Source: an uncultured Porphyromonadaceae bacterium
GTDB taxonomy: Bacteria > Bacteroidota > Bacteroidia > Bacteroidales > Muribaculaceae
Direction of reading: 5' to 3'
Length of the DNA: 64,000 bases
Assembly: GCA_946414395.1 (NCBI GenBank)
Contig: CAMKOE010000001.1
Location: forward strand, 1-64,000
Part shown: piece after piece, positions 1 through 64,000 of the stretch
Numbering within the stretch: position 1 is the stretch's first letter
How the letters are laid out: every line of letters starts with the position of its first letter
The notes under the pieces: model-generated
Told to the model about the DNA's origin: nothing
Seen by the model: the letters and a program-made list of their open reading frames with translations, nothing else
The model's database searches: none
Made by a program: the position numbers and the translations under genes

Positions 1-3
1 TCG

Positions 4-357
4 TTAACCTTCCACATCGTTGTCCTCGTCCTTGACGTAGATGGCCAGGTTGTTGCTGCTCTCGCGCACGTCGGCGCGGTAACAATTGGGCACGGTCTCG
101 ACAATCCAGTGCGCGATGTTCTCGGCGGTGGGATTGAAGTCGAGCACCTCGTTGAGGTTGCGGTGATCGAGTTTGCCATGCACCATCTCCTTAATGGTGG
201 TGAAATCGGTCACCATGCCGTTATCGTCCAGTTCGCGGGCCTTGCAATAGACGTCCACGATCCAGTTGTGGCCATGCAGGTTCTCGCACTTGCTGTTATG
301 GTCAAGAAACAGCATGTGGGCCGATGAGATTTCCAGAGTCTTTTTAACGTAGTACAT
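4..357 (-). CDS. queD: 6-carboxytetrahydropterin synthase (QueD)
   Basis: Converts 7,8-dihydroneopterin triphosphate to 6-carboxytetrahydropterin, the second step of preQ0/queuosine synthesis, in the cytoplasm. The 117-residue protein has the family zinc ligands H14 (SSAH), H28 and H30 (LHGHNW), the catalytic cysteine C24 four residues before H28, and an LDHRNLN segment near residue 64. The length is normal for QueD and the stop codon (TAA at 4-6 on the complement) lies inside the window, so the gene is complete. It starts 51 nt after the WG-repeat lipoprotein gene on the same strand with no promoter visible between, so co-transcription is likely. The other queuosine genes are not in view. 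Confidence 0.93.
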   Translation of the reverse strand: MYYVKKTLEISSAHMLFLDHNSKCENLHGHNWIVDVYCKARELDDNGMVTDFTTIKEMVHGKLDHRNLNEVLDFNPTAENIAHWIVETVPNCYRADVRESSNNLAIYVKDEDNDVEG

Positions 358-408
358 TTCTATTTTGAGTTAACAGTTAACTTTGAATTGATATTAAATT
401 ACTGATTT

Positions 409-1926
409 TTAGCCTCTTTTCTTCTTGACGGGAGGCACCGACTCGTTGAAGTGCATGTAGTAGATGGCACTGATGATGCCCTTCTCGTAGCCCAGGGTCA
501 TTGCCGTCAGGTAGTCGCTGCAGAAGATGCCGTCCCTGGCAAGCACCAGGCCCTTGGTTCCCAGGCGGCTCTCCATCTTGTTGACAATGGCGACCTCGGT
601 GTTGGCCGGGCAGTGGTTCACGTTGAGCGACATGATGACACACTTGACGCGAGCGTCGTAGTTAAACTCGGCGCTGGTGCTGTCGGCACTGGCCGTGGCC
701 ACTTCGCGGTCAAACACATACTGGATGATGTAGGGGCCTTGAGGCATCACCAGGGTGTTGTTGCCGGCATAGGGCAGGGCGTCGGTGCCCACCATGCTGT
801 TCATGTCCATGAGTGTTGTCGATGCGGTGGCGCCGCAGCATGACGTTTCGTCAAACATCATCATCATCGAGGCGGCAGCCAGGTCGGTATCGATGTATCC
901 GCGGGCGGCATAGGGGTTGTCCTCACTCACGTGGGCGTTGCTGAACTTGACATTGCCCACGGGTTTGCCCGTGCGGTCGATAATGTGATAGACGTCACCA
1001 TCCACGGCAATGAGACGGTCTCCATTGATGTCGATGAGGTTGTCGTGCTCGATGGGAATGAGCAACTTGCCCGACTTATCGACCATGCCGGTCTTCTTGC
1101 CCTTCAAGACGATGTAGTCGCCGCTGGGCGTGCGGGAATAGTCGTTATAGCCGGCCTTCTGCACCTGCTCCTGGTCGGCAATGGGATTGGGCACCTCCTT
1201 GCCGTTCTCGTTGAGGCACACGACGGTGTCACCCTTCATGACGGGCATGACGCCATTGATGTAGTAGGGCTGGATGGGCTGGTACTCGGTGCTGCTGGCA
1301 GTGAACATCACATTGCCGCTCTTGTCAATGACGCTGAAGTTGACTGCCGAGTCGTTCGGTTGGTTGTCGTCGATGACCAGCGCGTAATCGTTATAGAGGA
1401 ACAGGTTCACGCTGTTATACACGACGGGGATGATCGTGTCGCCGCTGGTGTTGATGTAACCCCACTGTCCGTTGTCGTTCTGGATGGCAGCCATGCCGCG
1501 GGAGAACATTGAGCACTGCGAGATATCCTTGGGCAACTGCTTGATGACGGTTCCCTTGCGGTCAATGACGCAAAGCGGCTCACCGATGCGGCTGCACACG
1601 GCCACACCATCGTCACTGAAGGCCGTCGCGCTGCCAAATCCGGTAGCGACGGGCGTGGTGGCGTTCTTCACGTCATAGTAGTCGTAACTGCCCTGCTGGT
1701 TCATCACATAGAACATGTCGGCCACGATGGGCGACGGTGCGTTGTCAAATGCGTCCCGGGCAACCACCTCGCCGCTGTTCACGTCGAGGATGCTCCACTT
1801 CTCACTGCCCACGAGTTGCATCGGCAGGTATTGGGTCTTGTACTGGTAGGTCTTGTCACTGCCGCCACAGGCGGTCATCAGCATGGCCACAACGGCGGCC
1901 AGCGCTATTCTTGATAAAATCTTCAT
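409..1926 (-). CDS. WG-repeat-containing lipoprotein
   Basis: Predicted outer-membrane-associated lipoprotein of unknown function. The first 20 residues form a lipoprotein signal peptide ending in LMTAC, with C20 as the lipidated cysteine. The body holds degenerate WG-type repeats (for example GQWGYINTSGDTIIPVVY and KTGMVDKSGKLLIPIEHD), which in known proteins form beta-rich, propeller-like scaffolds. The last ~150 residues, including a short methionine run and a CC pair, match nothing I recognise. WG proteins are common in Bacteroidales and no enzymatic role is implied. It is probably the promoter-proximal gene of a two-gene unit with queD. Confidence 0.72.
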   Translation of the reverse strand: MKILSRIALAAVVAMLMTACGGSDKTYQYKTQYLPMQLVGSEKWSILDVNSGEVVARDAFDNAPSPIVADMFYVMNQQGSYDYYDVKNATTPVATGFGSATAFSDDGVAVCSRIGEPLCVIDRKGTVIKQLPKDISQCSMFSRGMAAIQNDNGQWGYINTSGDTIIPVVYNSVNLFLYNDYALVIDDNQPNDSAVNFSVIDKSGNVMFTASSTEYQPIQPYYINGVMPVMKGDTVVCLNENGKEVPNPIADQEQVQKAGYNDYSRTPSGDYIVLKGKKTGMVDKSGKLLIPIEHDNLIDINGDRLIAVDGDVYHIIDRTGKPVGNVKFSNAHVSEDNPYAARGYIDTDLAAASMMMMFDETSCCGATASTTLMDMNSMVGTDALPYAGNNTLVMPQGPYIIQYVFDREVATASADSTSAEFNYDARVKCVIMSLNVNHCPANTEVAIVNKMESRLGTKGLVLARDGIFCSDYLTAMTLGYEKGIISAIYYMHFNESVPPVKKKRG

Positions 1927-1955
1927 CTTAATTGATAATGTGGTTTAAATGCGTG

Positions 1956-1987
1956 CGAAATTAGTCATTTTTCCCGTTACAGCCAAA
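1956..1987 (-). promoter_or_regulatory. Bacteroidota-type promoter for the WG-repeat lipoprotein
   Basis: On the complement, TTTG (1984-1987) is followed after 20 nt by TAATTTCG (1956-1963), a 7 of 8 match to the TAnnTTTG -7 element. It lies 30 nt before the lipoprotein start codon. Assignment is by motif and spacing only. Confidence 0.4.
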
Positions 1988-2071
1988 AATATTGGTGTGT
2001 CTAACATTTATTTCCGTTCTTTAACGATTGCTACCCGCCATTGTTGCCGTTGTGGAGCGCCTGTTAACGGC

Positions 2072-2120
2072 GTGTCGGTTGATTTGGCAGAGAGGGGTGA
2101 CAAAATGGCCGACACGTGTC
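2072..2120. promoter_or_regulatory. Inverted repeats upstream of groES
   Basis: GTGTCGG (2072-2078) is repeated inverted as CCGACAC (2109-2115). The right arm overlaps a perfect 10-bp palindrome GACACGTGTC (2111-2120). They lie about 95-140 nt before the groES start codon, just upstream of a weak promoter candidate (TTG 2126-2128, 19 nt, CAGTCTTG 2148-2155). They could be an operator for the heat-shock operon. I see no canonical CIRCE (TTAGCACTC-N9-GAGTGCTAA). Confidence 0.25.
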
Positions 2121-2212
2121 GCTTTTTGGACGTTGGCACACTCGTTGCAGTCTTGCAAGACGTGAAATTAACATCAAACAAAATAAACAACTAAAAAAAC
2201 ATCTAAGTAATC

Positions 2213-2485
2213 ATGACTATTAAACCATTAAACGACCGCGTTCTCATCGAACCGGCTAAGGCAGAAGAAGTTGTTGGCGGTATCATCATCCCCGATAGCG
2301 CTAAGGAGAAACCTCTCAAGGGTATCGTACGTGCAGCAGGAAACGGCACCAAGGACGAGGAAATGATTGTCAAGCCCGGTGACACCGTGCTCTATGGCAA
2401 GTATGCCGGCAACGAGATTGAGATCGACGGTGAGAAACTGTTGATGATGCGTCAGAATGACATCCTGGCCATCGTGATGGATTAA
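2213..2485 (+). CDS. groES: Co-chaperonin GroES
   Basis: Ten-kilodalton co-chaperonin that caps GroEL and forms the folding chamber in the cytoplasm. The 90-residue protein begins KPLNDRVLIEP, has the mobile-loop region GGIIIPDSAKEKP (residues ~22-34) that docks on GroEL, and the conserved GDTVLYGKYAG and DILAIV segments. Length and order are those of ordinary bacterial GroES. The groEL gene starts 40 nt downstream on the same strand, giving the standard bicistronic operon that ends at the terminator near 4240. Confidence 0.97.
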   Translation: MTIKPLNDRVLIEPAKAEEVVGGIIIPDSAKEKPLKGIVRAAGNGTKDEEMIVKPGDTVLYGKYAGNEIEIDGEKLLMMRQNDILAIVMD

Positions 2486-2522
2486 TCAGTAATTAGAAAT
2501 AAATCATAGAAAGGACAAATAA

Positions 2523-4166
<1,644 letters not shown>

Positions 4167-4204
4167 TACCCATCGGATTTTTTCATCATCAATTTATAAG
4201 TCTT

Positions 4205-4240
4205 CCCCGAGAGGCCCAACAGCCCCTCGGGGATTTTTTT
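4205..4240 (+). terminator. Intrinsic terminator of groES-groEL
   Basis: CCCCGAG (4205-4211) pairs with CTCGGGG (4226-4232) around a 14-nt loop and is followed by A and seven T (4234-4240). It lies 38 nt after the groEL stop codon. Confidence 0.88.
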
Positions 4241-4344
4241 GTTTTGGGCTTCAGGCGTGAGATTGTCGAGGTTATTGCGCTTCCTTATCGTTGAAAAAGG
4301 CTCAAGGCGTTGTGTGATTCGGTGATTGTGTGTAACTTAGCGGC

Positions 4345-6807
4345 ATGAAAAAGTTCTGTACATTATCAACTGTCTTATTACTGGTCATCTTGTCACAATT
4401 TCCAGTGACTTCCCTTGCCGTTACCATCGAGGATGGCGTGTCGAGGGCCTTGGCCCAGTATCGTTCGTCCCACATCAGTGATGTGTGGTATGACCTCTCA
4501 TTCAACGTGCCCTCCGAGAAGTCCAAGCCCGTCTATTTCGAGGAAACGTTGATGTTTGACTGGACTGGCGAGGAGGATTTGCAAATCGACTTCCAGGGCG
4601 AAGCCAGCCAGTTGTCTAAAGAAATTCTGGTCAATGACAAGAGGATACAAACGGTTTTCAGAAACGAGCATATCATCATTCCCGCTCAATTTCTGGTGCA
4701 GGGCGGTAATTCGGTCACGGTGTGCGGTTTCAGCGGCGACAAGGCGCTCAATCGCAGCGATGACTATCTTTATACCCTGTTTGTTCCTGACCATGCCCGC
4801 AGTGTCTTTCCCTGTTTTGACCAGCCCGATCTGAAGGCCCGCTTCTACCTCAATCTGACTGTCCCCGACGGCTGGGTGAGCATCAGCAACGACACCAAGA
4901 AACCGATACCCACCTATCTGTTCTCGTTCACGGCAGGAAAGTTCCAGAAGATGACGGCCACGCGTGACGGGCGCTGGCTCACGGCATTGTATCGCGAGAC
5001 CGATGCTGCCAAGGTGGCACAATTGCCCATCGTGTTTGACCAGGTGGCCCTTTCCTTGCGGTGGATGGAAGAATACACAGGTGTTCCATACCCCTTTGAA
5101 CACTATGGCTTTGTAGTCTTGCCAGGTTACCAGTTTGGCGGAATGGAGCATCCGGGTTGCATCCAGTTCAATGACAGGCGCATCTTTCTGGGCCCCGAGC
5201 CGACGCCCGACGAAGAGATGTCCCGCCTCAATCTCATCGCCCATGAGACGGCCCACATGTGGTTTGGCGACCTGGTGACCATGCGCTGGTTTGACGACGT
5301 GTGGACCAAGGAAGTGTTTGCCAACTTCATGGCCGACAAGATCTCTCGTGAGCAATTCCCCGATATCAACCATGACCTGGCCTTCATCAAGACCCATTAT
5401 CCCCTGGCCCTCTCGACCGACCGCACCCAGGGGACCCACCCCATACAGCAGCCGTTGGACAACCTGAACAAGGCCGGCCTGCTCTATGGCAACATCATCT
5501 ACCACAAGGCCCCCATTATGATGAATATGCTGGAAAAGGAAAAAGGCGCCGATGCACTGCGTGACGGGCTCCGAGCCTATCTGGAACGATATGCCTATGA
5601 CAATGCCTCGTGGGATGACCTCGTTGAACAGTTGGACCGCTTTAACCCCGAGCACAGCGCGCGGTCCTTCAGCGACGTGTGGGTCAAGCAGAAGGGAATG
5701 CCAGTCATCAATTCGTATGTCCATATGCTCGACGCCGTTCGTGTGGTCCAGATAGACCCCTATGGCCGCAACTTGGTGTGGAAGCAGGGCTTTGATATCG
5801 GCTATGTGGATGAGAACGGCCAGTTTTGCCAGCATCCCATATATATGAATGACTACCACTATCTGCTCGACTTGCGTTATGGCAATGGCATGTTTGTCAA
5901 CAGTAATGCCGAGGGCTATGGCCAGTTTATACTTTATCGTGAGGGTATCTTGAGGATGTCCGAAGCCTGGAAAACGATGGCCGACAATGATGAAACCCGC
6001 TATGCCGCCGTGCTCAACCTCTACGAGAACTTTCATCTGGGCAATATCACCGCTGGCGAACTGACAAAGGTGCTCATCACATTCCTCGAGCATGAGAAAA
6101 ACGAACTGGTCGCCTCGACAACGTGCAGTTACATCGACAACGTGATGGCTTGCCTTGATCACAAGGCGCGTGACGCTGCCGAGCGCCAATTGCTTGACTT
6201 GTCACAGCGGCACGCGCTTCAGTCGGTGCGCCAGACGTTGTTGCGCCAACTATCGGTCAGTGCCGTGTCGCCGCAAGTCGTGAGCACGTTGTATGACATC
6301 TGGGAAAATCAGGGCGCCACATTCCTCAATAGCCGCGACTACATGCGCATGGCCTATCATCTCGCTGTCGTGCAGCCCGGCAGGTGGCAACAGATTATTG
6401 CCCGGCAGCGCGAGCGCCTCGACAACGCTGACCTGCAGCGTGAGTTTGACTATATCTCGCGTGCGTGCAACCCCGACACGCTGGTGCAGCAACAACTGTT
6501 CGGCGAATTGCTCCGTGCCGAGAACCGCCGTGTCGAGCCCTGGGCACGCGACATGCTGGCGTTGCTCAACGACCCGACGAGGGAACCGTCCAGTAACCGC
6601 TATATTGCCCCGGGCCTTGACGCACTGTGGGAAATCCAGCAAACGGGTGATATCTTTTTCCCCGGATACTGGCTATCTGCACTGTTGTCCGGTCACAAGA
6701 GTGATGAAGCAGCAGCGATAGTGCGGCAATGGATAGAAATCCATTCCGATCTCGAACCGGCCTTGATGAACAAACTCAAGGAAAATGCCTACTGGTTGCT
6801 GCGCTGA
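4345..6807 (+). CDS. Exported M1-family metallo-aminopeptidase
   Basis: Zinc aminopeptidase of the M1 (gluzincin) family, predicted to be exported. An N-terminal signal peptide (residues 1-~26, MKKFCTLSTV...) precedes the N-terminal beta domain. The exopeptidase motif appears as GGMEH (265-269) instead of the classical GAMEN. The zinc site HETAH (300-304) with E323 fits HExxH-x18-E. The 820-residue length allows the helical C-terminal domain. Substrate preference cannot be read; these enzymes remove N-terminal residues from peptides, probably for nutrition in the periplasm. Its 3' end overlaps the convergent NhaC gene by 19 bp, with no terminator seen. A TAACTTAG box (4333-4340) sits only 4 nt before the start codon. 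Confidence 0.9.
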   Translation: MKKFCTLSTVLLLVILSQFPVTSLAVTIEDGVSRALAQYRSSHISDVWYDLSFNVPSEKSKPVYFEETLMFDWTGEEDLQIDFQGEASQLSKEILVNDKRIQTVFRNEHIIIPAQFLVQGGNSVTVCGFSGDKALNRSDDYLYTLFVPDHARSVFPCFDQPDLKARFYLNLTVPDGWVSISNDTKKPIPTYLFSFTAGKFQKMTATRDGRWLTALYRETDAAKVAQLPIVFDQVALSLRWMEEYTGVPYPFEHYGFVVLPGYQFGGMEHPGCIQFNDRRIFLGPEPTPDEEMSRLNLIAHETAHMWFGDLVTMRWFDDVWTKEVFANFMADKISREQFPDINHDLAFIKTHYPLALSTDRTQGTHPIQQPLDNLNKAGLLYGNIIYHKAPIMMNMLEKEKGADALRDGLRAYLERYAYDNASWDDLVEQLDRFNPEHSARSFSDVWVKQKGMPVINSYVHMLDAVRVVQIDPYGRNLVWKQGFDIGYVDENGQFCQHPIYMNDYHYLLDLRYGNGMFVNSNAEGYGQFILYREGILRMSEAWKTMADNDETRYAAVLNLYENFHLGNITAGELTKVLITFLEHEKNELVASTTCSYIDNVMACLDHKARDAAERQLLDLSQRHALQSVRQTLLRQLSVSAVSPQVVSTLYDIWENQGATFLNSRDYMRMAYHLAVVQPGRWQQIIARQRERLDNADLQREFDYISRACNPDTLVQQQLFGELLRAENRRVEPWARDMLALLNDPTREPSSNRYIAPGLDALWEIQQTGDIFFPGYWLSALLSGHKSDEAAAIVRQWIEIHSDLEPALMNKLKENAYWLLR

Positions 6808-8294
6808 TCCTGCTCGGTGACGACCGCTTCCCCTGCGGGCTTGCGGCGCTTGATTTTCCAGCCGATGGCGGCAACGGTAAGCGTTACCAGCGGGCTCAGG
6901 TAATTGAAGAAACAATAGGGCAGGTAGGTGAGGGTGGGGACACCCAGCACCGTGGCCTGTGTCATGCCGCAGGTGTTCCAGGGCACGAGCACCGAGGTGA
7001 CTGTGGCGGCGTCCTCGGTGGTGCGGCTCAGCAGACGCGGCTCGTAACCCTCGTTGTCATACACGTCACGGAACATGTCGGCCGTCAACACGATACTGAT
7101 GAACTGGTCGCCCGTGGTGAGGTTGAGCAGCAGGCCGGTACCCACGGTCGATGCCACCAGGCTCAAGCGTGAGCGCACCCACTTGATGATGACCCGCGTG
7201 ATACTGCCTATCATGCCGCTGGCCACCATCGCCGCTCCGTAGCACATGGCGCAGATGATGAGCCAGATGGTGTTGAGCATGCCGGCCATGCCTCCTGTCG
7301 AGACCAGGTCGTTGAGGGCTTCATATCCAGTCTGCACCGCTGTGGCACCATAGTAGGTGATAGCCATTCCCTTGAAGATGGAGGCCGGAGTGCTCAGCGA
7401 CGGGTCGGCGGCAATCTGGCACAGGACGTGAGGCTGCAACACGATGGCCGTGATGCCTGCCATGATCGACGACACGAACAGCACGACCAGCGAGGGTACC
7501 TTGCGGGCGATGAGAATGCCGGTCAATAGCGGCACGAGAAGCGTCCACAGCGAGATGTTGAATGTCGAGGCAAGCCCCGTGGTGTATTGCTCGACGTGGA
7601 GGGGGCCGTCATTGCCGTGGCCCAGGCCGGCTACCAGGAAGATGACCAGCGTGATGAGGATTGCCGGGGCTGTCGTTAATACCATGTAACGGATGTGCTC
7701 AAATATATCCACTCTCACTGCCGATGATGCCAGGATAGTCGTGTCGCTCAAGGGTGACATCTTGTCGCCAAAGTAGGCCCCCGAGATGATGGCGCCTGCC
7801 GTCCATGCCTGACTGACGCCCAGCGCCTGGCCGATGCCCAGCAGCGCTACACCGATGGTGGCGATTGTCGTCCACGAACTGCCCGACAGCAACGACACCA
7901 GCGCACAGATCACACAGGCACTCACCAGGAAAAACTGGGGCGACAGCACCTGCACGCCATAGTAGATGAGCGTGGGCACAACGCCGCTGATCATCCACGA
8001 CCCTGAGAGCATGCCCACGGTCAACAGGATGAGCAAGGTCACCGACACATCGCCCAGCGTCTTGGTCATCTGCCGCTCAAAGGTCTTCCACGGTGTGTGG
8101 TAACGCGTCATCGAGATGAGCACACACACCGCCAGCGCGATGAGCAGGGAAATCTGGCTGCCGCCACTCAGGGAGTCGCTGCCAAACAGCGCTATGACGA
8201 TTGCCAGCAGGCCGATGAGCACGACGACGGGTATCATCGATACCAGGGGATGAGGAGTTGATGTATTGTTGTGGTCTGTCATATCAGGTTGCAC
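6789..8294 (-). CDS. NhaC-family Na+/H+ antiporter
   Basis: Inner-membrane transporter of 501 residues with about 11-12 hydrophobic segments. It resembles the NhaC family in the conserved gating and substrate segments (for example GGAYFGDKMSPLSDTT in the middle and LLLNLTTGDQF and VPWNTCG later). NhaC members exchange Na+ for H+; related proteins exchange malate/lactate or amino acids, so the exact substrate is uncertain. The gene is convergent with the M1 peptidase and overlaps its 3' end by 19 bp. A TAATTTTG box on the complement (8345-8352) is a possible promoter element without a clear -33 partner. Confidence 0.85.
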   Translation of the reverse strand: MQPDMTDHNNTSTPHPLVSMIPVVVLIGLLAIVIALFGSDSLSGGSQISLLIALAVCVLISMTRYHTPWKTFERQMTKTLGDVSVTLLILLTVGMLSGSWMISGVVPTLIYYGVQVLSPQFFLVSACVICALVSLLSGSSWTTIATIGVALLGIGQALGVSQAWTAGAIISGAYFGDKMSPLSDTTILASSAVRVDIFEHIRYMVLTTAPAILITLVIFLVAGLGHGNDGPLHVEQYTTGLASTFNISLWTLLVPLLTGILIARKVPSLVVLFVSSIMAGITAIVLQPHVLCQIAADPSLSTPASIFKGMAITYYGATAVQTGYEALNDLVSTGGMAGMLNTIWLIICAMCYGAAMVASGMIGSITRVIIKWVRSRLSLVASTVGTGLLLNLTTGDQFISIVLTADMFRDVYDNEGYEPRLLSRTTEDAATVTSVLVPWNTCGMTQATVLGVPTLTYLPYCFFNYLSPLVTLTVAAIGWKIKRRKPAGEAVVTEQDQRSNQ

Positions 8295-8609
8295 TACTAT
8301 TTACTGTTTTGATAGCATGATGCGGTTTTTGCAATATAATGAGCCAAAATTAGAAAAATAATTCCATTTGGCATCATTTTTCTACTGTCATTTTGAAAAA
8401 CACTACACTGGAGTTTGAATTTTAGCGCTTTAATGTCATGATAAGACTTGATTTTTCCATGGAAAAAATTTGGTATTTGAATGATTGTTGACTAATTTTG
8501 CACCATGTTTCTTCCTCCTGGGATGGACTGAGGACGAGAGAAGTGCAATGAATGAATTTTATAGACTATAGTGTTTTTATTAACTTATTAATTGTTTTAA
8601 AGTATTATT
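8295..8609. other. Intergenic region between divergent nhaC-type and secreted-protein genes
   Basis: AT-rich 315-nt spacer holding the divergent promoter elements (complement TAATTTTG at 8345-8352; plus-strand promoter at 8469-8500) and a leader of about 100 nt before the secreted-protein start codon. I see no small gene or strong hairpin in the leader. Confidence 0.5.
8469..8500 (+). promoter_or_regulatory. Bacteroidota-type promoter for the secreted protein at 8610
   Basis: TTTG (8469-8472), 20 nt, TAATTTTG (8493-8500): a full match to the TTTG/TAnnTTTG pattern. It implies an untranslated leader of about 100 nt before the start codon at 8610. Confidence 0.55.
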
Positions 8610-9464
8610 ATGAAAAAATTTTACATGATTTTGGCAGCATTGGCTGCAATGACGTTTAGTGCACAGGCCCAGAGTGAGGCCTTTGGCGAGATCCAAGTGG
8701 GCGACTTTGACAATCCCACCGAGTTCTACAACACTTCTTACTTTGGCGTGGCTCCCACCAACTTCTACTTGGCCCACACTGGTGCCCAGTTGATCTACAC
8801 CGCCACCGAACTGGCCGACCTCCAGGATAAGGACGAGGCCAAGGTCACGACCATCTCGTTCAAGTTCAACAACCAGGATGCGTTTGAGGTGATCACCCGT
8901 GACGTGAAACTGTATCTGGAAGAAACCGATGCCACCGAGTTTGCGGTGGTAGAGGGTGTGAAGCAGTTCTTCGACTTTGCCGACCCCGTGCTGGAGCAGG
9001 AAGTGACCTATGACATGGTTGAGTTCTTCGGCGAGGACCATGAGATCGTTTTTGACCTCACTACCCCCTTTGCCGTAGCACCGGGCAAGAGCCTGCTGGT
9101 GACCGTTGTGTTTGACGCCCAGGACGATGAGAACTGCACCTGGGGCACCGACTATGCTCCCTTCTACACCTCGGGTATCCGCAACCAGGGTATGGTATAT
9201 ACCGACAACTGGACCAGTTTCATTGAGTATGCTAAGGGCGAAGATTTCCCCGATGCTACCGCTATGCTGGGTTGTGGCACCAACGTTGAGTTGCCCGTGA
9301 CCAAGATCAACTACATGTACAACGCCCCCTCGGCCGTTGATGAGTTGAGGGCTGCTACCGCTACCGATGACGCCTACTACAACCTGATGGGTCAGCGCTT
9401 TGACGGCAACAACCTGCCTGCTGGCATCTACATCCACAATGGCAAGAAGGTTATCGTGAAGTAA
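8610..9464 (+). CDS. Secreted protein with C-terminal sorting-type tail
   Basis: Function unknown. The 284-residue protein has a signal peptide (residues 1-~20, ending FSAQAQ), an acidic beta-rich body with no motif I recognise, and a C-terminal tail NLMGQRFDGNNLPAGIYI..GKKVIVK. This tail is typical of exported Prevotella/Muribaculaceae proteins and resembles type IX-secretion or surface-sorting domains, but whether it acts as a sorting signal here is inference. The strongly optimised codon use (GGC, GCC, ACC, GAC) suggests high expression. It is monocistronic, with its own promoter and terminator. Confidence 0.7.
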   Translation: MKKFYMILAALAAMTFSAQAQSEAFGEIQVGDFDNPTEFYNTSYFGVAPTNFYLAHTGAQLIYTATELADLQDKDEAKVTTISFKFNNQDAFEVITRDVKLYLEETDATEFAVVEGVKQFFDFADPVLEQEVTYDMVEFFGEDHEIVFDLTTPFAVAPGKSLLVTVVFDAQDDENCTWGTDYAPFYTSGIRNQGMVYTDNWTSFIEYAKGEDFPDATAMLGCGTNVELPVTKINYMYNAPSAVDELRAATATDDAYYNLMGQRFDGNNLPAGIYIHNGKKVIVK

Positions 9465-9929
9465 TCAGCAAGAGCGATAGCGCTTATCATGAAATCGGCC
9501 GTGTGCGGCATAACCCCGTCGATGGGTATCATGTGGCACACGGCTATTTTTAGGATATTTTTTCATAACAACATTGCGGAAAAAATGATTCTATTCTATG
9601 AAAAATTCACTGTTATGTGACATGGGGATAAAATTTATTATTACTTTTGCAGTAATCTATTAAAAGCAATGATATAGCAGTTGGGCATAAAGAGTTTTTT
9701 AATGCTAATTACGCTAAGAAAACGTATTTCACGAGAATTATTTCAAACTAATTCGTGTGATTCGCATTATCCTCGCAGGGTTCGGGCCAACATCTATTTC
9801 ATCGCCATATGAAATGTAAATATTAACTCGGTGTGTGCAAGTAAAGATTATCTGTATTGATATCAATAAGTGGGATATTCGGTTCTGATTGTTTTTTCTT
9901 TTCACCCATTGGCATGCTCTCAGGATTAG
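9465..9929. other. 465-nt intergenic region before the PP2C/NRPS block
   Basis: Contains the terminator of the preceding gene (9498-9550), a TACTTTTG box (9652-9659) without a convincing -33 partner, and an imperfect hairpin CACGAGAATTA (9730-9740) / TAATTCGTG (9749-9757). If the box at 9652 is the start of the downstream block, its leader would be ~265 nt and include this hairpin. No ORF is supported. Confidence 0.4.
9498..9550 (+). terminator. Intrinsic terminator after the secreted protein
   Basis: GCCGTGTGC (9498-9506) pairs perfectly with GCACACGGC (9536-9544) around a 29-nt loop, followed by TATTTTT. It lies about 35 nt after the stop codon. Confidence 0.75.
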
Positions 9930-12131
9930 ATGGATTGGTTAAAAAGAGTTTTAAAGTCCCCGAAGTTAAGGAATAGCCTGGGTATTATTATCACGGCCGC
10001 CATTTTGCTGGAACTCATCTCCATTTTCCAGTACCACTACACGCGCAACATGCTCGAGGACGAACTTGACAAGCGCGCCGAGAACGAGATGGTGATGAAA
10101 GCCATCCTCATCAAGGGTATGCTCAACACGTCCGAGCAGATGCTCAAAGGGCACCTGTGGAACGTGCGGGACCATCTGGACGATCCCGAGGCCGCCTATA
10201 GCACCTTGAAGCCCATCCTGGACATGCATCCCGACATATTGAGTTGCGGACTGGCCTTCAGGCCTGACTATTATCCGTCACAGGGACGCTTGTTTGAGCC
10301 ATTCGCACAGATGGTTGACGGCCAGGTCAGGACCCAGCAATTGTCAGGTCCCGATCATGATTATACCACGATGGAATTCTACCAGGAGGCCAAGAACGAT
10401 TCTTCGGGTCACTGGAGCGACCCCTATGTGGACTATGCTAGCGATGAGGGCCTGATTACCAGTTTCTCGATGCCAGTCACCGACATGAAGGGTGAGTTCG
10501 CCTGTGTGCTGGCGATGGACTTGTCGCTCAACTGGCTCAGCGACACGCTCAATGCCCGTCATGCCTATCCCTCATCGTTTGACCTGCTGCTCACCGAAGA
10601 CGGTACCTTGATCTGCCGCCCCAATGACGCTCACCCCAATGGAGACGACACCGAGCAGGTGGTCCGCTTGATCAATGACAGCACAATCGAGTCACACGTG
10701 AGCCCCAACGGGCACATCCCCTATATCGACTTCACGTCCGAGAATCACCACGGCGACGGCCGCATCTATTTTCACAACATGAAGGGTGACCCCCACTGGC
10801 AGTTGGCGGTAGTGTGCTACGATAAGGAAGTGTATGGCAAGTTTGACCGCATGCAGACGGTGGTCTTGCTCTCGATGCTGGGAGCCTTGCTGCTGTTGAT
10901 GTTCATCATTCTCAGGTTTGCCAACAATGCCCGAAAACTGCACGATGCTACCCTCTCGCAGGAGCGCATCAGCAGCGAGTTGCGCATTGCCAGTGGATTG
11001 CAGATGTCAATGTTGCCCGAAGGCGACACCGATGACCTCAAGCGTGACGACGTTGACATTCACGGCCTGCTGGATCCCGCTGTCGAGGTGGGCGGCGACC
11101 TGTACGATTTCCTGATTCGTGACGAGAAACTGTTCTTCTGCATCGGCGACGTCAGTGGCAAGGGTGTGCCCTCGGCACTGGTGATGGCAGTCGTGCATGC
11201 GCTGTTCTCGGCCTTGACATCGACCGAGAGCGATCCCGCCCGCATCATGCATTCGCTCAATAACGCCGCTTGCCGCAACAACGCCGCCAACATGTTCGTC
11301 ACGTTCTTCATCGGCGTGCTGGACCTCCCGACGGGCCGCCTGCGCTACTGCAACGCTGGCCATGATGTCCCCGTGCTGATGAGAAAAGAGGTGAAGATGC
11401 TGCCTGTCGAGGCCAATGTCCCTATCGGTGTGATTAATGATTACAAGTACAGCGTCCAGGAGATAGTCCTCGATGATGACACATGCCTGTTCCTCTACAC
11501 CGACGGCTTGACCGAGGCCATGGATGAGCAGCACCGCCAGTTCGGTATTGAACGGATGCTGGAGATACTCTCGCGCAACAGGCAGACTAACAATATTTCC
11601 CTGGAAGATTTGCTGCACGGCATGCGTCTCGAGGTCAATAAGTTTGTCGATGGGGCTGCCCAGAGTGACGACTTGACCATGATGGCATTGAGATATACGC
11701 CCAATCGTGATGAGAAACTGGCAGTAGAGTCCCTGTCGTTGAAAAATGACCTGAAACAGGTGCCCGAGTTGAACCGCTTTGTCGATGGCGTGATGGGCAA
11801 GTTGCCTGTGGACGCCCCGACCGCCTCTAAGGTCAAACTGGCCGTCGAGGAGGCTGTCGTCAATGCAATGAATTATGCCTATCCTGTGGGCATCACCGGC
11901 AATATTGCGGTGGAGGCCCATTACAATCAGGATGTGGTGAAATTTGTCATCATCGATTCGGGCAAGTCCTTTGACCCGACCAAGGCGGCCGCCGTCGATA
12001 CCACACTATCGGCCGAGGATAGACCCATTGGCGGCCTTGGCATCTTCCTGGTGCGCGAGTTGATGGATTCCATCAACTATGAGCGTGTGGGAGGGAATAA
12101 TATCTTGACACTTACAAAAAGAACCAAATAA
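9930..12131 (+). CDS. Membrane PP2C (SpoIIE/RsbU-type) phosphatase fused to an anti-sigma-type kinase domain
   Basis: Predicted partner-switching sensor of 733 residues. A transmembrane helix near residues 17-35, a large extracytoplasmic Cache-like sensor region (~40-300) and a second transmembrane helix (~310-332) are followed by a short linker and a PP2C/SpoIIE phosphatase domain (~370-590). The metal aspartates appear in VGGD (D390), GDVSGKG (~405-411), DGLTEAMD and DD580-581. The C-terminal ~120 residues are a GHKL ATPase resembling RsbW, with an N-box AVEEAVVNAMNYA (~639-651), DSGKSFDP and GGLGIFLV. Having phosphatase and kinase domains in one chain, next to a STAS gene 15 nt downstream, suggests control of that STAS protein. 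The input signal and final target are unknown. It heads the block that leads into the NRPS. Confidence 0.85.
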   Translation: MDWLKRVLKSPKLRNSLGIIITAAILLELISIFQYHYTRNMLEDELDKRAENEMVMKAILIKGMLNTSEQMLKGHLWNVRDHLDDPEAAYSTLKPILDMHPDILSCGLAFRPDYYPSQGRLFEPFAQMVDGQVRTQQLSGPDHDYTTMEFYQEAKNDSSGHWSDPYVDYASDEGLITSFSMPVTDMKGEFACVLAMDLSLNWLSDTLNARHAYPSSFDLLLTEDGTLICRPNDAHPNGDDTEQVVRLINDSTIESHVSPNGHIPYIDFTSENHHGDGRIYFHNMKGDPHWQLAVVCYDKEVYGKFDRMQTVVLLSMLGALLLLMFIILRFANNARKLHDATLSQERISSELRIASGLQMSMLPEGDTDDLKRDDVDIHGLLDPAVEVGGDLYDFLIRDEKLFFCIGDVSGKGVPSALVMAVVHALFSALTSTESDPARIMHSLNNAACRNNAANMFVTFFIGVLDLPTGRLRYCNAGHDVPVLMRKEVKMLPVEANVPIGVINDYKYSVQEIVLDDDTCLFLYTDGLTEAMDEQHRQFGIERMLEILSRNRQTNNISLEDLLHGMRLEVNKFVDGAAQSDDLTMMALRYTPNRDEKLAVESLSLKNDLKQVPELNRFVDGVMGKLPVDAPTASKVKLAVEEAVVNAMNYAYPVGITGNIAVEAHYNQDVVKFVIIDSGKSFDPTKAAAVDTTLSAEDRPIGGLGIFLVRELMDSINYERVGGNNILTLTKRTK

Positions 12132-12146
12132 ATTAATAAGAAGACA

Positions 12147-12449
12147 ATGAAAACTAAGATTGAAGAAATTGAAGGTAAAATCATCGCCACACTGGAGGGC
12201 GAGTTGGACACTGCTGCAGCCATCGAGGTAGAAAAGACGCTTCAACCCCTCTACAAGAGTGACGGTAGTGACATCATTATCGAGTGTGAGAAACTGGACT
12301 ACATCGCATCGAGCGGATTGCGCATCCTGCTGGGCATCCTCAAGGGGGCCAAGGCCAGTGGCGGCAAGGTTACCCTGCGCAACGTCAATGACGACATCAA
12401 GAACGTGTTCCAGTTGACGGGTCTCATCAACCTATTCGAGTTTGAGTAA
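12147..12449 (+). CDS. STAS-domain anti-sigma-factor antagonist
   Basis: A 100-residue single-domain STAS protein of the SpoIIAA/RsbV type. The segment YIASSGLRILL (52-62) matches the phosphorylation loop, with S55 or S56 as the likely phosphoserine, and the C-terminal half has the NDDIKNVFQLTGL helix typical of the family. It starts 15 nt after the phosphatase/kinase gene and is the obvious substrate of both its domains. No sigma factor lies next to it, so the regulated partner may be elsewhere or may not be a sigma factor. A porin-like gene follows 26 nt later. Confidence 0.88.
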   Translation: MKTKIEEIEGKIIATLEGELDTAAAIEVEKTLQPLYKSDGSDIIIECEKLDYIASSGLRILLGILKGAKASGGKVTLRNVNDDIKNVFQLTGLINLFEFE

Positions 12450-12474
12450 ACGATAATCCGCTATACTTCTCAAA

Positions 12475-13806
12475 ATGAGGTGTTTACAGACAATCGCTCT
12501 GTCCTTGCTGATAGGGCTGTCGGTGGCCGCTCAGCCTGCTGGCGACACGGTACCGCCTCCCGCCAACAACCTGTCGATTGACTTGCAGTTCATGGGACGT
12601 GGCGAGTCGCGGTATGGTGGCATGCCTGCCGAGGCCAGCAGCGATGCGGAGGAAGAAATAACCGAGGTCGGTAAGTCCAATTTCCTGCTGAGTCGCACCC
12701 GCCTGGCCATTAACTTCAAGCGTGATTGGCTCGAAGCCCGTGTCACTCCCCAGCACTCTGGCGTGTGGGGACAAGAGGGCAAGGGCAGTTTCAACCTGTA
12801 TGAGTCCTGGGTGAAATTGGCGGCCCGCAACGGCCTGTTTGCCCAGGTGGGTAGGGTAGCGCTCAACTATGATGACGAACGCATCATCGGATCGGATAAC
12901 TGGGCTATGGCCTCGTTGTCCCATGATGTGATTAGGACCGGATATGAAGGTCATGGCCACAAGGTCCATGCCATCCTTGCCTACAATCAGAATGCAGCGG
13001 TGATGACTGCTGCCTTTTCCCAGTACACTAACGGTTCCCAGCCCTACAAGACGATGCACACCCTGTGGTACCACTATGATTTCCCCAAGTTGCCATTGGG
13101 TGCCTCGGCACTGTTCATGAACATCGGCATGCAAGCCGACCCCGACGTCGGCACCGGCACCCTGTTCCAGCAGTTGGCGGGTGCCTATGTCAAGTTCACC
13201 CCCAAGCGCTGGTTGGCCGAGGTCTCTTATTACCACCAGTTTGGCCATAACGAGTACAATATCAAGATCGATGCGTGGATGGTCAGTACCAAGGTCTCAT
13301 TCCGTCCTGCCAACTATGGCATTACGGTCGGTTATGATCACTTGAGTGGTGATAAGAACTTTGCAGTCCCGCCTAAGGGCGGTTTAGGCTACATGCGCCA
13401 TGAGGTCATCAGGGGCTTCAGCACGGTCTATGGTGCGCACCACAAGTTCTATGGGGCTATGGATTTCTTCTATGTGAGCACCTATATGGGCGGTTTCACC
13501 CCTGGTCTGCAGAACAACTACATTGACTTGAGTTACAGTCCCCTCAAGGGGCTTGACCTCAGCGCCAGTTGCCATTACCTGGCTACTGCCACCAAACTGG
13601 AAGATTTGGACCGCACCCTGGGCTATGAGTTTGAGTTGCAGGGTTCCTATGCTATCTCGAGAGACGTAAAGGTTTCGCTTGGCGCCTCCTTGATGAAAGG
13701 TTCCAACACAATGGAGCAACTCAAGCGCTCATCCAACAATAACTCCCTGCGGTGGGGTTGGGTATCCCTGCTCGTCAATCCCAGGATTCTCTCAATTAAA
13801 TGGTAA
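12475..13806 (+). CDS. Predicted outer-membrane porin-like beta-barrel
   Basis: Unassigned 443-residue exported protein. It has a signal peptide (residues 1-~19) ending in VAAQ and a body rich in alternating aromatic/polar strands (for example KRWLAEVSYYHQFGHNEY and NYGITVGYDHLSGDKNF). The pattern fits a beta-barrel of the phosphate-selective or alginate-export porin type. It starts 26 nt after the STAS gene and ends 31 nt before the NRPS start, so it is almost certainly co-transcribed. A role as the outer-membrane exit for the NRPS product, alongside the MATE exporter, is an attractive inference but unproven. Confidence 0.6.
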   Translation: MRCLQTIALSLLIGLSVAAQPAGDTVPPPANNLSIDLQFMGRGESRYGGMPAEASSDAEEEITEVGKSNFLLSRTRLAINFKRDWLEARVTPQHSGVWGQEGKGSFNLYESWVKLAARNGLFAQVGRVALNYDDERIIGSDNWAMASLSHDVIRTGYEGHGHKVHAILAYNQNAAVMTAAFSQYTNGSQPYKTMHTLWYHYDFPKLPLGASALFMNIGMQADPDVGTGTLFQQLAGAYVKFTPKRWLAEVSYYHQFGHNEYNIKIDAWMVSTKVSFRPANYGITVGYDHLSGDKNFAVPPKGGLGYMRHEVIRGFSTVYGAHHKFYGAMDFFYVSTYMGGFTPGLQNNYIDLSYSPLKGLDLSASCHYLATATKLEDLDRTLGYEFELQGSYAISRDVKVSLGASLMKGSNTMEQLKRSSNNNSLRWGWVSLLVNPRILSIKW

Positions 13807-13836
13807 TAACAACATAACAAGTATATATCAAATAAA

Positions 13837-16800
13837 ATGAAGACATCAGCACCATTATCCAAATCCCAATATGGCATCTATGTCGAGTGCATGAGCCATC
13901 AAGGCGAAGCCTTTTATAACCTTCCCTACATCTATGAACTCGATATGTCACTTGATGCCGACAGGCTGGTCAAGGCAGTGGAGACGGCATTCAGGGCACA
14001 TCCATCGCTTTTTATCCGCATGGGGATTACCGACGACGGCGAGCCCGTGCAGACGCTCGACATCGACAGCGAACAATTCTCGCTCGAGGTCGAGGACATC
14101 CAGGACATCGAGCAGGAAAAGTCCCGGCTGGTCAGGCCCTTTGACCTGAATGGCGGGCGCTTGTTCCATGTCAATATCCTGCGCGGGGGTAATCATTATT
14201 ACCTTTTCCTGGATTATCACCACATCATTGTGGACGGCACCTCGATGCAGGTCATGTTGCGTGACATTGACAAGGCCTATCAGGGACTTCCCATCGACCC
14301 CGAGGAAATGACCCTCTTGCAGGCCGCCCAGGACGAGGCCACTCTGGCCGATTCGCCCGCCTATGAGGAGGCCAAGCGATGGTATGCCGCCAACTTTGAT
14401 TGCAGTGACACGTTCACGCAATTCATGCCCGACCTCGAAGAACCCGAACACCGCGAGGACAGCATTGTCCGCATTCTCTCGATCGGGATGCCCCAGGTCG
14501 ATCAGTTCTGCAAGGATAATGGCGTTTTCAAGAGCAATCTGTTCACCAGTGCTTTTGCTTTCTTGCTCGCAAAATTCAATAATGAGCACGAAGCGCTTTT
14601 CAACACCGTTTACCACGGTCGCACCGACAAGCGCCTGGCCCACGCCACAGGCATGTTTGTGCAGACGTTCCCGGTCTATGCCAAGTTTGATGACAAGACG
14701 ACCGTCCTCGACTTCCTCAAGGGAGGTCAGGACCAGATGAGCGGATGCCGCGACCACAGCATCTATTCCTACAGCGATGTGGTCACCGACCTCAACTTGC
14801 AGAGCAATGCAATGTTTGCATGGCACGGTCAGTTGTTTGACAACGAGACCATGGGCGGCAAGCCCATGAGGACCATCCGCATCGGCAACAGCACGCTGGA
14901 CGCTTCTTTCTATCTCAAGGTCTTCATCCAGGGCGGACAGTTCCATGCCAAGGCCGAGTACAATGCCAACGAGTACTCCCGTGAGATCATCAGCCAGGTG
15001 CTGGAGAGTTACGAGGCCGTGCTTCAGGGCATGCTCTCATGCCAGCAGTTGTGTGACATCGCTCTGGCCACCGACAGCCAGATAGCCGCGCTCGATGCGT
15101 TCAACTGCAATGACGTCGATTATGATGCCAGCCAGACCATCGTTTCGCTTTTCAACAGTCAGGTCCTGTCCACGCCGGACAATGTGGCGGTAGTCTATAA
15201 GGACAAGCGGTACACCTATGCTCAGGTGGCCGAAATCAGTGACCGCATCGCGGCCCGCATTGCTGATATGGGGCTTGGCACCGAGGATGTCGTGTCGGTG
15301 TTGATTCCCCGCAGCGAGTGGATGGCCATCGCGTCGCTGGGTGTGCTCAAGGCCGGTTGCGCCTATCAGCCCCTTGATCCCAGTTATCCCAAGGAGCGCC
15401 TTAACTTCATGATGCAGGATGCCAGTGCCAAACTCCTGATTGCCGACGAGGAGTTGCGTACCATCGTCGATGAGTACCAGGGTGAGGTGCTGCTGACCAG
15501 CGAAATAGCCAACTTGCCTGCCAAGCCGGCGCCTGAAGTCGAGATCAAGCCCGACCAACTCTTTATCATGCTCTACACCTCGGGCTCGACAGGCATCCCC
15601 AAGGGCTGCCAGTTGACACACGGCAACCTGGTGGCCTTCTGCCACTGGTACCAGCGTTACTACAGCCTCCAGGCCGAGCACAATGTGGCTGCCTATGCCA
15701 GTTACGGCTTTGACGCGTGCATGATGGACATGTATCCTGCACTGACGTGCGGAGCATCGGTCTATATCATCCCCGAGGAATTGCGTCTGGACTTGATCGC
15801 CCTCAACGATTACTTCGAGCAAAACCACGTCACCCACTCGTTCATGACCACTCAGGTGGGCTACCAGTTTGCTACCAGCATCGAGAACCACTCGCTGCTG
15901 CACCTCTCCACTGGCGGTGAGAAACTGGCATCGCTCACGCCCCCTCAGGGTCTGAAGTTCTATAACGTCTATGGTCCAACCGAGTGCACCATCTTCACAA
16001 CGACCTATCTTGTGGACAAGAAGATGAAGGAGATTCCCATCGGCAAGCCATTGGATAACATGCGGCTATACATCGTTGATGGCCAGTGTCACCGATTGCC
16101 TGTCGGCGCTGCCGGCGAGTTGTGGGTATCTGGACCGCAAGTGAGCCGCGGCTATCTCAACCGCCCCGAGAAGACCGCCGAGGTCTATATCTCCAACCCG
16201 TTTGCCACCGAGGAGAAATATTCACGCATCTATCGCACGGGAGACATCGTGCGTTACCTGCCCTCGGGCGACATCCAGTTTGTGGGACGTCGTGACGGTC
16301 AGGTGAAGATACGCGGTTTCCGCATCGAGTTGAAGGAGGTCGAGAGCATCATCCGTGAGTTCCCCGGCATCAAGGATGCCACGGTGCAGGCCTTTGACGA
16401 GGAGGGTGGCGGCAAGTTCATCGCTGCCTATGTCGTGAGCGACAGCCAAGTGGACATTGAGGCTCTGAATAACTTCATCATGGAAGAGAAGCCGCCCTAT
16501 ATGGTGCCTGCCGTGACCATGCAGATCGATGCGATTCCCTTGAACCAGAACCAGAAGGTGAACAAGCGTGCGCTGCCCAAGCCCGAGAAGAAAGCGGCGT
16601 CTGTCGAGGAGACCAATGTTCCCATGAATGTTCTCGAGCAGCAATTACATGACATTGTCGCCGAGATTGTCAACACGACCGACTTTGGCGTGACCACAGT
16701 GCTGGGCTATGCCGGATTGACATCCATCTCGGCCATCAAACTTGCGGTGCAGATCAATAAACGCTACGGCGTGACGCTCGATTCCAGGTCATTGGTCAAG

Positions 16801-19800
16801 ACGGGCACCGTTCAATCAATTGAGAATGAAATCCTCAATCACTTGCTGGCTGGTGAGGCAACCGCTATCACCGCTGCTGCCGACAAGCCTGCCGAGACCC
16901 GTTCGAGCGTACCCCTGTCCTATGCCCAGACGGGTGTTTACTTCGATTGCCTGAAGAATCCCGCCTCAACAATCTATAATATCCCTTACCTGCTGACCTA
17001 TCCTGCCGGGACCGACGCGTCGCGGCTTGCCGATGCCGTCAAGCGGGTCATCGAGGCCCATCCCGAGTTGGGTGTTCATTTTGTGACCGAGGGCGACAGC
17101 ATCATGCAGACACTTGAAGACAACGTTCCTGTCCAGGTGAATGTCATCGAGATGACCGACCAGGAACTGGCGTCTTACAAGAATGAATTTGTCAGGCCCT
17201 TTAACCTGCAGAAGGCGCCCCTCTATCGTGCCGAGGTAGTCAAGACCGATGGCGGTATCCACCTCTTGCTCGACGTTCACCACCTCGTGTTTGACGGCGG
17301 CTCGGCCGACTTGCTCATCCGCCAGATCAATGCCGCTCTTGAGGGCCATGAGATCGAGCCGGAGAGTTATACTTATATGGACTTTGTGTCCGACCAGCAA
17401 CAGGCCGAGGAAACCGATGTGTTCAAGGCTTCACAGCAGTTCTTTGCCGAGAAATTGCAGACCTGTGAGGGCGCCAGCGAGATTCCCGCCGACCTTCCCA
17501 AGAGCGGAGAGCAGGGCTACATCGGCGAGGCCGTCTGTCCTGCCGACCTTGAGAAGGCAGCCGCCTTCTGCCGCCAGCAGGAAATCACTCCCGCCCACCT
17601 CTTCCTTGCCGCTACCTCCTATGTCGTGTCACGTTACACCAACAACCGTGACGTCTATCTGTGCACCGTGAGCAGCGGTCGCAGCAACCTCAAGATTGCC
17701 GACACGGTGGGCATGTTTGTCAACACGCTGGCTCTGGGCATGAGTATCGACGACGTGACTGTGGCCCAATTCCTCAAGGGCGCCAGCGACACGTTTGACC
17801 AGACACTCAGGCATGAGGATTACCCGTTTGCCCGCATCGCCACCGATTATGGTTTCCGTCCCGCGATAGCCTATGCCTATCAAGTGGGCGTCCTCTCGCA
17901 ATATACCGTCAACGGGCAGCCTGTCGGCCAGGAACTGCTCGAACTCAACGTTCCCAAGTTCAAGATCAACATCAAGATTGAGTCCCGCGGCGTCGTTGTC
18001 CAGTATGATGACTCGATCTACAGCGAACGGGTGGGACGCGGAATTGCCGAGAGCATTGTCACCGTTGCCGCTAGAATGATGGAGAATCCCGATGGCAAGT
18101 TGCGCCAACTCTCCATCGTGAGTGACAGTCAGGAGGAGGAATTGAGCCACCTGAGGCAGACCGCCACGGGCGATGCTCCCTTCTCGCTGTTCCATGAGTG
18201 CATCGGGCACTTTGCACAGAGCCAGCCTGATCACGACGCGCTGGTGGCCATCGATGGCAAGTTCTCCTACAAGCAGATGGATGAAGTGACCAGCAGAATC
18301 GCTGCCGCCCTGCGCAAGCGTGGCGTTCATGAGCGTGACCGCGTGGCCCTGCTGCTTCCCCGCACGAGCCGCCTGATTCTCGCCTTGTTCGGCGTGCTCA
18401 AGTCAGGCGCTGCCTACATCCCCTGTGACCCCGAGTATCCCGCCGACCGCGTGAAACTCATCCTGGAGGACAGTGAGGCGCGTTACATCATCACCACTGC
18501 CGACCGCATGGACACCGTTCCGGCCGACAAGGCCATTGACGTCGAGGACCTCATCAACGATGACAATGACGGCGCCATTGTGACCGATATCACTCCCGAC
18601 GACCTGGCCTACCTGATCTACACCAGCGGCTCTACAGGCCGTCCCAAGGGCGTGATGCTCCACCATCGCGGCATCTGCAACTACTTGTATGGCCATCCGG
18701 CCAACGTGTTTGCCAACGGCGTGTACACCGATGCCAAGCGCATCTTGAGCGTGACGACCATCTCGTTTGACGCCGCATTGCAGGACATCGGCACAGCATA
18801 CTTCAACGGCAAGACGCTGATTGTCGCTACCGAGGAACAGGCCAACAACCCGCTTGACCTGGCCCGTCTCATCAATGAGGAGCACATCAACATGGTGTCG
18901 GGTACTCCCTCGCGCTGGATGACCTGGCTGACGAGCGAGGACTTCTGTGACGCGATCAGCCGCATCAATATCGTGCGTGCCGGTGGTGAAAAGTTCTCCG
19001 ACCAGTTGCTGGATCAATTGCGCCGGGTGACCAAGGCCAGGATATTCAACTGCTATGGTCCCACCGAGATCACTGTGGCCTCCAATAACAAGGAATTGAC
19101 CCATGCCGACATGGTGACCGTGGGTAAGCCTCAATTGAACGTCATCGAGTATATCGTTGACCAGGATGGCAACGAGTTGCCCGTGGGTGTCGTTGGTGAA
19201 CTCTACATCGGCGGACGCGGTGTGGCACATGGCTATAACAACCTCGAGCAGATGACGCGTGAGCGCTTTGTGGACTATCACGGCACGCGCATCTACAAGT
19301 CGGGTGATTATGCCAAGTGGCTTCCCGATGGCGATGTGGTGATCCTGGGACGAACCGACCACCAGATCAAATTGCGCGGCCTGCGCATCGAGTTGGGCGA
19401 GATCGAGAACGTGATGCTCAAGGTCGAAGGCCTCAAGAAGGTGGTTATCCTCATCCGCAAGATCAATGACAAGGAGCACCTGTGTGCCTATTACACTGCC
19501 GATCGCGAGATTAAGCCCGAGGACCTCAAGGCCGAGATTTCCAAGAGCCTGACCCAGTATATGGTTCCCACGGCCTATCTGCAACTCAAGGAGATGCCCA
19601 TGACGCCTAACGGCAAGACCGACGTCAAGGCGCTGCCCGAGCCCGAATTGGCCATCAGTTCGGCATATGTCGAGCCGGCCAACGATACGGAGCGGACCTT
19701 CTGCGGCATCTTTGCCGATATTCTCCAGATGGACAAGGTGGGTGCTACCGACAACTTCTTTGAGTTGGGTGGCACGTCACTGGTGGTGACCCGTGTCATC

Positions 19801-21087
19801 ATCGAGGCCGACAAGGCTGGCCTGCATGTCGCCTATGGTGACGTGTTTGCCAACCCGACTCCCCGCAAACTGGCTGCCCTCATCACTGGCGACAGCGGCG
19901 CTGATGGCCAGGATGAGGTGACGGGATTTGACTATTCGTCCATCGATAACCTCCTGCATAATAACACGCTCGACAGTTTCCGCAATGGTGAGCGTCAGCA
20001 ACTGGGCGATGTGCTGCTCACGGGAGCAACCGGCTATCTGGGCATTCACATCCTGCGTGAATTGATAGATTCCAATGCAGGCAAGATTTATTGTCTCGTG
20101 AGGGGCAAGAGCCTTGAGGCGGCCGAGAGTCGCCTGCGCACCCTGCTGTTCTACTACTTCTCCGATTCCTTCAAGAATCTGTTTGGCACCCGCCTGCACA
20201 TCGTTCTGGGTGACGTGACCAGCGATTTCGGCAAGGATATCAAGGTGGATACCATCTTCAACTGCGCTGCCATCGTGAAGCACTTCAGCGAGGGCACCGA
20301 GATTGAGGATGTGAACATCGGCGGCGCTCAGCGCTGTGTTGACTACTGCCTCAAGACCGGAGCGGCTCTTGTCCATGTCTCCACTGCCAGCACGCGCGGC
20401 TTGTGGACCGGTGAACCCCGCAACGACATCTTCACCGAGCAACGCCTGTACATGGGCCAGTACTTGGGTAACAAGTATATCTACTCCAAGTTCATGGCCG
20501 AGCGCATTATCCTCGATACGGTTGCCCGCAAGGGACTGAGAGCCAAGATTATGCGCGTGGGTAACCTGGCAGCCCGCTCGACCGACGGTGAGTTCCAGGC
20601 CAATTTTGCCACCAACTCCTTCATGGGCCGCATCAAGGTCTATAACATGCTGGGCTGCTGTCCCTATAGCATGCGCAACAAGAAAGTCGAGTTCTCGCCC
20701 ATCAACGAGGTGGCTCACGCCATCGTGCTGCTCAGCACCACTCCGGTGGCATGCACCGTCTTCCACCCCTACAATATCCATGGCCAGTTCCTGGGTGATG
20801 TCCTCACCGGCCTCGATACCGTCGGCGATGGCATCCGCTTCGTCGAGCAGGAAGAGTTTGCAGGTGTGATGGAAGAGGCCAAGTCCGATCCCGTAAAGGC
20901 CAAGCAGATGGCATCATTGCTGGCCTATCAGGACATGGCCCATGGTCAAAAGACGACCGATGTCACCCGTGACAACGACTACACGACCCAGGTGCTCTAT
21001 CGCCTTGGCTTTGCTTGGTCACCCACATCGTGGGACTATGTGGAGCGCATGCTGACGGCCATCGGCGGTTTTGGATTCTTTGATTAA
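13837..21087 (+). CDS. Two-module non-ribosomal peptide synthetase, C-A-T-C-A-T-reductase
   Basis: Multimodular NRPS of 2416 residues. C1 begins near residue 5, with HHIIVDG at 128-134. A1 (~428-930) has YTSGSTGIPKG near 579. T1 carries the pantetheine serine S963 in GLTSI. C2 begins near 1026, with HHLVFDG at 1148-1154. A2 (~1449-1900) has YTSGSTGRPKG at 1595-1605. T2 has S1981 in GGTSL. The C-terminal thioester reductase (~2055-2416) has the nucleotide motif GATGYLG (2063-2069) and YxxxK at Y2214/K2218. Reductive release yields an aldehyde, or an alcohol after a second reduction. By-eye specificity codes are DAMFLTVIFK (A1) and DAQSVACVAK (A2); I cannot assign substrates. The N-terminal C domain suggests initiation with an acyl group or a free acceptor. 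A MATE exporter and an Sfp-type activator follow. Confidence 0.95.
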   Translation: MKTSAPLSKSQYGIYVECMSHQGEAFYNLPYIYELDMSLDADRLVKAVETAFRAHPSLFIRMGITDDGEPVQTLDIDSEQFSLEVEDIQDIEQEKSRLVRPFDLNGGRLFHVNILRGGNHYYLFLDYHHIIVDGTSMQVMLRDIDKAYQGLPIDPEEMTLLQAAQDEATLADSPAYEEAKRWYAANFDCSDTFTQFMPDLEEPEHREDSIVRILSIGMPQVDQFCKDNGVFKSNLFTSAFAFLLAKFNNEHEALFNTVYHGRTDKRLAHATGMFVQTFPVYAKFDDKTTVLDFLKGGQDQMSGCRDHSIYSYSDVVTDLNLQSNAMFAWHGQLFDNETMGGKPMRTIRIGNSTLDASFYLKVFIQGGQFHAKAEYNANEYSREIISQVLESYEAVLQGMLSCQQLCDIALATDSQIAALDAFNCNDVDYDASQTIVSLFNSQVLSTPDNVAVVYKDKRYTYAQVAEISDRIAARIADMGLGTEDVVSVLIPRSEWMAIASLGVLKAGCAYQPLDPSYPKERLNFMMQDASAKLLIADEELRTIVDEYQGEVLLTSEIANLPAKPAPEVEIKPDQLFIMLYTSGSTGIPKGCQLTHGNLVAFCHWYQRYYSLQAEHNVAAYASYGFDACMMDMYPALTCGASVYIIPEELRLDLIALNDYFEQNHVTHSFMTTQVGYQFATSIENHSLLHLSTGGEKLASLTPPQGLKFYNVYGPTECTIFTTTYLVDKKMKEIPIGKPLDNMRLYIVDGQCHRLPVGAAGELWVSGPQVSRGYLNRPEKTAEVYISNPFATEEKYSRIYRTGDIVRYLPSGDIQFVGRRDGQVKIRGFRIELKEVESIIREFPGIKDATVQAFDEEGGGKFIAAYVVSDSQVDIEALNNFIMEEKPPYMVPAVTMQIDAIPLNQNQKVNKRALPKPEKKAASVEETNVPMNVLEQQLHDIVAEIVNTTDFGVTTVLGYAGLTSISAIKLAVQINKRYGVTLDSRSLVKTGTVQSIENEILNHLLAGEATAITAAADKPAETRSSVPLSYAQTGVYFDCLKNPASTIYNIPYLLTYPAGTDASRLADAVKRVIEAHPELGVHFVTEGDSIMQTLEDNVPVQVNVIEMTDQELASYKNEFVRPFNLQKAPLYRAEVVKTDGGIHLLLDVHHLVFDGGSADLLIRQINAALEGHEIEPESYTYMDFVSDQQQAEETDVFKASQQFFAEKLQTCEGASEIPADLPKSGEQGYIGEAVCPADLEKAAAFCRQQEITPAHLFLAATSYVVSRYTNNRDVYLCTVSSGRSNLKIADTVGMFVNTLALGMSIDDVTVAQFLKGASDTFDQTLRHEDYPFARIATDYGFRPAIAYAYQVGVLSQYTVNGQPVGQELLELNVPKFKINIKIESRGVVVQYDDSIYSERVGRGIAESIVTVAARMMENPDGKLRQLSIVSDSQEEELSHLRQTATGDAPFSLFHECIGHFAQSQPDHDALVAIDGKFSYKQMDEVTSRIAAALRKRGVHERDRVALLLPRTSRLILALFGVLKSGAAYIPCDPEYPADRVKLILEDSEARYIITTADRMDTVPADKAIDVEDLINDDNDGAIVTDITPDDLAYLIYTSGSTGRPKGVMLHHRGICNYLYGHPANVFANGVYTDAKRILSVTTISFDAALQDIGTAYFNGKTLIVATEEQANNPLDLARLINEEHINMVSGTPSRWMTWLTSEDFCDAISRINIVRAGGEKFSDQLLDQLRRVTKARIFNCYGPTEITVASNNKELTHADMVTVGKPQLNVIEYIVDQDGNELPVGVVGELYIGGRGVAHGYNNLEQMTRERFVDYHGTRIYKSGDYAKWLPDGDVVILGRTDHQIKLRGLRIELGEIENVMLKVEGLKKVVILIRKINDKEHLCAYYTADREIKPEDLKAEISKSLTQYMVPTAYLQLKEMPMTPNGKTDVKALPEPELAISSAYVEPANDTERTFCGIFADILQMDKVGATDNFFELGGTSLVVTRVIIEADKAGLHVAYGDVFANPTPRKLAALITGDSGADGQDEVTGFDYSSIDNLLHNNTLDSFRNGERQQLGDVLLTGATGYLGIHILRELIDSNAGKIYCLVRGKSLEAAESRLRTLLFYYFSDSFKNLFGTRLHIVLGDVTSDFGKDIKVDTIFNCAAIVKHFSEGTEIEDVNIGGAQRCVDYCLKTGAALVHVSTASTRGLWTGEPRNDIFTEQRLYMGQYLGNKYIYSKFMAERIILDTVARKGLRAKIMRVGNLAARSTDGEFQANFATNSFMGRIKVYNMLGCCPYSMRNKKVEFSPINEVAHAIVLLSTTPVACTVFHPYNIHGQFLGDVLTGLDTVGDGIRFVEQEEFAGVMEEAKSDPVKAKQMASLLAYQDMAHGQKTTDVTRDNDYTTQVLYRLGFAWSPTSWDYVERMLTAIGGFGFFD

Positions 21088-21095
21088 TACGAGAC

Positions 21096-22427
21096 ATGAT
21101 GCAGGCAAACGAAGACATTAATGCGCAATTCTATAGGTACCTGTGGGCCTATATCCTGGTGGCACTGTCAGGGTGCCTGGGTAATGTCGTTGACGGCATT
21201 ATCGTCGGTAACCTGATCAGCGAGGATGGTGTGAGCGCCATCAACCTGTCCAAACCCATCAACCAGTTCATATTCACCCTGCACCTGCTCATCAATGCGG
21301 GTGCGGGAATGCTGGTTGGCTACTCCTTGGGCAAGAACAGGGTGGATGATGCCCGCCGTTTCTTCACCCGCGCCTTGACCTTGAGCATGAGTCTGGGACT
21401 CATACTGGCACTGTTTGGTGGCTTGCTGTTCCCCAGTGCGACCGCGCGTCTGTTGTGCAGCAACCAGGAGATTCTGCCTCTTGCCAGGGATTACATGCAG
21501 GTTTTGCTGATAGGCAATCCTGCGTTTATCCTGATGTGGGGCCTATCAACGATGGTCGGTGTGGATGGTAGTCCGCGGCTTGTTTCGGATGCTGTGATTA
21601 TTGACAATGTGGTAAATCTTTGCCTCGACATTGTGTTTATCAAGTGGTTCGGATGGGGCATCACGGGCTCGTCGGTCGCAACGGTGGTCGGCCACCTGGT
21701 GGGCATAGCCATCCTGTTGAGCCATTGGCGCAACCCCGAGTCCCGCCGATTGACGCTGGACTTCTCCTCCACAGGCCTTCTCGCCTCGTGGAAGCGCATT
21801 GTTTCACAAGGCGCCCCGCTAGCCATCGCATCCATCTGCCTGACGTTGCTGCTCTTCTCGGCCAACAGTATTGTGCTCTCGACCTTGGGCCGTGTTGGCA
21901 TCTTCGCGTTTGCCGTGTGCATGAACCTGTTGCAGATCTACAACTTGTTTGTCTCGGGCACATGTCAGACCTTGCAGTCCCTGGGAGCCATCCAGGTGGG
22001 TAAAGGCGATGCCGAGGGCTTGCGCACGGTTTTGCGCAAGGCCTTCCGCTTCATCACGGTAGCGATGGCAGTGACCTGTCTGTTTGTCTGGATTGAACCG
22101 CAGTTGATAGTGAAACTCTTCGGCGCCGATGAGCCGGGTATGCTGGCCGAGGGGTCACATGCCTTGAGGGTGTTTGCCTTAAGTTTCATCCCGTTCTGCT
22201 ACATCTATGTGATGATGATTGTCTATAAATTGTATTCACATCACCACATGGCGCTATTCATCTCGTTCATCCTGTCATTGACGGTGATTCCGGTCTTGTG
22301 GATCATCTCCCGCAAGGCACCCGGACTGTTGTGGTATAGTTACATTATCGCTTATCTCATCGAGGCTGCGGCCATCCTGTTGCTGCACCGCTTGACCAAG
22401 GTCAAGTTCCAACTCAAGCAACCGTGA
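21096..22427 (+). CDS. MATE-family efflux transporter
   Basis: Inner-membrane exporter of 443 residues with about 12 hydrophobic segments in two six-helix halves, typical of the multidrug and toxic compound extrusion family (for example GNVVDGIIVGNLISEDGVSAINLSKP near the start and INAGAGMLVGYSLGK). MATE pumps use Na+ or H+ gradients. It starts 8 nt after the NRPS stop codon and overlaps the next gene by 4 nt, so it belongs to the NRPS operon. Export of, or self-protection against, the peptide product is the natural inference. Confidence 0.9.
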   Translation: MMQANEDINAQFYRYLWAYILVALSGCLGNVVDGIIVGNLISEDGVSAINLSKPINQFIFTLHLLINAGAGMLVGYSLGKNRVDDARRFFTRALTLSMSLGLILALFGGLLFPSATARLLCSNQEILPLARDYMQVLLIGNPAFILMWGLSTMVGVDGSPRLVSDAVIIDNVVNLCLDIVFIKWFGWGITGSSVATVVGHLVGIAILLSHWRNPESRRLTLDFSSTGLLASWKRIVSQGAPLAIASICLTLLLFSANSIVLSTLGRVGIFAFAVCMNLLQIYNLFVSGTCQTLQSLGAIQVGKGDAEGLRTVLRKAFRFITVAMAVTCLFVWIEPQLIVKLFGADEPGMLAEGSHALRVFALSFIPFCYIYVMMIVYKLYSHHHMALFISFILSLTVIPVLWIISRKAPGLLWYSYIIAYLIEAAAILLLHRLTKVKFQLKQP

Positions 22428-22987
22428 TCTATATCGACGACAATATCAATGCTCTCGACATGACGGCGGCTCAGGCCGCCGTCAGCCTTGAGCGGTGGCA
22501 GTATGCCATGCGGTATCGGCAGCAGCGGGACCGCCGCTTGAGCCTGTCGGCATTCATGTTGCTGCAGCGGGCATTGCGGCTGGAGTATGGCATCCACGAG
22601 GTCCCTCTATTCGTCTATGGGCCTCATGGCAAGCCCTCGTTAATGGGCTGTGACGCAATTCACTTCAACCTGAGCCATTGTCGTGATGCTGCCGCCTGTG
22701 CGGTCGCATCATGCCCGGTGGGCATCGATGTGGAGTGCATCGACCGCTATGACCCCGAGTTGCTGCCTCATGTAATGAACGAGGATGAGCAGCAACTCAT
22801 CCTCAATTCTCCTTATCCCGATGTGGCCTTTGTGCGCCTGTGGACCATGAAGGAAAGCCTTCTCAAGTGCACAGGGCAGGGCATATCCGATGATATCAAG
22901 TCCATTCTGGCGACTGCGGCTGGATACCGGTTCCGGACGACGGTTTACCCGACATTTGTCTGCACCGTTTGCACGCCCAGGGAGTAA
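22424..22987 (+). CDS. Sfp-type 4'-phosphopantetheinyl transferase
   Basis: Transfers 4'-phosphopantetheine from CoA to the carrier-domain serines of the NRPS (S963 and S1981 in the upstream gene). The 187-residue protein has GKP (69-71), FNLSH (81-85), the Mg-binding GIDVE (D102, E104) and WTMKES (140-145, K143 and E144), the full signature of the Sfp group. It uses a GTG start overlapping the MATE stop codon (GTGA), implying translational coupling. It is somewhat shorter than Sfp (~220 residues) but no catalytic motif is missing. It is the last gene of the NRPS block and is followed by a convergent gene. Confidence 0.92.
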   Translation: MIYIDDNINALDMTAAQAAVSLERWQYAMRYRQQRDRRLSLSAFMLLQRALRLEYGIHEVPLFVYGPHGKPSLMGCDAIHFNLSHCRDAAACAVASCPVGIDVECIDRYDPELLPHVMNEDEQQLILNSPYPDVAFVRLWTMKESLLKCTGQGISDDIKSILATAAGYRFRTTVYPTFVCTVCTPRE

Positions 22988-23004
22988 CCGCCTTCATTCG
23001 CCAT

Positions 23005-24192
23005 TTATTTCATTTCATTGACGGCCTTCTCTAATTGATGCATCGCCTGGACGATGACGCTGCGGGGACTGCCCATGTTGAATCGCATGTGGCAGCGGCC
23101 TGCCTCGCCAAACATCGACCCCTCGTTCATGGCCAGTCCTGCCTTGTCGCGGAACAGGCTGACGACCTCGTCATGACTGATGCCCAGTCCCGTGCAGTCG
23201 AGCCACACCAGGAAGCCTGCCTGAGGCTTGACGGCAACGATGCCGGGAATGTGCTCACGGCAATATTGCTCCACATAGTCCACGTTGCCTTCAATATAGT
23301 GCAGGCACTCCTCGAGCCATTGCGCGCCGTTGCGGTAGGCGGCTTCGGTGGCGATGATGGAAACCAGATTGGCATTGCACAATTCATTGATTTCGATCCA
23401 CTTGAAGAAAGGCTCCCTTAACTCGGGATTCATGACCACACACCACGAACTCTTGAGACCCGCGATGTTGAAGGTCTTGCTGGGAGCGCCACAAGTCACC
23501 GTCACGGCTGCGGCATCCTCGCTGACGGTGGCCATCGGGGTGTGCTTGTGGCCATAGAGCATCAAGTCACCGAAGATCTCGTCCGAGAACACGATCACGC
23601 CATGCTTGCGGGCCATGCGGGCCACCTCGCGCAGCACCTCGGGTTCCCATGCGATGCCTGCGGGGTTGTGAGGGTTGCACACGACCATCATGCGCGGCTT
23701 TTCCTCCTGCATGATGCGCTCCAGCCCTTCCAGATCCATGCGGTAGAGGTTGTCCTCGCCGGGAAGGAGGGCATTGTTGATGGTGATGCGGCCATTGCCG
23801 TCAATCACGTCCTTGAACGGGTAATAGACGGGTTGCTGGATGACGATTTTGTCGCCAGGCTTGGTGAAGAAGTTCACGGCCAGGCCAAATCCTGTCACAA
23901 TGCCGGCCACAAAGGTCACCTCCTCACGGGTGAACTCAAACCCGTTGCGCTCGCGTTGCCAGTCGATGATGGACTGCCAGTAACCGTCATACAGGCAGGT
24001 GTAGCCATACACGGGATGGTCGGCCAGACGGTGCACAAGTGCCTGGGTGATCTCGGGGCACACGGCAAAGTCCATATCGGCGATCCACAGCGGTAGCAGG
24101 TCGTCGCGTCCGTAATCTTGCTTGAGAATCTCGATTTTCTTGCATTGCGTGCCATGACGGTCAATGCATTTGTCAAAGTCATATTTTGCCAT
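23005..24192 (-). CDS. MalY/PatB-family PLP-dependent aminotransferase (C-S lyase type)
   Basis: Fold-type I PLP enzyme of about 395 residues, most like the MalY/PatB cystathionine beta-lyase group. Visible are LPLWIADMDFAVCPEI near the N-terminus, VVCNPHNPAGIAW, the FSDEIFGDL aspartate segment, APSKTFNIAGLKSSW with the PLP lysine, and the C-terminal HMRFNMGSPRS arginine. I place the start at MAKYDFDKC because the 30 upstream codons are AT-rich, carry no homology and contain the promoter. Likely activities are C-S beta-elimination of cystathionine/cysteine or transamination; substrate is not readable. It is convergent with the NRPS block and divergent from dapF. Confidence 0.86.
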   Translation of the reverse strand: MAKYDFDKCIDRHGTQCKKIEILKQDYGRDDLLPLWIADMDFAVCPEITQALVHRLADHPVYGYTCLYDGYWQSIIDWQRERNGFEFTREEVTFVAGIVTGFGLAVNFFTKPGDKIVIQQPVYYPFKDVIDGNGRITINNALLPGEDNLYRMDLEGLERIMQEEKPRMMVVCNPHNPAGIAWEPEVLREVARMARKHGVIVFSDEIFGDLMLYGHKHTPMATVSEDAAAVTVTCGAPSKTFNIAGLKSSWCVVMNPELREPFFKWIEINELCNANLVSIIATEAAYRNGAQWLEECLHYIEGNVDYVEQYCREHIPGIVAVKPQAGFLVWLDCTGLGISHDEVVSLFRDKAGLAMNEGSMFGEAGRCHMRFNMGSPRSVIVQAMHQLEKAVNEMK

Positions 24193-24242
24193 TGTCAGTA
24201 GAAGACTTAAGGTTGATAAATGCTCATTAATCTTGATAGTGG

Positions 24243-24271
24243 CAAAATTAGTATATTTTTGTGAAATGCAA
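24243..24271 (-). promoter_or_regulatory. Promoter of the MalY/PatB-type gene
   Basis: On the complement, TTG (24269-24271), 18 nt, TAATTTTG (24243-24250), placed 50 nt before the start codon at 24192. It supports the internal start, because the promoter would otherwise lie inside the coding frame. Confidence 0.5.
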
Positions 24272-24365
24272 GATAATGTCAATGGAATTTTTCTTTTTCA
24301 CTTTAGCGGTCTGCCATGACACCTCACCCAATGTCGCCAAGATACTACGTTTTTAACAAGCCACG

Positions 24366-24397
24366 TTTGCGAGTTTGACTGGAAACACCTACCTTTG
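24366..24397 (+). promoter_or_regulatory. Bacteroidota-type promoter of dapF
   Basis: TTTG (24366-24369), 20 nt, TACCTTTG (24390-24397): textbook spacing. The start codon follows 23 nt later. Confidence 0.68.
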
Positions 24398-24420
24398 CAA
24401 AATAACTAAAAACTGTAGCA

Positions 24421-25239
24421 ATGAGCAACAAAATCCATTTCATGAAAATGCACGGGGTAGGGAACGACTACATCTTTGTCGATACCACACTTTACCCTAT
24501 CGATGACCCGCAAGCCACCTCTGTAGCATGGAGCCGTTACCACTTTGGCATCGGCAGTGACGGTCTGGTGTTGATAGGCCGCTCTCCAGTCCCCGAGGCC
24601 GATTTCACGATGCGCATCTTCAATGCCGACGGTTCCGAGGGCCTGATGTGCGGTAATGCCAGCCGCTGTATTGGCAAGTATGTGTACGAGAAAGGGCTGA
24701 CAAGCAAGACCCGTGTGAGGTTGTTGACGGCTTCAGGCATCAAGATTCTCGATATTCATGTGGGGGCCGACGGACTTGTCGAGGCTGTGACCGTCGACAT
24801 GCTGGCTCCTGTCCTGGAGGATGCCGGCCTCTTTATCAATTCGGGTCGTGAACAGTTGCCCGACGGCGTTTTTGTCTCGATGGGCAATCCCCATTATGTC
24901 ATCTTTGTTGACGACATTGATGCCGTCGATGTCGCCACCCAGGGTGCTGTGCTGGAAAACAGTCCCTGCTTCCCGCAGCGATGCAACATCGAGTTTGCGC
25001 AAATGAGGGCCGACGGCATCCGCATGCGCGTGTGGGAACGTGGCAGTGGCATCACGATGGCCTGTGGCACCGGTGCATGCGCTACTGCTGTCGCCGCAGC
25101 GTTGTCTGGCCGTTGCCAGCGTCAATGCCGCGTCATCATGGATGGAGGGGAACTCGACATCAACTGGAGTGAAAAAGACGGCCACGTCTATCTCACGGGG
25201 CCTGCGGTGATGGTCTATGAGGGGGATATCGAGTGCTGA
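24421..25239 (+). CDS. dapF: Diaminopimelate epimerase
   Basis: Interconverts LL- and meso-diaminopimelate in lysine and peptidoglycan synthesis (cytoplasm). The 272-residue protein begins [15 protein letters not shown] and contains both catalytic cysteines: C77 in [10 protein letters not shown] and C215 in [11 protein letters not shown]. Length is normal. It has its own promoter. The next gene, cbiA, has a separate promoter about 90 nt downstream, so I treat dapF as a single-gene unit. Confidence 0.96.
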
Positions 25240-25302
25240 TTCAACTATCTGGTGAAGGATAACAGTTGATTCAGGTGAACTTGCGATTTTGCCGACGGCG
25301 AA

Positions 25303-25335
25303 TTGCTGGTTTACGGTAGAAAAAGTGTACCTTTG
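25303..25335 (+). promoter_or_regulatory. Promoter of the plus-strand cobalamin operon
   Basis: TACCTTTG (25328-25335) is preceded by TTG at 25303-25305 (22-nt spacer, slightly long). The -7 box ends only 10 nt before the cbiA start codon, so the transcript would have a leader of about 5 nt. No cobalamin riboswitch fits before this gene. Confidence 0.45.
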
Positions 25336-25345
25336 TACCTGCATA

Positions 25346-26002
25346 ATGATTAAACATGGATTTCTCATAGGGGCTCCCACCAGTGGCTCGGGCAAGACGA
25401 CAATTGCCCGGGGACTGATGGCTCTGTTTACCCTCAAGGGCTATCGGGTGCAGCCCTTCAAGTGTGGCCCCGATTATATCGACACTAAGTTTCATGCCGC
25501 GGTGTGCGGCCGTCCCAGCATCAACCTGGATACTTTCATGGCCAGTGATGACCATGTGCGGGAACTGTATGACAGTTATGGCAAGGATGCCGACGTGTGT
25601 GTGGTCGAGGGGATGATGGGCCTGTTCGACGGCTATGACCGTGACAAGGGCTCGTCGGCCGAGGTCGCCCGCGTGCTTGATGTGCCTGTCGTGCTGGTCG
25701 TGGATGCCAAGTCGGCAGCCTACTCGATGGCTCCACTCATCCAGGGCTTTCTCAATTTTCGTCATGATGTGCGCGTCAGCGGCGTGATTTTTAACCGTGT
25801 GGGCTCTTCGCGCCATTTTGCCATGTTGGAGCAGGTGTGCGAAGACTTGGGCGTGGAGTGTTACGGTTACCTGCCCAAGAATGCCTCTCTGGAACAAGGC
25901 TCACGCTACTTGGGACTCGACTTCAGCGAGAAGGCCGAGAGTGGATTGTTGGTTCAACTTCTTGAAAATAATGTGAAATGGCAACGACTGTTAGCACTCT
26001 GA
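25346..26002 (+). CDS. cbiA: Cobyrinate a,c-diamide synthase, N-terminal (ATP-binding) half of split cbiA
   Basis: CbiA amidates the a and c side chains of cobyrinate using ATP and glutamine. This frame encodes only the N-terminal dethiobiotin-synthetase-like domain: P-loop GAPTSGSGKTT (residues ~9-19), QPFKCGPDYID, LDTFMAS, VVEGMMGLFDG and GYLPKNASLEQGSRYLGLDF. It stops at residue 218, where family members continue through a short linker into a glutaminase domain. That domain follows in another frame with a 25-nt overlap. I start at the ATG at 25346 because an upstream in-frame ATG would precede the promoter. The gene may be disrupted, may make two polypeptides, or may contain an assembly error. 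Confidence 0.82.
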   Translation: MIKHGFLIGAPTSGSGKTTIARGLMALFTLKGYRVQPFKCGPDYIDTKFHAAVCGRPSINLDTFMASDDHVRELYDSYGKDADVCVVEGMMGLFDGYDRDKGSSAEVARVLDVPVVLVVDAKSAAYSMAPLIQGFLNFRHDVRVSGVIFNRVGSSRHFAMLEQVCEDLGVECYGYLPKNASLEQGSRYLGLDFSEKAESGLLVQLLENNVKWQRLLAL

Positions 26003-26550
26003 TAGCCCGCAACAACGAGTCGTTCTCCTTTATCTACCAGGAGAATATCGACCGCATGGGGGGCGATGTCTCGTTTTTTGACCCTGAGACCGATGTGCCT
26101 TGCCTAGACAATGTCGCGTTGCTCTACCTCCCAGGCGGCTATCCCGAGAAGCATCTCGACGCCCTGGTGAAGGCCGAGGCCACAAGGCGTGCCATCAAGG
26201 AGTATGCCGACCGTGGTGGGCATGTCATTGCCGAGTGTGGTGGCATGATGTACCTGTGTGAAAAGATTGTCACCGACGAGGGCGAATTTCCCATGTGTGG
26301 CGTCTTGCCTTATACCATCACGGCCCGCAAGGCCGACCGCAAACTCTCGCTGGGCTATCGCCGCTTCATGCTTGACGGCAAGGAGTACCGTGGCCATGAG
26401 TTCCACTACACGCAATTTTTGGGCGAAGTGCCGCCATCGGTAACTCAAGTGTATAACGCCAAGGGCGATCCGGTCCCCACACCAGTTATCCGCTACAAGA
26501 ATGTGCTGGCCAGTTACACGCACCTTTATCAGATATCAGATAACAGATAA
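25978..26550 (+). CDS. cbiA: Cobyrinate a,c-diamide synthase, C-terminal glutaminase half of split cbiA
   Basis: Class I (triad) glutamine amidotransferase domain of CbiA in the -1 frame relative to the N-terminal half. It has ARNNESFSFIYQEN near the start, LPGGYPE (51-57), the nucleophile C87 in AECGGMMYL and the catalytic histidine in YRGHEFHY (~143). The ATG at 25978 lies inside the upstream frame, so a coupled second polypeptide is possible. Compared with intact CbiA, the linker of roughly 20 residues between the domains appears to be lost, which favours a small deletion over a simple one-base error. The C-terminus runs into an ATCAGATA-type simple repeat. Confidence 0.8.
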   Translation: MATTVSTLIARNNESFSFIYQENIDRMGGDVSFFDPETDVPCLDNVALLYLPGGYPEKHLDALVKAEATRRAIKEYADRGGHVIAECGGMMYLCEKIVTDEGEFPMCGVLPYTITARKADRKLSLGYRRFMLDGKEYRGHEFHYTQFLGEVPPSVTQVYNAKGDPVPTPVIRYKNVLASYTHLYQISDNR

Positions 26551-26603
26551 GGGATAAGAGATTGTTTTAGGCGATAGCAACCATACATAAAACTTAAAAC
26601 TCA

Positions 26604-27101
26604 ATGAACCAGATATATACCAAGACCGGCGACGAGGGAACGACCAGCCTGCGTGAGGGCATGAGAGTGTCCAAAGACGACCCGCGCATCGAGGCAAATG
26701 GTCAGATCGACCAGTTGAATGCCCTCTTGGGTGTCGTGCGGTCGATGCTGGACGATGAAGAGTCCAAACAACTGATTCACGCCGTGCAGCGTGAACTGAT
26801 GACCATCATGAGCCATATCGCTACTCCTGATGGACACGATAACCCCCGCAAACTCCATTGTGTCGAGATTACGGCTCAATTGGAGCAAGCCATCGATGCC
26901 GTTAACTTCCAGGGGGGATTTGTTATCCCGGGAGGTGGCTCGTCGTTGGCCGCATTCATCCACCTGGCGCGCACCCAGGCTCGCACTGTTGAGCGTCGCC
27001 TGTGGTCGCTCCACCGTGAGCACCCACTGGATGCCCCGATCATGGTGATGATGAATCGCCTGTCCGATTATCTGTTTGTTTTAGCCAACGAGAAAGAATG
27101 A
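26604..27101 (+). CDS. PduO-type ATP:cob(I)alamin adenosyltransferase
   Basis: Transfers the 5'-deoxyadenosyl group from ATP to the reduced corrinoid, forming the Co-C bond of coenzyme B12. The 165-residue protein opens with YTKTGDEGTTSL (ATP-binding segment), followed by DPRIEANGQIDQLNALLG, and later has the FVIPGGGSSLAAFIHLARTQARTVERR helix with the conserved arginines. Length is slightly below the usual ~180-190. It lies between cbiA and cbiP and its stop overlaps the cbiP start (ATGA). This position fits adenosylation at the a,c-diamide stage. Confidence 0.93.
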   Translation: MNQIYTKTGDEGTTSLREGMRVSKDDPRIEANGQIDQLNALLGVVRSMLDDEESKQLIHAVQRELMTIMSHIATPDGHDNPRKLHCVEITAQLEQAIDAVNFQGGFVIPGGGSSLAAFIHLARTQARTVERRLWSLHREHPLDAPIMVMMNRLSDYLFVLANEKE

Positions 27102-28582
27102 CCCACATGAAGCGTTTGCATCCCATCATGTTTGCTGGTACGGGCAGTGACGTCGGCAAGAGTGTCGTCGCAGCGGCCTTTTGCCGCATTTTCAAGCAGG
27201 ACGGCTACAGTCCCGCGCCCTTCAAGGCCCAGAACATGGCCCTGAACTCCTATGCCACGCCCGAGGGGCTGGAAATCGGCCGCGCCCAAGCGGTCCAGGC
27301 CGAGGCCGCCGGCATTCCCTGCCACACCGACATGAACCCGCTGCTATTGAAGCCTCAGAGTGACCACACGTCGCAGGTGATCCTGCACGGCAAGCCCATC
27401 GGCAACAAGAATGCCTATGATTACTGGCGCCGTGGCACATCCGACATTGATTATCGCCGTGAGGTGTGCGATGCCTTCGACCGCTTGGCAAGTCGTTTCA
27501 GCCCCATCGTGATGGAAGGGGCCGGCAGCATCTCCGAGATCAACCTGCGTGACACCGATCTGGTGAATCTGCCCATGGCCCGTCATGCCAGGGCCGACGT
27601 CGTTCTCGTGGGCGACATCGACCGTGGCGGCGTGTTTGCCTCGGTCTATGGCAGCATTGCCCTCCAGACACCCGAGGATAGGCAGTTGATCAAGGGCATC
27701 ATCATCAACAAGTTTCGCGGTGACATGCGCTTGTTTGACGAGGGACGCAGAATGCTTGAGGACATCTGTGGCGTTCCGGTGCTGGGCGTTATCCCTTATT
27801 TCAAGGACATCCACATCGAGGAAGAGGACAGTGTGGCTCTTGCTCACAAGTCGATGCAGGCCCAGCGCGGCAAGGTTAATGTGGCCGTCGTGATGCTGAG
27901 GCATCTGTCCAACTATACCGACTTTGACGCCTTGGAGCGAGACCCGCGGGTGCACCTGTTCTATACCAATAACACCGAGGACATCAAGCAGGCCGACATC
28001 ATCATCTTGCCAGGTACCAAATCCACCTTGCACGACCTGTATGAGTTGCGACGCAACGGTTGTGCCCAGGCCATCGCGCGTGCTCGTCGCGAGGGGGCCA
28101 CGGTGTTGGGCATCTGCGGTGGTTACCAGATGATGGGCATGGAGGTGCTAGACCCAGATCATGTGGAGGGCGACATTGAGCGCTTGCCGGGACTGGGACT
28201 GTTGCCCACGTCAACAACGATGAACGGCGACAAGCAGACGCGCCAGGTTGCCTGCCAGTTTGGCCAGGGCTACGAGATTCATCAGGGAGAAACCCATCCC
28301 GTGGGAGATGCCCGTCCATCCCCGCTGCTGCACCTTGACGATGGTCGTGAGGATGGCTATATTGTTGACAATAAGTGCATGGGGACCTATGTCCACGGCA
28401 TCTTGGACAACGCGCCGTTTGTCAATTTCCTGCTGGAACCCTATAAGGAAAAGATTGCCCAGGGTGATGCGCCATTTGATTACGCTGCCTTCAAGGAAGA
28501 ACAATACGACAAGTTGGCGGCCCATGTGCGCCGGCATGTTGATATGGAACAAATCTACAAAATTCTCACCGACCATGATTGA
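27098..28582 (+). CDS. cbiP: Cobyric acid synthase
   Basis: Amidates side chains b, d, e and g of adenosylcobyrinate a,c-diamide using ATP and glutamine. The 494-residue protein has the P-loop GTGSDVGKS near residue 13, APFKAQNMALNSY, EGAGSISEINL, DIDRGGVFASVYG, and a C-terminal glutaminase domain with C340 in ILGICGGYQMMG and a histidine in TYVHGILDN. Length is normal. The start overlaps the adenosyltransferase stop by 4 nt (ATGA), and the next gene starts 8 nt before this stop, so the operon is tightly coupled. Confidence 0.96.
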   Translation: MTHMKRLHPIMFAGTGSDVGKSVVAAAFCRIFKQDGYSPAPFKAQNMALNSYATPEGLEIGRAQAVQAEAAGIPCHTDMNPLLLKPQSDHTSQVILHGKPIGNKNAYDYWRRGTSDIDYRREVCDAFDRLASRFSPIVMEGAGSISEINLRDTDLVNLPMARHARADVVLVGDIDRGGVFASVYGSIALQTPEDRQLIKGIIINKFRGDMRLFDEGRRMLEDICGVPVLGVIPYFKDIHIEEEDSVALAHKSMQAQRGKVNVAVVMLRHLSNYTDFDALERDPRVHLFYTNNTEDIKQADIIILPGTKSTLHDLYELRRNGCAQAIARARREGATVLGICGGYQMMGMEVLDPDHVEGDIERLPGLGLLPTSTTMNGDKQTRQVACQFGQGYEIHQGETHPVGDARPSPLLHLDDGREDGYIVDNKCMGTYVHGILDNAPFVNFLLEPYKEKIAQGDAPFDYAAFKEEQYDKLAAHVRRHVDMEQIYKILTDHD

Positions 28583-29561
28583 AGGACACGGCGATGACCT
28601 GTATCGCTATGACAATATCAAGATGAACTTCAGTTCCAACATCTATGCTGGGACCGATTTGAGTGAACTGGAAACTTTCCTGTCCAGTCGGTTGGACACG
28701 ATACGATCCTATCCTGAACCCTCGGCGGCCACGCTGGAGCGGATGATTGCCGCCGATTGTGGCATCAGCCCGGACGAGGTGCTGGTGACTAGCGGCGCTG
28801 TCGATGCCATCTACCTCATAGCCCAGGCCTGGCGTGACGCGGGCACTTGCCACGTGATCCAGCCCACGTTCAGGGAGTATGAGGATGCCTGCCGCGTGTT
28901 CGGCTATCAGGAGCAAGAGGATGGCGCCCTGTGCTGGTTGTGTAACCCTAATAACCCCACCGGTTCGGTCTTGCCTGCCAGTGAGGTCATGGCTCTTGCC
29001 GAGCGACATCGCTTGCTCGTCGTGGACCAGTCCTATGAAGACTACACGATGTCGCCGCTGTTGGCTCCTGCCCAGGCCGTGAAATGCGATAATGTCATCC
29101 TGCTGCACTCGATGACCAAGCGCTATGCCGTGCCGGGGTTGCGTTTGGGCTTTATCACGGCTCGAGCCGGCATCATCAGCCTCTTGCGTGAGCAATACCG
29201 CCCGTGGGCCATCAACGCCTTGTCGCTCGAGGCGGGCAAGTGGCTTGTAGAGCGGGGCGAGACCGCTATACCCGACCTCAACTCCTATCTGGCCGAGACT
29301 CAACGCCTGCGTCGGGCTCTCGACGGGATAGACCGTATCGGCACGATGGAGACGATGACCAATTTCTTCCTGTGCACTATCCGTGAGGCGACAGCCAGTG
29401 AATTAAAGGAGTATTTGGCCCGCGAGCATGGCATCCTCATCCGTGATGCCTCCAATTTCACTGGTCTCACGCCACATCACTTCCGCATCGCCACGCAGTC
29501 GCCTGACCAGAACGATGCCCTCGTCGCTGCCATCCGTTTCTTTCTAAATAAACAACAATAA
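28575..29561 (+). CDS. cobD: CobD-like threonine-phosphate decarboxylase / HisC-family aminotransferase
   Basis: PLP enzyme of 328 residues, most likely L-threonine-O-3-phosphate decarboxylase, which makes the (R)-1-aminopropan-2-ol phosphate used by CbiB. Seen are FSSNIYAG near the N-terminus, CNPNNPTG (123-130), the pyridine-nitrogen aspartate D151 (VVDQSYED), the PLP lysine K182 in SMTKRYAVPGLRLGF, and a C-terminal arginine segment HHFRIAT. HisC (histidinol-phosphate aminotransferase) has the same fold, so the call depends on position between cbiP and cbiB. The start at MIEGHG overlaps cbiP by 8 nt; upstream codons in this frame are just the cbiP gene read out of frame. Confidence 0.82.
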   Translation: MIEGHGDDLYRYDNIKMNFSSNIYAGTDLSELETFLSSRLDTIRSYPEPSAATLERMIAADCGISPDEVLVTSGAVDAIYLIAQAWRDAGTCHVIQPTFREYEDACRVFGYQEQEDGALCWLCNPNNPTGSVLPASEVMALAERHRLLVVDQSYEDYTMSPLLAPAQAVKCDNVILLHSMTKRYAVPGLRLGFITARAGIISLLREQYRPWAINALSLEAGKWLVERGETAIPDLNSYLAETQRLRRALDGIDRIGTMETMTNFFLCTIREATASELKEYLAREHGILIRDASNFTGLTPHHFRIATQSPDQNDALVAAIRFFLNKQQ

Positions 29562-29636
29562 ATACGACACTCAATACAAATATGGGAATTTTCGTCATCT
29601 ATTGTTTTTATTGTACTTATTGTTTTCCTTTTTAAA
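29550..29636. repeat. Palindromic intergenic element, copy A
   Basis: Left arm 29550-29579 (overlapping the CobD stop codon) and right arm 29602-29636 form an imperfect inverted repeat with core ACAATAAATAC / GTACTTATTGT. The right arm ends TTATTGTTTTCCTTTTT, as in copies C and D near btuC. Confidence 0.5.
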
Positions 29637-29640
29637 TACG

Positions 29641-30564
29641 ATGAACGAGACGTTGTTGATTATATTGCCGCTGTTGATAGGCTGGCTGCTGGATTTTTTC
29701 TTGGGTGATCCCTCGTGGCTGCCGCATCCCGTCGTGGGGTTTGGCAAGATGATCTCCATGGGCGAGCACCGCCTCAACAGGGGCAGCCACCGCATGGCCA
29801 AGGGTGCCGCACTGGCCGCCTGCCTGATTCTGCTGGTGTTCTTTGCCGTGTGGGGATTGAAACGTCTGGTTCCCAACGTGGTGATATGGCTGATTCTAGA
29901 CACCATCATCATTTTTTATTGCTTGGCAGGAACGACACTCATTCGCGAGGTGCGCGAGGTTTTCCTGGCGCTTGACCGCTCGCTCGACGAGGGTCGCCGC
30001 CAGGTGGCGCGCATCGTGGGACGTGACACGTCACAACTGTCAGCCCAAGAGGTGCGTACCGCTGCCCTCGAGACGCTGGCCGAGAATCTGAGCGACGGCG
30101 TGATAGCGCCGCTTTTCTGGTTCGCCCTGCTGGGCACGCCCGGCATGCTGGCCTACAAGATGGTCAACACCCTCGACTCGATGATTGGCTACCGCACCGA
30201 GCGGTATAAGGACTTCGGCTGCTGGGCCGCCCGCATCGATGACGTGGCCAACTATATCCCTGCCCGCTTGACCGCCTTGCTGATGGTCATCGCCTCGGGT
30301 CGATTGTCACTCGTGAAATTTGTCTGGAAAAACGGCCGCCGTCATGCCAGCCCTAATAGCGGCTATCCCGAAGCCGCCCTGGCCGGCATCCTGGACTGCC
30401 GTTTCGGAGGCCCGCACATCTACTTCGGCGAACTCTTTGACAAGCCCTACATCGGCACCAACGACCGCCAATTGACCACCGCCGACATGCATACTGCCAC
30501 ACGCATCAACCGCCTCGCCGAACTCCTCATGCTCCTGCTGACATTTCTCTGCGGGGTAAAATGA
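29641..30564 (+). CDS. cbiB: Adenosylcobinamide-phosphate synthase
   Basis: Integral inner-membrane protein (307 residues) that joins aminopropanol phosphate to adenosylcobyric acid. It has GWLLDFFLGDPSWLPHPVVGFG near the N-terminus, ETLAENLSDGVIAPLFWFALLG, NTLDSMIGYRTERY and ASPNSGYPEAALAGILDCRFGG, all hallmark CbiB segments, with about four hydrophobic stretches. I chose the ATG at 29641; upstream in-frame codons fall in the AT-rich palindromic repeat. It is the last gene of the plus-strand cobalamin operon. Confidence 0.94.
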   Translation: MNETLLIILPLLIGWLLDFFLGDPSWLPHPVVGFGKMISMGEHRLNRGSHRMAKGAALAACLILLVFFAVWGLKRLVPNVVIWLILDTIIIFYCLAGTTLIREVREVFLALDRSLDEGRRQVARIVGRDTSQLSAQEVRTAALETLAENLSDGVIAPLFWFALLGTPGMLAYKMVNTLDSMIGYRTERYKDFGCWAARIDDVANYIPARLTALLMVIASGRLSLVKFVWKNGRRHASPNSGYPEAALAGILDCRFGGPHIYFGELFDKPYIGTNDRQLTTADMHTATRINRLAELLMLLLTFLCGVK

Positions 30565-30595
30565 TTAAAATTTATTAAAAGACAGTAGGTATTTA

Positions 30596-30624
30596 TTGTT
30601 TTTCGATAAATTGATGTATATTTG
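30596..30624 (+). promoter_or_regulatory. Promoter of the DUF2975/XRE pair
   Basis: TTG (30596-30598), 18 nt, TATATTTG (30617-30624), 35 nt before the start codon at 30660. Confidence 0.5.
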
Positions 30625-30659
30625 CGGCAGTTTTATAAACCATTTAATCTTGTCAAATT

Positions 30660-31142
30660 ATGAAACAGTCATCCATCAATGTGCTCAAGGGGTTGTGTTA
30701 TGCGGCACTGGTTGTCATCGTCCTCGGTTTGGTCTTCTTGTGCTATCAGTCCTATTATATTCTCACGACGGGTAGTGGACCGGGTGTCATTAATTGGGAT
30801 TCGCCGCGCATCGGGCTGAAGTTAGCCATTTTCATTGCCCAGCGAGTTTCCATACTTGTTTTGATGGGTTTATTTGTCGCTTTTGTGGTAAATATCCTCA
30901 AGTACTTGCGTGACGGGCAGATTTTCAATCGAGCCAACGTGAGACTGATGTGGGCCTTATCGGTCATGGTCCCCATCTATGCTTTCCTGTGTGATAATGT
31001 GGGTCAGGCATGCTCGGCAACCAGTGAGATGAACGTCACGTTGTCCTCCGACTTTTTTGTCTATACGTTGATTGTGCTCATTGTGGCTCAACTGTACAAG
31101 GTGGCGTATGATGCCGCTCAGGAACAGCAATTAACCATCTAA
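30660..31142 (+). CDS. DUF2975-type membrane protein
   Basis: Inner-membrane protein of 160 residues with four hydrophobic segments (near residues 8-30, 55-82, 98-118 and 130-150), matching the DUF2975 (YoaS-like) pattern. These proteins are regularly encoded next to a small YozG-like XRE regulator, as here (15 nt downstream). Biochemical function is unknown; a role as a membrane partner of the regulator is inference. It has its own promoter and interrupts the cobalamin locus. Confidence 0.75.
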   Translation: MKQSSINVLKGLCYAALVVIVLGLVFLCYQSYYILTTGSGPGVINWDSPRIGLKLAIFIAQRVSILVLMGLFVAFVVNILKYLRDGQIFNRANVRLMWALSVMVPIYAFLCDNVGQACSATSEMNVTLSSDFFVYTLIVLIVAQLYKVAYDAAQEQQLTI

Positions 31143-31156
31143 TACCGTTAGAGACT

Positions 31157-31360
31157 ATGATTATCGTTAATCTTGACGTGATGATGGCGCGCCGCAAGAT
31201 GTCGCTTAACGAACTGAGCGAGCGCGTGGGCATCACCATTGCCAATCTGTCGATTCTGAAGACCGGTAAGGCCAAGGCCGTGCGTTTCTCAACGCTCGAT
31301 GCCATCTGCCGCGCCCTGGACTGCACGCCCGGCGACATCCTCGAGTATCGGGACGAGTAA
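31157..31360 (+). CDS. Small XRE/Cro-type helix-turn-helix regulator (YozG-like)
   Basis: A 67-residue protein consisting of one HTH domain: MIIVNLDVMMARRKMSLNELSERVGIT is followed by the recognition helix region ANLSILKTGKAKAVRFSTLDAICRALDCTPGDILEY, the signature of YozG-type regulators. It starts 15 nt after the DUF2975 gene, forming the usual two-gene cassette. The target is unknown; autoregulation is common in this class. Confidence 0.88.
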   Translation: MIIVNLDVMMARRKMSLNELSERVGITIANLSILKTGKAKAVRFSTLDAICRALDCTPGDILEYRDE

Positions 31361-31386
31361 TCCTTTGTTTACAATACTTCTTTCAG

Positions 31387-31430
31387 AGTGGGTGACAAGA
31401 ACACCCACTAGGGTACTGTACGCCCTTAAT
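31387..31430. promoter_or_regulatory. Tandem hairpins before the barrel protein gene
   Basis: AGTGGGTG (31387-31394) pairs perfectly with CACCCACT (31402-31409) around a 7-nt loop. Directly after it AGGG...CCCT forms a second, weaker stem around GTACTGTAC. There is no T run. It could end the upstream pair, act in a leader, or be an operator. Confidence 0.35.
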
Positions 31431-31463
31431 TGCCCAAGAATATTTGCGTCAAAAAAACATATA

Positions 31464-33557
31464 ATGTCAATTAAATCTACTATTATGAGAAGATTAGGTG
31501 TATTGTTAATGCTCGGAGGTTTGTTCCTTTGTTCCTTTGGGCAAAACGGACAGGATACTGTTATGCAGATAACCCTTCCTGAACTGGTGTTCACCGAGAG
31601 CCAGATTAAGCACAATGCCAAGAGTGATGTGTTCAAGATCACCGAGAACCACCGCAAGGGAGTGACCAACGTGCTTGAAATCATGAATCTGCTGCCTGGA
31701 GTGAAGTGTGATCAACTGAAATCGAGCATCAGCGTCAAGAATGACAATAGGGTGCTGGTGAGGGTTGACGGCCAGGAGCGAGACTATGAATATGTCAAGG
31801 CCATTGACCCCAAGCGGGTCAAGGAAATTGAAATCGTTCATGAATTGCCTGGGAGATATGTAATCGCTGGCTATAAGTATGTCATTGACATCAAACTGAA
31901 AAACGATTACATTGGTAACGGATTGGCCATCAATAACTTCACGATAGTGTCGCCAGGCAACAATGGCGACGACAACATCGTCAATGAGCAACCCAACATC
32001 CAGTACTCGCACACCGACAGGAAATGGAACCTGAACGCCGGATATGTCTATGGCCATATCCGATGGAATTACCCCATTTCTTATAACAAGTCCTACTCGG
32101 GCCTGTCGGATTTGTCCAGCAAGGAATATACTACAGACAATCCCAATGACCACAACCGTAACAACACGCATGTGGCAAGTCTCGGTCTGGACTGGAAAAT
32201 ATCTGACAACCAGACGCTATCACTACGCTCGCAGTATCTCCATGACAATGGCAGTCACTCAACCCAGTACGACTACACGAGTAATTTCTTGGAGTTGATG
32301 GATAGCCGCGTTAAAACCAATGACTACAAGTTGTCGTTGATCTATAATTGCGTGTTGAACAAGAAGTGGTCGCTGTATGCCGACGTGAGTTACAACCTCT
32401 TCAAGACTGATAACCGCAATGCCTTCTTGATGAATGAAGCCTTACTCAACGATGTCTATTCCACGCACAAGAAGAACTATTACAAGGGAACCGTTGATGT
32501 GGTTTACAGCCCGTTTGACAGGCTCTCATTGGACTTCGGATATTCTGGCACTTGGGCGTTCTATCGATTTGTCCAACGAGGCCTCTTGGGTACAAAATCG
32601 GATGAGAACAGACACAATGTGTTCTCCTATCTTGATTACTCGTTCAATGATAAGTTGAGTGGACGTGTGGGGGTGGCCTTTGAATCTATCCATATTGGTG
32701 ACAAGGTTACTTCTACGACTTACAATCAACTGTTGCCCGCCGTGTCGCTGAATTTTATCCCGTCACAGCAGGTACAGGTTAGTGCTGGCTACTCCACAAG
32801 GATGGATTATCCCAAACTGTACCAGTTATCGCCCATCGCTTACAACCTGGATGAGAAGATGGCCTTTGTGGGGAAACCATGGTTGAAGCCTGACTTGCAG
32901 CACGAGTTGAATGTGCAGGCGGTATTGTGGCAGAATCTCATCCTTCTGGGTAATTACCATTTCTCCAAGCATGCAATAAGCGAATACTATAGTTCTGATA
33001 ACGGGGCGTATAGCCAATCGTTTGTGAACGCCAAGCATGGCGCACTCACGTTCTTGATCATGCACGACTGGAGCATCAATAAGCACCTCACATGGAGCAA
33101 CTCATTGCAGTTCTCGCATGAGAACATAAGTTGGAATACCGATAAAAACCACGCCAACAACCTGATGTTCAGCAGTGATTTGTCCTATTACATCAACCTG
33201 CTCAAGACGCGGCTCGAGATGGGGTATTCACGCTCGATGCGCAAGGTGCCCATGCTCCAAGGATATGAACAGCAGGAACAGGACCTATGGTATCTCTCGT
33301 TGCACAAGACCTTGTGGCACGACCGGATCAATGTCTCGCTCACATGGGTGCCTCCCATCCGCTTTGGCGTGAGGGAAAATCAGCAGCGCGCCGTTGACAC
33401 TGACTTCTATCAAGAGCATCAGCGCCTGAACCTGAAGACCTACGACAACCTTATTCTATTGAGGGTGGGATTCCGATTGCACAATAATAAGCAAATCAAA
33501 GTGAAGAATAAGTCAAAATTTGACGACGAGAAAGCCAAAGACCGCGGCCTACTATGA
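31464..33557 (+). CDS. Outer-membrane beta-barrel protein, TonB-receptor-like
   Basis: Predicted outer-membrane barrel of ~697 residues. A signal peptide (MRRLGVLLMLGGLFLCSFGQ; ATG at 31464 or 31485) is followed by a short plug-like domain with NVLEIMNLLPGVK and VLVRVDGQERDYEYVKAIDPKRVKEIEIVHELPG. The rest is aromatic-rich strands typical of the OMP beta-barrel family found in Bacteroidota receptors. There is no N-terminal carboxypeptidase-like domain and no TonB box I can point to, so TonB dependence is uncertain. Substrate is unknown. It precedes the ECF sigma operon by 110 nt and could belong to the same regulon. Confidence 0.72.
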   Translation: MSIKSTIMRRLGVLLMLGGLFLCSFGQNGQDTVMQITLPELVFTESQIKHNAKSDVFKITENHRKGVTNVLEIMNLLPGVKCDQLKSSISVKNDNRVLVRVDGQERDYEYVKAIDPKRVKEIEIVHELPGRYVIAGYKYVIDIKLKNDYIGNGLAINNFTIVSPGNNGDDNIVNEQPNIQYSHTDRKWNLNAGYVYGHIRWNYPISYNKSYSGLSDLSSKEYTTDNPNDHNRNNTHVASLGLDWKISDNQTLSLRSQYLHDNGSHSTQYDYTSNFLELMDSRVKTNDYKLSLIYNCVLNKKWSLYADVSYNLFKTDNRNAFLMNEALLNDVYSTHKKNYYKGTVDVVYSPFDRLSLDFGYSGTWAFYRFVQRGLLGTKSDENRHNVFSYLDYSFNDKLSGRVGVAFESIHIGDKVTSTTYNQLLPAVSLNFIPSQQVQVSAGYSTRMDYPKLYQLSPIAYNLDEKMAFVGKPWLKPDLQHELNVQAVLWQNLILLGNYHFSKHAISEYYSSDNGAYSQSFVNAKHGALTFLIMHDWSINKHLTWSNSLQFSHENISWNTDKNHANNLMFSSDLSYYINLLKTRLEMGYSRSMRKVPMLQGYEQQEQDLWYLSLHKTLWHDRINVSLTWVPPIRFGVRENQQRAVDTDFYQEHQRLNLKTYDNLILLRVGFRLHNNKQIKVKNKSKFDDEKAKDRGLL

Positions 33558-33604
33558 GTGAGCACTCTCCATTAGAGCCGGCAAAACATTGGCCAGAAAA
33601 AAAG

Positions 33605-33622
33605 TTTCACCTGGGTGTGAAA
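33605..33622. promoter_or_regulatory. Palindrome upstream of the ECF sigma gene
   Basis: TTTCAC (33605-33610) and GTGAAA (33617-33622) form a perfect 6-bp inverted repeat with a 6-bp centre, 46 nt before the sigma-factor start codon. It is placed where an operator or autoregulatory promoter would be expected. Confidence 0.3.
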
Positions 33623-33667
33623 AAACGCTTGGTTCACGTGTCATTAATATAGAAAGAAGACACTGAC

Positions 33668-34150
33668 ATGAATGACAAGAGCATACTTGAGGGCCTGTTC
33701 AGGCAACATTACGGCAAGATGATACATCTGGCCAGAACCTTGCTGCATGATGATGCCGAGGCCCAAGACGTGGTCCAGGACGTGTTTGCCCGCCTGTTGG
33801 AAAATGATTACCAGATGACGGGCAACAAGACCGAAGCCTACCTGATGAGTGCCGTGCGCAACCATTGCTTGAACCTCATCAGGAACATGCAGATAAGGGA
33901 GCGCTTCAAGCACCTCCATCCGCTTGACGAGGCCGACGAAACGCACAGCATCGACGAAATGATGGCCGAACTCGAGCAGATCAACGCCATCGTCGATGCA
34001 CATATTGAGGAGCCTCACAAGACCATCTTGCGCCTGCGCTTTGACGAGGAGTTGACCTTCCAGCAAATCGCCTCGCGCCTAGGCATGAGTGTTAGCACCG
34101 TCTATAAGTATCTGCGTCAGTGCATCACCCGTATTAAATTATTCATCTAA
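33668..34150 (+). CDS. ECF-type RNA polymerase sigma factor
   Basis: Extracytoplasmic-function sigma factor of 160 residues. Region 2 is seen as LFRQHYGKMIHLARTLLHDDAEAQDVVQDVFARLLEN (residues ~10-46). Region 4 is seen as HKTILRLRFDEELTFQQIASRLGMSVSTVYKYLRQCITRIK with the HTH at ~125-155. It is coupled by a one-base stop/start overlap (TAATG) to a FecR-like gene and then a STN-containing receptor, the classic trans-envelope signalling triad of Bacteroidota. Confidence 0.95.
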   Translation: MNDKSILEGLFRQHYGKMIHLARTLLHDDAEAQDVVQDVFARLLENDYQMTGNKTEAYLMSAVRNHCLNLIRNMQIRERFKHLHPLDEADETHSIDEMMAELEQINAIVDAHIEEPHKTILRLRFDEELTFQQIASRLGMSVSTVYKYLRQCITRIKLFI

Positions 34151-34827
34151 TGACACCCACCGCAATGGAAACTAACAACAACATCGACCGTCAGCTGGAC
34201 ATGCTCGACCATCCTGAGCAATACAGCGAACAAGAAATCATGGATGCCGTGAACCGTGACGAGGCAACGCGCGAGTTTTACCACCGCCTCACTCAGGTGG
34301 CCCGTGCCCGCCGCAACCAGCGTAGCCTTAGCCTGCCCGTTGATACGGACAAGGCCTGGGCACAATTTGAGCAAACACATCTGTCGCCCCAACATCGTGA
34401 GCGCGTGTTGTTGAGAGTGGCGGCTACCGTGCTCGGCGTGCTGATGATGTCGGGCATCGCATGGGCAACGGTTTACACCGTGCGTCACATCACCGCCGCC
34501 GATTCCTCCAAACCAAAGACCGAAAAGGTCGTTACCACAAGCACAAGCGATGCGGTGGTGGCAACAGACGGTATAACCGTGACCGATACGGTGGTTGTTC
34601 AGGATGTGGCACCCGTGGTATTTGACAACACCCCGCTGGAACAGATGCTCGGCGAGATGGCCGCCTATTATGGCATGACGGTCGAGTTCCAGAATGAGGA
34701 GGCCCGCACCCTGCGTTTCCACTTCGTGTGGAACAAGGGGGATGGATTGGAAAAGGTGTTGGACAATATGAGCCATTTTGAGCGTGTGACTATTGAGCAA
34801 ACAGGTAACCGATTAATCGTGCAGTAA
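34150..34827 (+). CDS. FecR-like anti-sigma factor
   Basis: A 225-residue single-pass membrane protein: cytoplasmic N-terminal region (~1-95), transmembrane helix near residues 97-117 (RVAATVLGVLMMSGIAWATV), and a periplasmic C-terminal domain with FDNTPLEQMLGEMAAYYGM...FQNEEARTLRFHF, matching the DUF4974 domain of Bacteroidota FecR proteins. The central FecR domain is short or degenerate. It should hold the upstream ECF sigma factor and receive the signal from the STN domain of the downstream receptor. Confidence 0.82.
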   Translation: MTPTAMETNNNIDRQLDMLDHPEQYSEQEIMDAVNRDEATREFYHRLTQVARARRNQRSLSLPVDTDKAWAQFEQTHLSPQHRERVLLRVAATVLGVLMMSGIAWATVYTVRHITAADSSKPKTEKVVTTSTSDAVVATDGITVTDTVVVQDVAPVVFDNTPLEQMLGEMAAYYGMTVEFQNEEARTLRFHFVWNKGDGLEKVLDNMSHFERVTIEQTGNRLIVQ

Positions 34828-34831
34828 TACC

Positions 34832-37393
34832 ATGAGAAAAGCCATTATATTCCTCGTGTGCTGCCTGACCGTCATCGCAGCACAGGCCCATCACGTGACC
34901 CGTAACTACCGTGACGTGTCGATTGCCGACGCCTTACGCCAGTTGGCCCAAGAATCCCGTGACTACACCATCTTTTTCCTGTACAACGAACTTGAGGACT
35001 TTACGATAACCACTCATATCAAGAATAAGCCTGTGCCCGAGGCTATCCGCCAGATGATCGGTTTCTATCCCATCCGCATGACCCAAGGCGAGAGGGGTGA
35101 GATTTATGTGGAATGCATCCACAAGACCGAGCATCACCTCAAGGGCCTTGTGGTTGACGAGAACAACCTGCCGTTGCCCTATGCCAACGTCACCTTGCTC
35201 AACCCTGCCGACTCGACAATGGTGGGCGGTGGCGTGACGGGCGAGAGCGGCCGGTTTGTCATCCCCAACGACCACGGCAAGGTCATCGCCCGCATTACAT
35301 ACGTCGGCTACAAGACCGCCTATCGCCTGTGTGCCCGCGACAACGTGGGTACCATTAAAATGCACCCTGACCAATTTGCACTCGGTAATATCACCATCGA
35401 GGGTTCCAGAATTCATCACAATGCCACGGGATACACGATCAACCTGCGTTCATCAGATATTGTCAAAGGCAAACAGGTGTCAGACGCATTGGCTTTTCTG
35501 CCTGGAGTCAGCCAAGAAAATGATAGTTACAAAATCAACGGCCTGGAGGTGAGCGAGATTTATGTCGATGGCGTGAAACTCACATCTAAAGACGAACTCA
35601 AGAGCATACCTGCCGACATGATTGACAAAGTCAAGGTCAACTATCTTGCTGAGGTCAAGCAAAATGCCGCCGATGCGGGTGGCACGATTGAGATCACGCT
35701 GCTACGGCCTTCCCAGGACGGGTATTATGGATCGCTCAGTGGAGGTACCAGATATCAGTTTGGGAAGAATGGCATCGACGATGAGAGCCTGGGCGGCGTC
35801 ATCTATTACCGACACAAGAACCTGAACATCTACGACAACCTGTCAATGCGCTGGTTTCAATACCAGGAGACGGCAAGACAGTCTATTTTGAACCAAGCCA
35901 TGGATCAACTCACCGCAATGAGTGAGAAGCAAAAGGTTAATGGGCATAATTTCCGTAACCGCTTGAGTCTCACGCAGCAACTGAATGAGAAAAGTTCGTT
36001 GGGCGTAAGTTACTTCATCCAGTCATTCAAGAACAGGGTCAATACCGTGGACAAGGGCGAGGCAGGTATCTCCTGGGTCGATACAAGGAATAATGTCCTG
36101 GATCAAGAGGTCACATTGAAATATAACACTGCATTTGGCCAGCGAGGATCCACATTGGAGATGATAGGCGACTATTACAACCGTCAGTCGCGCAGCAAGT
36201 CCCGCTATTCATACAATCAGAATTCTTCAAGCGTGTCTGAGGATAAGACCTCACTAAACATGTACAAGTTCTCGGTGGATGCGACCATTCCACATGGTCC
36301 CAAACTGACGTGGAATTGCGGTGCCTCGGTGCGATATATCACATCGAAATATAACCCGACAGTTGGCCCAACCAACAATGCTGACCGCTTCCAGACAAGC
36401 CTGATACCGACACGTACGAGTGGTTTGACCCCGCTGGTTTATGCTGCAGCCAAGGGCCAAATTTGGAGAATCCGATATAGTGCAGGGGCCAACTTCCAGT
36501 TGAATAGGATCTGCTATGAGACACTGGACGATGGTGTGACTTCCTCTAACACCCAGTGGGGCATCAATCCCACGGTGCAATTGATGATGCCGCTGGATGG
36601 AAAGGGTAAGCATTCGCTGATGCTTAGTTACAAGCGCACGCTTGGCGATATACCTTATTCTGCCATTTCCTCCACCATACGGTGGACTGACGCTTACAAC
36701 TACACCGTCGGTAACCCCGACTTGAAGGCCCAAACGGGCGATATGGTCCTTGCGGGTGTTTCCCTGCTGGGCAATCTGTTGAACTTGAATGCCGCTTATG
36801 CCAGGGCCAACAATACCATTTATTGGGAAACCAGGCAAAGCCCTGTGGCTTCCGACTTGTTTTATACCATCTTTGTCAATCTGCCTGCTCAAGATGCCTA
36901 TGGCGTGATTGCCGAGGTCAATTGGAGCCCAATTAAACCATGGACGATGAAGTTGTCTGGCAGGCTCTGGATTGCGTGTGAGGACGTGACTATTGGCGGT
37001 GTTTACTATAAGAACACGAGGCTGCGCCCCTACTATCTCATGTACAACAACTTCAATTTTAGGCACGGCTGGGGCGGTATGCTGAATTTCTTCTGTGAAC
37101 CGACGTACAAGACCTATGACCGCACCCTCTTTACCGTGTGGGAAATCTGGGGACAGATATATAAGTCCATGTGTAAGGACAAGTTGCAGTTGACGCTCTC
37201 GTTTTGTGCGCTGGGCGACCGTCGCAAGTTTGACAAACAGGCTAACGGCTACAAGGTGACTTATGACTATACCACGCCGGTCCAGAGCATTGAACTGTCC
37301 CTGAGATGGAAATTCTCGGGCGGCAAGAGCCATGACTTCAATGTCCTGAAAAATGGCTCGCAGAACTACAATGAGATCAAAGACATCAGGTAG
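34832..37393 (+). CDS. STN-containing TonB-dependent receptor-like outer-membrane transducer
   Basis: Outer-membrane protein of 853 residues. A signal peptide (1-~19) is followed by a secretin/TonB short N-terminal (STN) domain (~20-92; DVSIADALRQLAQESRDYTIFF) that signals to FecR proteins. Next come a carboxypeptidase-regulatory-like beta domain (~100-185; LKGLVVDENNLPLPYANVTLL), a plug (VSDALAFLPGVSQEN...YVDGVKL) and a C-terminal barrel of the OMP_b-brl_3 type. No SusD gene follows, so this is not an ordinary glycan-uptake SusCD pair. The ligand is unknown. Confidence 0.85.
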   Translation: MRKAIIFLVCCLTVIAAQAHHVTRNYRDVSIADALRQLAQESRDYTIFFLYNELEDFTITTHIKNKPVPEAIRQMIGFYPIRMTQGERGEIYVECIHKTEHHLKGLVVDENNLPLPYANVTLLNPADSTMVGGGVTGESGRFVIPNDHGKVIARITYVGYKTAYRLCARDNVGTIKMHPDQFALGNITIEGSRIHHNATGYTINLRSSDIVKGKQVSDALAFLPGVSQENDSYKINGLEVSEIYVDGVKLTSKDELKSIPADMIDKVKVNYLAEVKQNAADAGGTIEITLLRPSQDGYYGSLSGGTRYQFGKNGIDDESLGGVIYYRHKNLNIYDNLSMRWFQYQETARQSILNQAMDQLTAMSEKQKVNGHNFRNRLSLTQQLNEKSSLGVSYFIQSFKNRVNTVDKGEAGISWVDTRNNVLDQEVTLKYNTAFGQRGSTLEMIGDYYNRQSRSKSRYSYNQNSSSVSEDKTSLNMYKFSVDATIPHGPKLTWNCGASVRYITSKYNPTVGPTNNADRFQTSLIPTRTSGLTPLVYAAAKGQIWRIRYSAGANFQLNRICYETLDDGVTSSNTQWGINPTVQLMMPLDGKGKHSLMLSYKRTLGDIPYSAISSTIRWTDAYNYTVGNPDLKAQTGDMVLAGVSLLGNLLNLNAAYARANNTIYWETRQSPVASDLFYTIFVNLPAQDAYGVIAEVNWSPIKPWTMKLSGRLWIACEDVTIGGVYYKNTRLRPYYLMYNNFNFRHGWGGMLNFFCEPTYKTYDRTLFTVWEIWGQIYKSMCKDKLQLTLSFCALGDRRKFDKQANGYKVTYDYTTPVQSIELSLRWKFSGGKSHDFNVLKNGSQNYNEIKDIR

Positions 37394-37408
37394 CGCCCCG
37401 CAGCAGTG

Positions 37409-38452
37409 CTAGAAGTACTTGGTGATGTGTGCGGTGTCAAAGTTGTTCATCTCGTTGATCATGTGCACGGCCGATGCGATGATGGGGTAGGCGCACAGGG
37501 CTCCTGTTCCCTCGCCGAGTCTAAGGCCGAGGTTGAGCAGCGGTCTGGCGCCGACGATGTCGAGCATGCGGCGGTGACCGCTCTCATCACCGCAGTGGGT
37601 GAAGATCATGTAGTCCTGGACGGCAGGGTAGAGGCGGATGGCGGCGATGGCACAGGCTGTCATGATAAAGCCGTCGATGAGCACGACAAGGCCTTGCTCG
37701 GCGCCGCGCAACATCGCCCCGATAGCCGTCACCATCTCAAAGCCGCCGAAGTAGAGGATGGCGTTTTCAGTCGTGTGTTCCATCGTCTCGTGGTAATGCT
37801 TCAGCGCTTGGGCTAGGATTTCGCGCTTGTGTTGGATGCCGGGGTTGTCGAGGCCAGCCCCGGCGCCGATGCAATCGTCGAGCGGGATGTTACCGAACAG
37901 GCTCATCCAGATGCTGGACGGCGAGGTGTTGGCTATGCCCATCTCGCCAATGCACAATACCTGGCAGCCCTGGCTGGCGCACTCGTCCACCAGGTCACAA
38001 CCCGTCTGGATAGCACGGTCAAACTCTTGCTGGCTCATGGCAGGCTCGTGCAGGAAATTGCGCGTTCCGCGGGCAATCTTGCGGTCGATAATGCCCTCAA
38101 TGCCACTCAGGTCGTAGTCCACGCCCACATCCACAATGCGCAGGTCAAAGCCGTGCTGGCGGCAAAACATGTTCACGCCTCCACCGCCACGGGTGAAGTT
38201 GATCATCTGTTGCCAGGTGACCTCGCGCGGGGACACGCTCACGCCCTCGCGCTCGATGCCGTGGTCACCGCCCAGCAGCAAGTGGCATGGATGGTTCAGG
38301 GAGGGCGTCAAGGTGTGCTGGATGAGGCAGATCTGCAATGCCAACTCTTCCAGTCGGCCCAGCGACCCTTTAGGCTTGTTCAGATGGTCAATTTTCTCTT
38401 GGATGCGCTGTTCCAGCGACTTGTCGGTGTGTTGTATATTAAATTGTTTCAT
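37409..38452 (-). CDS. cobT: Nicotinate-nucleotide:dimethylbenzimidazole phosphoribosyltransferase
   Basis: Activates the lower-ligand base by transferring phosphoribosyl from nicotinate mononucleotide, giving alpha-ribazole phosphate. The 347-residue protein shows LNKPKGSLGRLEELA near residue 24, LLLGGDHGI, GGGGVNMFC, CIGEMGIANTSPSS, GAGAGLDNPGI, and the C-terminal LRLGEGTGA with the catalytic glutamate. Length is normal. It is the last gene of the minus-strand unit cobS-cobC-cobU-cobT. The actual base used cannot be read from this gene. Confidence 0.96.
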   Translation of the reverse strand: MKQFNIQHTDKSLEQRIQEKIDHLNKPKGSLGRLEELALQICLIQHTLTPSLNHPCHLLLGGDHGIEREGVSVSPREVTWQQMINFTRGGGGVNMFCRQHGFDLRIVDVGVDYDLSGIEGIIDRKIARGTRNFLHEPAMSQQEFDRAIQTGCDLVDECASQGCQVLCIGEMGIANTSPSSIWMSLFGNIPLDDCIGAGAGLDNPGIQHKREILAQALKHYHETMEHTTENAILYFGGFEMVTAIGAMLRGAEQGLVVLIDGFIMTACAIAAIRLYPAVQDYMIFTHCGDESGHRRMLDIVGARPLLNLGLRLGEGTGALCAYPIIASAVHMINEMNNFDTAHITKYF

Positions 38453-38521
38453 TAGTTTCTGGTTTTTTAGTTGAATGCGGATGCCGCTGACAAGTGAAAA
38501 ATTACATCAAAAGAACCGTCC

Positions 38522-39028
38522 CTATTTTACCCTTAGGGGAATGCCGGATATGAGGAGGATGACTTGGTCGGCACGGGTGGCGATGTACTGGTTCATCCAG
38601 CCTTGCAGGTCGGTGAAATGCCGTTGCACGGCATCGACACTCACGCCGCCGCTGCCGATCTCGTTGGTCACAAAGATGTAGGTTGCATCTTTCTCGGTAA
38701 AGCGGTCAAATTCCTCTTTGACGGCCTGTAACGTCTTTTCAACATCCTGGTTCTCAAAGAAGAAGTTGGTCAGCCACAGGGTCACGCAGTCGATGACGGC
38801 AACGCGCCCCGTCAGGTCGTGACGGCTCAGGTACTTCTCCTCCTCGATATTGGTCCACTGGGGGCCGCGTCGCTCCTGATGGCGGCGCACCCTCTCGCGG
38901 AACTCCTCGTCCCACACATGGGCCGTTGCCACATACACAGGGTCCTCGGCCAGGCTCAGTGCCAATTCCTCGGCGTGCCGGCTCTTGCCCGACCGTTGCC
39001 CACCGGTTATCAATATGATTTTACTCAT
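38522..39028 (-). CDS. cobU: Adenosylcobinamide kinase / guanylyltransferase
   Basis: Bifunctional enzyme that phosphorylates adenosylcobinamide and transfers GMP to make adenosylcobinamide-GDP. The 168-residue protein has the P-loop GGQRSGKSRHAE (residues ~8-19), the guanylated-histidine region VWDEEFRERVRRHQERRG, and VIDCVTLWLTN, all diagnostic for CobU. It lies between cobC and cobT. Confidence 0.95.
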   Translation of the reverse strand: MSKIILITGGQRSGKSRHAEELALSLAEDPVYVATAHVWDEEFRERVRRHQERRGPQWTNIEEEKYLSRHDLTGRVAVIDCVTLWLTNFFFENQDVEKTLQAVKEEFDRFTEKDATYIFVTNEIGSGGVSVDAVQRHFTDLQGWMNQYIATRADQVILLISGIPLRVK

Positions 39029-39079
39029 TGTTGTTGTGCTGTGTGTAATGTCTTGTGGGTCGTGACTATGCCACGGCCA

Positions 39080-39610
39080 TTAAATGTGAATAATAATAAA
39101 GCCCCCGTAATCGGTCAGGTTGCTCCACGCGTTGTCCCACTGGTAGATGCCCGCATGCAACCCTGCGCTAATGAGCACCCCGGCGTGGGCAAAGATGGCG
39201 ACGCGCTGGTAGGGTTGGTCCTTGAGTTCGTCAAGGAACGAGGCCACCCGCCGATATTGTTGCCTGAAACTCTCGCCTCCCGTTGTGGGCTGGTCGATAT
39301 AGTTGTCGTACCATTCCTGCAGGTGCGGGTCATGGATTTGGTCATATAACTGCATTTCCCACTCGCCCATGTTCATTTCCTTGAGGCGGTCATCGGTCTG
39401 GACATCGGGATAGCCGCAGTAGGCCGCCAACTTGCGGGCGCGGGTCAATGGTGAAGAAAACACTCTGTCAAACGGCAATAGCCGTTGCAATGACTGGCGG
39501 GTCGATTCCGCCTCTTGTTCAAATGTCTCCTTGACGGGCACATCTGTCCAACCGTAGCACGTCCCCTTGGGGACGTCAACGCTAGTATGTCTGACTAAGA
39601 TGACTTCCAT
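39080..39610 (-). CDS. cobC: Alpha-ribazole phosphatase, histidine-phosphatase family
   Basis: Histidine phosphatase that dephosphorylates alpha-ribazole-5'-phosphate or adenosylcobalamin-5'-phosphate. The 176-residue protein has the phospho-histidine motif as RHT (instead of RHG) in VILVRHTSVDV, followed by FSSPLTRARKLA, MGEWEMQ and a second histidine in IFAHAGVL. I start at MEVILVRHT because the upstream in-frame codons overlap the cobS 3' end and show no homology. It begins 8 nt after cobS. The general family is broad; the neighbours make the cobalamin role likely. Confidence 0.87.
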   Translation of the reverse strand: MEVILVRHTSVDVPKGTCYGWTDVPVKETFEQEAESTRQSLQRLLPFDRVFSSPLTRARKLAAYCGYPDVQTDDRLKEMNMGEWEMQLYDQIHDPHLQEWYDNYIDQPTTGGESFRQQYRRVASFLDELKDQPYQRVAIFAHAGVLISAGLHAGIYQWDNAWSNLTDYGGFIIIHI

Positions 39611-39618
39611 ATTGTTGT

Positions 39619-40407
39619 TTAATGCATGAGTCCTTGTGAGCAAACGGCTAGATAGACCGCCAGTTCCACCAGCAGGCAGGCGGCGCCGCAACAATCGCCG
39701 GTGTAGCCTTGAATCCTGCGATGCATGAGCAGATACAGGAAATACAGCACGATGGCGGGAATGACGAGCACATAGGTCCACTCGACACCTGTCTGCCAGA
39801 TCATTAAGGCCATGGGTAGCAGGCCTTGAACCGACATGCTCAAGCCGGCGGCAAGGGTGGGCTTGCGGTAGATGGTCTTGTTCTTGGCTTCCTCCTCACG
39901 ACGGGCATAGGGGAGCATGTTGATCAGTTGGCTGGAGACCATTTTGGAGAATGGGTCGGCGGCAAGCGCCGTGAGCGCGGCCATCGTTGGCGGCATGCTG
40001 AAGAGGGCCGCTCCCAGCAACAGCATGTAGATGATGAGTCCTAGCACTCCATAGGTGCCGATGTGGGAGTCCTTCATGATTGCCAGGATGCGGGCACGGT
40101 CACCACCACCGCCAAAGCCGTCCAAGAAGTCGGCCAATCCGTCCTCATGCAAGGCGCCCGTTATCAGCAACCTGATTGCAATAGCAAGGATGATTGTGAC
40201 GGTCCATGGAAACACCAGACTGCCAAAGTACAACGTTGCAGCCATGGCACCACCAGTGAGCCAGCCGGTTAATGGCCAGAACTCAACAACGGCCTTGTAA
40301 CTTGCCCGTGGTGGTTGATAGACACGCCAAAAAGGCAGCCTGGTGAAGAAAATCAATGCTGCCCACAGGGTGTCGTACCACCTCGTTTTTCCTGATGTCT
40401 CTTCCAT
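39619..40407 (-). CDS. cobS: Adenosylcobinamide-GDP ribazoletransferase (cobalamin synthase)
   Basis: Polytopic inner-membrane enzyme (262 residues) that joins adenosylcobinamide-GDP and alpha-ribazole to complete the nucleotide loop. Diagnostic are TLWAALIFFTRLPFWR near the N-terminus, the acidic motif HEDGLADFLDGFGGGGDRARIL and MKDSHIGTYG. It is the promoter-proximal gene of cobS-cobC-cobU-cobT. The promoter-like TACCTTTG ends only 5 nt before the ATG, implying an almost leaderless mRNA. Confidence 0.94.
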   Translation of the reverse strand: MEETSGKTRWYDTLWAALIFFTRLPFWRVYQPPRASYKAVVEFWPLTGWLTGGAMAATLYFGSLVFPWTVTIILAIAIRLLITGALHEDGLADFLDGFGGGGDRARILAIMKDSHIGTYGVLGLIIYMLLLGAALFSMPPTMAALTALAADPFSKMVSSQLINMLPYARREEEAKNKTIYRKPTLAAGLSMSVQGLLPMALMIWQTGVEWTYVLVIPAIVLYFLYLLMHRRIQGYTGDCCGAACLLVELAVYLAVCSQGLMH

Positions 40408-40412
40408 ACCCG

Positions 40413-40420
40413 CAAAGGTA
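40413..40420 (-). promoter_or_regulatory. -7 element before cobS
   Basis: TACCTTTG on the complement, ending 5 nt before the cobS start codon. No clear -33 TTG is seen at the expected distance. It is divergent from the btuF promoter within a 90-nt spacer. Confidence 0.4.
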
Positions 40421-40435
40421 CAAATTATTCATCAC

Positions 40436-40472
40436 TTGCTGTCGATATTTACCTAAAAAAACAGTACCTTTG
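40436..40472 (+). promoter_or_regulatory. Promoter of btuF
   Basis: TACCTTTG (40465-40472) lies 25 nt before the btuF start codon. The nearest upstream TTG (40436-40438) gives a long 26-nt spacer, so the -33 element is uncertain. Confidence 0.42.
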
Positions 40473-40497
40473 CAGCATAAATAGGATTAAAAAAAGA

Positions 40498-41598
40498 ATG
40501 AAGAAATTATTTGGTTTTTTTGCTGTTTTAGTGATGTTGTGTGCCTGTTCGCCGCAGGGCGAAAAGCAGGCCGAGTCGGGAAACGACGTGATGGAAGAAG
40601 TGACCGTGAAGTATGCCACGGGGTTCAGTGTCCGTGATTCGGCCGACGTCCGGCTGGTGGATGTGGGCAAGAAGGACCATTTTGCCCTTGTCTATGATGA
40701 TGAAGTGGCTGTGCCCGAGGGATATACCAAGGTCAAAGTGCCCATCGAGCGCACCATCTGCATGACGGCGCTGCAACTTTCCAATTTCACCATACTGGAC
40801 GCCCACGACGTGGTCAAGGGCATAACGGGTACCAAGAACCTCTTTGACAAGGACATCAAGGCCCGGGTCAAGGATGGCCGCATTGTCAAGATCGGGATGG
40901 AAGGCGAGTTTGACCCCGAAGTGGTCATGGCTGCCAACCCTGATGTGATTTTCATTTCGCCATCCAAGCGCGGTGGCTATGATGCCATCAAGGAAATCGG
41001 CATCACCCTCGTTCCCCACCTGGGGTACAAGGAACTTGACCCGCTGGGACAGGCCGAGTGGATCAAGTTCATCGGTATGTTTATCGGCAAGGAGAAAGAA
41101 GCCGCCAAAATCTTTGACGGCATTGAGAGCCGCTATAATGAATTGAAGGCCCTGGCTGCACAGGTCAAGCAGCGTCCCACCGTTACCAGCGGCGAGATGC
41201 ACTATGGCAACTGGCACGCCGTCGGCGGCAAGAACTACCTGGCGCAGATTTTCCGTGACGCTGGTGCCGACTATGTCATCAACGACGACGAGACTTCGGG
41301 CGAGGATCTGGAGTTTGAAAAGATGTATGCCTTGTCGGCCAATGCCGACTACTGGCGCATCCTCAACAGTTACCAGGGCGATTTCTCCTATGAAGCGTTG
41401 AAAGCCTCTGAACCCCGCAACGAGATGTTAAAGGCATTCAAGGAGAAGAAGGTCATCTATTGCAATATGAAGCAGACACCCTACTACGAGATCGCACCCG
41501 TCAAGCCCGACGTGCTGCTCAAGGACTTTGTCGCCATCTTCCATCCCGAACTGGTCGAGAAGGACTACCAGCCCACATTCTACCGCCTGCTGCAATAA
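40498..41598 (+). CDS. btuF: Cobalamin-type ABC transporter substrate-binding lipoprotein
   Basis: Periplasmic, membrane-anchored binding protein of 366 residues. The signal peptide ends LVMLCAC, giving a lipidated cysteine near residue 18. The fold looks like the helical-backbone TroA/BtuF class: ERTICMTALQLSNFTILDAHDVVKGITG, PEVVMAANPDVIFISP and EWIKFIGMFIGKEKEA. Ligand choice between cobalamin, heme and ferric chelates cannot be read directly; the flanking cob genes and the BtuC-like permease favour a corrinoid. It starts a short plus-strand unit with the permease, between two minus-strand cobalamin operons. Confidence 0.8.
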   Translation: MKKLFGFFAVLVMLCACSPQGEKQAESGNDVMEEVTVKYATGFSVRDSADVRLVDVGKKDHFALVYDDEVAVPEGYTKVKVPIERTICMTALQLSNFTILDAHDVVKGITGTKNLFDKDIKARVKDGRIVKIGMEGEFDPEVVMAANPDVIFISPSKRGGYDAIKEIGITLVPHLGYKELDPLGQAEWIKFIGMFIGKEKEAAKIFDGIESRYNELKALAAQVKQRPTVTSGEMHYGNWHAVGGKNYLAQIFRDAGADYVINDDETSGEDLEFEKMYALSANADYWRILNSYQGDFSYEALKASEPRNEMLKAFKEKKVIYCNMKQTPYYEIAPVKPDVLLKDFVAIFHPELVEKDYQPTFYRLLQ

Positions 41599-41627
41599 AC
41601 TGCAATAACAATAGTAACAACATTAAA

Positions 41628-41735
41628 TGCAATGAATACAATTTAATTGTTATTCGAGCAGTCAAAATAATGTGCGGATGCCATAGTATTCATTGTATTT
41701 ATTGTTTTCTTTTTTCCCATTTTATTGTTTTCCCC
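41628..41735. repeat. Palindromic intergenic element, copy B
   Basis: AATGAATAC (41631-41639) is repeated inverted as GTATTCATT (41686-41694), followed by GTATTTATTGTTTTC as in the right arms of copies A, C and D. It occupies the btuF-btuC spacer, so the btuC leader carries it. Confidence 0.45.
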
Positions 41736-41744
41736 TTTGATTAT

Positions 41745-42776
41745 ATGAAACGTACACTGCCGTTGATGCTAGCCCTCGTGGTGGCGATTGCCGTTCTGGT
41801 GATTGTCAACTTGTTTATCGGGTCGGTCAAGATTCCCGTTCCTGACATCTGCAAGATTCTCGTGGGCGCTGGCAGTGAGTCGGAAATCTGGACCAATATC
41901 ATCCTCAGTTCCCGTCTGCCGCAGGTGTTGACCGCCATCGTGGCGGGTGCGGGACTGGCCGTGAGCGGCCTGATGATGCAGACGATCTTCCACAACCCAC
42001 TGGCTGGGCCATCCATCTTGGGTATCTCCAACGGTGCCAGCCTGGGTGTCGCCTTTGTCGTGTTGCTGTCAGGGCAGTTGGGCGGGGTGGCGCTGAGCAG
42101 CCTGGGTTACTTGGGAGAGGCCGCCGTGTCTGTTGCCGCCATCGTTGGAGCGCTGGCCGTGATGATGTTGATTGTGTGGATTTCGGGCAAGGTCAAGGGA
42201 AATGTGACCTTGTTGATTATCGGTGTGATGATCGGTTACCTGGCTACCGCCATTATCGGCGTGCTCAAGTTCCTCAGCCCTGAGGAGGATGTCAAGGCCT
42301 TTGTCGTGTGGGGACTCGGCTCGTTCTCGCGCGTTTCGGGTGATGAAATGATACTTTTTGTCGTGCTGATGTGCATCCTGTTGCCATTGAGTTTCCTGCT
42401 TGTCAAGCCATTGAACGCCATGCTGCTGGGTGACCGATATGCTGCCAACCTGGGCGTGAACGTCAAGCGGGCCCGCACTTGGATCATCATCTGCTCGGGC
42501 ACACTGGTGGCCATCGCCACGGCCTATTGCGGCCCCATCATGTTCATCGGTATGGCGGTGCCACACTTGGCACGAGGCATTTTCCGCACCAGTGACCACA
42601 CGCGCCTGCTACCCGCCACCGCCCTGTGTGGTGCCGCCCTTGCACTGGTTTGCAATCTGATTGCCCGCGCACCGGGCTTCGAGGGCGCCATGCCCGTCAA
42701 CAGCGTCACCGCCCTCGTCGGCGCCCCCATCATCATCTACGTCCTCTACCGCCGCCGCAAGACCTCCTACGAGTAA
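41745..42776 (+). CDS. btuC: FecCD/BtuC-family ABC transporter permease
   Basis: Inner-membrane permease of 343 residues with about ten hydrophobic helices. Family segments are SSRLPQVLTAIVAGAGLAVSGLMMQTIFHNPLAGPSILGISNGASLG and, near the C-terminus, YCGPIMFIGMAVPHLARGIFRTSDHT. The start is the ATG at 41745; upstream in-frame codons are in a palindromic repeat and the btuF 3' end. No ATP-binding (BtuD) gene follows. Instead the last ~100 bp of btuC recur at 43567 and 43955, around a DUF4160/DUF2442 cassette. Confidence 0.88.
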   Translation: MKRTLPLMLALVVAIAVLVIVNLFIGSVKIPVPDICKILVGAGSESEIWTNIILSSRLPQVLTAIVAGAGLAVSGLMMQTIFHNPLAGPSILGISNGASLGVAFVVLLSGQLGGVALSSLGYLGEAAVSVAAIVGALAVMMLIVWISGKVKGNVTLLIIGVMIGYLATAIIGVLKFLSPEEDVKAFVVWGLGSFSRVSGDEMILFVVLMCILLPLSFLLVKPLNAMLLGDRYAANLGVNVKRARTWIIICSGTLVAIATAYCGPIMFIGMAVPHLARGIFRTSDHTRLLPATALCGAALALVCNLIARAPGFEGAMPVNSVTALVGAPIIIYVLYRRRKTSYE

Positions 42777-42818
42777 ATCCACAACATATAATAAAAAGAA
42801 AACAAAAAGTACAATAAA
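42673..42818. repeat. btuC 3'-end repeat, copy 1 (functional gene end)
   Basis: The last ~104 bp of btuC plus ~40 bp downstream. Copy 2 (43567-43712) is nearly identical; the five substitutions I find within the coding part are all synonymous third-position changes. Copy 3 (43955-44025) is internally deleted. Confidence 0.9.
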
Positions 42819-42879
42819 CTCAACAAAATGACTAATTGTCAATGAATTGTATTTGTTGTATTTATTGTTTTCCTTTTAT
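42791..42879. repeat. Palindromic intergenic element, copy C
   Basis: Arms 42791-42823 and 42848-42879 form a long imperfect inverted repeat with cores AAAAGAAAACAA and TTGTTTTCCTTTT. It lies just after the btuC stop codon and could act as a transcript end for btuC and, from the other side, for the DUF2442 gene. Confidence 0.6.
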
Positions 42880-42908
42880 GTGAGTGCCTCCAAATGAAAA
42901 CTAGCCGC

Positions 42909-43157
42909 CTATATTTTCCCAGAGTGCAACTGCTCGATAGGGAATATCAAATCCCAATTTTTGCCCCAAACAATATTGCCATTCTCGATGGAGAAACGGC
43001 TGAACTTGCGAGGGTCAAGATACTTATTATATTGCGGGTGTGGATGGCTGCGGATAAAATCACCAATATTCACAATCTGAGTTGTGTCGTCGTTAAAGTA
43101 AAGACAAACACTCAGATTCCCAGCATCCTCGGCCCTAATGATATAGATCTTTTCCAT
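42909..43157 (-). CDS. DUF2442-type small protein
   Basis: An 82-residue protein ending in the DUF2442 signature: YLDPRKFSRFSIENGNIVWGKNWDLIFPIEQL (residues ~47-78). DUF2442 proteins are usually encoded beside DUF4160 proteins, as here (14-nt gap), and the pair has been suggested to behave like a toxin-antitoxin or regulatory module; no activity is established. The region is visibly more AT-rich than the neighbouring cobalamin genes and lies between repeats of the btuC end, indicating acquisition. A truncated relative of this gene lies at 43782-43916. Confidence 0.75.
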   Translation of the reverse strand: MEKIYIIRAEDAGNLSVCLYFNDDTTQIVNIGDFIRSHPHPQYNKYLDPRKFSRFSIENGNIVWGKNWDLIFPIEQLHSGKI

Positions 43158-43170
43158 AAGCCTTAGTTTA

Positions 43171-43473
43171 TTATAATTTCTTTTTGATGTTGGTGCTACG
43201 CACAGCCTGCTTCAAAACAAAGAATTTCACCCATTTGTTAATGATGTTTTTGTGATACTTCTGGATGAATTCTTTTGCAGTCCGCTTATCCTTTTCAGAT
43301 AATGCTTCGGCGCCTTTTTTCTCTCTAACATTAATATCGATCAATTCTCCGTTCATCATGATAAGGTCAAAGATGCTTTCATTTCCACCATGAATGACAT
43401 GAACATGGATTGGTTCATGCTCATTGGAGTAGAAATAAAAGATAAACCCGAAGTATTCAAATATCTTTGGCAT
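43171..43473 (-). CDS. DUF4160-type small protein
   Basis: A 100-residue protein with the DUF4160 core: FGFIFYFYSNEHEPIHVHVIHGGNESIFDL (residues ~8-37, with HEPIHVHV), followed by a lysine-rich helical C-terminus (DKRTAKEFIQKYHKNIINKWVKFF). It is the upstream member of the DUF4160-DUF2442 pair. DUF4160 proteins are small and widespread on mobile cassettes; a toxin-like role is only conjecture. AT-rich composition and the flanking btuC fragments point to horizontal transfer. Confidence 0.75.
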   Translation of the reverse strand: MPKIFEYFGFIFYFYSNEHEPIHVHVIHGGNESIFDLIMMNGELIDINVREKKGAEALSEKDKRTAKEFIQKYHKNIINKWVKFFVLKQAVRSTNIKKKL

Positions 43474-43552
43474 AACAACGTCATATGTTTTACAATGACA
43501 AAGTTATAACCTTTTCCTGAAATATCAAATCGGATTCAAATAAATCTTTAGT

Positions 43553-43712
43553 GTCAAATCCTTATTCGGGTTTCGAGGGCGCTATGCCCGTCAACAGCGT
43601 CACCGCCCTCGTCGGCGCCCCCATCATTATCTACGTCCTTTACCGTCGCCGCAAGACCTCCTACGAGTAAATCCACAACATATAATAAAAAGAAAACAAT
43701 AAGTACAAGAAA
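43553..43712 (+). pseudogene. btuC: btuC 3'-end fragment, copy 2
   Basis: Contains the last ~34 codons of btuC (43567-43671, GFEGAMPVNS... to the stop codon) and ~40 bp of its downstream flank. The fragment has no start codon. Compared with the functional gene end it has five substitutions in the coding part, all at third positions and all synonymous. It is therefore more likely the displaced end of a diverged but functional btuC allele than a decayed copy. An 18-bp segment just before it (GTCAAATCCTTATTCGGG, 43553-43570) recurs before copy 3. Confidence 0.88.
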
Positions 43713-43776
43713 TACAAATAATAAATCGGTTGTCAATCGGATTTACAGATTGTATTTCTTGTATTTCTTGTTTTTA
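43683..43776. repeat. Palindromic intergenic element, copy D
   Basis: The left arm begins near 43687 (AAAAGAAAACAATAAGTACAA), the right arm is 43741-43776. TACAAGAAATACAA is matched by its inverted counterpart. Same position relative to the btuC end as copy C, with a diverged loop. Confidence 0.6.
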
Positions 43777-43781
43777 ATACT

Positions 43782-43916
43782 CTATATATATTGCGGGTGC
43801 GGATGGCTGCGGATATAATCACCGATATTAATGGTCTGAGTAGTGTTGTCGTTAAAATAGAGACAGACACTTAGATTCCCAGCATCCTCGGCCCTAATGA
43901 TATAGATCTTTTCCAT
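43782..43916 (-). pseudogene. Truncated second DUF2442 gene
   Basis: Encodes 44 residues starting MEKIYIIRAEDAGNLSVCLYF and ending SHPHPQYI, then a stop. The residues match the first 43 of the intact DUF2442 protein with a few substitutions (for example DFIRS to DYIRS). The whole conserved C-terminal domain is missing, so it is a remnant. Its DUF4160 partner is absent: about 20 bp upstream of its start the sequence jumps to the third btuC fragment. Confidence 0.82.
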
Positions 43917-43937
43917 AAGCCTTAGTTTATTGGCTTA

Positions 43938-44025
43938 AGGGTCAAATCCTTATTCGGGCCTTGAGGGCGCTATGCCCGCAGGTAGTTTTACGGCCCTCGT
44001 CGCCGCAAGACCTCCTACGAGTTAG
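43938..44025 (+). pseudogene. btuC: btuC 3'-end fragment, copy 3 (internally deleted)
   Basis: Starts with the same 18-bp segment as copy 2 (43941-43958), continues through GAGGGCGCTATGCCCG, then has altered and deleted sequence before resuming at GCCGCAAGACCTCCTACGAG (44001-44020). It is the outer boundary of a decayed cassette. Confidence 0.82.
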
Positions 44026-44047
44026 GTTTGTCATGCCACTTCGGTAT

Positions 44048-45814
44048 TTATTCACCGCTGGTTGTTGAGAAGATGGTGCCGGTGTCGGTGATGAGCAGGA
44101 TGGTGAGGTGTCCGTTGGGGAGTAGGGGAGTGCAGTGGAGGGCGCAGTGGTCGATGACCACGGTGGCGAAATCCTGCAGTTTTTCTTGTGGAATGCGTTC
44201 CCACAGTTCTCGGGCAAGCGTGAGGTCGCTCAGGTCGAGGTCGATGCCTGCCTCGCTGAGCATCTCCATGACAAAGGCTTTGTCCATCGTGGTGTGGCGA
44301 CTGTGGGTGTCGAGGTTGCCGGCGGCGAGTTTGACGGCCTTGCCGAGCATCACGCCCAGTGTGACGTTGGGGATGGAGAGTCCGTTGGCGATTTTCAATG
44401 TCTCGCCGATGTAGTTGCCGTATTCCACAAAGGCCTGTTGCGGCAGGTCGGGGTACAGTGCCTTGACAAATTTCTCACTCTTGCCGCCGCTGTTGATGAC
44501 CACGCGGTCGCTGCCCGAAGCCTTGGCCACCTGCATGCACTTGCGGATGCTGGCCACAAACGCCTCCTCACTGAACGGTTTGACGATACCCGACACGCCG
44601 ATGATGCTGATGCCGCCCTCGATGCCCAGGCGCGGGTTGAACGTGCGGCGGGCTATCGTGGCCCCATCGGGCACACTGATGGTGATGCTGACGTTCTCAT
44701 GGATGTTGTCGCGCATCATCTGGCGCGGAGCCTTGTTGATGGCCGGTTCGCCAGGTGGGAAGTCAAAACCGGGTACCGTGAACCGTCCCACACCCTCGCC
44801 TCCATGGATCTCAAACTCGTCGCTCCTTTTAACGCTGGCGCGGATCTCGATGCCGTTGGTCACGTCGGGGTCATCTCCCGACTCCTTGAATACAGACACG
44901 TAACCGTCACTATAATGCACCGCCACTTGGATAGTCTCACCGTCTGGAAGAATGACGGGAACCTGTTCGGGCATTTTTCCTGTCATGAGTCGATGAGTAG
45001 CGGCAATTGCGGCCGCCGTGGCGCATGTGCCCGTTGTCAAGCCGCTGTGTAACGGATAGAATTCGGGCAGCAGCCGCTCGACAGCGCGGCGCAGGCCATG
45101 AGGGCCGTTGACATGCTCAATTGCAACATCGGGCGATGACGGATATTCGGGCCGCATCACGACAAACGCTTTCACTCCAGCTTCGCGTGCGGCCTCAATT
45201 TTCTCGACAAATCCACCGCTCGTGCCGCTCTCCTTGGTGATAATGGCCTGAGGATGCAGTTGCTGCAAGAGTGTGGCCGTGTCGTCTTGCTGGTAATACA
45301 CCAGATGATCGGATGGGAAACCGGCTTTGCGGACCAACTGCTCGGATGTGCCCCTGTTAAGGATGCGGAACCAGCATTCATGCTCTTGCCAGTAGGGTTG
45401 CAACTTGGCGATGGTGTTGACTCCCGTGAGGGCGAGTAACCGGTCAATGCCCTGTTTGGCTAGTTGGCGCATGGCATCGTCATAGTCCTGGCACCAGACG
45501 AGGTCGCTATCGTGGGGAGGATAGATGCGGTCATAGCGGATGAGGGGCACACGGATGATTCTCGTGAGTTCCACAACATTGCGGTGAAGGGCTTCGGCAA
45601 ACGGGTGGGCGGCATCCACCAGAAGACGGATGTCGTGTTGCTGGCAGTAGGCAGTCATCTGGGTCACGTCCATTCCTCCAGTGAGGCGGATGCCGTGAGC
45701 CAATTGGATGTCCTGTAGGTCGCCACGGGTGGAATAGAAGTAGGTGGCGCCCGATTCATCGAGCACCTTGGCCACCATGCGGCCCTCGGTCGTTCCGCCG
45801 AAAATCAATATCAT
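44048..45814 (-). CDS. cbiJD: Fused CbiJ (precorrin-6A reductase) and CbiD (C1-methyltransferase)
   Basis: Two-domain anaerobic cobalamin enzyme of 588 residues. The N-terminal ~250 residues are CbiJ/CobK-type: MILIFGGTTEGRMVAKVLDESG, DAAHPFAEALHRNV and ITKESGTSGG, the NAD(P)H-dependent precorrin-6A reductase. The rest is CbiD: LHSGLTTGTCATAAAIAA, NPRLGIEGGISIIGVSGIVKPFS and NYIGETLKIANG, the SAM-dependent cobalt-precorrin-5B C1-methyltransferase. These catalyse adjacent steps, so the fusion is sensible. The start overlaps the cbiG-cbiF stop (ATGA). It is the last gene of the riboswitch operon; the repeat region lies downstream. Confidence 0.94.
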   Translation of the reverse strand: MILIFGGTTEGRMVAKVLDESGATYFYSTRGDLQDIQLAHGIRLTGGMDVTQMTAYCQQHDIRLLVDAAHPFAEALHRNVVELTRIIRVPLIRYDRIYPPHDSDLVWCQDYDDAMRQLAKQGIDRLLALTGVNTIAKLQPYWQEHECWFRILNRGTSEQLVRKAGFPSDHLVYYQQDDTATLLQQLHPQAIITKESGTSGGFVEKIEAAREAGVKAFVVMRPEYPSSPDVAIEHVNGPHGLRRAVERLLPEFYPLHSGLTTGTCATAAAIAATHRLMTGKMPEQVPVILPDGETIQVAVHYSDGYVSVFKESGDDPDVTNGIEIRASVKRSDEFEIHGGEGVGRFTVPGFDFPPGEPAINKAPRQMMRDNIHENVSITISVPDGATIARRTFNPRLGIEGGISIIGVSGIVKPFSEEAFVASIRKCMQVAKASGSDRVVINSGGKSEKFVKALYPDLPQQAFVEYGNYIGETLKIANGLSIPNVTLGVMLGKAVKLAAGNLDTHSRHTTMDKAFVMEMLSEAGIDLDLSDLTLARELWERIPQEKLQDFATVVIDHCALHCTPLLPNGHLTILLITDTGTIFSTTSGE

Positions 45815-47589
45815 TTGTCGCCTTGACGGAAAAGATGGGTGAAGTGCTTGTTGTAGAGTTCGGATAGGCCCTTGCGGTTGTCGATGGCCTCGCCGACGAC
45901 GAGCATCGTCGTGAGCGTCAGGTTATTGTCGTGGACAATCTTGGCTAGGTCCTTGAGCACGCCGCGGTAGATGCGCTGGTCGGGCCAGGTGAGGTGGTAG
46001 CACGCAGCCACGGGGGTATCCTCGGGATACTCCATGAGCAGTTCCTGTTGCACGTCATCGACGATGGCGGCACTCAGGAAGATGCACATCGTGCTCTGGC
46101 TGCGGGCCAGCAGGTGCAGTCGCTCCTTCTCGGGCATGGGTGTGCGGCCCTCACCACGGGTCAGAATGATGGTCTGGGTGCGCTCCGGAATGGTGAACTG
46201 GCTCCTCAACTCGGCCGCTGCTGCCAGGAACGACGAAATGCCTGGCGTGATGTGATAGCGCATTCCATGTTGGTCAAAGAAGGCCATCTGTTCCTGTATG
46301 GCGCCAAAGATGCACGGGTCGCCTGTGTGCAGGCGCACGATGAATTTGCCCTGGTCGTAGAATTCCTTCATCAACGCGCATTGTTCCTCCAGATTCATTC
46401 CCGCCGAACTGCGCACTACAGCGCCCGGCTTAGCGCACAAGGTCAATTCACGCGGCACCAGGGAGCCGGCATACAAGATCATGTCGGCCCGCTCCAGCAT
46501 CTTGCGCCCGCGCACCGACACCAGGTCGGGGTCGCCAGGCCCTGCGCCCACAATCTCGATGAAACCTTCCTGGTCGCGCAGGTGTTGATGGTCGATGGCT
46601 AGAGCAACGGTAAAATTCTTGCCCTTGATCTTGGGCACGATGAGTTGGCCGTGGTTGGATCCTAATATAGCCGCCGCCTCACACACGCTGGGCGTGCCCA
46701 CGTGCTTGTTGACCGTCTCGCTGGGGTTAGGCACCTCGACCGCTGCCAGTTGCTCAGCCGTATAGAAGACAACATGCTCGTTATCCCGTTCCCTTAACAA
46801 TCGCACAAAAGGTTCATCGGCCTTGACGTCTATCGTGCAGTAACGGCAGGCACAGGGCAGGATGCCGCTACTTGCCAGCGCTTCATCCATCTGGTCGTGG
46901 ATATACTCGTAATCGTCGGGATGATGCGCCAGCCCAAAGCCAACGGTGCCCACCATCGGCACAAAATGCAGGCATAGCATGCCCGTTGGTGCCTTGCGGT
47001 CGTAGGGGGTGACCATGATGAGTAATCTGTATTTGTCAGGGTCTGCCTCGCTGATGTCGTGTATCACGGTCACATGAGCGGGGAGTGTCTTCTCAAGATA
47101 GTCCGTGCCCTTGTCGCGCACTTCGAGCAACAATGCGGTGGGCTTGCGGTTAACAAAGGCAAAGATGCATGCATTCATGTCATCGGCACCACAAGCGAGA
47201 GGCCAGCCAAAGCGTTTCTCAAAGGTATCGAGTGCCCACAGGCCTGCATTGTCGCTCAAGGTGGTAATGATGGGGTCTGCTCCCAAGATTGCCGCTACCT
47301 GGCGGGTCAAGTCGTTGGCGCCGCCCACATGCCCCGACAGAACGGATACCACATGAATTCCCATGCTATCCACGCATAGCACGGCGGGATCCTCGTGCTT
47401 GTCTTTGATAAAGGGTGCGATCGTACGCACACAGATGCCCATGGCGCCGATAAAAATGAAGGCGTCAAAGTCATTCCAGCGTCTGCCCACGTCGGCACGC
47501 TTGATGGACACCGCTTGTAGGTCGTGTTCAAGGGTGAGTGCCGACTGGCGGCTCTCCTCGCTGATGTTGATAACGGCTATCTTCTGCAT
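45811..47589 (-). CDS. cbiGF: Fused CbiG (cobalt-precorrin-5A hydrolase) and CbiF (precorrin-4 C11-methyltransferase)
   Basis: Two-domain enzyme of 592 residues. The N-terminal ~340 residues are CbiG: FIFIGAMGICVRTIAPFIKDKHEDPAV, VVSVLSGHVGGANDLTR and VGFGLAHH, the family that opens the delta-lactone of cobalt-precorrin-5A. The C-terminal ~250 residues are the tetrapyrrole methylase CbiF/CobM: IEIVGAGPGDPDLVSVRG, ILYAGSLVPRE, RLHTGDPCIFGAIQEQ and RTQTIILTRGEGRTPMP. Precorrin-4 methylation is the step just before lactone opening. A 107-nt spacer with a palindromic repeat separates it from cbiE-cbiT upstream. Confidence 0.94.
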   Translation of the reverse strand: MQKIAVINISEESRQSALTLEHDLQAVSIKRADVGRRWNDFDAFIFIGAMGICVRTIAPFIKDKHEDPAVLCVDSMGIHVVSVLSGHVGGANDLTRQVAAILGADPIITTLSDNAGLWALDTFEKRFGWPLACGADDMNACIFAFVNRKPTALLLEVRDKGTDYLEKTLPAHVTVIHDISEADPDKYRLLIMVTPYDRKAPTGMLCLHFVPMVGTVGFGLAHHPDDYEYIHDQMDEALASSGILPCACRYCTIDVKADEPFVRLLRERDNEHVVFYTAEQLAAVEVPNPSETVNKHVGTPSVCEAAAILGSNHGQLIVPKIKGKNFTVALAIDHQHLRDQEGFIEIVGAGPGDPDLVSVRGRKMLERADMILYAGSLVPRELTLCAKPGAVVRSSAGMNLEEQCALMKEFYDQGKFIVRLHTGDPCIFGAIQEQMAFFDQHGMRYHITPGISSFLAAAAELRSQFTIPERTQTIILTRGEGRTPMPEKERLHLLARSQSTMCIFLSAAIVDDVQQELLMEYPEDTPVAACYHLTWPDQRIYRGVLKDLAKIVHDNNLTLTTMLVVGEAIDNRKGLSELYNKHFTHLFRQGDK

Positions 47590-47607
47590 TGTATTATTCA
47601 GTTTTTA

Positions 47608-47703
47608 GTTTTAAGTTGTAAGTTTTAAGTAAGATCACCTTTGCCTCGCTGTATCTCAGGCGATACAAATCATACTAAAAACTTAAAACTGACAACTTAG
47701 AAC
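47608..47703. repeat. Long inverted repeat, second intergenic repeat family
   Basis: The arm at 47608-47630 pairs with 47681-47703 in 21 of 23 positions (TTTTAAGTTGT...TTTTAAG type). The 50-nt loop contains a smaller GTATC/GATAC stem. It lies between cbiET and cbiGF in the riboswitch operon. A half-copy (AGGCGATA..CAA..CATAC...ACTTAAAACT) is found at 26568-26603 before the adenosyltransferase gene. Confidence 0.65.
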
Positions 47704-48893
47704 TTTTTTTTGCATTTCAGTATTTCGATTGGGTTGTTGTCATTCAGGATGATGCGGGTGGCGGGGGCTTGTGTGAGCCCCAATTCATGGCACGCATCGT
47801 TAAACAGTTGGTGGCTATCGGTGCGCACCATCGGTGAGGTGACGCTGTTCATCACGATGATGCCATCGCTGGTCAGCGCGGTCAGCACCTTAGTCATGAT
47901 TTCCTTGAGTTTGCCGCCATGGCCCCCGATGAATACCGCATCGGGGCGAGGCAGATGCTCAATATCCGTTTCCAGGAAGTCCCCGATGTGGTAGTGGATT
48001 CCCGGAGCGCCGAAGCGGCGGCTGTTTTCTTGCATCAGCGCCTCGCATTCGGGCCTGATTTCAAATGCCTCAACGTGAAGGTGAGGAAATTGCAGCCGTG
48101 CCTCGATGGACACGCTGCCAGTGCAGAAGCCGATGTCCCACAAGACAGACTTCTGTGGCAGTTCCAAGGCTTGTAAGGTCAGCAGGCGGATGGGGGCCTT
48201 GGTGATCATTCTTTCCCTTCCGTCGAGCAGGGCAAATTGGCCCTCGGGAATGCCGAATTGACGTGGACGAGGGTCGCTCCCCACAACAATCAGGCAATTG
48301 GGATAGTCAAAATCGCGCTCGCATGCCTCCTCGAGCGACATGGTCGAGATGCGCTCCTTGCCGGGGTCCCCAAGGTGTTCTCCCACATGCATCGTGTAAC
48401 CGCTATAGCCATAGTCCAGCATGCGCCGGGCAATGGCGGCGGGTGTGTGTTCACGGTCGGTCAGCACGCCGATTTTGCCTGTCCGCTCGATCAATGCCTG
48501 GTCAAATCCGGGCCATGGGCGCCCCGTGAGCGAGACGATGCGCATGTCGTGATAGGGCATCACCAGGCGGTGAGCCAGCGTCTGCAGGGAGTTGAAAGTG
48601 GGGTAGAGGATGACCTGGGCATCCGGCATCTTGCGCTTAATGGTGTTAGCAAACCCAAAAAATAGCGGGTCACCGCTGGCGAACACGATCACCTCGTCGT
48701 GATATTGTTCAAACACAGCATCCAGCGGCGCGGTAATGTCAATCCACTGGGCACCCTCGGGCAGATAGGGTTCCACAATCTCGTGATGGCGCTTACCACC
48801 CGAGAAAATGCGTCCCTGGCGGATAACGTCCTGCACTTCAGGCGGGAAAAAAGGTTGTGGCGCATCGGAAATGCCTATCACATAAAAATTCAT
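47697..48893 (-). CDS. cbiET: Fused CbiE-CbiT (precorrin-6Y C5,15-methyltransferase, decarboxylating)
   Basis: CobL-like enzyme of 398 residues. The N-terminal half is the CbiE tetrapyrrole methylase (VIGISDAPQPFFPPEVQDVIRQG, FASGDPLFFGFANTIKRK). The C-terminal half is CbiT (SVLWDIGFCTGSVSIEARLQFP, the SAM-binding loop, and DAVFIGGHGGKLKEIM). Together they methylate C5 and C15 and decarboxylate the C12 acetate. The last bases overlap the right arm of a palindromic repeat. Confidence 0.94.
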   Translation of the reverse strand: MNFYVIGISDAPQPFFPPEVQDVIRQGRIFSGGKRHHEIVEPYLPEGAQWIDITAPLDAVFEQYHDEVIVFASGDPLFFGFANTIKRKMPDAQVILYPTFNSLQTLAHRLVMPYHDMRIVSLTGRPWPGFDQALIERTGKIGVLTDREHTPAAIARRMLDYGYSGYTMHVGEHLGDPGKERISTMSLEEACERDFDYPNCLIVVGSDPRPRQFGIPEGQFALLDGRERMITKAPIRLLTLQALELPQKSVLWDIGFCTGSVSIEARLQFPHLHVEAFEIRPECEALMQENSRRFGAPGIHYHIGDFLETDIEHLPRPDAVFIGGHGGKLKEIMTKVLTALTSDGIIVMNSVTSPMVRTDSHQLFNDACHELGLTQAPATRIILNDNNPIEILKCKKKF

Positions 48894-48944
48894 ATCGATT
48901 TCTGATATTAAAAAACTTGGCGGCTTAGCGGCTTAGCGTGAACA

Positions 48945-50345
48945 TTACAGGTCTCGCCCCGGTTTCAATTGATGGGCGTCGTCATAGGTCAAAATCGCAT
49001 TGCACAGGGTTGCCGCCAGGTTGCTGCCGCCCTTGCGGCCCTCGACGATGATCTTGGGAATGTCTTTGAAGGGCTTGACCATGTGCTTGGACTCACGCAC
49101 ATGGACAAATCCCACAGGGGCTGCGATGATGCCTGCCGGACGGGCCTTGCCCTTGCGGATGAGGTCACACAGTTCCATCAGGGCCGTCGGAGCATTACCA
49201 AAGGCGAACAGCGCGTCAGGGTGCTCTTCAACGGCCAGGCGGATGCCTGCCTGGGTGCGGGTGATGCCCAGTTCATTGGCTAACTCGACGGCACGCGGGT
49301 CACCCAGGTAGCACTTGGCCTCCAGCCCCAATCGTGCCAGCGCGCCCTTGCGGATGCCGCTGGTGACCATTGTCACATCGGTCACGATGGTTCTCAACTT
49401 GCCGTTGGCAACCATGTTGTAGAGGGTCTCTACTGCATGGTCGTCGGTATAGAGAATGCGCTCCATGTCAAAGTCGGCCGTCGTGTGGATAGCGTGCAGC
49501 AGGGCCCACTTGTGATCCAGGGGGATATCCTTGTTGCGCAGTTCGCTCTCGATGGTGCGGAACGATTGTATCATGATCTGCTGGCCGGGCTTGATGGCTT
49601 GTTCCTGCTGGTCGCGGTAATAACCTCGCGGGGTGATGATGTGTCCGTCGCTGACGTAGGACTGTGAATTGCCGATGAGTATAACCGTGAACATATCCAC
49701 CTCCTCTGGGTCAAATTCGCTGAGCGTGGTCACCTTCACGGCTTGATCTTCACGCCCCGCCTGCCTGACATAGCCCACCGGGGTATCGGCAGAGCGCTGC
49801 TGCAGGAAAAGTTCGACCAGGCGGTACAGTTGCCAGTAGCGGCCATTGGACTTGGGGTTATAGATGGCAGTGACAAAGTCTCCCACGGCGGCGGCCTTGA
49901 TGCGCCGCTCAATGACCTCCCAAGGGGTCATCAGGTCACTCAACGAGATGATGCACATGTCATGACCGATGGGGGCTCCGAGCAGTGATGCGGCCTTCTG
50001 GAACGCCGAGATACCGGGCAGTGATGCAATTTCCACATCGCAGCCACGTTCCCGCTTCATCTCATAGACGAGCGGCGTCATGCCGTAGATGCCCGCGTCG
50101 CCCGACGAGATGACAACGACGGTCTTGCCCTGTTCGGCCAGGTCAAAGGCCTGCTGGGCGCGATCGCGCTCTCGTTTCATGCCCGTGTCGATGCACTCAC
50201 ATCCCTCGGGAAGATATTTCTCGATAAACTGGAAATAGTATTTATATCCCACTATCGCATCTGCCCCGCGCACTGCATCAAGCACTGCGGGGGTCATATC
50301 CTGTAAACTGCCAGGGCCAATGCCCGCTACAATAATCTTACCCAT
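48945..50345 (-). CDS. cbiHC: Fused CbiH (precorrin-3B C17-methyltransferase) and CbiC (precorrin-8X methylmutase)
   Basis: Two-domain enzyme of 466 residues. The N-terminal ~245 residues are CbiH/CobJ: MGKIIVAGIGPGSLQDMTPAVLDAV, VVISSGDAGIYGMTPLVYE and SLSDLMTPWEVIERRI, the ring-contracting C17 methylase. The C-terminal ~200 residues are CbiC/CobH: IMIQSFRTIESELR, HAIHTTADFDMERIL, CYLGDPRAVELANELGITRTQAGI and APVGFVHVRESK, the C11-to-C12 methyl mutase. I start at MGKIIVAG; the 20 upstream codons lie in non-coding spacer. CbiH and CbiC act at early and late ring steps, so the fusion is not of consecutive reactions. Confidence 0.94.
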   Translation of the reverse strand: MGKIIVAGIGPGSLQDMTPAVLDAVRGADAIVGYKYYFQFIEKYLPEGCECIDTGMKRERDRAQQAFDLAEQGKTVVVISSGDAGIYGMTPLVYEMKRERGCDVEIASLPGISAFQKAASLLGAPIGHDMCIISLSDLMTPWEVIERRIKAAAVGDFVTAIYNPKSNGRYWQLYRLVELFLQQRSADTPVGYVRQAGREDQAVKVTTLSEFDPEEVDMFTVILIGNSQSYVSDGHIITPRGYYRDQQEQAIKPGQQIMIQSFRTIESELRNKDIPLDHKWALLHAIHTTADFDMERILYTDDHAVETLYNMVANGKLRTIVTDVTMVTSGIRKGALARLGLEAKCYLGDPRAVELANELGITRTQAGIRLAVEEHPDALFAFGNAPTALMELCDLIRKGKARPAGIIAAPVGFVHVRESKHMVKPFKDIPKIIVEGRKGGSNLAATLCNAILTYDDAHQLKPGRDL

Positions 50346-50419
50346 ATCTGTCGCAAATGTAGTCAAAAAAAGTGAATGGAGGCGTATCTCACGATAAACC
50401 TCCATGAAGAAATATAAGG

Positions 50420-52486
50420 TTACTTGATTTTCAATTTCAATCCGATGACAAGCATGCGGCCTGGTGAATAGAGGGCATACTTGCGATTGGAAGAGTCGAT
50501 GCGGCGGTCAACCTTGTTGAAAATGTTGTCCACACCGATGCTCGGCTCCAGGAACAAGTGCTTCAAGCCGTCAAACGAGTGCCTGGTGTTGATGTTCCAG
50601 ATGCCGTAACCCGGGGCATCCTCATAGTCGGGATAGTAGGTCTTGGATTGCACGCGGCCGTTGATGTTCACATTCAGGCCATAGTTGCCCCAACTGTGGT
50701 AATAGTTGGCGGCTACTGTTGCGGCATGGCGGATGCTTCGCTCGAGCGCCGTCCATTGCTCGCCGGTGCACGTGCGGGCATAGGTGTAAACATAGTTGGC
50801 CGACAGGTTGAAGCCCGTGAACAGGTTGGCCGACACGCCCGCCTGCACGCCCTTGACGTCGCCCTTGTCGCTGTTCTTGTAGCGTGAGTAGCGCTCAAGT
50901 TGCTGGGCTTGGTCGGTGGTCATCTCGGGGAACTCGCTCTGGAGCATGGCCAGCGAGGCGGCATCCACGTCGATATTCTGCCTGATGACCATGTCGTTGA
51001 TGCGGTTGAGGAAGCCCGTCACGCTCACGGCAATCAAGTTGCTGCGATACTCGGCATTGAGCGAGAAGTAGTTGCTCTTTTCGGGCTTGAGGTCCTTGTT
51101 GCCGAAGATGATTTGGGCTTTACCACGGTTCACCGAGAAGTAGTGGTAGTACAACTCGTCGAGACCCGGGGCGCGGAAACCGGCCGAATAGGTGGCACGC
51201 AGGCGGAAGTTGCCTGGAGCATACATCAGCGTGGCCTTGGGCGTAAGATGCCAGTTGAAGGTCTCGTGGTAGGTCAATCGCAGGCCCACCGTTGCCGTCA
51301 AGCGGTTGAAAAACAGCATCTCGTGCTGTGCAAAGGCGGCTGCGGTGTAGGCGTTCTGATTGATGTTACCCGAGGTGGCCGTCAGGTAATCCTTGCGCCA
51401 GTCGGCACCGAAGATAGTTGTCGAATTCCTCATCAGGCCGAGGATGGCCTTCAATTGGGCTTCCATCGAGCGCTGCTTCTTGGATTGCACATAATCGTCG
51501 ATGGCATAGGCCTTGGTCACGACGTCATATTGCTTGCCATAGCGGAATCGGTCCACCGTGAAGTCGGCCTGCAGCGAGTTGCGGCTGGTGAACTTGTAGA
51601 TACCGCCCACATTCCAGCGCAGGCCCTTGTAGCGCATCTCATAGTCGGTGCCGCCCTTGATGTCCTTGCGGGTGTTGGGACGGTCGGTGATTTTGTAGGA
51701 GTAGTCGATACCGACATTCAACGCCAGGTGCTCATTGGGGGCATAGGTGAACTTCTGGCCCACCAGATTTGAGCGATACCCCGTGAAGAAGGGCGCTATG
51801 GTGGGCTGGGTCTCGGTCTCCGATCCTTTCACATATTCCACATCGTTGATGCGGTAACTGTCGGCCCTGTCACGTGAGAAAGATGTGTAGGAACCAAAGC
51901 CGTTCTTGAAGATATCCAGGGCGATATTCTCGGTCAACTGGCCGTGCCCCGACACGCGGGTGTCGCTGGTAAGGCTCACCAGGTCGCGGGTGGGCTGGTC
52001 GGTGATGATGTTGATCACACCGGCGATGGCGTCCGAGCCATAGAGCGACGATGCGGCACCATCGAGTACCTCGATGCGTTTCACGCGTGCCATGTTGATG
52101 CGGTTGAGATCGACATTGTTGGAAATGTCGCCTGTCAACTTCTGGCCGTTGATGAGAATGAGAATGTACTTGTTACCCAGTCCGTTGAGGCGCAGGAAGG
52201 TGCCCATCGAGTTGGGTGACATGGACACTTGGGGCATCATGCGGGTCAAGGCACCATCAAGGGTGGTGATGCCTTGCTCCTTGATTTCCTGACTGCTGAG
52301 TACATGGACGGGAGTGGCGGTGGATTTCAGTCGCTGGTGATGGCCCGAACCGGTCACGACCACAGGATTTAAGGTATAGGAGCGGCTCATCATCGACGAG
52401 TCGCTGCGTTCCATCTTGTGGATTTGGGAAACAGCGGCACCCCATGTGAGGAGTGCCACTGCTGTTAATATAAGTTTTTTAGACAT
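50420..52486 (-). CDS. BtuB-like TonB-dependent outer-membrane receptor (second in operon)
   Basis: Outer-membrane receptor of 688 residues. A signal peptide (1-~20) precedes a plug with NPVVVTGSGHHQRLKSTATPVHVLSSQEI, LNGLGNKYILILINGQKL and RIEVLDGAASSLYGSDAIAGVINIITD, which resembles BtuB/colicin-I-type receptors, not SusC. A ~22-strand barrel with two long aromatic-rich loops follows, ending in an aromatic-basic strand (MLVIGLKLKIK). There is no carboxypeptidase-like extension. Placement in a cobalamin-riboswitch operon beside CbiK and a second receptor argues for corrinoid or metal-chelate uptake; the ligand is not readable. Confidence 0.86.
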   Translation of the reverse strand: MSKKLILTAVALLTWGAAVSQIHKMERSDSSMMSRSYTLNPVVVTGSGHHQRLKSTATPVHVLSSQEIKEQGITTLDGALTRMMPQVSMSPNSMGTFLRLNGLGNKYILILINGQKLTGDISNNVDLNRINMARVKRIEVLDGAASSLYGSDAIAGVINIITDQPTRDLVSLTSDTRVSGHGQLTENIALDIFKNGFGSYTSFSRDRADSYRINDVEYVKGSETETQPTIAPFFTGYRSNLVGQKFTYAPNEHLALNVGIDYSYKITDRPNTRKDIKGGTDYEMRYKGLRWNVGGIYKFTSRNSLQADFTVDRFRYGKQYDVVTKAYAIDDYVQSKKQRSMEAQLKAILGLMRNSTTIFGADWRKDYLTATSGNINQNAYTAAAFAQHEMLFFNRLTATVGLRLTYHETFNWHLTPKATLMYAPGNFRLRATYSAGFRAPGLDELYYHYFSVNRGKAQIIFGNKDLKPEKSNYFSLNAEYRSNLIAVSVTGFLNRINDMVIRQNIDVDAASLAMLQSEFPEMTTDQAQQLERYSRYKNSDKGDVKGVQAGVSANLFTGFNLSANYVYTYARTCTGEQWTALERSIRHAATVAANYYHSWGNYGLNVNINGRVQSKTYYPDYEDAPGYGIWNINTRHSFDGLKHLFLEPSIGVDNIFNKVDRRIDSSNRKYALYSPGRMLVIGLKLKIK

Positions 52487-52500
52487 TTAGTTCTGAGGGA

Positions 52501-53601
52501 TTACTCGGGATTCTTGCTGTGATAGAAGTCGAGGGGCTCCCCGTTGATGGCGTCCTTGGTGTGGTTCATCCACACTTGACGGATGGTGGGGAGTTCCAGC
52601 AGACCCTTCTCGATCATGGTCGAGTTGTTGCACTCATAGCCCATGTGGTGGAAGTACATCTTCCAGGAGGTGTCCTCAACCTCACCCTCGTCGTTGTAGG
52701 TGAACTTCTCGCCGTCCCAGTTGTCGTCATCGTCACCAGCCATGTCGTTGTGGCCGTGGTCACCGTCGATCGACATCAGCGGGTGGCAATATACCTTACC
52801 GCTGGTGATGCCAGCAACCATCATGCGGGTGTGGACGTTAGTCTTGAAGTTACCGATCATGTCAACAGTGCCCACAAAGTAGTTCTGACTGTACTGCTGC
52901 AGGGCCTCCTCAAGTTGGGTGTAGCGGATGTTGGCCTTGTAGGTGTCATAGTTGTCGGGGTTACCGTGGCCCATAAAGGCAACAACGCCCTCGCTGGCCT
53001 TGTCTTTGTAGAGTTTGTTCAACTCGCTGGCAACCAGATTCACATCGGCGTCGCGGTCCTGCAACAGGGGCACACCCAGTTTCAGGGTCACGCTGGCCAG
53101 GTAGTGGTCATCGATGTCACCGTTGGAGTTGTTGGCAAAGTCCTTGATGTAGTTGATCACGCGGGTGTATTCCTCACCGGGAATCACCTGCAGCGATTGA
53201 ACAACGATTTCGCTGTAGCGCACGCCATCCTGGGCAAATGCATTGAGCCAGAAGGGGGGAGCATAGAAGTTGCGGGGATCCACGTTCTCGCCGGCTGCTG
53301 CGCGGTTGATGCAGATGGCTGATGAGAATGACAGGAACACGTCATAGCCGGGGAATGCCTGCTTGTAGGCCTCTACGGTGGCGTCAAACGCGTTGTAGGC
53401 CTGCTCCCAGGTCGAACCGAAGGCCACCAGCAGAATGACCTTGGAGTTCTTCTTCTGGGACTTAACAGTCTCGTTAACGGCTTTCTGGTAAACGGTGTAG
53501 TTGTTCTCGATGGGATCGTTCTTGTCGTCGTTGCAAGAGGTGAAACCCATGGTCAGACAGATTGCCAGCATGGCAATCAATAATGATTTAATCTTCATCA
53601 T
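52501..53601 (-). CDS. cbiK: Exported lipoprotein CbiK-type cobaltochelatase
   Basis: CbiK-family chelatase, which inserts cobalt into sirohydrochlorin, but with a lipoprotein signal peptide (MGFTSC, C23), so it should sit in the periplasm or on the outer membrane. The 366 residues include VAFGSTWEQAYNAFD, a glutamate at 143/144 (VIPGEEY), H212 in AFMGHGNPDNY, and HPLMSIDGDHGHNDMAGD with H282. The last segment closely follows the conserved metal-site sequence of cytoplasmic CbiK. About 50 extra residues and an aspartate-rich insert (DMAGDDDDNWDG) are unusual. Exported CbiK may handle tetrapyrrole metal exchange or metal scavenging outside the cytoplasm; that is inference. It sits between two BtuB-like receptor genes. 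Confidence 0.88.
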   Translation of the reverse strand: MMKIKSLLIAMLAICLTMGFTSCNDDKNDPIENNYTVYQKAVNETVKSQKKNSKVILLVAFGSTWEQAYNAFDATVEAYKQAFPGYDVFLSFSSAICINRAAAGENVDPRNFYAPPFWLNAFAQDGVRYSEIVVQSLQVIPGEEYTRVINYIKDFANNSNGDIDDHYLASVTLKLGVPLLQDRDADVNLVASELNKLYKDKASEGVVAFMGHGNPDNYDTYKANIRYTQLEEALQQYSQNYFVGTVDMIGNFKTNVHTRMMVAGITSGKVYCHPLMSIDGDHGHNDMAGDDDDNWDGEKFTYNDEGEVEDTSWKMYFHHMGYECNNSTMIEKGLLELPTIRQVWMNHTKDAINGEPLDFYHSKNPE

Positions 53602-55741
53602 TGTTTTGGTGTTTTGAGTTAAAGTTAGACTTATATTTATTAGAAAGTTTCTTTCCTTGATTGAAGCGTATGGTCAGCGACACATATCCCGTGCGGCCCG
53701 GCGTGGTCGTGCCCAGGTGCAGGCCGTGAGGCGTGCGGTCGCAGTAGTTGAAGATGTTATCGACACCCGCCTCCACGCGCCAGACCGTTGACTTGAAGTG
53801 CCCCAGGTCGTGGCTGGTGGACAGGCGCCACGTCTGGTAGCCCTTGCCGTTGCCGTCGTCCTGGTAATAGCGGGTGCTTGACATGCGGCCGTAGATGCCC
53901 AGCCCCAAGCGGTAATCGGGCGAGAAGCGGTGCCCCCACGTGGCAAACCAGTTGCCCTTGTGGTGGGCAGTGCCGTCGATGGTGACCTCGTGCATCTTGT
54001 CGTGATTGGTGTCATACTGGTGGGCATCGGTGTCCAGGTAACTGTAGCCCAGGCCGAAAGAGAACTCGCGCCACTGGTAGTTGATGTTGACGTCAATACC
54101 CATGGTTCGGGCATCCTCGATGTTTTGGTACTGGCGGGTCTTGACAGGGTCATACTGGATGATGTATTCGTCAGGCGCCTGATAGTTGGGGATGGTCACC
54201 AGGGCAATCATGTCCTTGACCTTATTGTAATAGCCCGTGACGGTCACACTGAGTCCGCGCCAGCCATACTCGCCGCTTACCGAGAAGTAATTGCTCGATT
54301 GCGGCTTGAGGTCGGTATTGCCCAGGTAGAGGTAGGTGCCGCTCATCTGGCGCACGTAGCGGTAAAACAGTTCGCGGATGGCCGGGGTCTTGAATCCCTG
54401 GCTCCATGTGGCACGCAACCGCCATGGATTACCGATTTTCCACATGGCCGACACCTTGGGCGTCAGTTTGATGCCGAATTGCTCATTCTTGTTCAGGCGC
54501 AGGCCAGCCGTGATGTTGATGTTGTTGATGAGGCTGAATTCGTCCTGCAAGTAGGCCGCTGCCGTCCAGTCGCTCGCCTTGCCGCCCTTGACTCGCGTCG
54601 GGGCCTTCAACCAGTCGTAGCGGTATTCCAGACCGGCGCTCAAGCGATTCTCCATCGGCAGCGAGAACACGCCCTTGAGCGTGGCCATGGTGCGCTGCTG
54701 GTCGCTCTGCAACTCCTTCTGGTCAGGCAGATACGGGAAATAGGGGTAATAGGGCGTGCCGGCGCTTTTCTCGTAGTCCTCGACCAGCGTCGTGGCAGTA
54801 TAGTAGTAATAATAGGCGTGACGGTTCCAGTCCACATCCAGCGAGATGAAATCTGTCTTGTTGCGCTGCCATTTGCCGCCCACGGCTGCCGAGCCGTTAT
54901 GATACTCCATGTCCCATGTCTTGACATCATAGTGTGGATGGCGGCCGCTCACGCGGTAGATGCGTTTCCAGTACAACGTGCCGTCGGCATACAGTTCCAC
55001 GTCCTTGACGGGACGGTAGGTCAGCCGCTCGGCCACCTGCCAGTTGGTGTGGCGGTTCACGGTCTTGTTGCGCGAGTCGGTAATCGGCGGCTCGGAGCCC
55101 TCGGTGTGTTCTACCGCGGTGTTCTGCCAGCCGTCGCTGTGCTGCAACTGGAAATTGGTGTAGGAACTGAACTTGCCGTAGTTCAGCGCCAACCCGTTGT
55201 GCTGACGCACGTCGCCATAACTGCCCACGCGGGTCGTGTTCTCGACGAGCACACCCTGGTCACGGTGCTTGCGGGTGATGATGTTGACAACACCGGCGAT
55301 GGCGTCGCTGCCATACAGCGCGCTCGACGCACCCTTCACAATCTCGATTTTCTCGATATTCTGCGGGTCGATCAACGCCAGGTCATTCTGTCCGCCCACA
55401 TCGCCGTGAATGCGCTTGCCGTCGATAAGAACAAGGATATATCCGTTGCCCAGTCCTCCCAGTTGCATCTGCGAGCCCATGTCATCCTCGCCAAAGGCAA
55501 ACGACGCCGTGAGGCCACTCAGGATGTCCTCGATGCTCTTGCCAGAATAATTCTGAAGCATCTTGCTGGTGATGACTTCGGTCTGTACGGGCGCGTCCTT
55601 CAACAGGTGCTGCGTTCCAGTACCTGTAACTACTACCTCTGGCAGACTGTCCTGTCGCCAGACCTCACTTTGTGCATTGACAGCAACAACCGCACACCAT
55701 GCCAGCACCATTGCTGCTGTCAGTCTTTTTTTTCTTCTCAT
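53588..55741 (-). CDS. btuB: BtuB-like TonB-dependent outer-membrane receptor (first in operon)
   Basis: Outer-membrane receptor of 717 residues, the first gene behind the cobalamin riboswitch. A signal peptide (1-~23) precedes a plug with LPEVVVTGTGTQHLLKDAPVQTEVITSKML, GGLGNGYILVLIDGKRIHGDVGG and KIEIVKGASSALYGSDAIAGVVNIITR. A long barrel follows, ending in an aromatic strand (GYVSLTIRFNQGKK) plus a short polar tail. The stop overlaps the CbiK start region by 14 bp. Riboswitch control is the strongest evidence for cobalamin or cobamide uptake. The protein differs clearly from the second receptor, so the two may take different ligands. Confidence 0.88.
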   Translation of the reverse strand: MRRKKRLTAAMVLAWCAVVAVNAQSEVWRQDSLPEVVVTGTGTQHLLKDAPVQTEVITSKMLQNYSGKSIEDILSGLTASFAFGEDDMGSQMQLGGLGNGYILVLIDGKRIHGDVGGQNDLALIDPQNIEKIEIVKGASSALYGSDAIAGVVNIITRKHRDQGVLVENTTRVGSYGDVRQHNGLALNYGKFSSYTNFQLQHSDGWQNTAVEHTEGSEPPITDSRNKTVNRHTNWQVAERLTYRPVKDVELYADGTLYWKRIYRVSGRHPHYDVKTWDMEYHNGSAAVGGKWQRNKTDFISLDVDWNRHAYYYYYTATTLVEDYEKSAGTPYYPYFPYLPDQKELQSDQQRTMATLKGVFSLPMENRLSAGLEYRYDWLKAPTRVKGGKASDWTAAAYLQDEFSLINNINITAGLRLNKNEQFGIKLTPKVSAMWKIGNPWRLRATWSQGFKTPAIRELFYRYVRQMSGTYLYLGNTDLKPQSSNYFSVSGEYGWRGLSVTVTGYYNKVKDMIALVTIPNYQAPDEYIIQYDPVKTRQYQNIEDARTMGIDVNINYQWREFSFGLGYSYLDTDAHQYDTNHDKMHEVTIDGTAHHKGNWFATWGHRFSPDYRLGLGIYGRMSSTRYYQDDGNGKGYQTWRLSTSHDLGHFKSTVWRVEAGVDNIFNYCDRTPHGLHLGTTTPGRTGYVSLTIRFNQGKKLSNKYKSNFNSKHQNNDED

Positions 55742-55796
55742 GTCTGCATTCCGTCACACCTGTTCCTGGGTGAGCGTACTTAATGGTTACTAAACC

Positions 55797-55978
55797 TTAT
55801 GGCAGGTCTTCTGACTCTCCCCGGCTTGTCTCACCTTCCCAGCCTGTATTTGTGTTGAGGCCAGTGGTCGTTTGAGGGACAAACCATCTGTCATGGGGAT
55901 TACAGCAGCAGGTACTGTTCCGGATTTTCACCGGATTCCCTTTCATCTAGTGTGGCCCGTGGCCACCTGATTACCATA
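55797..55978 (-). promoter_or_regulatory. Cobalamin riboswitch
   Basis: Read on the complement, the region has the conserved core of the cobalamin aptamer: GGGAATCCGGTGAAAATCCGG, ACAGTACCTGCTGCTGTAA, CCACTGG, GGGAAGGTGAG, and the B12 box AGTCAGAAGACCTGCC, whose complement is at 55801-55816. It lies in the leader of the btuB-cbiK-btuB-cbi operon. No T-run terminator follows; a CACC/GGTG hairpin close to the start codon suggests control of translation initiation. It should repress the operon when cobalamin is plentiful. Confidence 0.95.
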
Positions 55979-55988
55979 AAAAGCGCCG

Positions 55989-56018
55989 CAAAGGTACTAC
56001 TTTTTTTTATCATGGCAA
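55989..56018 (-). promoter_or_regulatory. Promoter of the riboswitch-controlled cobalamin operon
   Basis: On the complement, TTG (56016-56018), 19 nt, TACCTTTG (55989-55996), directly before the riboswitch. Confidence 0.62.
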
Positions 56019-56286
56019 CACCTTAACCCAAAAAAACACAAAATGATGCCACGTTTTGGCCATGAAGAATAATCATGGTACAACAGGAAGCGGCATTGTG
56101 GCGCCAAACTATCCATTACTTTAGGCCTATTGGTCATTTTGCAGGATTGAAATTGGGCGGCGTCAAGCGATAGACCTCCTCGATAGAACGGCAATCTGTA
56201 GCAGGTGGTTACAATGCAACGATGAGCATCGGGAGGCACGGTGAAGAAGATGTACAGGAAAAAAATCCTCATCATTTGAAAAACTG
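56019..56286. other. Intergenic region upstream of the riboswitch operon
   Basis: Divergent spacer. A 98-codon open frame on the complement crosses the operon promoter and has no recognisable features, so I regard it as non-coding. Nothing else is supported. Confidence 0.4.
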
Positions 56287-56317
56287 TTGCCATTTTCAGC
56301 GTAAATGTTTATCTTTG
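56287..56317 (+). promoter_or_regulatory. Promoter of the small secreted protein
   Basis: TTG (56287-56289), 20 nt, TATCTTTG (56310-56317). The start codon follows ~90 nt later. Confidence 0.55.
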
Positions 56318-56406
56318 CCATCACAATACCAGCCGAACGCGGCCTACAAGCCCAACTTCCGCACGCTCATCACAAGAATGATAGAAACCTAAAAAAGAAT
56401 AACGGT

Positions 56407-56775
56407 ATGAAACGATTGCTTTTTATCTCCCTCACATTGCTAATAACGTGTATAGCATCCTACGCCGAAGACACCTTTGAGGTTGAGCATATTTTTGAGC
56501 GGCAGGAATTGCCACAGGGCAGCAAGTGCCTTGACCAGTATGATAATGTCAAGGAGGTTAAATATGTCTTGATCCCGATCGAATTGGAAAAGGGAACGTA
56601 TGAGGCCGAAATCAAACGGATTGACAGTAACCTCTATGAACTGAAATTCGGGTATGACGATGTGATATACATCGAGACCAACTACTGCTACAAATATACA
56701 AGTTATGGCGATAAAGCCATCCTGATTGTGAACGACCAATACAGTTACAAGAAAGCAAAGGTAGTTTTCATGTAA
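56407..56775 (+). CDS. Small secreted protein of unknown function
   Basis: A 122-residue exported protein. A signal peptide (1-~20, MKRLLFISLTLLITCIASYA) precedes an acidic, tyrosine-rich beta-type domain with no family I recognise (for example ELKFGYDDVIYIETNYCYKYTSYGDK near the C-terminus). I chose the ATG at 56407 because the signal peptide starts there; upstream in-frame codons overlap the promoter. It is monocistronic. A perfect TGTCGAG/CTCGACA hairpin (56800-56816) follows within 25 nt of the stop codon but lacks a T run. Confidence 0.6.
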   Translation: MKRLLFISLTLLITCIASYAEDTFEVEHIFERQELPQGSKCLDQYDNVKEVKYVLIPIELEKGTYEAEIKRIDSNLYELKFGYDDVIYIETNYCYKYTSYGDKAILIVNDQYSYKKAKVVFM

Positions 56776-56862
56776 AGCGCCAGCACTATGCCGTTACCTT
56801 GTCGAGGCCCTCGACATCATGGCAGCCCCCATTATTTCGGGAGAACCAGATTGGATTTTTAA

Positions 56863-56910
56863 TAAAATAAAAACTGCTTAATTCGCTGTTTTATAGCCAA
56901 TTAAGCAGTT
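56863..56910 (-). terminator. Terminator beyond the distal tRNA-end repeat
   Basis: AACTGCTTAATT (56872-56883) pairs perfectly with AATTAAGCAGTT (56899-56910) around a 15-nt loop. On the complement it is followed by a T-rich run (TTTATTTTATT). It lies 4 nt beyond the repeated tRNA 3' end, where a tRNA terminator would be. Confidence 0.7.
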
Positions 56911-56914
56911 GTGG

Positions 56915-56929
56915 TTGTGGAGCATAGCG
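56915..56929. repeat. Distal copy of the tRNA-Ala 3' end (att-like direct repeat)
   Basis: TTGTGGAGCATAGCG is identical to 58178-58192, which covers the last 12 nt of tRNA-Ala plus 3 nt downstream. The two copies are in direct orientation 1263 bp apart and enclose the lipoprotein gene. Confidence 0.75.
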
Positions 56930-57126
56930 CTTTATGGAGCGATATGGATTGACACCCATAGGATTGATAATGTTCGGATTGTCAGTTGCTTAGATTAAGC
57001 TATCGATTCTATGTATATCGATGAATACCCCGTTATCCCGTAAAAGGGGGAAATCAATGTACCCCCCAAAAAGCGAGATAACCACCGAAAAAGTTGAGAT
57101 AATGAAATGTTTAGCAATATTTTTCA

Positions 57127-57134
57127 TACCTTTG
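57127..57134 (+). promoter_or_regulatory. -7 element before the islet lipoprotein
   Basis: TACCTTTG, 73 nt before the start codon at 57207. No well-spaced -33 TTG is visible. Confidence 0.38.
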
Positions 57135-57206
57135 CAATGCACAATGATATATAAACAAGAAATCACTTAATTAGAATTCATAATTTAATATTTTATGATT
57201 CACACA

Positions 57207-58124
57207 ATGAAAACAATTAATCTATTGATTTTATTATTGTCGTTTACTGTAGGGCTGGCATCTCTTACATCATGTAGTGATGATGGGCCTGAGCCTGTGG
57301 CCAAGGCTCCAGTCTTCAATATGAATGAAAGCTTCACAATCACCGCAACCTGCCCAAACAGTTACAAGGCATTTATTAACGGCGAGGAGAAAACACTGCC
57401 TTATTCAGTTACCCAAACTTATCAGCAACAGACCATTGTGGTGTCGGGTTACGGCTATGGCATCAATTTACAGAATAGTGATACGGTTGAGCAGACTTTC
57501 GAGGTACCTGCCATAGAAGATAATCATGAATATGTTGACTTAGAGTTGCCCAGCGGCACGCTGTGGGCTACGTGCAACGTCGGTGCCAGCAGCCCAGAAG
57601 AGTACGGCGACCACTTCGCCTGGGGCGAGACCTCTCCTAAGGATTACTACGACAGTAGCACCTACAAGTGGTGTTACTATGATAATAACGGGTATTGGCA
57701 GTTGACGAAATATGATTATTCGTCATTTCCGACTATTGAAGGAGACGGCAAGACCGAATTGGATCCCGAGGACGATGCGGCTTACGTCAATTGGAACCCG
57801 TATTGGCGCATGCCGACCAGTGACCAGATTGAAGAGTTGGTAAATTGCTGTTCTTGGCAGTGGACGCAGCGCAATGGCGTGAACGGTCAGTTGGGGACCG
57901 GGCAGAATGGCAACACCATCTTCTTGCCCGCCGCCGGCTACCGCTGGCGCGAGTCGCTCAGCAACGTGGGCTCGGTCGGTCGCTATTGGTCGCGCTCGCT
58001 CTGCTCGTACGACACCGCCGATGCCTACCTCCTGAACTTCTATTCGTTTAACGTGTACAACTGCTTCAACTTCAACCGCTTCAACGGTTTCGCAATACGT
58101 GCTGTACGCGTCTCGCAGAATTAG
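57207..58124 (+). CDS. Lipoprotein with C-terminal FISUMP / C-type-lectin-like variable domain
   Basis: Surface lipoprotein of 305 residues. The signal peptide ends LASLTSC (C23 when starting at MKTINLL; an ATG four codons earlier is also possible). A small beta domain (~30-105) is followed by a FISUMP/DUF1566-like domain: YVDLELPSGTLWATCNVGASSPEEYGDHFAWGE, WRMPTSDQIEELVNCCSW, IFLPAAGYRW, then YWSRSLCS and the end GFAIRAVRV. This fold is used as the variable, C-type-lectin-like domain of diversity-generating-retroelement targets. The last ~25 residues have Phe, Tyr, Cys and Asn, each encoded by a TTY, TAY, TGY or AAY codon, the set produced from AAC by adenine-directed mutation. No reverse transcriptase is in the window. 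It lies alone between tRNA-Ala end repeats. Confidence 0.72.
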   Translation: MKTINLLILLLSFTVGLASLTSCSDDGPEPVAKAPVFNMNESFTITATCPNSYKAFINGEEKTLPYSVTQTYQQQTIVVSGYGYGINLQNSDTVEQTFEVPAIEDNHEYVDLELPSGTLWATCNVGASSPEEYGDHFAWGETSPKDYYDSSTYKWCYYDNNGYWQLTKYDYSSFPTIEGDGKTELDPEDDAAYVNWNPYWRMPTSDQIEELVNCCSWQWTQRNGVNGQLGTGQNGNTIFLPAAGYRWRESLSNVGSVGRYWSRSLCSYDTADAYLLNFYSFNVYNCFNFNRFNGFAIRAVRVSQN

Positions 58125-58140
58125 CAACCAATGAAATAAA

Positions 58141-58171
58141 AAATAAGCGGCTGAAATTCAGTCGCTTATTT
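58141..58171. terminator. Bidirectional terminator between the islet lipoprotein and tRNA-Ala
   Basis: AAATAAGCG (58141-58149) pairs with CGCTTATTT (58163-58171), with an inner CTGA/TCAG stem and a 3-nt loop. It can end both the lipoprotein mRNA and, on the complement, the tRNA transcript. Confidence 0.75.
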
Positions 58172-58180
58172 GATGGATTG

Positions 58181-58253
58181 TGGAGCATAGCGGACTCGAA
58201 CCGCTTACCTCAACACTGCCAGTGTTGCGCTCTACCAGATGAGCTAATGCCCC
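58181..58253 (-). tRNA. tRNA-Ala (anticodon GGC)
   Basis: A complete 73-nt cloverleaf on the complement. The acceptor GGGGCAT pairs with ATGCTCC (one G-U). The D arm is GCTC/GAGC. The anticodon stem CAACA/TGTTG encloses CTGGCAG, giving anticodon GGC (codons GCC/GCU). The T arm AGCGG/CCGCT has loop TTCGAGT, and the discriminator is A. The CCA end is not encoded (the next bases are CAA). Promoter and terminator are present. The 3' 12 nt are duplicated at 56915-56926, suggesting use as an integration site. Confidence 0.96.
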
Positions 58254-58264
58254 AAATGCGACTG

Positions 58265-58295
58265 CAAAGGTAATACCATTTTTGGAACTGACAAA
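58265..58295 (-). promoter_or_regulatory. Promoter of tRNA-Ala
   Basis: On the complement, TTTG (58292-58295), 19 nt, TACCTTTG (58265-58272), ending 11 nt before the tRNA 5' end. Confidence 0.65.
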
Positions 58296-58477
58296 TTTTT
58301 TGGAGTGATTTTTTGAATTTTTTTTTGTTTTGATGATGATTAGGGCTTGGATTGATGGTGGGTGGTATGTGTGGCAGGTCTTGGGAGAGGATAGAGAAAA
58401 ATGGCAAAAGTCCACTTTTTGTGCCTGATTTCGCAAAATAATTCCGACTCAAGGTGCGGAAAATTCAAAAATAGTTG

Positions 58478-58485
58478 TACTTTTG
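58478..58485 (+). promoter_or_regulatory. -7 element before the coiled-coil/zapA unit
   Basis: TACTTTTG, 16 nt before the start codon at 58502. The -33 element is not obvious. Confidence 0.42.
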
Positions 58486-58501
58486 CAAAAAATTGGTAAC
58501 T

Positions 58502-58798
58502 ATGCCTGCAATGGAGTTGAAAGATAGACTGCAAAACATGTCGCGCAAGGTGGAAACCCTGCGCAAGCGGTATGTGTCGCTCCTGAGCGAGAGGAGGGAG
58601 ATGGCTCGGCAGATTGAGCGTCAAGAACTTGAAATTGCCAAACTGGAGAAGGAATTGGAACAATTGCGCATTGACAATGAGTTCTTGCGTGTGGCTCATT
58701 CCGTTCCCAGTAACCCCGATTCGGTCGCTAAGTACAAGAAACAGGTTGCCAAGATGGTGCGGGATATTGACCGTTGCATTAAACAATTGAACGCTTAA
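58502..58798 (+). CDS. Small coiled-coil protein upstream of zapA
   Basis: A 98-residue, almost wholly helical protein. A heptad-rich coiled coil spans residues ~5-60 (LKDRLQNMSRKVETLRKRYVSLLSERREMARQIERQELEIAKLEKELEQLR), followed by a basic C-terminal helix. Its position directly before zapA (18-nt gap) suggests a role in cell division, perhaps analogous to the ZapA-ZapB pairing, but I see no sequence proof. The ATG at 58502 is preferred because the in-frame upstream ATG overlaps the promoter; an ATG at 58511 is also possible. Confidence 0.68.
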   Translation: MPAMELKDRLQNMSRKVETLRKRYVSLLSERREMARQIERQELEIAKLEKELEQLRIDNEFLRVAHSVPSNPDSVAKYKKQVAKMVRDIDRCIKQLNA

Positions 58799-58816
58799 CA
58801 AGACTCTCCAGACGTT

Positions 58817-59110
58817 ATGGCCGACAATAATAAAGTTAAGATATGGATTCAACTTGCCGATGCTAACCAAATCGCCTTGAGCATCAATCCTGGCGAGGAG
58901 GAGACCTATCGGAAGGCGGAGGAACTTGTCAACACGCTGTGGAGCAAGTGGATGAACCGCTTTAACGACACATCGAGCGATGTGCTGGCCAGGGTTGCTT
59001 TCCAGTTTGCGCGTCTCTACCTTGAGACATACGGTGAAAACCGACAGGTCAATGAGTTCCTGACTGATTTGGATCAACAACTTGACGCCATGATTGGCGC
59101 CGATGAGTGA
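58817..59110 (+). CDS. zapA: Cell division protein ZapA
   Basis: A 97-residue ZapA-family protein that binds FtsZ and promotes ring bundling. It has the N-terminal beta-hairpin region VKIWIQLADANQIALSINPGEEETYRKAEELVNTLW and the long helix LARVAFQFARLYLETYGENRQVNEFLTDLDQQLDAMI expected for the coiled-coil dimer. It follows the coiled-coil gene and precedes rny after a 198-nt spacer. Confidence 0.88.
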   Translation: MADNNKVKIWIQLADANQIALSINPGEEETYRKAEELVNTLWSKWMNRFNDTSSDVLARVAFQFARLYLETYGENRQVNEFLTDLDQQLDAMIGADE

Positions 59111-59308
59111 CGACGTTGTGGCCGCTTGCCGTGCCCGATCGCTTGATTGCTGAGCGTTCTTGCTGACGAGGTTGTGCCACAATGCTGAAATATTAAGAAA
59201 TTAGGTTCCTGCACCACTTTAGTGTCGATGTGTCATGTCGCTGACAATGGGCGACGTGGACATGTTGTGCTGGGTGGCGCTTTTTGTTAAATATTTATTA
59301 ATTAACTA
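59111..59308 (+). other. zapA-rny spacer, possible structured RNA
   Basis: GC-rich 198-nt spacer with a hairpin (59233-59241 / 59251-59259, one or two G-U pairs) and a T-run at 59281-59285. Length and setting between zapA and the next gene recall the place where some bacteria encode 6S RNA, but I cannot establish a 6S-like fold by eye. Confidence 0.25.
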
Positions 59309-60847
59309 ATGATAATAGTAACTGTTATTGTAGCCATCCTTGCGATGGCAATTGGCTGTGCAGCAGCGCTGTATTTCTCGCGAAAGAACGCCAAGTCACA
59401 TGCCAACGAAATCATTGAGAAGGCCCGTCTTGAGGCCGAAGTTCTCAAGAATAATGAGGTGATGAAGGGCAAAGAGGCCGGCATGACCATCAAGAGTGAG
59501 GCTGAGAAAGAGGCCAACGCGCGATTGACCAAAGTGCAGACGAGCGAGGCCAAACTCAAGCAGCGTGAGATGTCTCTCAACCAGCAGCAGGGCGAATTGC
59601 AGCGCCGCCGCAACGAAGTGGAGAACCTCAAGGTGAATGTTGATAACCAGATGGCTGTGCTGGATCAGCGCAAGGCCGAGGTTGACAAGATGGAGAAGAG
59701 TGTGCGTGACACGCTGGAGCACGTGAGCGGCCTGTCGGCCGAGGAGGCCAAGGAGAAACTCATCGAGTCGTTGAAGGATGAGGCCAAGACCAATGCCGCC
59801 AGTTATATCAACGAAATCATGGATGATGCTAAGATGACGGCCAACAAGGAGGCCAAGCGCATCATCATCGAGACCATCCAGCGCGTTGCCACCGAGACTG
59901 CCATCGAGAATGCCGTCACGGTATTCCATATTGATAATGATGAGATCAAGGGTCGCATCATCGGTCGCGAGGGCCGCAACATCCGCGCTCTTGAGGCCGC
60001 AACCGGTGTCGAAATCGTTGTTGATGATACCCCCGAGGCCATTGTGCTGTCGGGATTTGATCCTGTGCGTCGCGAGATCGCGCGCCTGGCGCTTCACCAA
60101 CTGGTGAGCGACGGCCGCATCCATCCGGCTCGCATCGAGGAGGTTGTTGCCAAGGTGCGCCGCCAGGTCGAGGAAGAAGTGATCGAGACCGGCAAGCGCA
60201 CGGCCATCGACATGGGTATCCATGGCTTGCATCCCGAACTCATCCGCCTGATCGGTAAGATGAAATACCGCTCGAGTTATGGCCAGAACCTGCTGCAGCA
60301 CTCGCGCGAGACTGCTAACCTGTGTGCCATCATGGCCAGCGAGTTGGGCCTTAATCCCAAGAAGGCCCGCCGTGCCGGTCTGTTGCACGATATCGGCAAG
60401 GTGCCCGATGATGAACCCGAATTGCCGCACGCTCAACTTGGCATGAAGTTGGCCGAGAAGTATAAGGAGAAAGCCGACATCTGCAACGCTATCGGCGCTC
60501 ACCACGACGAGGAAGAGGCTACCAGCCTGTATGCTCCCATCGTGCAGGTGTGTGATGCCATCAGTGGTGCACGTCCCGGTGCCCGCCGCGAGATTGTCGA
60601 GGCCTACATCAAGCGCCTGAACGATCTTGAGCACCTGGCGCTGTCCTATCCTGGCGTTGTCAAGACCTATGCCATCCAGGCCGGTCGTGAGTTGCGCGTC
60701 ATCGTGGGTGCCGACAAGATCAGCGATGCCGAGACCGAGAAACTGTCCAACGAGATCGCCCAGAAGATCCAGGACGAGATGACTTATCCTGGTCAAGTAC
60801 GCATTACCGTAATCCGCGAGACACGCGCCGTAAGTTACGCTAAATAA
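59309..60847 (+). CDS. rny: Ribonuclease Y
   Basis: Membrane-anchored endoribonuclease that starts mRNA decay. The 512-residue protein has an N-terminal transmembrane helix (~1-24), a long charged coiled coil (~25-165), a KH RNA-binding domain with [19 protein letters not shown] (~210-235), and an HD domain with [11 protein letters not shown] (the HD metal/catalytic pair) and [10 protein letters not shown]. Length and order are standard. The next gene encodes a RicT-like PSP1 protein, and RicT is a known modulator of RNase Y in Bacillus, so the adjacency is functionally meaningful. Confidence 0.97.
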
Positions 60848-60862
60848 CGACTGCGTACCACA

Positions 60863-62302
60863 ATGGACGAGAATAAAAACAGTCTAGTGAATTTGCCCGA
60901 GAGCAGTGATGCCTGTGTGAAATGTGACACGAACGGCTGCACATGCTCTTGTGGCAACGATATCGGCCGCTGCAACCTGACCAGTACCAACTGGCTCGAG
61001 GACGTTCCCGACAACGACTATGAGATTATTGAGGTGCTGTTCAAGAACACGCGCCGCGGATTCTACCGCAACAGCGCCCACATCCCCCTCAAGCGGGGTG
61101 ACTGGGTCGCTGTTGAGGCCAATCCGGGGCACGACATCGGACGTGTGGGGCTCATGGGCCGTCTGGTCAAGAACCAGATGAAGCGCGTGAACCTGCGCAA
61201 GGATGCCGAGATCCTGCGTGTGTTCCGCAAGGCCAAGCCCGCCGACATGGAACGCTATGAACAGGCCAAGGCGCGTGAGGAGGACACCATGATCCGTTCC
61301 CGCAAGATTGCCGTTGACCTGGGCTTGAAGATGAAAATCGGCGATGTGGAATATCAAGGCGACGGCAACAAGGCGATATTCTATTATATTGCCGACGAGC
61401 GTGTGGACTTCCGCCAACTCATCAAGGTGCTTGCCGATGTGTTCAAGATCCGTGTCGAGATGAAGCAGATCGGCGCACGCCAGGAGGCTGGACGCATTGG
61501 CGGAATCGGTCCTTGCGGCAGGCCCCTGTGCTGTGCTACGTGGATGTCGAGTTTTGTGTCGGTCGCCACGAGCGCTGCCCGCTTCCAGGACATCTCCCTC
61601 AACCCCCAGAACCTCGCAGGCCAGTGCGCTAAACTCAAGTGCTGCATCAACTTTGAGGTGAACACCTATGTAGAGGCCATCCGCCAGTTGCCGGCCAAGG
61701 ATGTGCATCTCGAGACCAAGGACGCGACTTACTACTATTTCAAGGCTGATGCCCTCAAGCGCGAGATCATCTATTCGACCGAGCGCAATGCCCCAGTCAA
61801 TACTGTGACACTGACCGCGGCCGAGGCATTTGAGATCATCGCTCTGAACAAGAATGGCATCAAGCCCGATAGCCTCAAGCCTGAGGGTGACGGCAAGGAG
61901 AATGCGTCGCCATTTGGTGACCTGCTCACTCAGGACAGCATTAACCGCTTTGACAAGAAGAAAAAGAAAAAGAAGAAGAAAAGCGGTGGCGGCGACAAGA
62001 CACCAGCCGACAGTCCCGCCAAGCCCAAGGCCAACGGCGAGAAGGACAGCAGCAACGGTGACGAGAAGCGCCCTCAAGAGAAGCGAGCCGACCGTAAGCC
62101 CCGACAGCCCAAGCCCAAACGCCAACAGCAGCAGCCCAATGCAGCCCCTGCTGGCGAGCGACAGCCCAAGGGTGAGAAGAATCCTGCAGGAGAGAAGCCC
62201 CGTCGCCCGATGAAGACGTTCAAGCCTCGCCAGCCTCGAGACGGTAATTCACAGCAAAACGCTAATGTTCAAGGCAAGCAAAATAATGCTGCTAAGGAAT
62301 AA
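60863..62302 (+). CDS. PSP1-domain RicT/YaaT-like protein with lysine-rich tail
   Basis: A 479-residue cytoplasmic protein. It begins with a cysteine-rich segment (CVKCDTNGCTCSCGNDIGRC, residues ~13-34) and a PSP1 domain (~50-200; EVLFKNTRRGFYRN, AVEANPGHDIGRVGLMG). GRIGGIGPCGRPLCCATWM and AGQCAKLKCCINFE supply the conserved cysteines of the RicT/YaaT family. Beyond residue ~360 is a low-complexity tail rich in Lys, Pro, Arg and Gln. In Bacillus, RicT with RicA and RicF binds Fe-S clusters and steers RNase Y cleavage. Here only the RicT-like member is adjacent to rny (15-nt gap). An RNA-decay role is inference. Confidence 0.88.
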   Translation: MDENKNSLVNLPESSDACVKCDTNGCTCSCGNDIGRCNLTSTNWLEDVPDNDYEIIEVLFKNTRRGFYRNSAHIPLKRGDWVAVEANPGHDIGRVGLMGRLVKNQMKRVNLRKDAEILRVFRKAKPADMERYEQAKAREEDTMIRSRKIAVDLGLKMKIGDVEYQGDGNKAIFYYIADERVDFRQLIKVLADVFKIRVEMKQIGARQEAGRIGGIGPCGRPLCCATWMSSFVSVATSAARFQDISLNPQNLAGQCAKLKCCINFEVNTYVEAIRQLPAKDVHLETKDATYYYFKADALKREIIYSTERNAPVNTVTLTAAEAFEIIALNKNGIKPDSLKPEGDGKENASPFGDLLTQDSINRFDKKKKKKKKKSGGGDKTPADSPAKPKANGEKDSSNGDEKRPQEKRADRKPRQPKPKRQQQQPNAAPAGERQPKGEKNPAGEKPRRPMKTFKPRQPRDGNSQQNANVQGKQNNAAKE

Positions 62303-62798
62303 TCTCCCGCTCTTGGGAAGACTGCATAATATCACGGTGGCAATGACAATTCTCATTGCCGCCGTTATGTTCATCATGACATCCTGTGAGCGCAAACCCG
62401 TGATGGCCCACGCACGATTTGTGCATCTGCCCCTGGCTGGCTGGCAGCAAGGCATGCCATTGACATTCCTGCCCGAGTATGACGACTCGACACTCACCTA
62501 TGACATCACACTGGCCATCAGGCATGAGGAAAGTTACCGCTACAGCAATCTGGCACTTGGCGTGGATGTGATATCGGCCGATTCCACTGTCAACAGCAGG
62601 CAGATAGACATGCGGCTTGCCGATGGCTATGGTAATTGGACGGGTGGGGGATTCGGCACGTTGTATCAAGATAAAATACTGATAGCCGGTGATGTCAAGC
62701 CCAGCGAGGCACGGTCGGTTGTCGTTTGGCAATCGATGCAGGGGTGTGATACGCTGCGGGGATTGGTGAATCTGGGGATCATTGTGACTCCCAGGTGA
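62286..62798 (+). CDS. gldH: GldH-type gliding motility lipoprotein
   Basis: A 170-residue lipoprotein: the signal peptide ends FIMTSC, followed by a single domain with LPLAGWQQGMPLTFLPEYDDSTLTYDITLAIRHEESYRYSNLAL, RLADGYGNWTGGGFGTLYQDKI and LGIIVTP. This pattern matches GldH, known from gliding Bacteroidota and kept in many non-gliding Bacteroidales. The start at 62286 overlaps the ricT-like gene by 17 bp; an ATG at 62265 is also in frame. Function in this non-gliding lineage is unclear. Confidence 0.85.
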   Translation: MLLRNNLPLLGRLHNITVAMTILIAAVMFIMTSCERKPVMAHARFVHLPLAGWQQGMPLTFLPEYDDSTLTYDITLAIRHEESYRYSNLALGVDVISADSTVNSRQIDMRLADGYGNWTGGGFGTLYQDKILIAGDVKPSEARSVVVWQSMQGCDTLRGLVNLGIIVTPR

Positions 62799-62838
62799 TA
62801 AGTGTCACGGAATTCCGTAGAACTCCACAACAAAAAAT

Positions 62839-62869
62839 TTTGTCAATTCGTTAATAATTTATAATTTTG
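62839..62869 (+). promoter_or_regulatory. Bacteroidota-type promoter of the GtrA-like gene
   Basis: TTTG (62839-62842), 19 nt, TAATTTTG (62862-62869), 21 nt before the start codon. Confidence 0.6.
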
Positions 62870-62890
62870 CCGCATCAATAAACCGTTATC

Positions 62891-63367
62891 ATGAAGATAG
62901 ATAAAGCCCAAGCCAAGCAAACAGGCATCCAACTGCTCAAGTATGGAGTGATAGGCGCGTTGAACACGCTCATCACCCTCGTGGCTTTCTATCTGTTAAA
63001 CACCGTGTTGGGGCTGTCTTACGGTATCTCAAACGTGACGGGTTATGTCCTGGGCGTGATCAACAGTTTTGTTTGGAACCGCAATTGGGTCTTCAAGACC
63101 AAGAATGATGTCAAGCGCGAGTTGCTGCTGTTCGTTTGCGGTTTCCTGATCTGCCTGGCATTGCAGTTGTGCGTAAGTTGGATCCTGCTCGAGGGTCTTG
63201 ACTGGAAGCATCTGCCCGATGACATCATCCCGTTCTTCCCGATGAAGAAGGCCGGCCAGAACATCGTCATGATTGTCGCCATGGTAGCCTACACCCTGGC
63301 CAACTACATCTACAACCGCTTTGTCACCTTCCGTGTCGATCCTAGTGGCACCCCAGGCAAGAAGTGA
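62891..63367 (+). CDS. GtrA-family membrane protein
   Basis: Four-helix inner-membrane protein of 158 residues. It has the GtrA signature FVWNRNWVFK after helix 2 and, near the C-terminus, ANYIYNRFVTF. The hydrophobic segments lie near residues 17-37, 45-60, 80-100 and 125-147. GtrA proteins are thought to help move lipid-linked sugars across the membrane or to work with glycosyltransferases on the cell surface; no partner is seen here. It has its own promoter and is convergent with ogt. Confidence 0.88.
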   Translation: MKIDKAQAKQTGIQLLKYGVIGALNTLITLVAFYLLNTVLGLSYGISNVTGYVLGVINSFVWNRNWVFKTKNDVKRELLLFVCGFLICLALQLCVSWILLEGLDWKHLPDDIIPFFPMKKAGQNIVMIVAMVAYTLANYIYNRFVTFRVDPSGTPGKK

Positions 63368-63455
63368 TCAGATTGTTTTATCTATCCCCCCATAACATTC
63401 CCATTACTCACCATTGGGCAAGTAACCTGCGGGCTCTACCTTGTCATGATGCTGC

Positions 63456-63995
63456 TTACTCCTTGACGTGGGATTCCAGGTCGAGGAGGGTTTGTTTTTT
63501 GTCGGGGCCGGAGGCGTAGCCGCCTAGGGAGCCGTCGGCGGCGATGACGCGGTGGCAGGGGATGACAATGGCAACGGGGTTGTTGTGGTCGGCCTGTGCG
63601 ACCGCGCGGGACCCCTTGGGGTTGCCCATGCGTGTGGCCTGCTGGCCATAGGAGATGGTCTCGCCATAGGGGATTTTCTGCAATTCGGCCCATGCACTCA
63701 TCTGGAAATCAGTGCCCTCAACATGGAGTGGCAGCGAGAACTCGTGGCGCGTTCCGTCGAAGTACTCGCCGAGTTGCAGGATGCACTGCGAGAGTAGGGG
63801 AGTGACGGCCTCTACAGGATGCAATTTCAGTTTCATGGCGATTTTCTCGACTTCGGCTTCATCCCGGCCAATCAGGGCGATGCCGTGAGGGCTCGCGGCG
63901 ATGTGGAGTGTGCCCACGGGAGTCTCCATCGCAGTGTGGCACAGGTGCCCGGTGTGGACATGGGTGATGCCCAGTTCGGTTGCCTTGTCAAGCAT
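63456..63995 (-). CDS. ogt: Methylated-DNA-[protein]-cysteine S-methyltransferase
   Basis: Suicide DNA-repair protein that removes alkyl groups from O6 of guanine onto its cysteine. The 179-residue protein has ETPVGTLHIAASPHGIALI near the start, FQMSAWAELQKIPYGETISYGQQA (the HTH recognition region) and the active site IVIPCHRVIAADGSLGGYASG. The last ATG available lies 5 nt from the window edge and the frame is still open beyond it, so the true start could be upstream, outside the window. Confidence 0.92.
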   Translation of the reverse strand: MLDKATELGITHVHTGHLCHTAMETPVGTLHIAASPHGIALIGRDEAEVEKIAMKLKLHPVEAVTPLLSQCILQLGEYFDGTRHEFSLPLHVEGTDFQMSAWAELQKIPYGETISYGQQATRMGNPKGSRAVAQADHNNPVAIVIPCHRVIAADGSLGGYASGPDKKQTLLDLESHVKE

Positions 63996-64000
63996 GAGAC

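Follow-up and report, generated by a model that had tools for sequence, protein, structure and literature searches.

How does a lipoprotein gene beside a tRNA gene come to end in codons of the kind that a diversity-generating retroelement (DGR) writes, and is this end still being rewritten? The gene lies in a 64,000-nucleotide stretch of DNA, here termed the window, from an uncultured Porphyromonadaceae bacterium (Muribaculaceae; assembly GCA_946414395.1, contig CAMKOE010000001.1, positions 1 to 64,000). The original prediction, made from the letters of the window, saw a FISUMP/C-type-lectin-like lipoprotein diversified by a DGR located elsewhere in the genome or, alternatively, a non-DGR paralog of the same fold. 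The reading that we consider likely is a different one: the gene is an orphaned and frozen DGR product within a unit inserted at tRNA-Ala, its 3' part has moved between species, and the unit depends on a recombinase acting in trans.

The lipoprotein gene and its C-terminal domain

57207..58124, plus strand: predicted lipoprotein gene (305 aa) with an N-terminal signal containing a Cys, a linker and a C-terminal domain
57921..58109, plus strand: variable region (VR), residues 239-301, the last ~63 codons, which aligns with confirmed DGR template repeats

The open reading frame at 57207-58124 is as predicted and encodes 305 aa; an alternative in-frame ATG at 57195 yields a 309-aa lipoprotein. 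The N-terminal signal with its Cys is taken by us as a lipobox, and the protein ends in ...YWSRSLCSYDTADAYLLNFYSFNVYNCFNFNRFNGFAIRAVRVSQN. Its second half (from about residue 105) constitutes a domain present in many copies in the genus: with the window protein as query, matches at E<=1e-20 were obtained in 33 of the 61 genomes searched, the largest count in a single genome being 27 (G009). The FISUMP label had to be given up, since in Pfam the window protein has no match to PF09603 (Fib_succ_major) at E<=1, and Lcl_C (PF07603) scores 19.2 bits, below its curated cut-off of 34.9. Eight aligned family members include six with Lcl_C and one with Fib_succ_major at E<=0.1. As to the C-type-lectin fold, the AlphaFold model of the window protein is too weak for a decision, with a pLDDT below 50 for most of the VR; Foldseek returned no PDB match for it at E<=0.001, and a sequence search of solved structures gave two matches, both at E ~0.7.

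Phage and plasmid collections contain distant relatives only (6 and 1 records, respectively), the phage records including the Prevotella phages Lak-A1, Lak-A2 and Lak-C1 with a 32%-identical relative of the domain. At four further loci (L107, L108, L109 and L235) family domains are found in open frames of 1551, 1897, 4359 and 4633 aa, and L107 and L108 harbour several of these domains in tandem. A viral origin of the gene was rejected, since L251, the only IMG/VR locus to hold a close relative, resembles a piece of bacterial chromosome, its neighbour presumably being a DnaG-like gene.

Insertion at the 3' end of tRNA-Ala

56872..56910, unstranded: hairpin that directly adjoins tRNA-Ala in empty-site relatives
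56915..56929, unstranded: displaced 15-bp copy of the tRNA-Ala 3' end; empty-site homology ends at its last base
56930..58192, unstranded: inserted unit of 1,263 bp, including one 15-bp repeat copy, with the lipoprotein gene as the sole recognised gene
56930..57074, unstranded: module 1, end-adjacent, found beside tyrosine recombinase genes in relatives
57080..57206, plus strand: module 2, upstream region common to related genes of the genus
58178..58192, unstranded: second 15-bp repeat copy, the 3' end of the intact tRNA-Ala
58180..58253, minus strand: tRNA-Ala (anticodon GGC), the integration target

The gene is precisely inserted at tRNA-Ala. The 15-bp repeat TTGTGGAGCATAGCG has two matches with up to two mismatches, where 0.13 are expected. 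On the other side of the tRNA lies the gene for ZapA, to which 92 of 101 genomes of the genus have a match, and the 29 best other ZapA loci were used as an empty-site test. In 10 of these 29 loci the joined flanks are spanned by one alignment, i.e., the site is empty, and the occupied left junction matches nine loci, each only to the last base of the repeat. Directly repeated copies of the tRNA 3' end and an empty site in relatives, as expected of a tRNA-integrated unit, are thus both seen here. The tenth locus (L212, genome G021) shows no more than 85% similarity, and a family gene lies there ~0.7 kb from tRNA-Ala, on the far side of the junction; at L212/L222 (G021:C3) the junction that is occupied in the window is free, yet a related gene stands near tRNA-Ala.

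Module 1, the first 145 bp of the unit, recurs in relatives and was present in 11 of 12 fetched loci; its counts are lower bounds, because only part of the first-look candidates was scored. Seven of the 12 fetched loci, L284 included, contain beside module 1 an integrase 89-100% identical to the L284 reference (three of the seven are cut by the edge of the fetched stretch), and the L284 integrase matches PF00589 and PF13102. Module 1 occurs together with the lipoprotein gene in at least three genomes: the window's own (G000), G101 and G120. An integrase was sought in the window, and hence in the unit, without a match, and in the own genome the closest proteins to the L284 integrase reach no more than 31% and 29% identity.

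The arrangement in G120 can be seen at L282 (G120:C15:26000-31000), where module 1 plus lipoprotein gene is followed in tandem by module 1 plus integrase, with tRNA-Ala-type repeats. The adjoining TonB-receptor-like gene resembles, by eye, the one at 53588-55741 of the window.

A possible other account, which concerns the insertion alone and is compatible with any reading of the VR, is that ordinary homologous exchange or descent produced the locus; the 15-bp repeats would then mark an old island insertion that no longer moves. It would explain why the tract nearly identical to G101 (see below) has one end within the gene and the other near the tRNA, the outcome expected of homologous recombination, and it agrees with a unit devoid of an integrase in a genome where no close one was found. 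It accounts less well for exact empty sites in as many as 10 loci and for module 1 plus gene in three species, one of which has the tandem with an integrase-bearing unit. On balance, we lean towards a unit that is mobile now or was so recently, with the recombinase supplied in trans.

A DGR with the same target scaffold in the genus

PF00078 is matched in 43 of the 101 genus genomes, and some of the proteins, including that of G079, bear what we take to be DGR-type reverse transcriptase (RT) motifs. Twenty stretches, mostly around RTs, were scanned for repeats that differ at A, with BPP-1 as positive control (119 bp, 17 A and 0 other mismatches). G079 (JAFZKD010000119.1, Muribaculaceae bacterium RGIG7840; loci L104/L073) contains a template/VR pair of 203 bp with 28 A and 2 other mismatches. 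The variable repeat belongs to a 757-aa protein, whose domain is 62% identical to that of the window, and target, small gene, template and RT follow one another in a DGR-like arrangement. Translation of the template gives FLPAAGNRWNDSLNNAGSNGYYLSRTLNSNNPNNAYNLNFNSGNWNNWNNNYNRNNGYTVRAVRVS, which is the scaffold of the window protein with Asn at the variable sites. Exact template-motif scans identified 13 genome contigs and 1 viral contig, and 10 of these 14 loci have a template repeat-variable repeat (TR-VR) pair.

Seventeen family loci of G079 were compared with its template; for ten no alignment passed the threshold, and the seven that aligned include the cassette itself as well as two overlapping loci (L224/L250). 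The mismatches range from 24 A plus 5 other over 155 bp (L238) and 12 plus 2 over 96 bp (L230) to 26 plus 15 over 161 bp (L240) and 8 plus 9 over 86 bp (L233), all remote repeats, and to 12 plus 17 over 127 bp in L224, the G079 ortholog of the window gene. This range indicates that a single genome holds fresh to aged targets. Stop readthrough at the in-frame TAG of several relatives was discarded, because template and target of G079 (the one genome checked for this) end in VS-TAG, a few residues before the end of the window protein.

The G079 template (L073, 9400-9602) has TTG (Leu) at a codon where TGG (Trp) stands in the VRs aligned with it and in 115 of 122 scored family members; TTG also occurs in one copy each of G020 (L124) and G035 (L162), as if written from such a template. 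Other template/variable pairs of the genus (L079, L080, L082-L085, L087 and L089; L074 and L088) serve other target scaffolds, and their AAC-rich templates of 111-127 bp are unrelated to the window gene. Finally, the template pattern lies on a similar C-terminal scaffold in two records titled Candidatus Saccharibacteria (L098, L101), and L101 has a TR-VR pair with 24 A and 0 other mismatches.

The adenine footprint in the window

Residues 277-293 are encoded by AAY, TTY, TAY and TGY codons only, apart from TCG, GTG and CGC, so that the described alternation of Asn with Phe, Tyr and Cys codons is borne out. At the columns where the template has Asn, 22 of 22 window codons are NNY and 20 are NNC, and the G079 variable repeat shows the same numbers at the same 22 columns. 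Our alignment holds 152 domains: those of 12 templates, 12 more from DGR loci, the domain of the window gene and 127 family members, among which the own paralogs are counted. Only two of the 127 reach 100% NNY at these columns, as true variable repeats do. The paralogs of the own genome (NNY 19/21, 17/21 and 15/19; NNC 10, 9 and 8) are thereby ruled out as fresh VRs. The chance of 22/22 NNY is p ~3e-6 at the rate of the upstream high-entropy columns (0.56) and p ~0.01 at the family's own rate for the template-Asn columns (0.81). Within the gene, NNC makes up 43/52 of NNY in the last 70 codons compared with 64/133 in the first 235; neighbouring genes likewise prefer C-ending codons.

In codon alignment with the G079 template, the window VR mismatches at 28/53 A and 27/136 non-A positions (OR 4.5, p 1.5e-5); the control, in which the upstream half is compared with the G079 target, goes in the opposite direction (A 21/88, non-A 111/311). 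Thus 28 of 55 mismatches are at A relative to a foreign template, the sole one of this scaffold in the genus and no cognate one being known; the share lies below the ~75-80% or more of mismatches at template adenines that serves as the mark of cognate TR-VR pairs. If 158 domains are ranked by non-A mismatch to the G079 template, A mismatch amounts to 0.48-0.71 in the 32 best rows, and non-A mismatch starts at 0.014, the value for the VR of G079 itself, and climbs to a median of 0.33; with 0.20 the window holds rank 13. Immediate saturation at A combined with slow drift elsewhere would give this pattern. Shared scaffold and codon-level footprint both support the proposal that AAC codons of a template were mutated at adenines, and a DGR origin of the 3' end is very probable.

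Is the variable region still being rewritten?

The own genome, 78 contigs totalling 2.63 Mb, has a completeness of 81% and hence is probably a metagenome bin. Its only PF00078 match (L001, C2:131914-132531) is an RT of the retron type, 488 aa in length and extended far at the C-terminus; the best PADLOC models are RT-Protease_XI and RT-TIR_XII, the NCBIfam retron models stay below their cut-offs, and being retron-type it was ruled out as a DGR RT. The DGR RT of G079 has no match in the 81%-complete own genome at E<=1. The template pattern, with up to one mismatch allowed, is absent from the own genome and from G120 and present in one of the 101 genus genomes, namely G079. A DNA search of the own genome with 57880-58124 returned the region itself, two family paralogs and two 21-base matches. 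The A-tolerant scan likewise found no template repeat within the window, in agreement with the first description. The suggested search for a DGR RT with a matching template consequently produced neither, which in a genome of this completeness is not proof of absence.

57426..58220, plus strand: tract nearly identical to G101, with diverging flanks
58141..58171, unstranded: AT-rich inverted repeat 3' of the gene, terminator-like

G101 represents another species, as its ZapA is 83% identical. Codons 74-305 differ from the window by 2 nt, with a few more differences past the stop, compared with 46 of 72 matches in residues 1-73. The VR protein is the same, the DNA carrying one synonymous non-A change, and no DGR RT was found in G101 (92% complete). 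The VR of G120 differs at codons 248 (CGC/TGC), 269 (GAC/AAC) and 300 (GTA/GTG); two of the three (248 and 269) are template-A sites, numbers too small to judge, and these two changes fit late diversification as well as ordinary transitions. Across the two comparisons, variation is not confined to template-A sites. G120 carries a DGR RT 37% identical to that of G079, and the only template-like repeat that the scan showed beside it (L072) has another scaffold, with 6 A mismatches over 51 bp.

Both fates are seen in the genus. There are 477 between-genome pairs of putative orthologs with an upstream identity >=0.72, and among the 45 most similar of these, 16 are frozen like the window (template-Asn columns 0.75-1.00 identical), 20 are diversified (template-Asn columns 0-0.25, other VR columns 0.52-0.83 identical) and 9 lie in between. 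Since the genomes are probably metagenome bins, cross-assembly could mimic transfer between species.

Phage DGR targets possess a GC-rich hairpin or cruciform 4-34 bp past the VR, with 7-10-bp stems and 4-nt loops (PMC3240598). No hairpin of this type was found near the end of the window VR, where only the AT-rich terminator-like one occurs; the criterion is weak for the window, as it was established for phage DGRs. The inverted repeat at 58141..58171 was rejected as a DGR cruciform, because similar hairpins stand beside tRNA-Ala in several relatives that lack the lipoprotein gene at this site.

Taken together, the notion of a distal target served by a retroelement elsewhere in the genome is not supported: in the 81%-complete assembly the sole RT found is retron-type and no template was found, and the VR is near-constant in G101 and G120. 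An active remote DGR, with RT and template hidden in the fifth of the genome that the assembly lacks and the gene still being rewritten, appears unlikely. The incomplete assembly leaves room for it, the codons are no less clean than those of true variable repeats, G079 does have remote targets such as L238, and the two template-A differences involve a genome, G120, that owns a DGR RT. Yet the VR protein is identical in the more complete G101, where again no RT was matched, the phage-type hairpin is missing, and 100 of 101 genus genomes, including the own genome and G120, are without the template pattern. That the VR is frozen and orphaned is accordingly our clear preference.

A third-base footprint across the genus

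In 150 family members, fourfold-degenerate codons end in C or T in 709/875 cases (0.81) at the template-Asn columns as opposed to 419/822 (0.51) at 18 high-entropy upstream columns, mean column entropies being 3.56 and 3.16 bits; identical copies, DGR loci, the window and G101's copy had been removed before this count. Stratified by codon box, the excess has an OR of 3.65 (p 1.5e-28, a value in which kinship remains) and points in the same direction in each of the eight fourfold boxes. It is unchanged without G079 and DGR loci (137 members, OR 3.63), and the per-sequence difference is positive in 105 of 126 scorable sequences. In thinning tests, for which the G079 copies were removed as well (G120's copy is in neither set), 106 representatives below 70% identity gave an OR of 3.97 (p 2.5e-23) and 54 below 60% an OR of 3.27 (p 1e-9), both p values including remaining kinship; with the six representatives below 50% the signal is not significant (p 0.23). 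The adenine footprint spans the whole genus.

That the 3' end was never a DGR product, and that selection for aromatic and small polar residues together with a bias for C-ending codons made it, is very improbable: the C preference of neighbouring genes and the missing cognate template would suit this account, but it fails to explain a C/T excess that is uniform over all eight boxes relative to high-entropy columns of the same domain and that persists in the 54 representatives, an A-specific excess of the window that the VR shows and the upstream half lacks, and the template's unusual TTG in L124 and L162 against TGG in nearly all scored members. The alternative of a non-DGR paralog therefore falls with respect to origin, for which scaffold and footprint speak, and is retained with respect to the present state, as the gene seems to evolve ordinarily.

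Proposed history and implications

We infer the following course, in which the lost DGR, the mobilisation in trans and a function in surface binding are the inferred parts. In the past, a DGR would have produced the VR from its template by mutagenesis at adenines, either in this lineage or in a donor. The DGR then may have vanished, or it may never have been in this host, and the gene would have been retained for an ordinary lipoprotein whose binding tip is fixed. Its 3' two thirds would have moved between species by recombination, and the whole gene would have been delivered as a 1.26-kb unit into the tRNA-Ala 3' end, with a tyrosine recombinase acting in trans as the probable agent.

As a tentative generalisation, the DGRs of the genus might be a source of ready-made binders that are written, released, fixed, duplicated and passed on, some of them as integrase-dependent units at tRNA ends. 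If so, a DGR would not only tune one live target, but feed a lasting, mobile receptor repertoire. The column-specific third-base test detects DGR-written genes without an RT or template and can be used on any genome set. Should it hold, many hypervariable lectin-like proteins of gut bacteria would be DGR products that have outlived their DGR, and the fate of the winners of DGR diversification would become directly testable.

Comparison with known systems

The closest system is the DGR of G079, the target of which has the same C-terminal domain and VR, and to whose template the window aligns in codon register. G079 possesses, besides RT and template, a candidate accessory gene, and its target is followed by inverted repeats, one of them with an 8-bp GC stem and a 4-nt loop ~80 bp past the VR; none of these was found in the genome of the window.

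Isolates of Treponema denticola that lack RT and TR keep DGR targets, mostly lipoproteins, and their leftover VRs differ from known TRs mostly at adenines, as described by Nimkulrat 2016 (PMC4891356). The window gene resembles these targets in that neither a DGR RT nor a TR was found in its 81%-complete genome. In T. denticola the template is known from the same species; the window gene differs by its tRNA-linked insertion, by a footprint that extends over the genus and by a copy common to three species. In cyanobacteria, dispersed C-type-lectin paralogs occur, one of which retains remnant TR-VR homology with no RT nearby, and the part of that report considered here describes neither freezing across species nor a tRNA-integrated unit (PMC7517822).

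Genomic islands at tRNA genes have a regenerated target and a displaced fragment at their ends and use tyrosine integrases, as outlined for the Islander database (PMC4383910). The unit in the window shares the regenerated tRNA and the displaced fragment at its ends, and it departs from the islands outlined there by its size of 1.26 kb, the absence of an integrase inside and its cargo, a DGR-derived lipoprotein gene.

A literature search, with subscription papers and preprints mostly outside its scope, yielded no DGR variable protein on a tRNA-integrated unit. As far as the searches show, three features are new: the genus-wide third-base footprint, a VR that three species share almost unchanged, and a tRNA-integrated unit whose sole recognised cargo is a DGR-derived gene. 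Leftover DGR targets as such are already known; the scale, the freezing and the insertion appear to be new.
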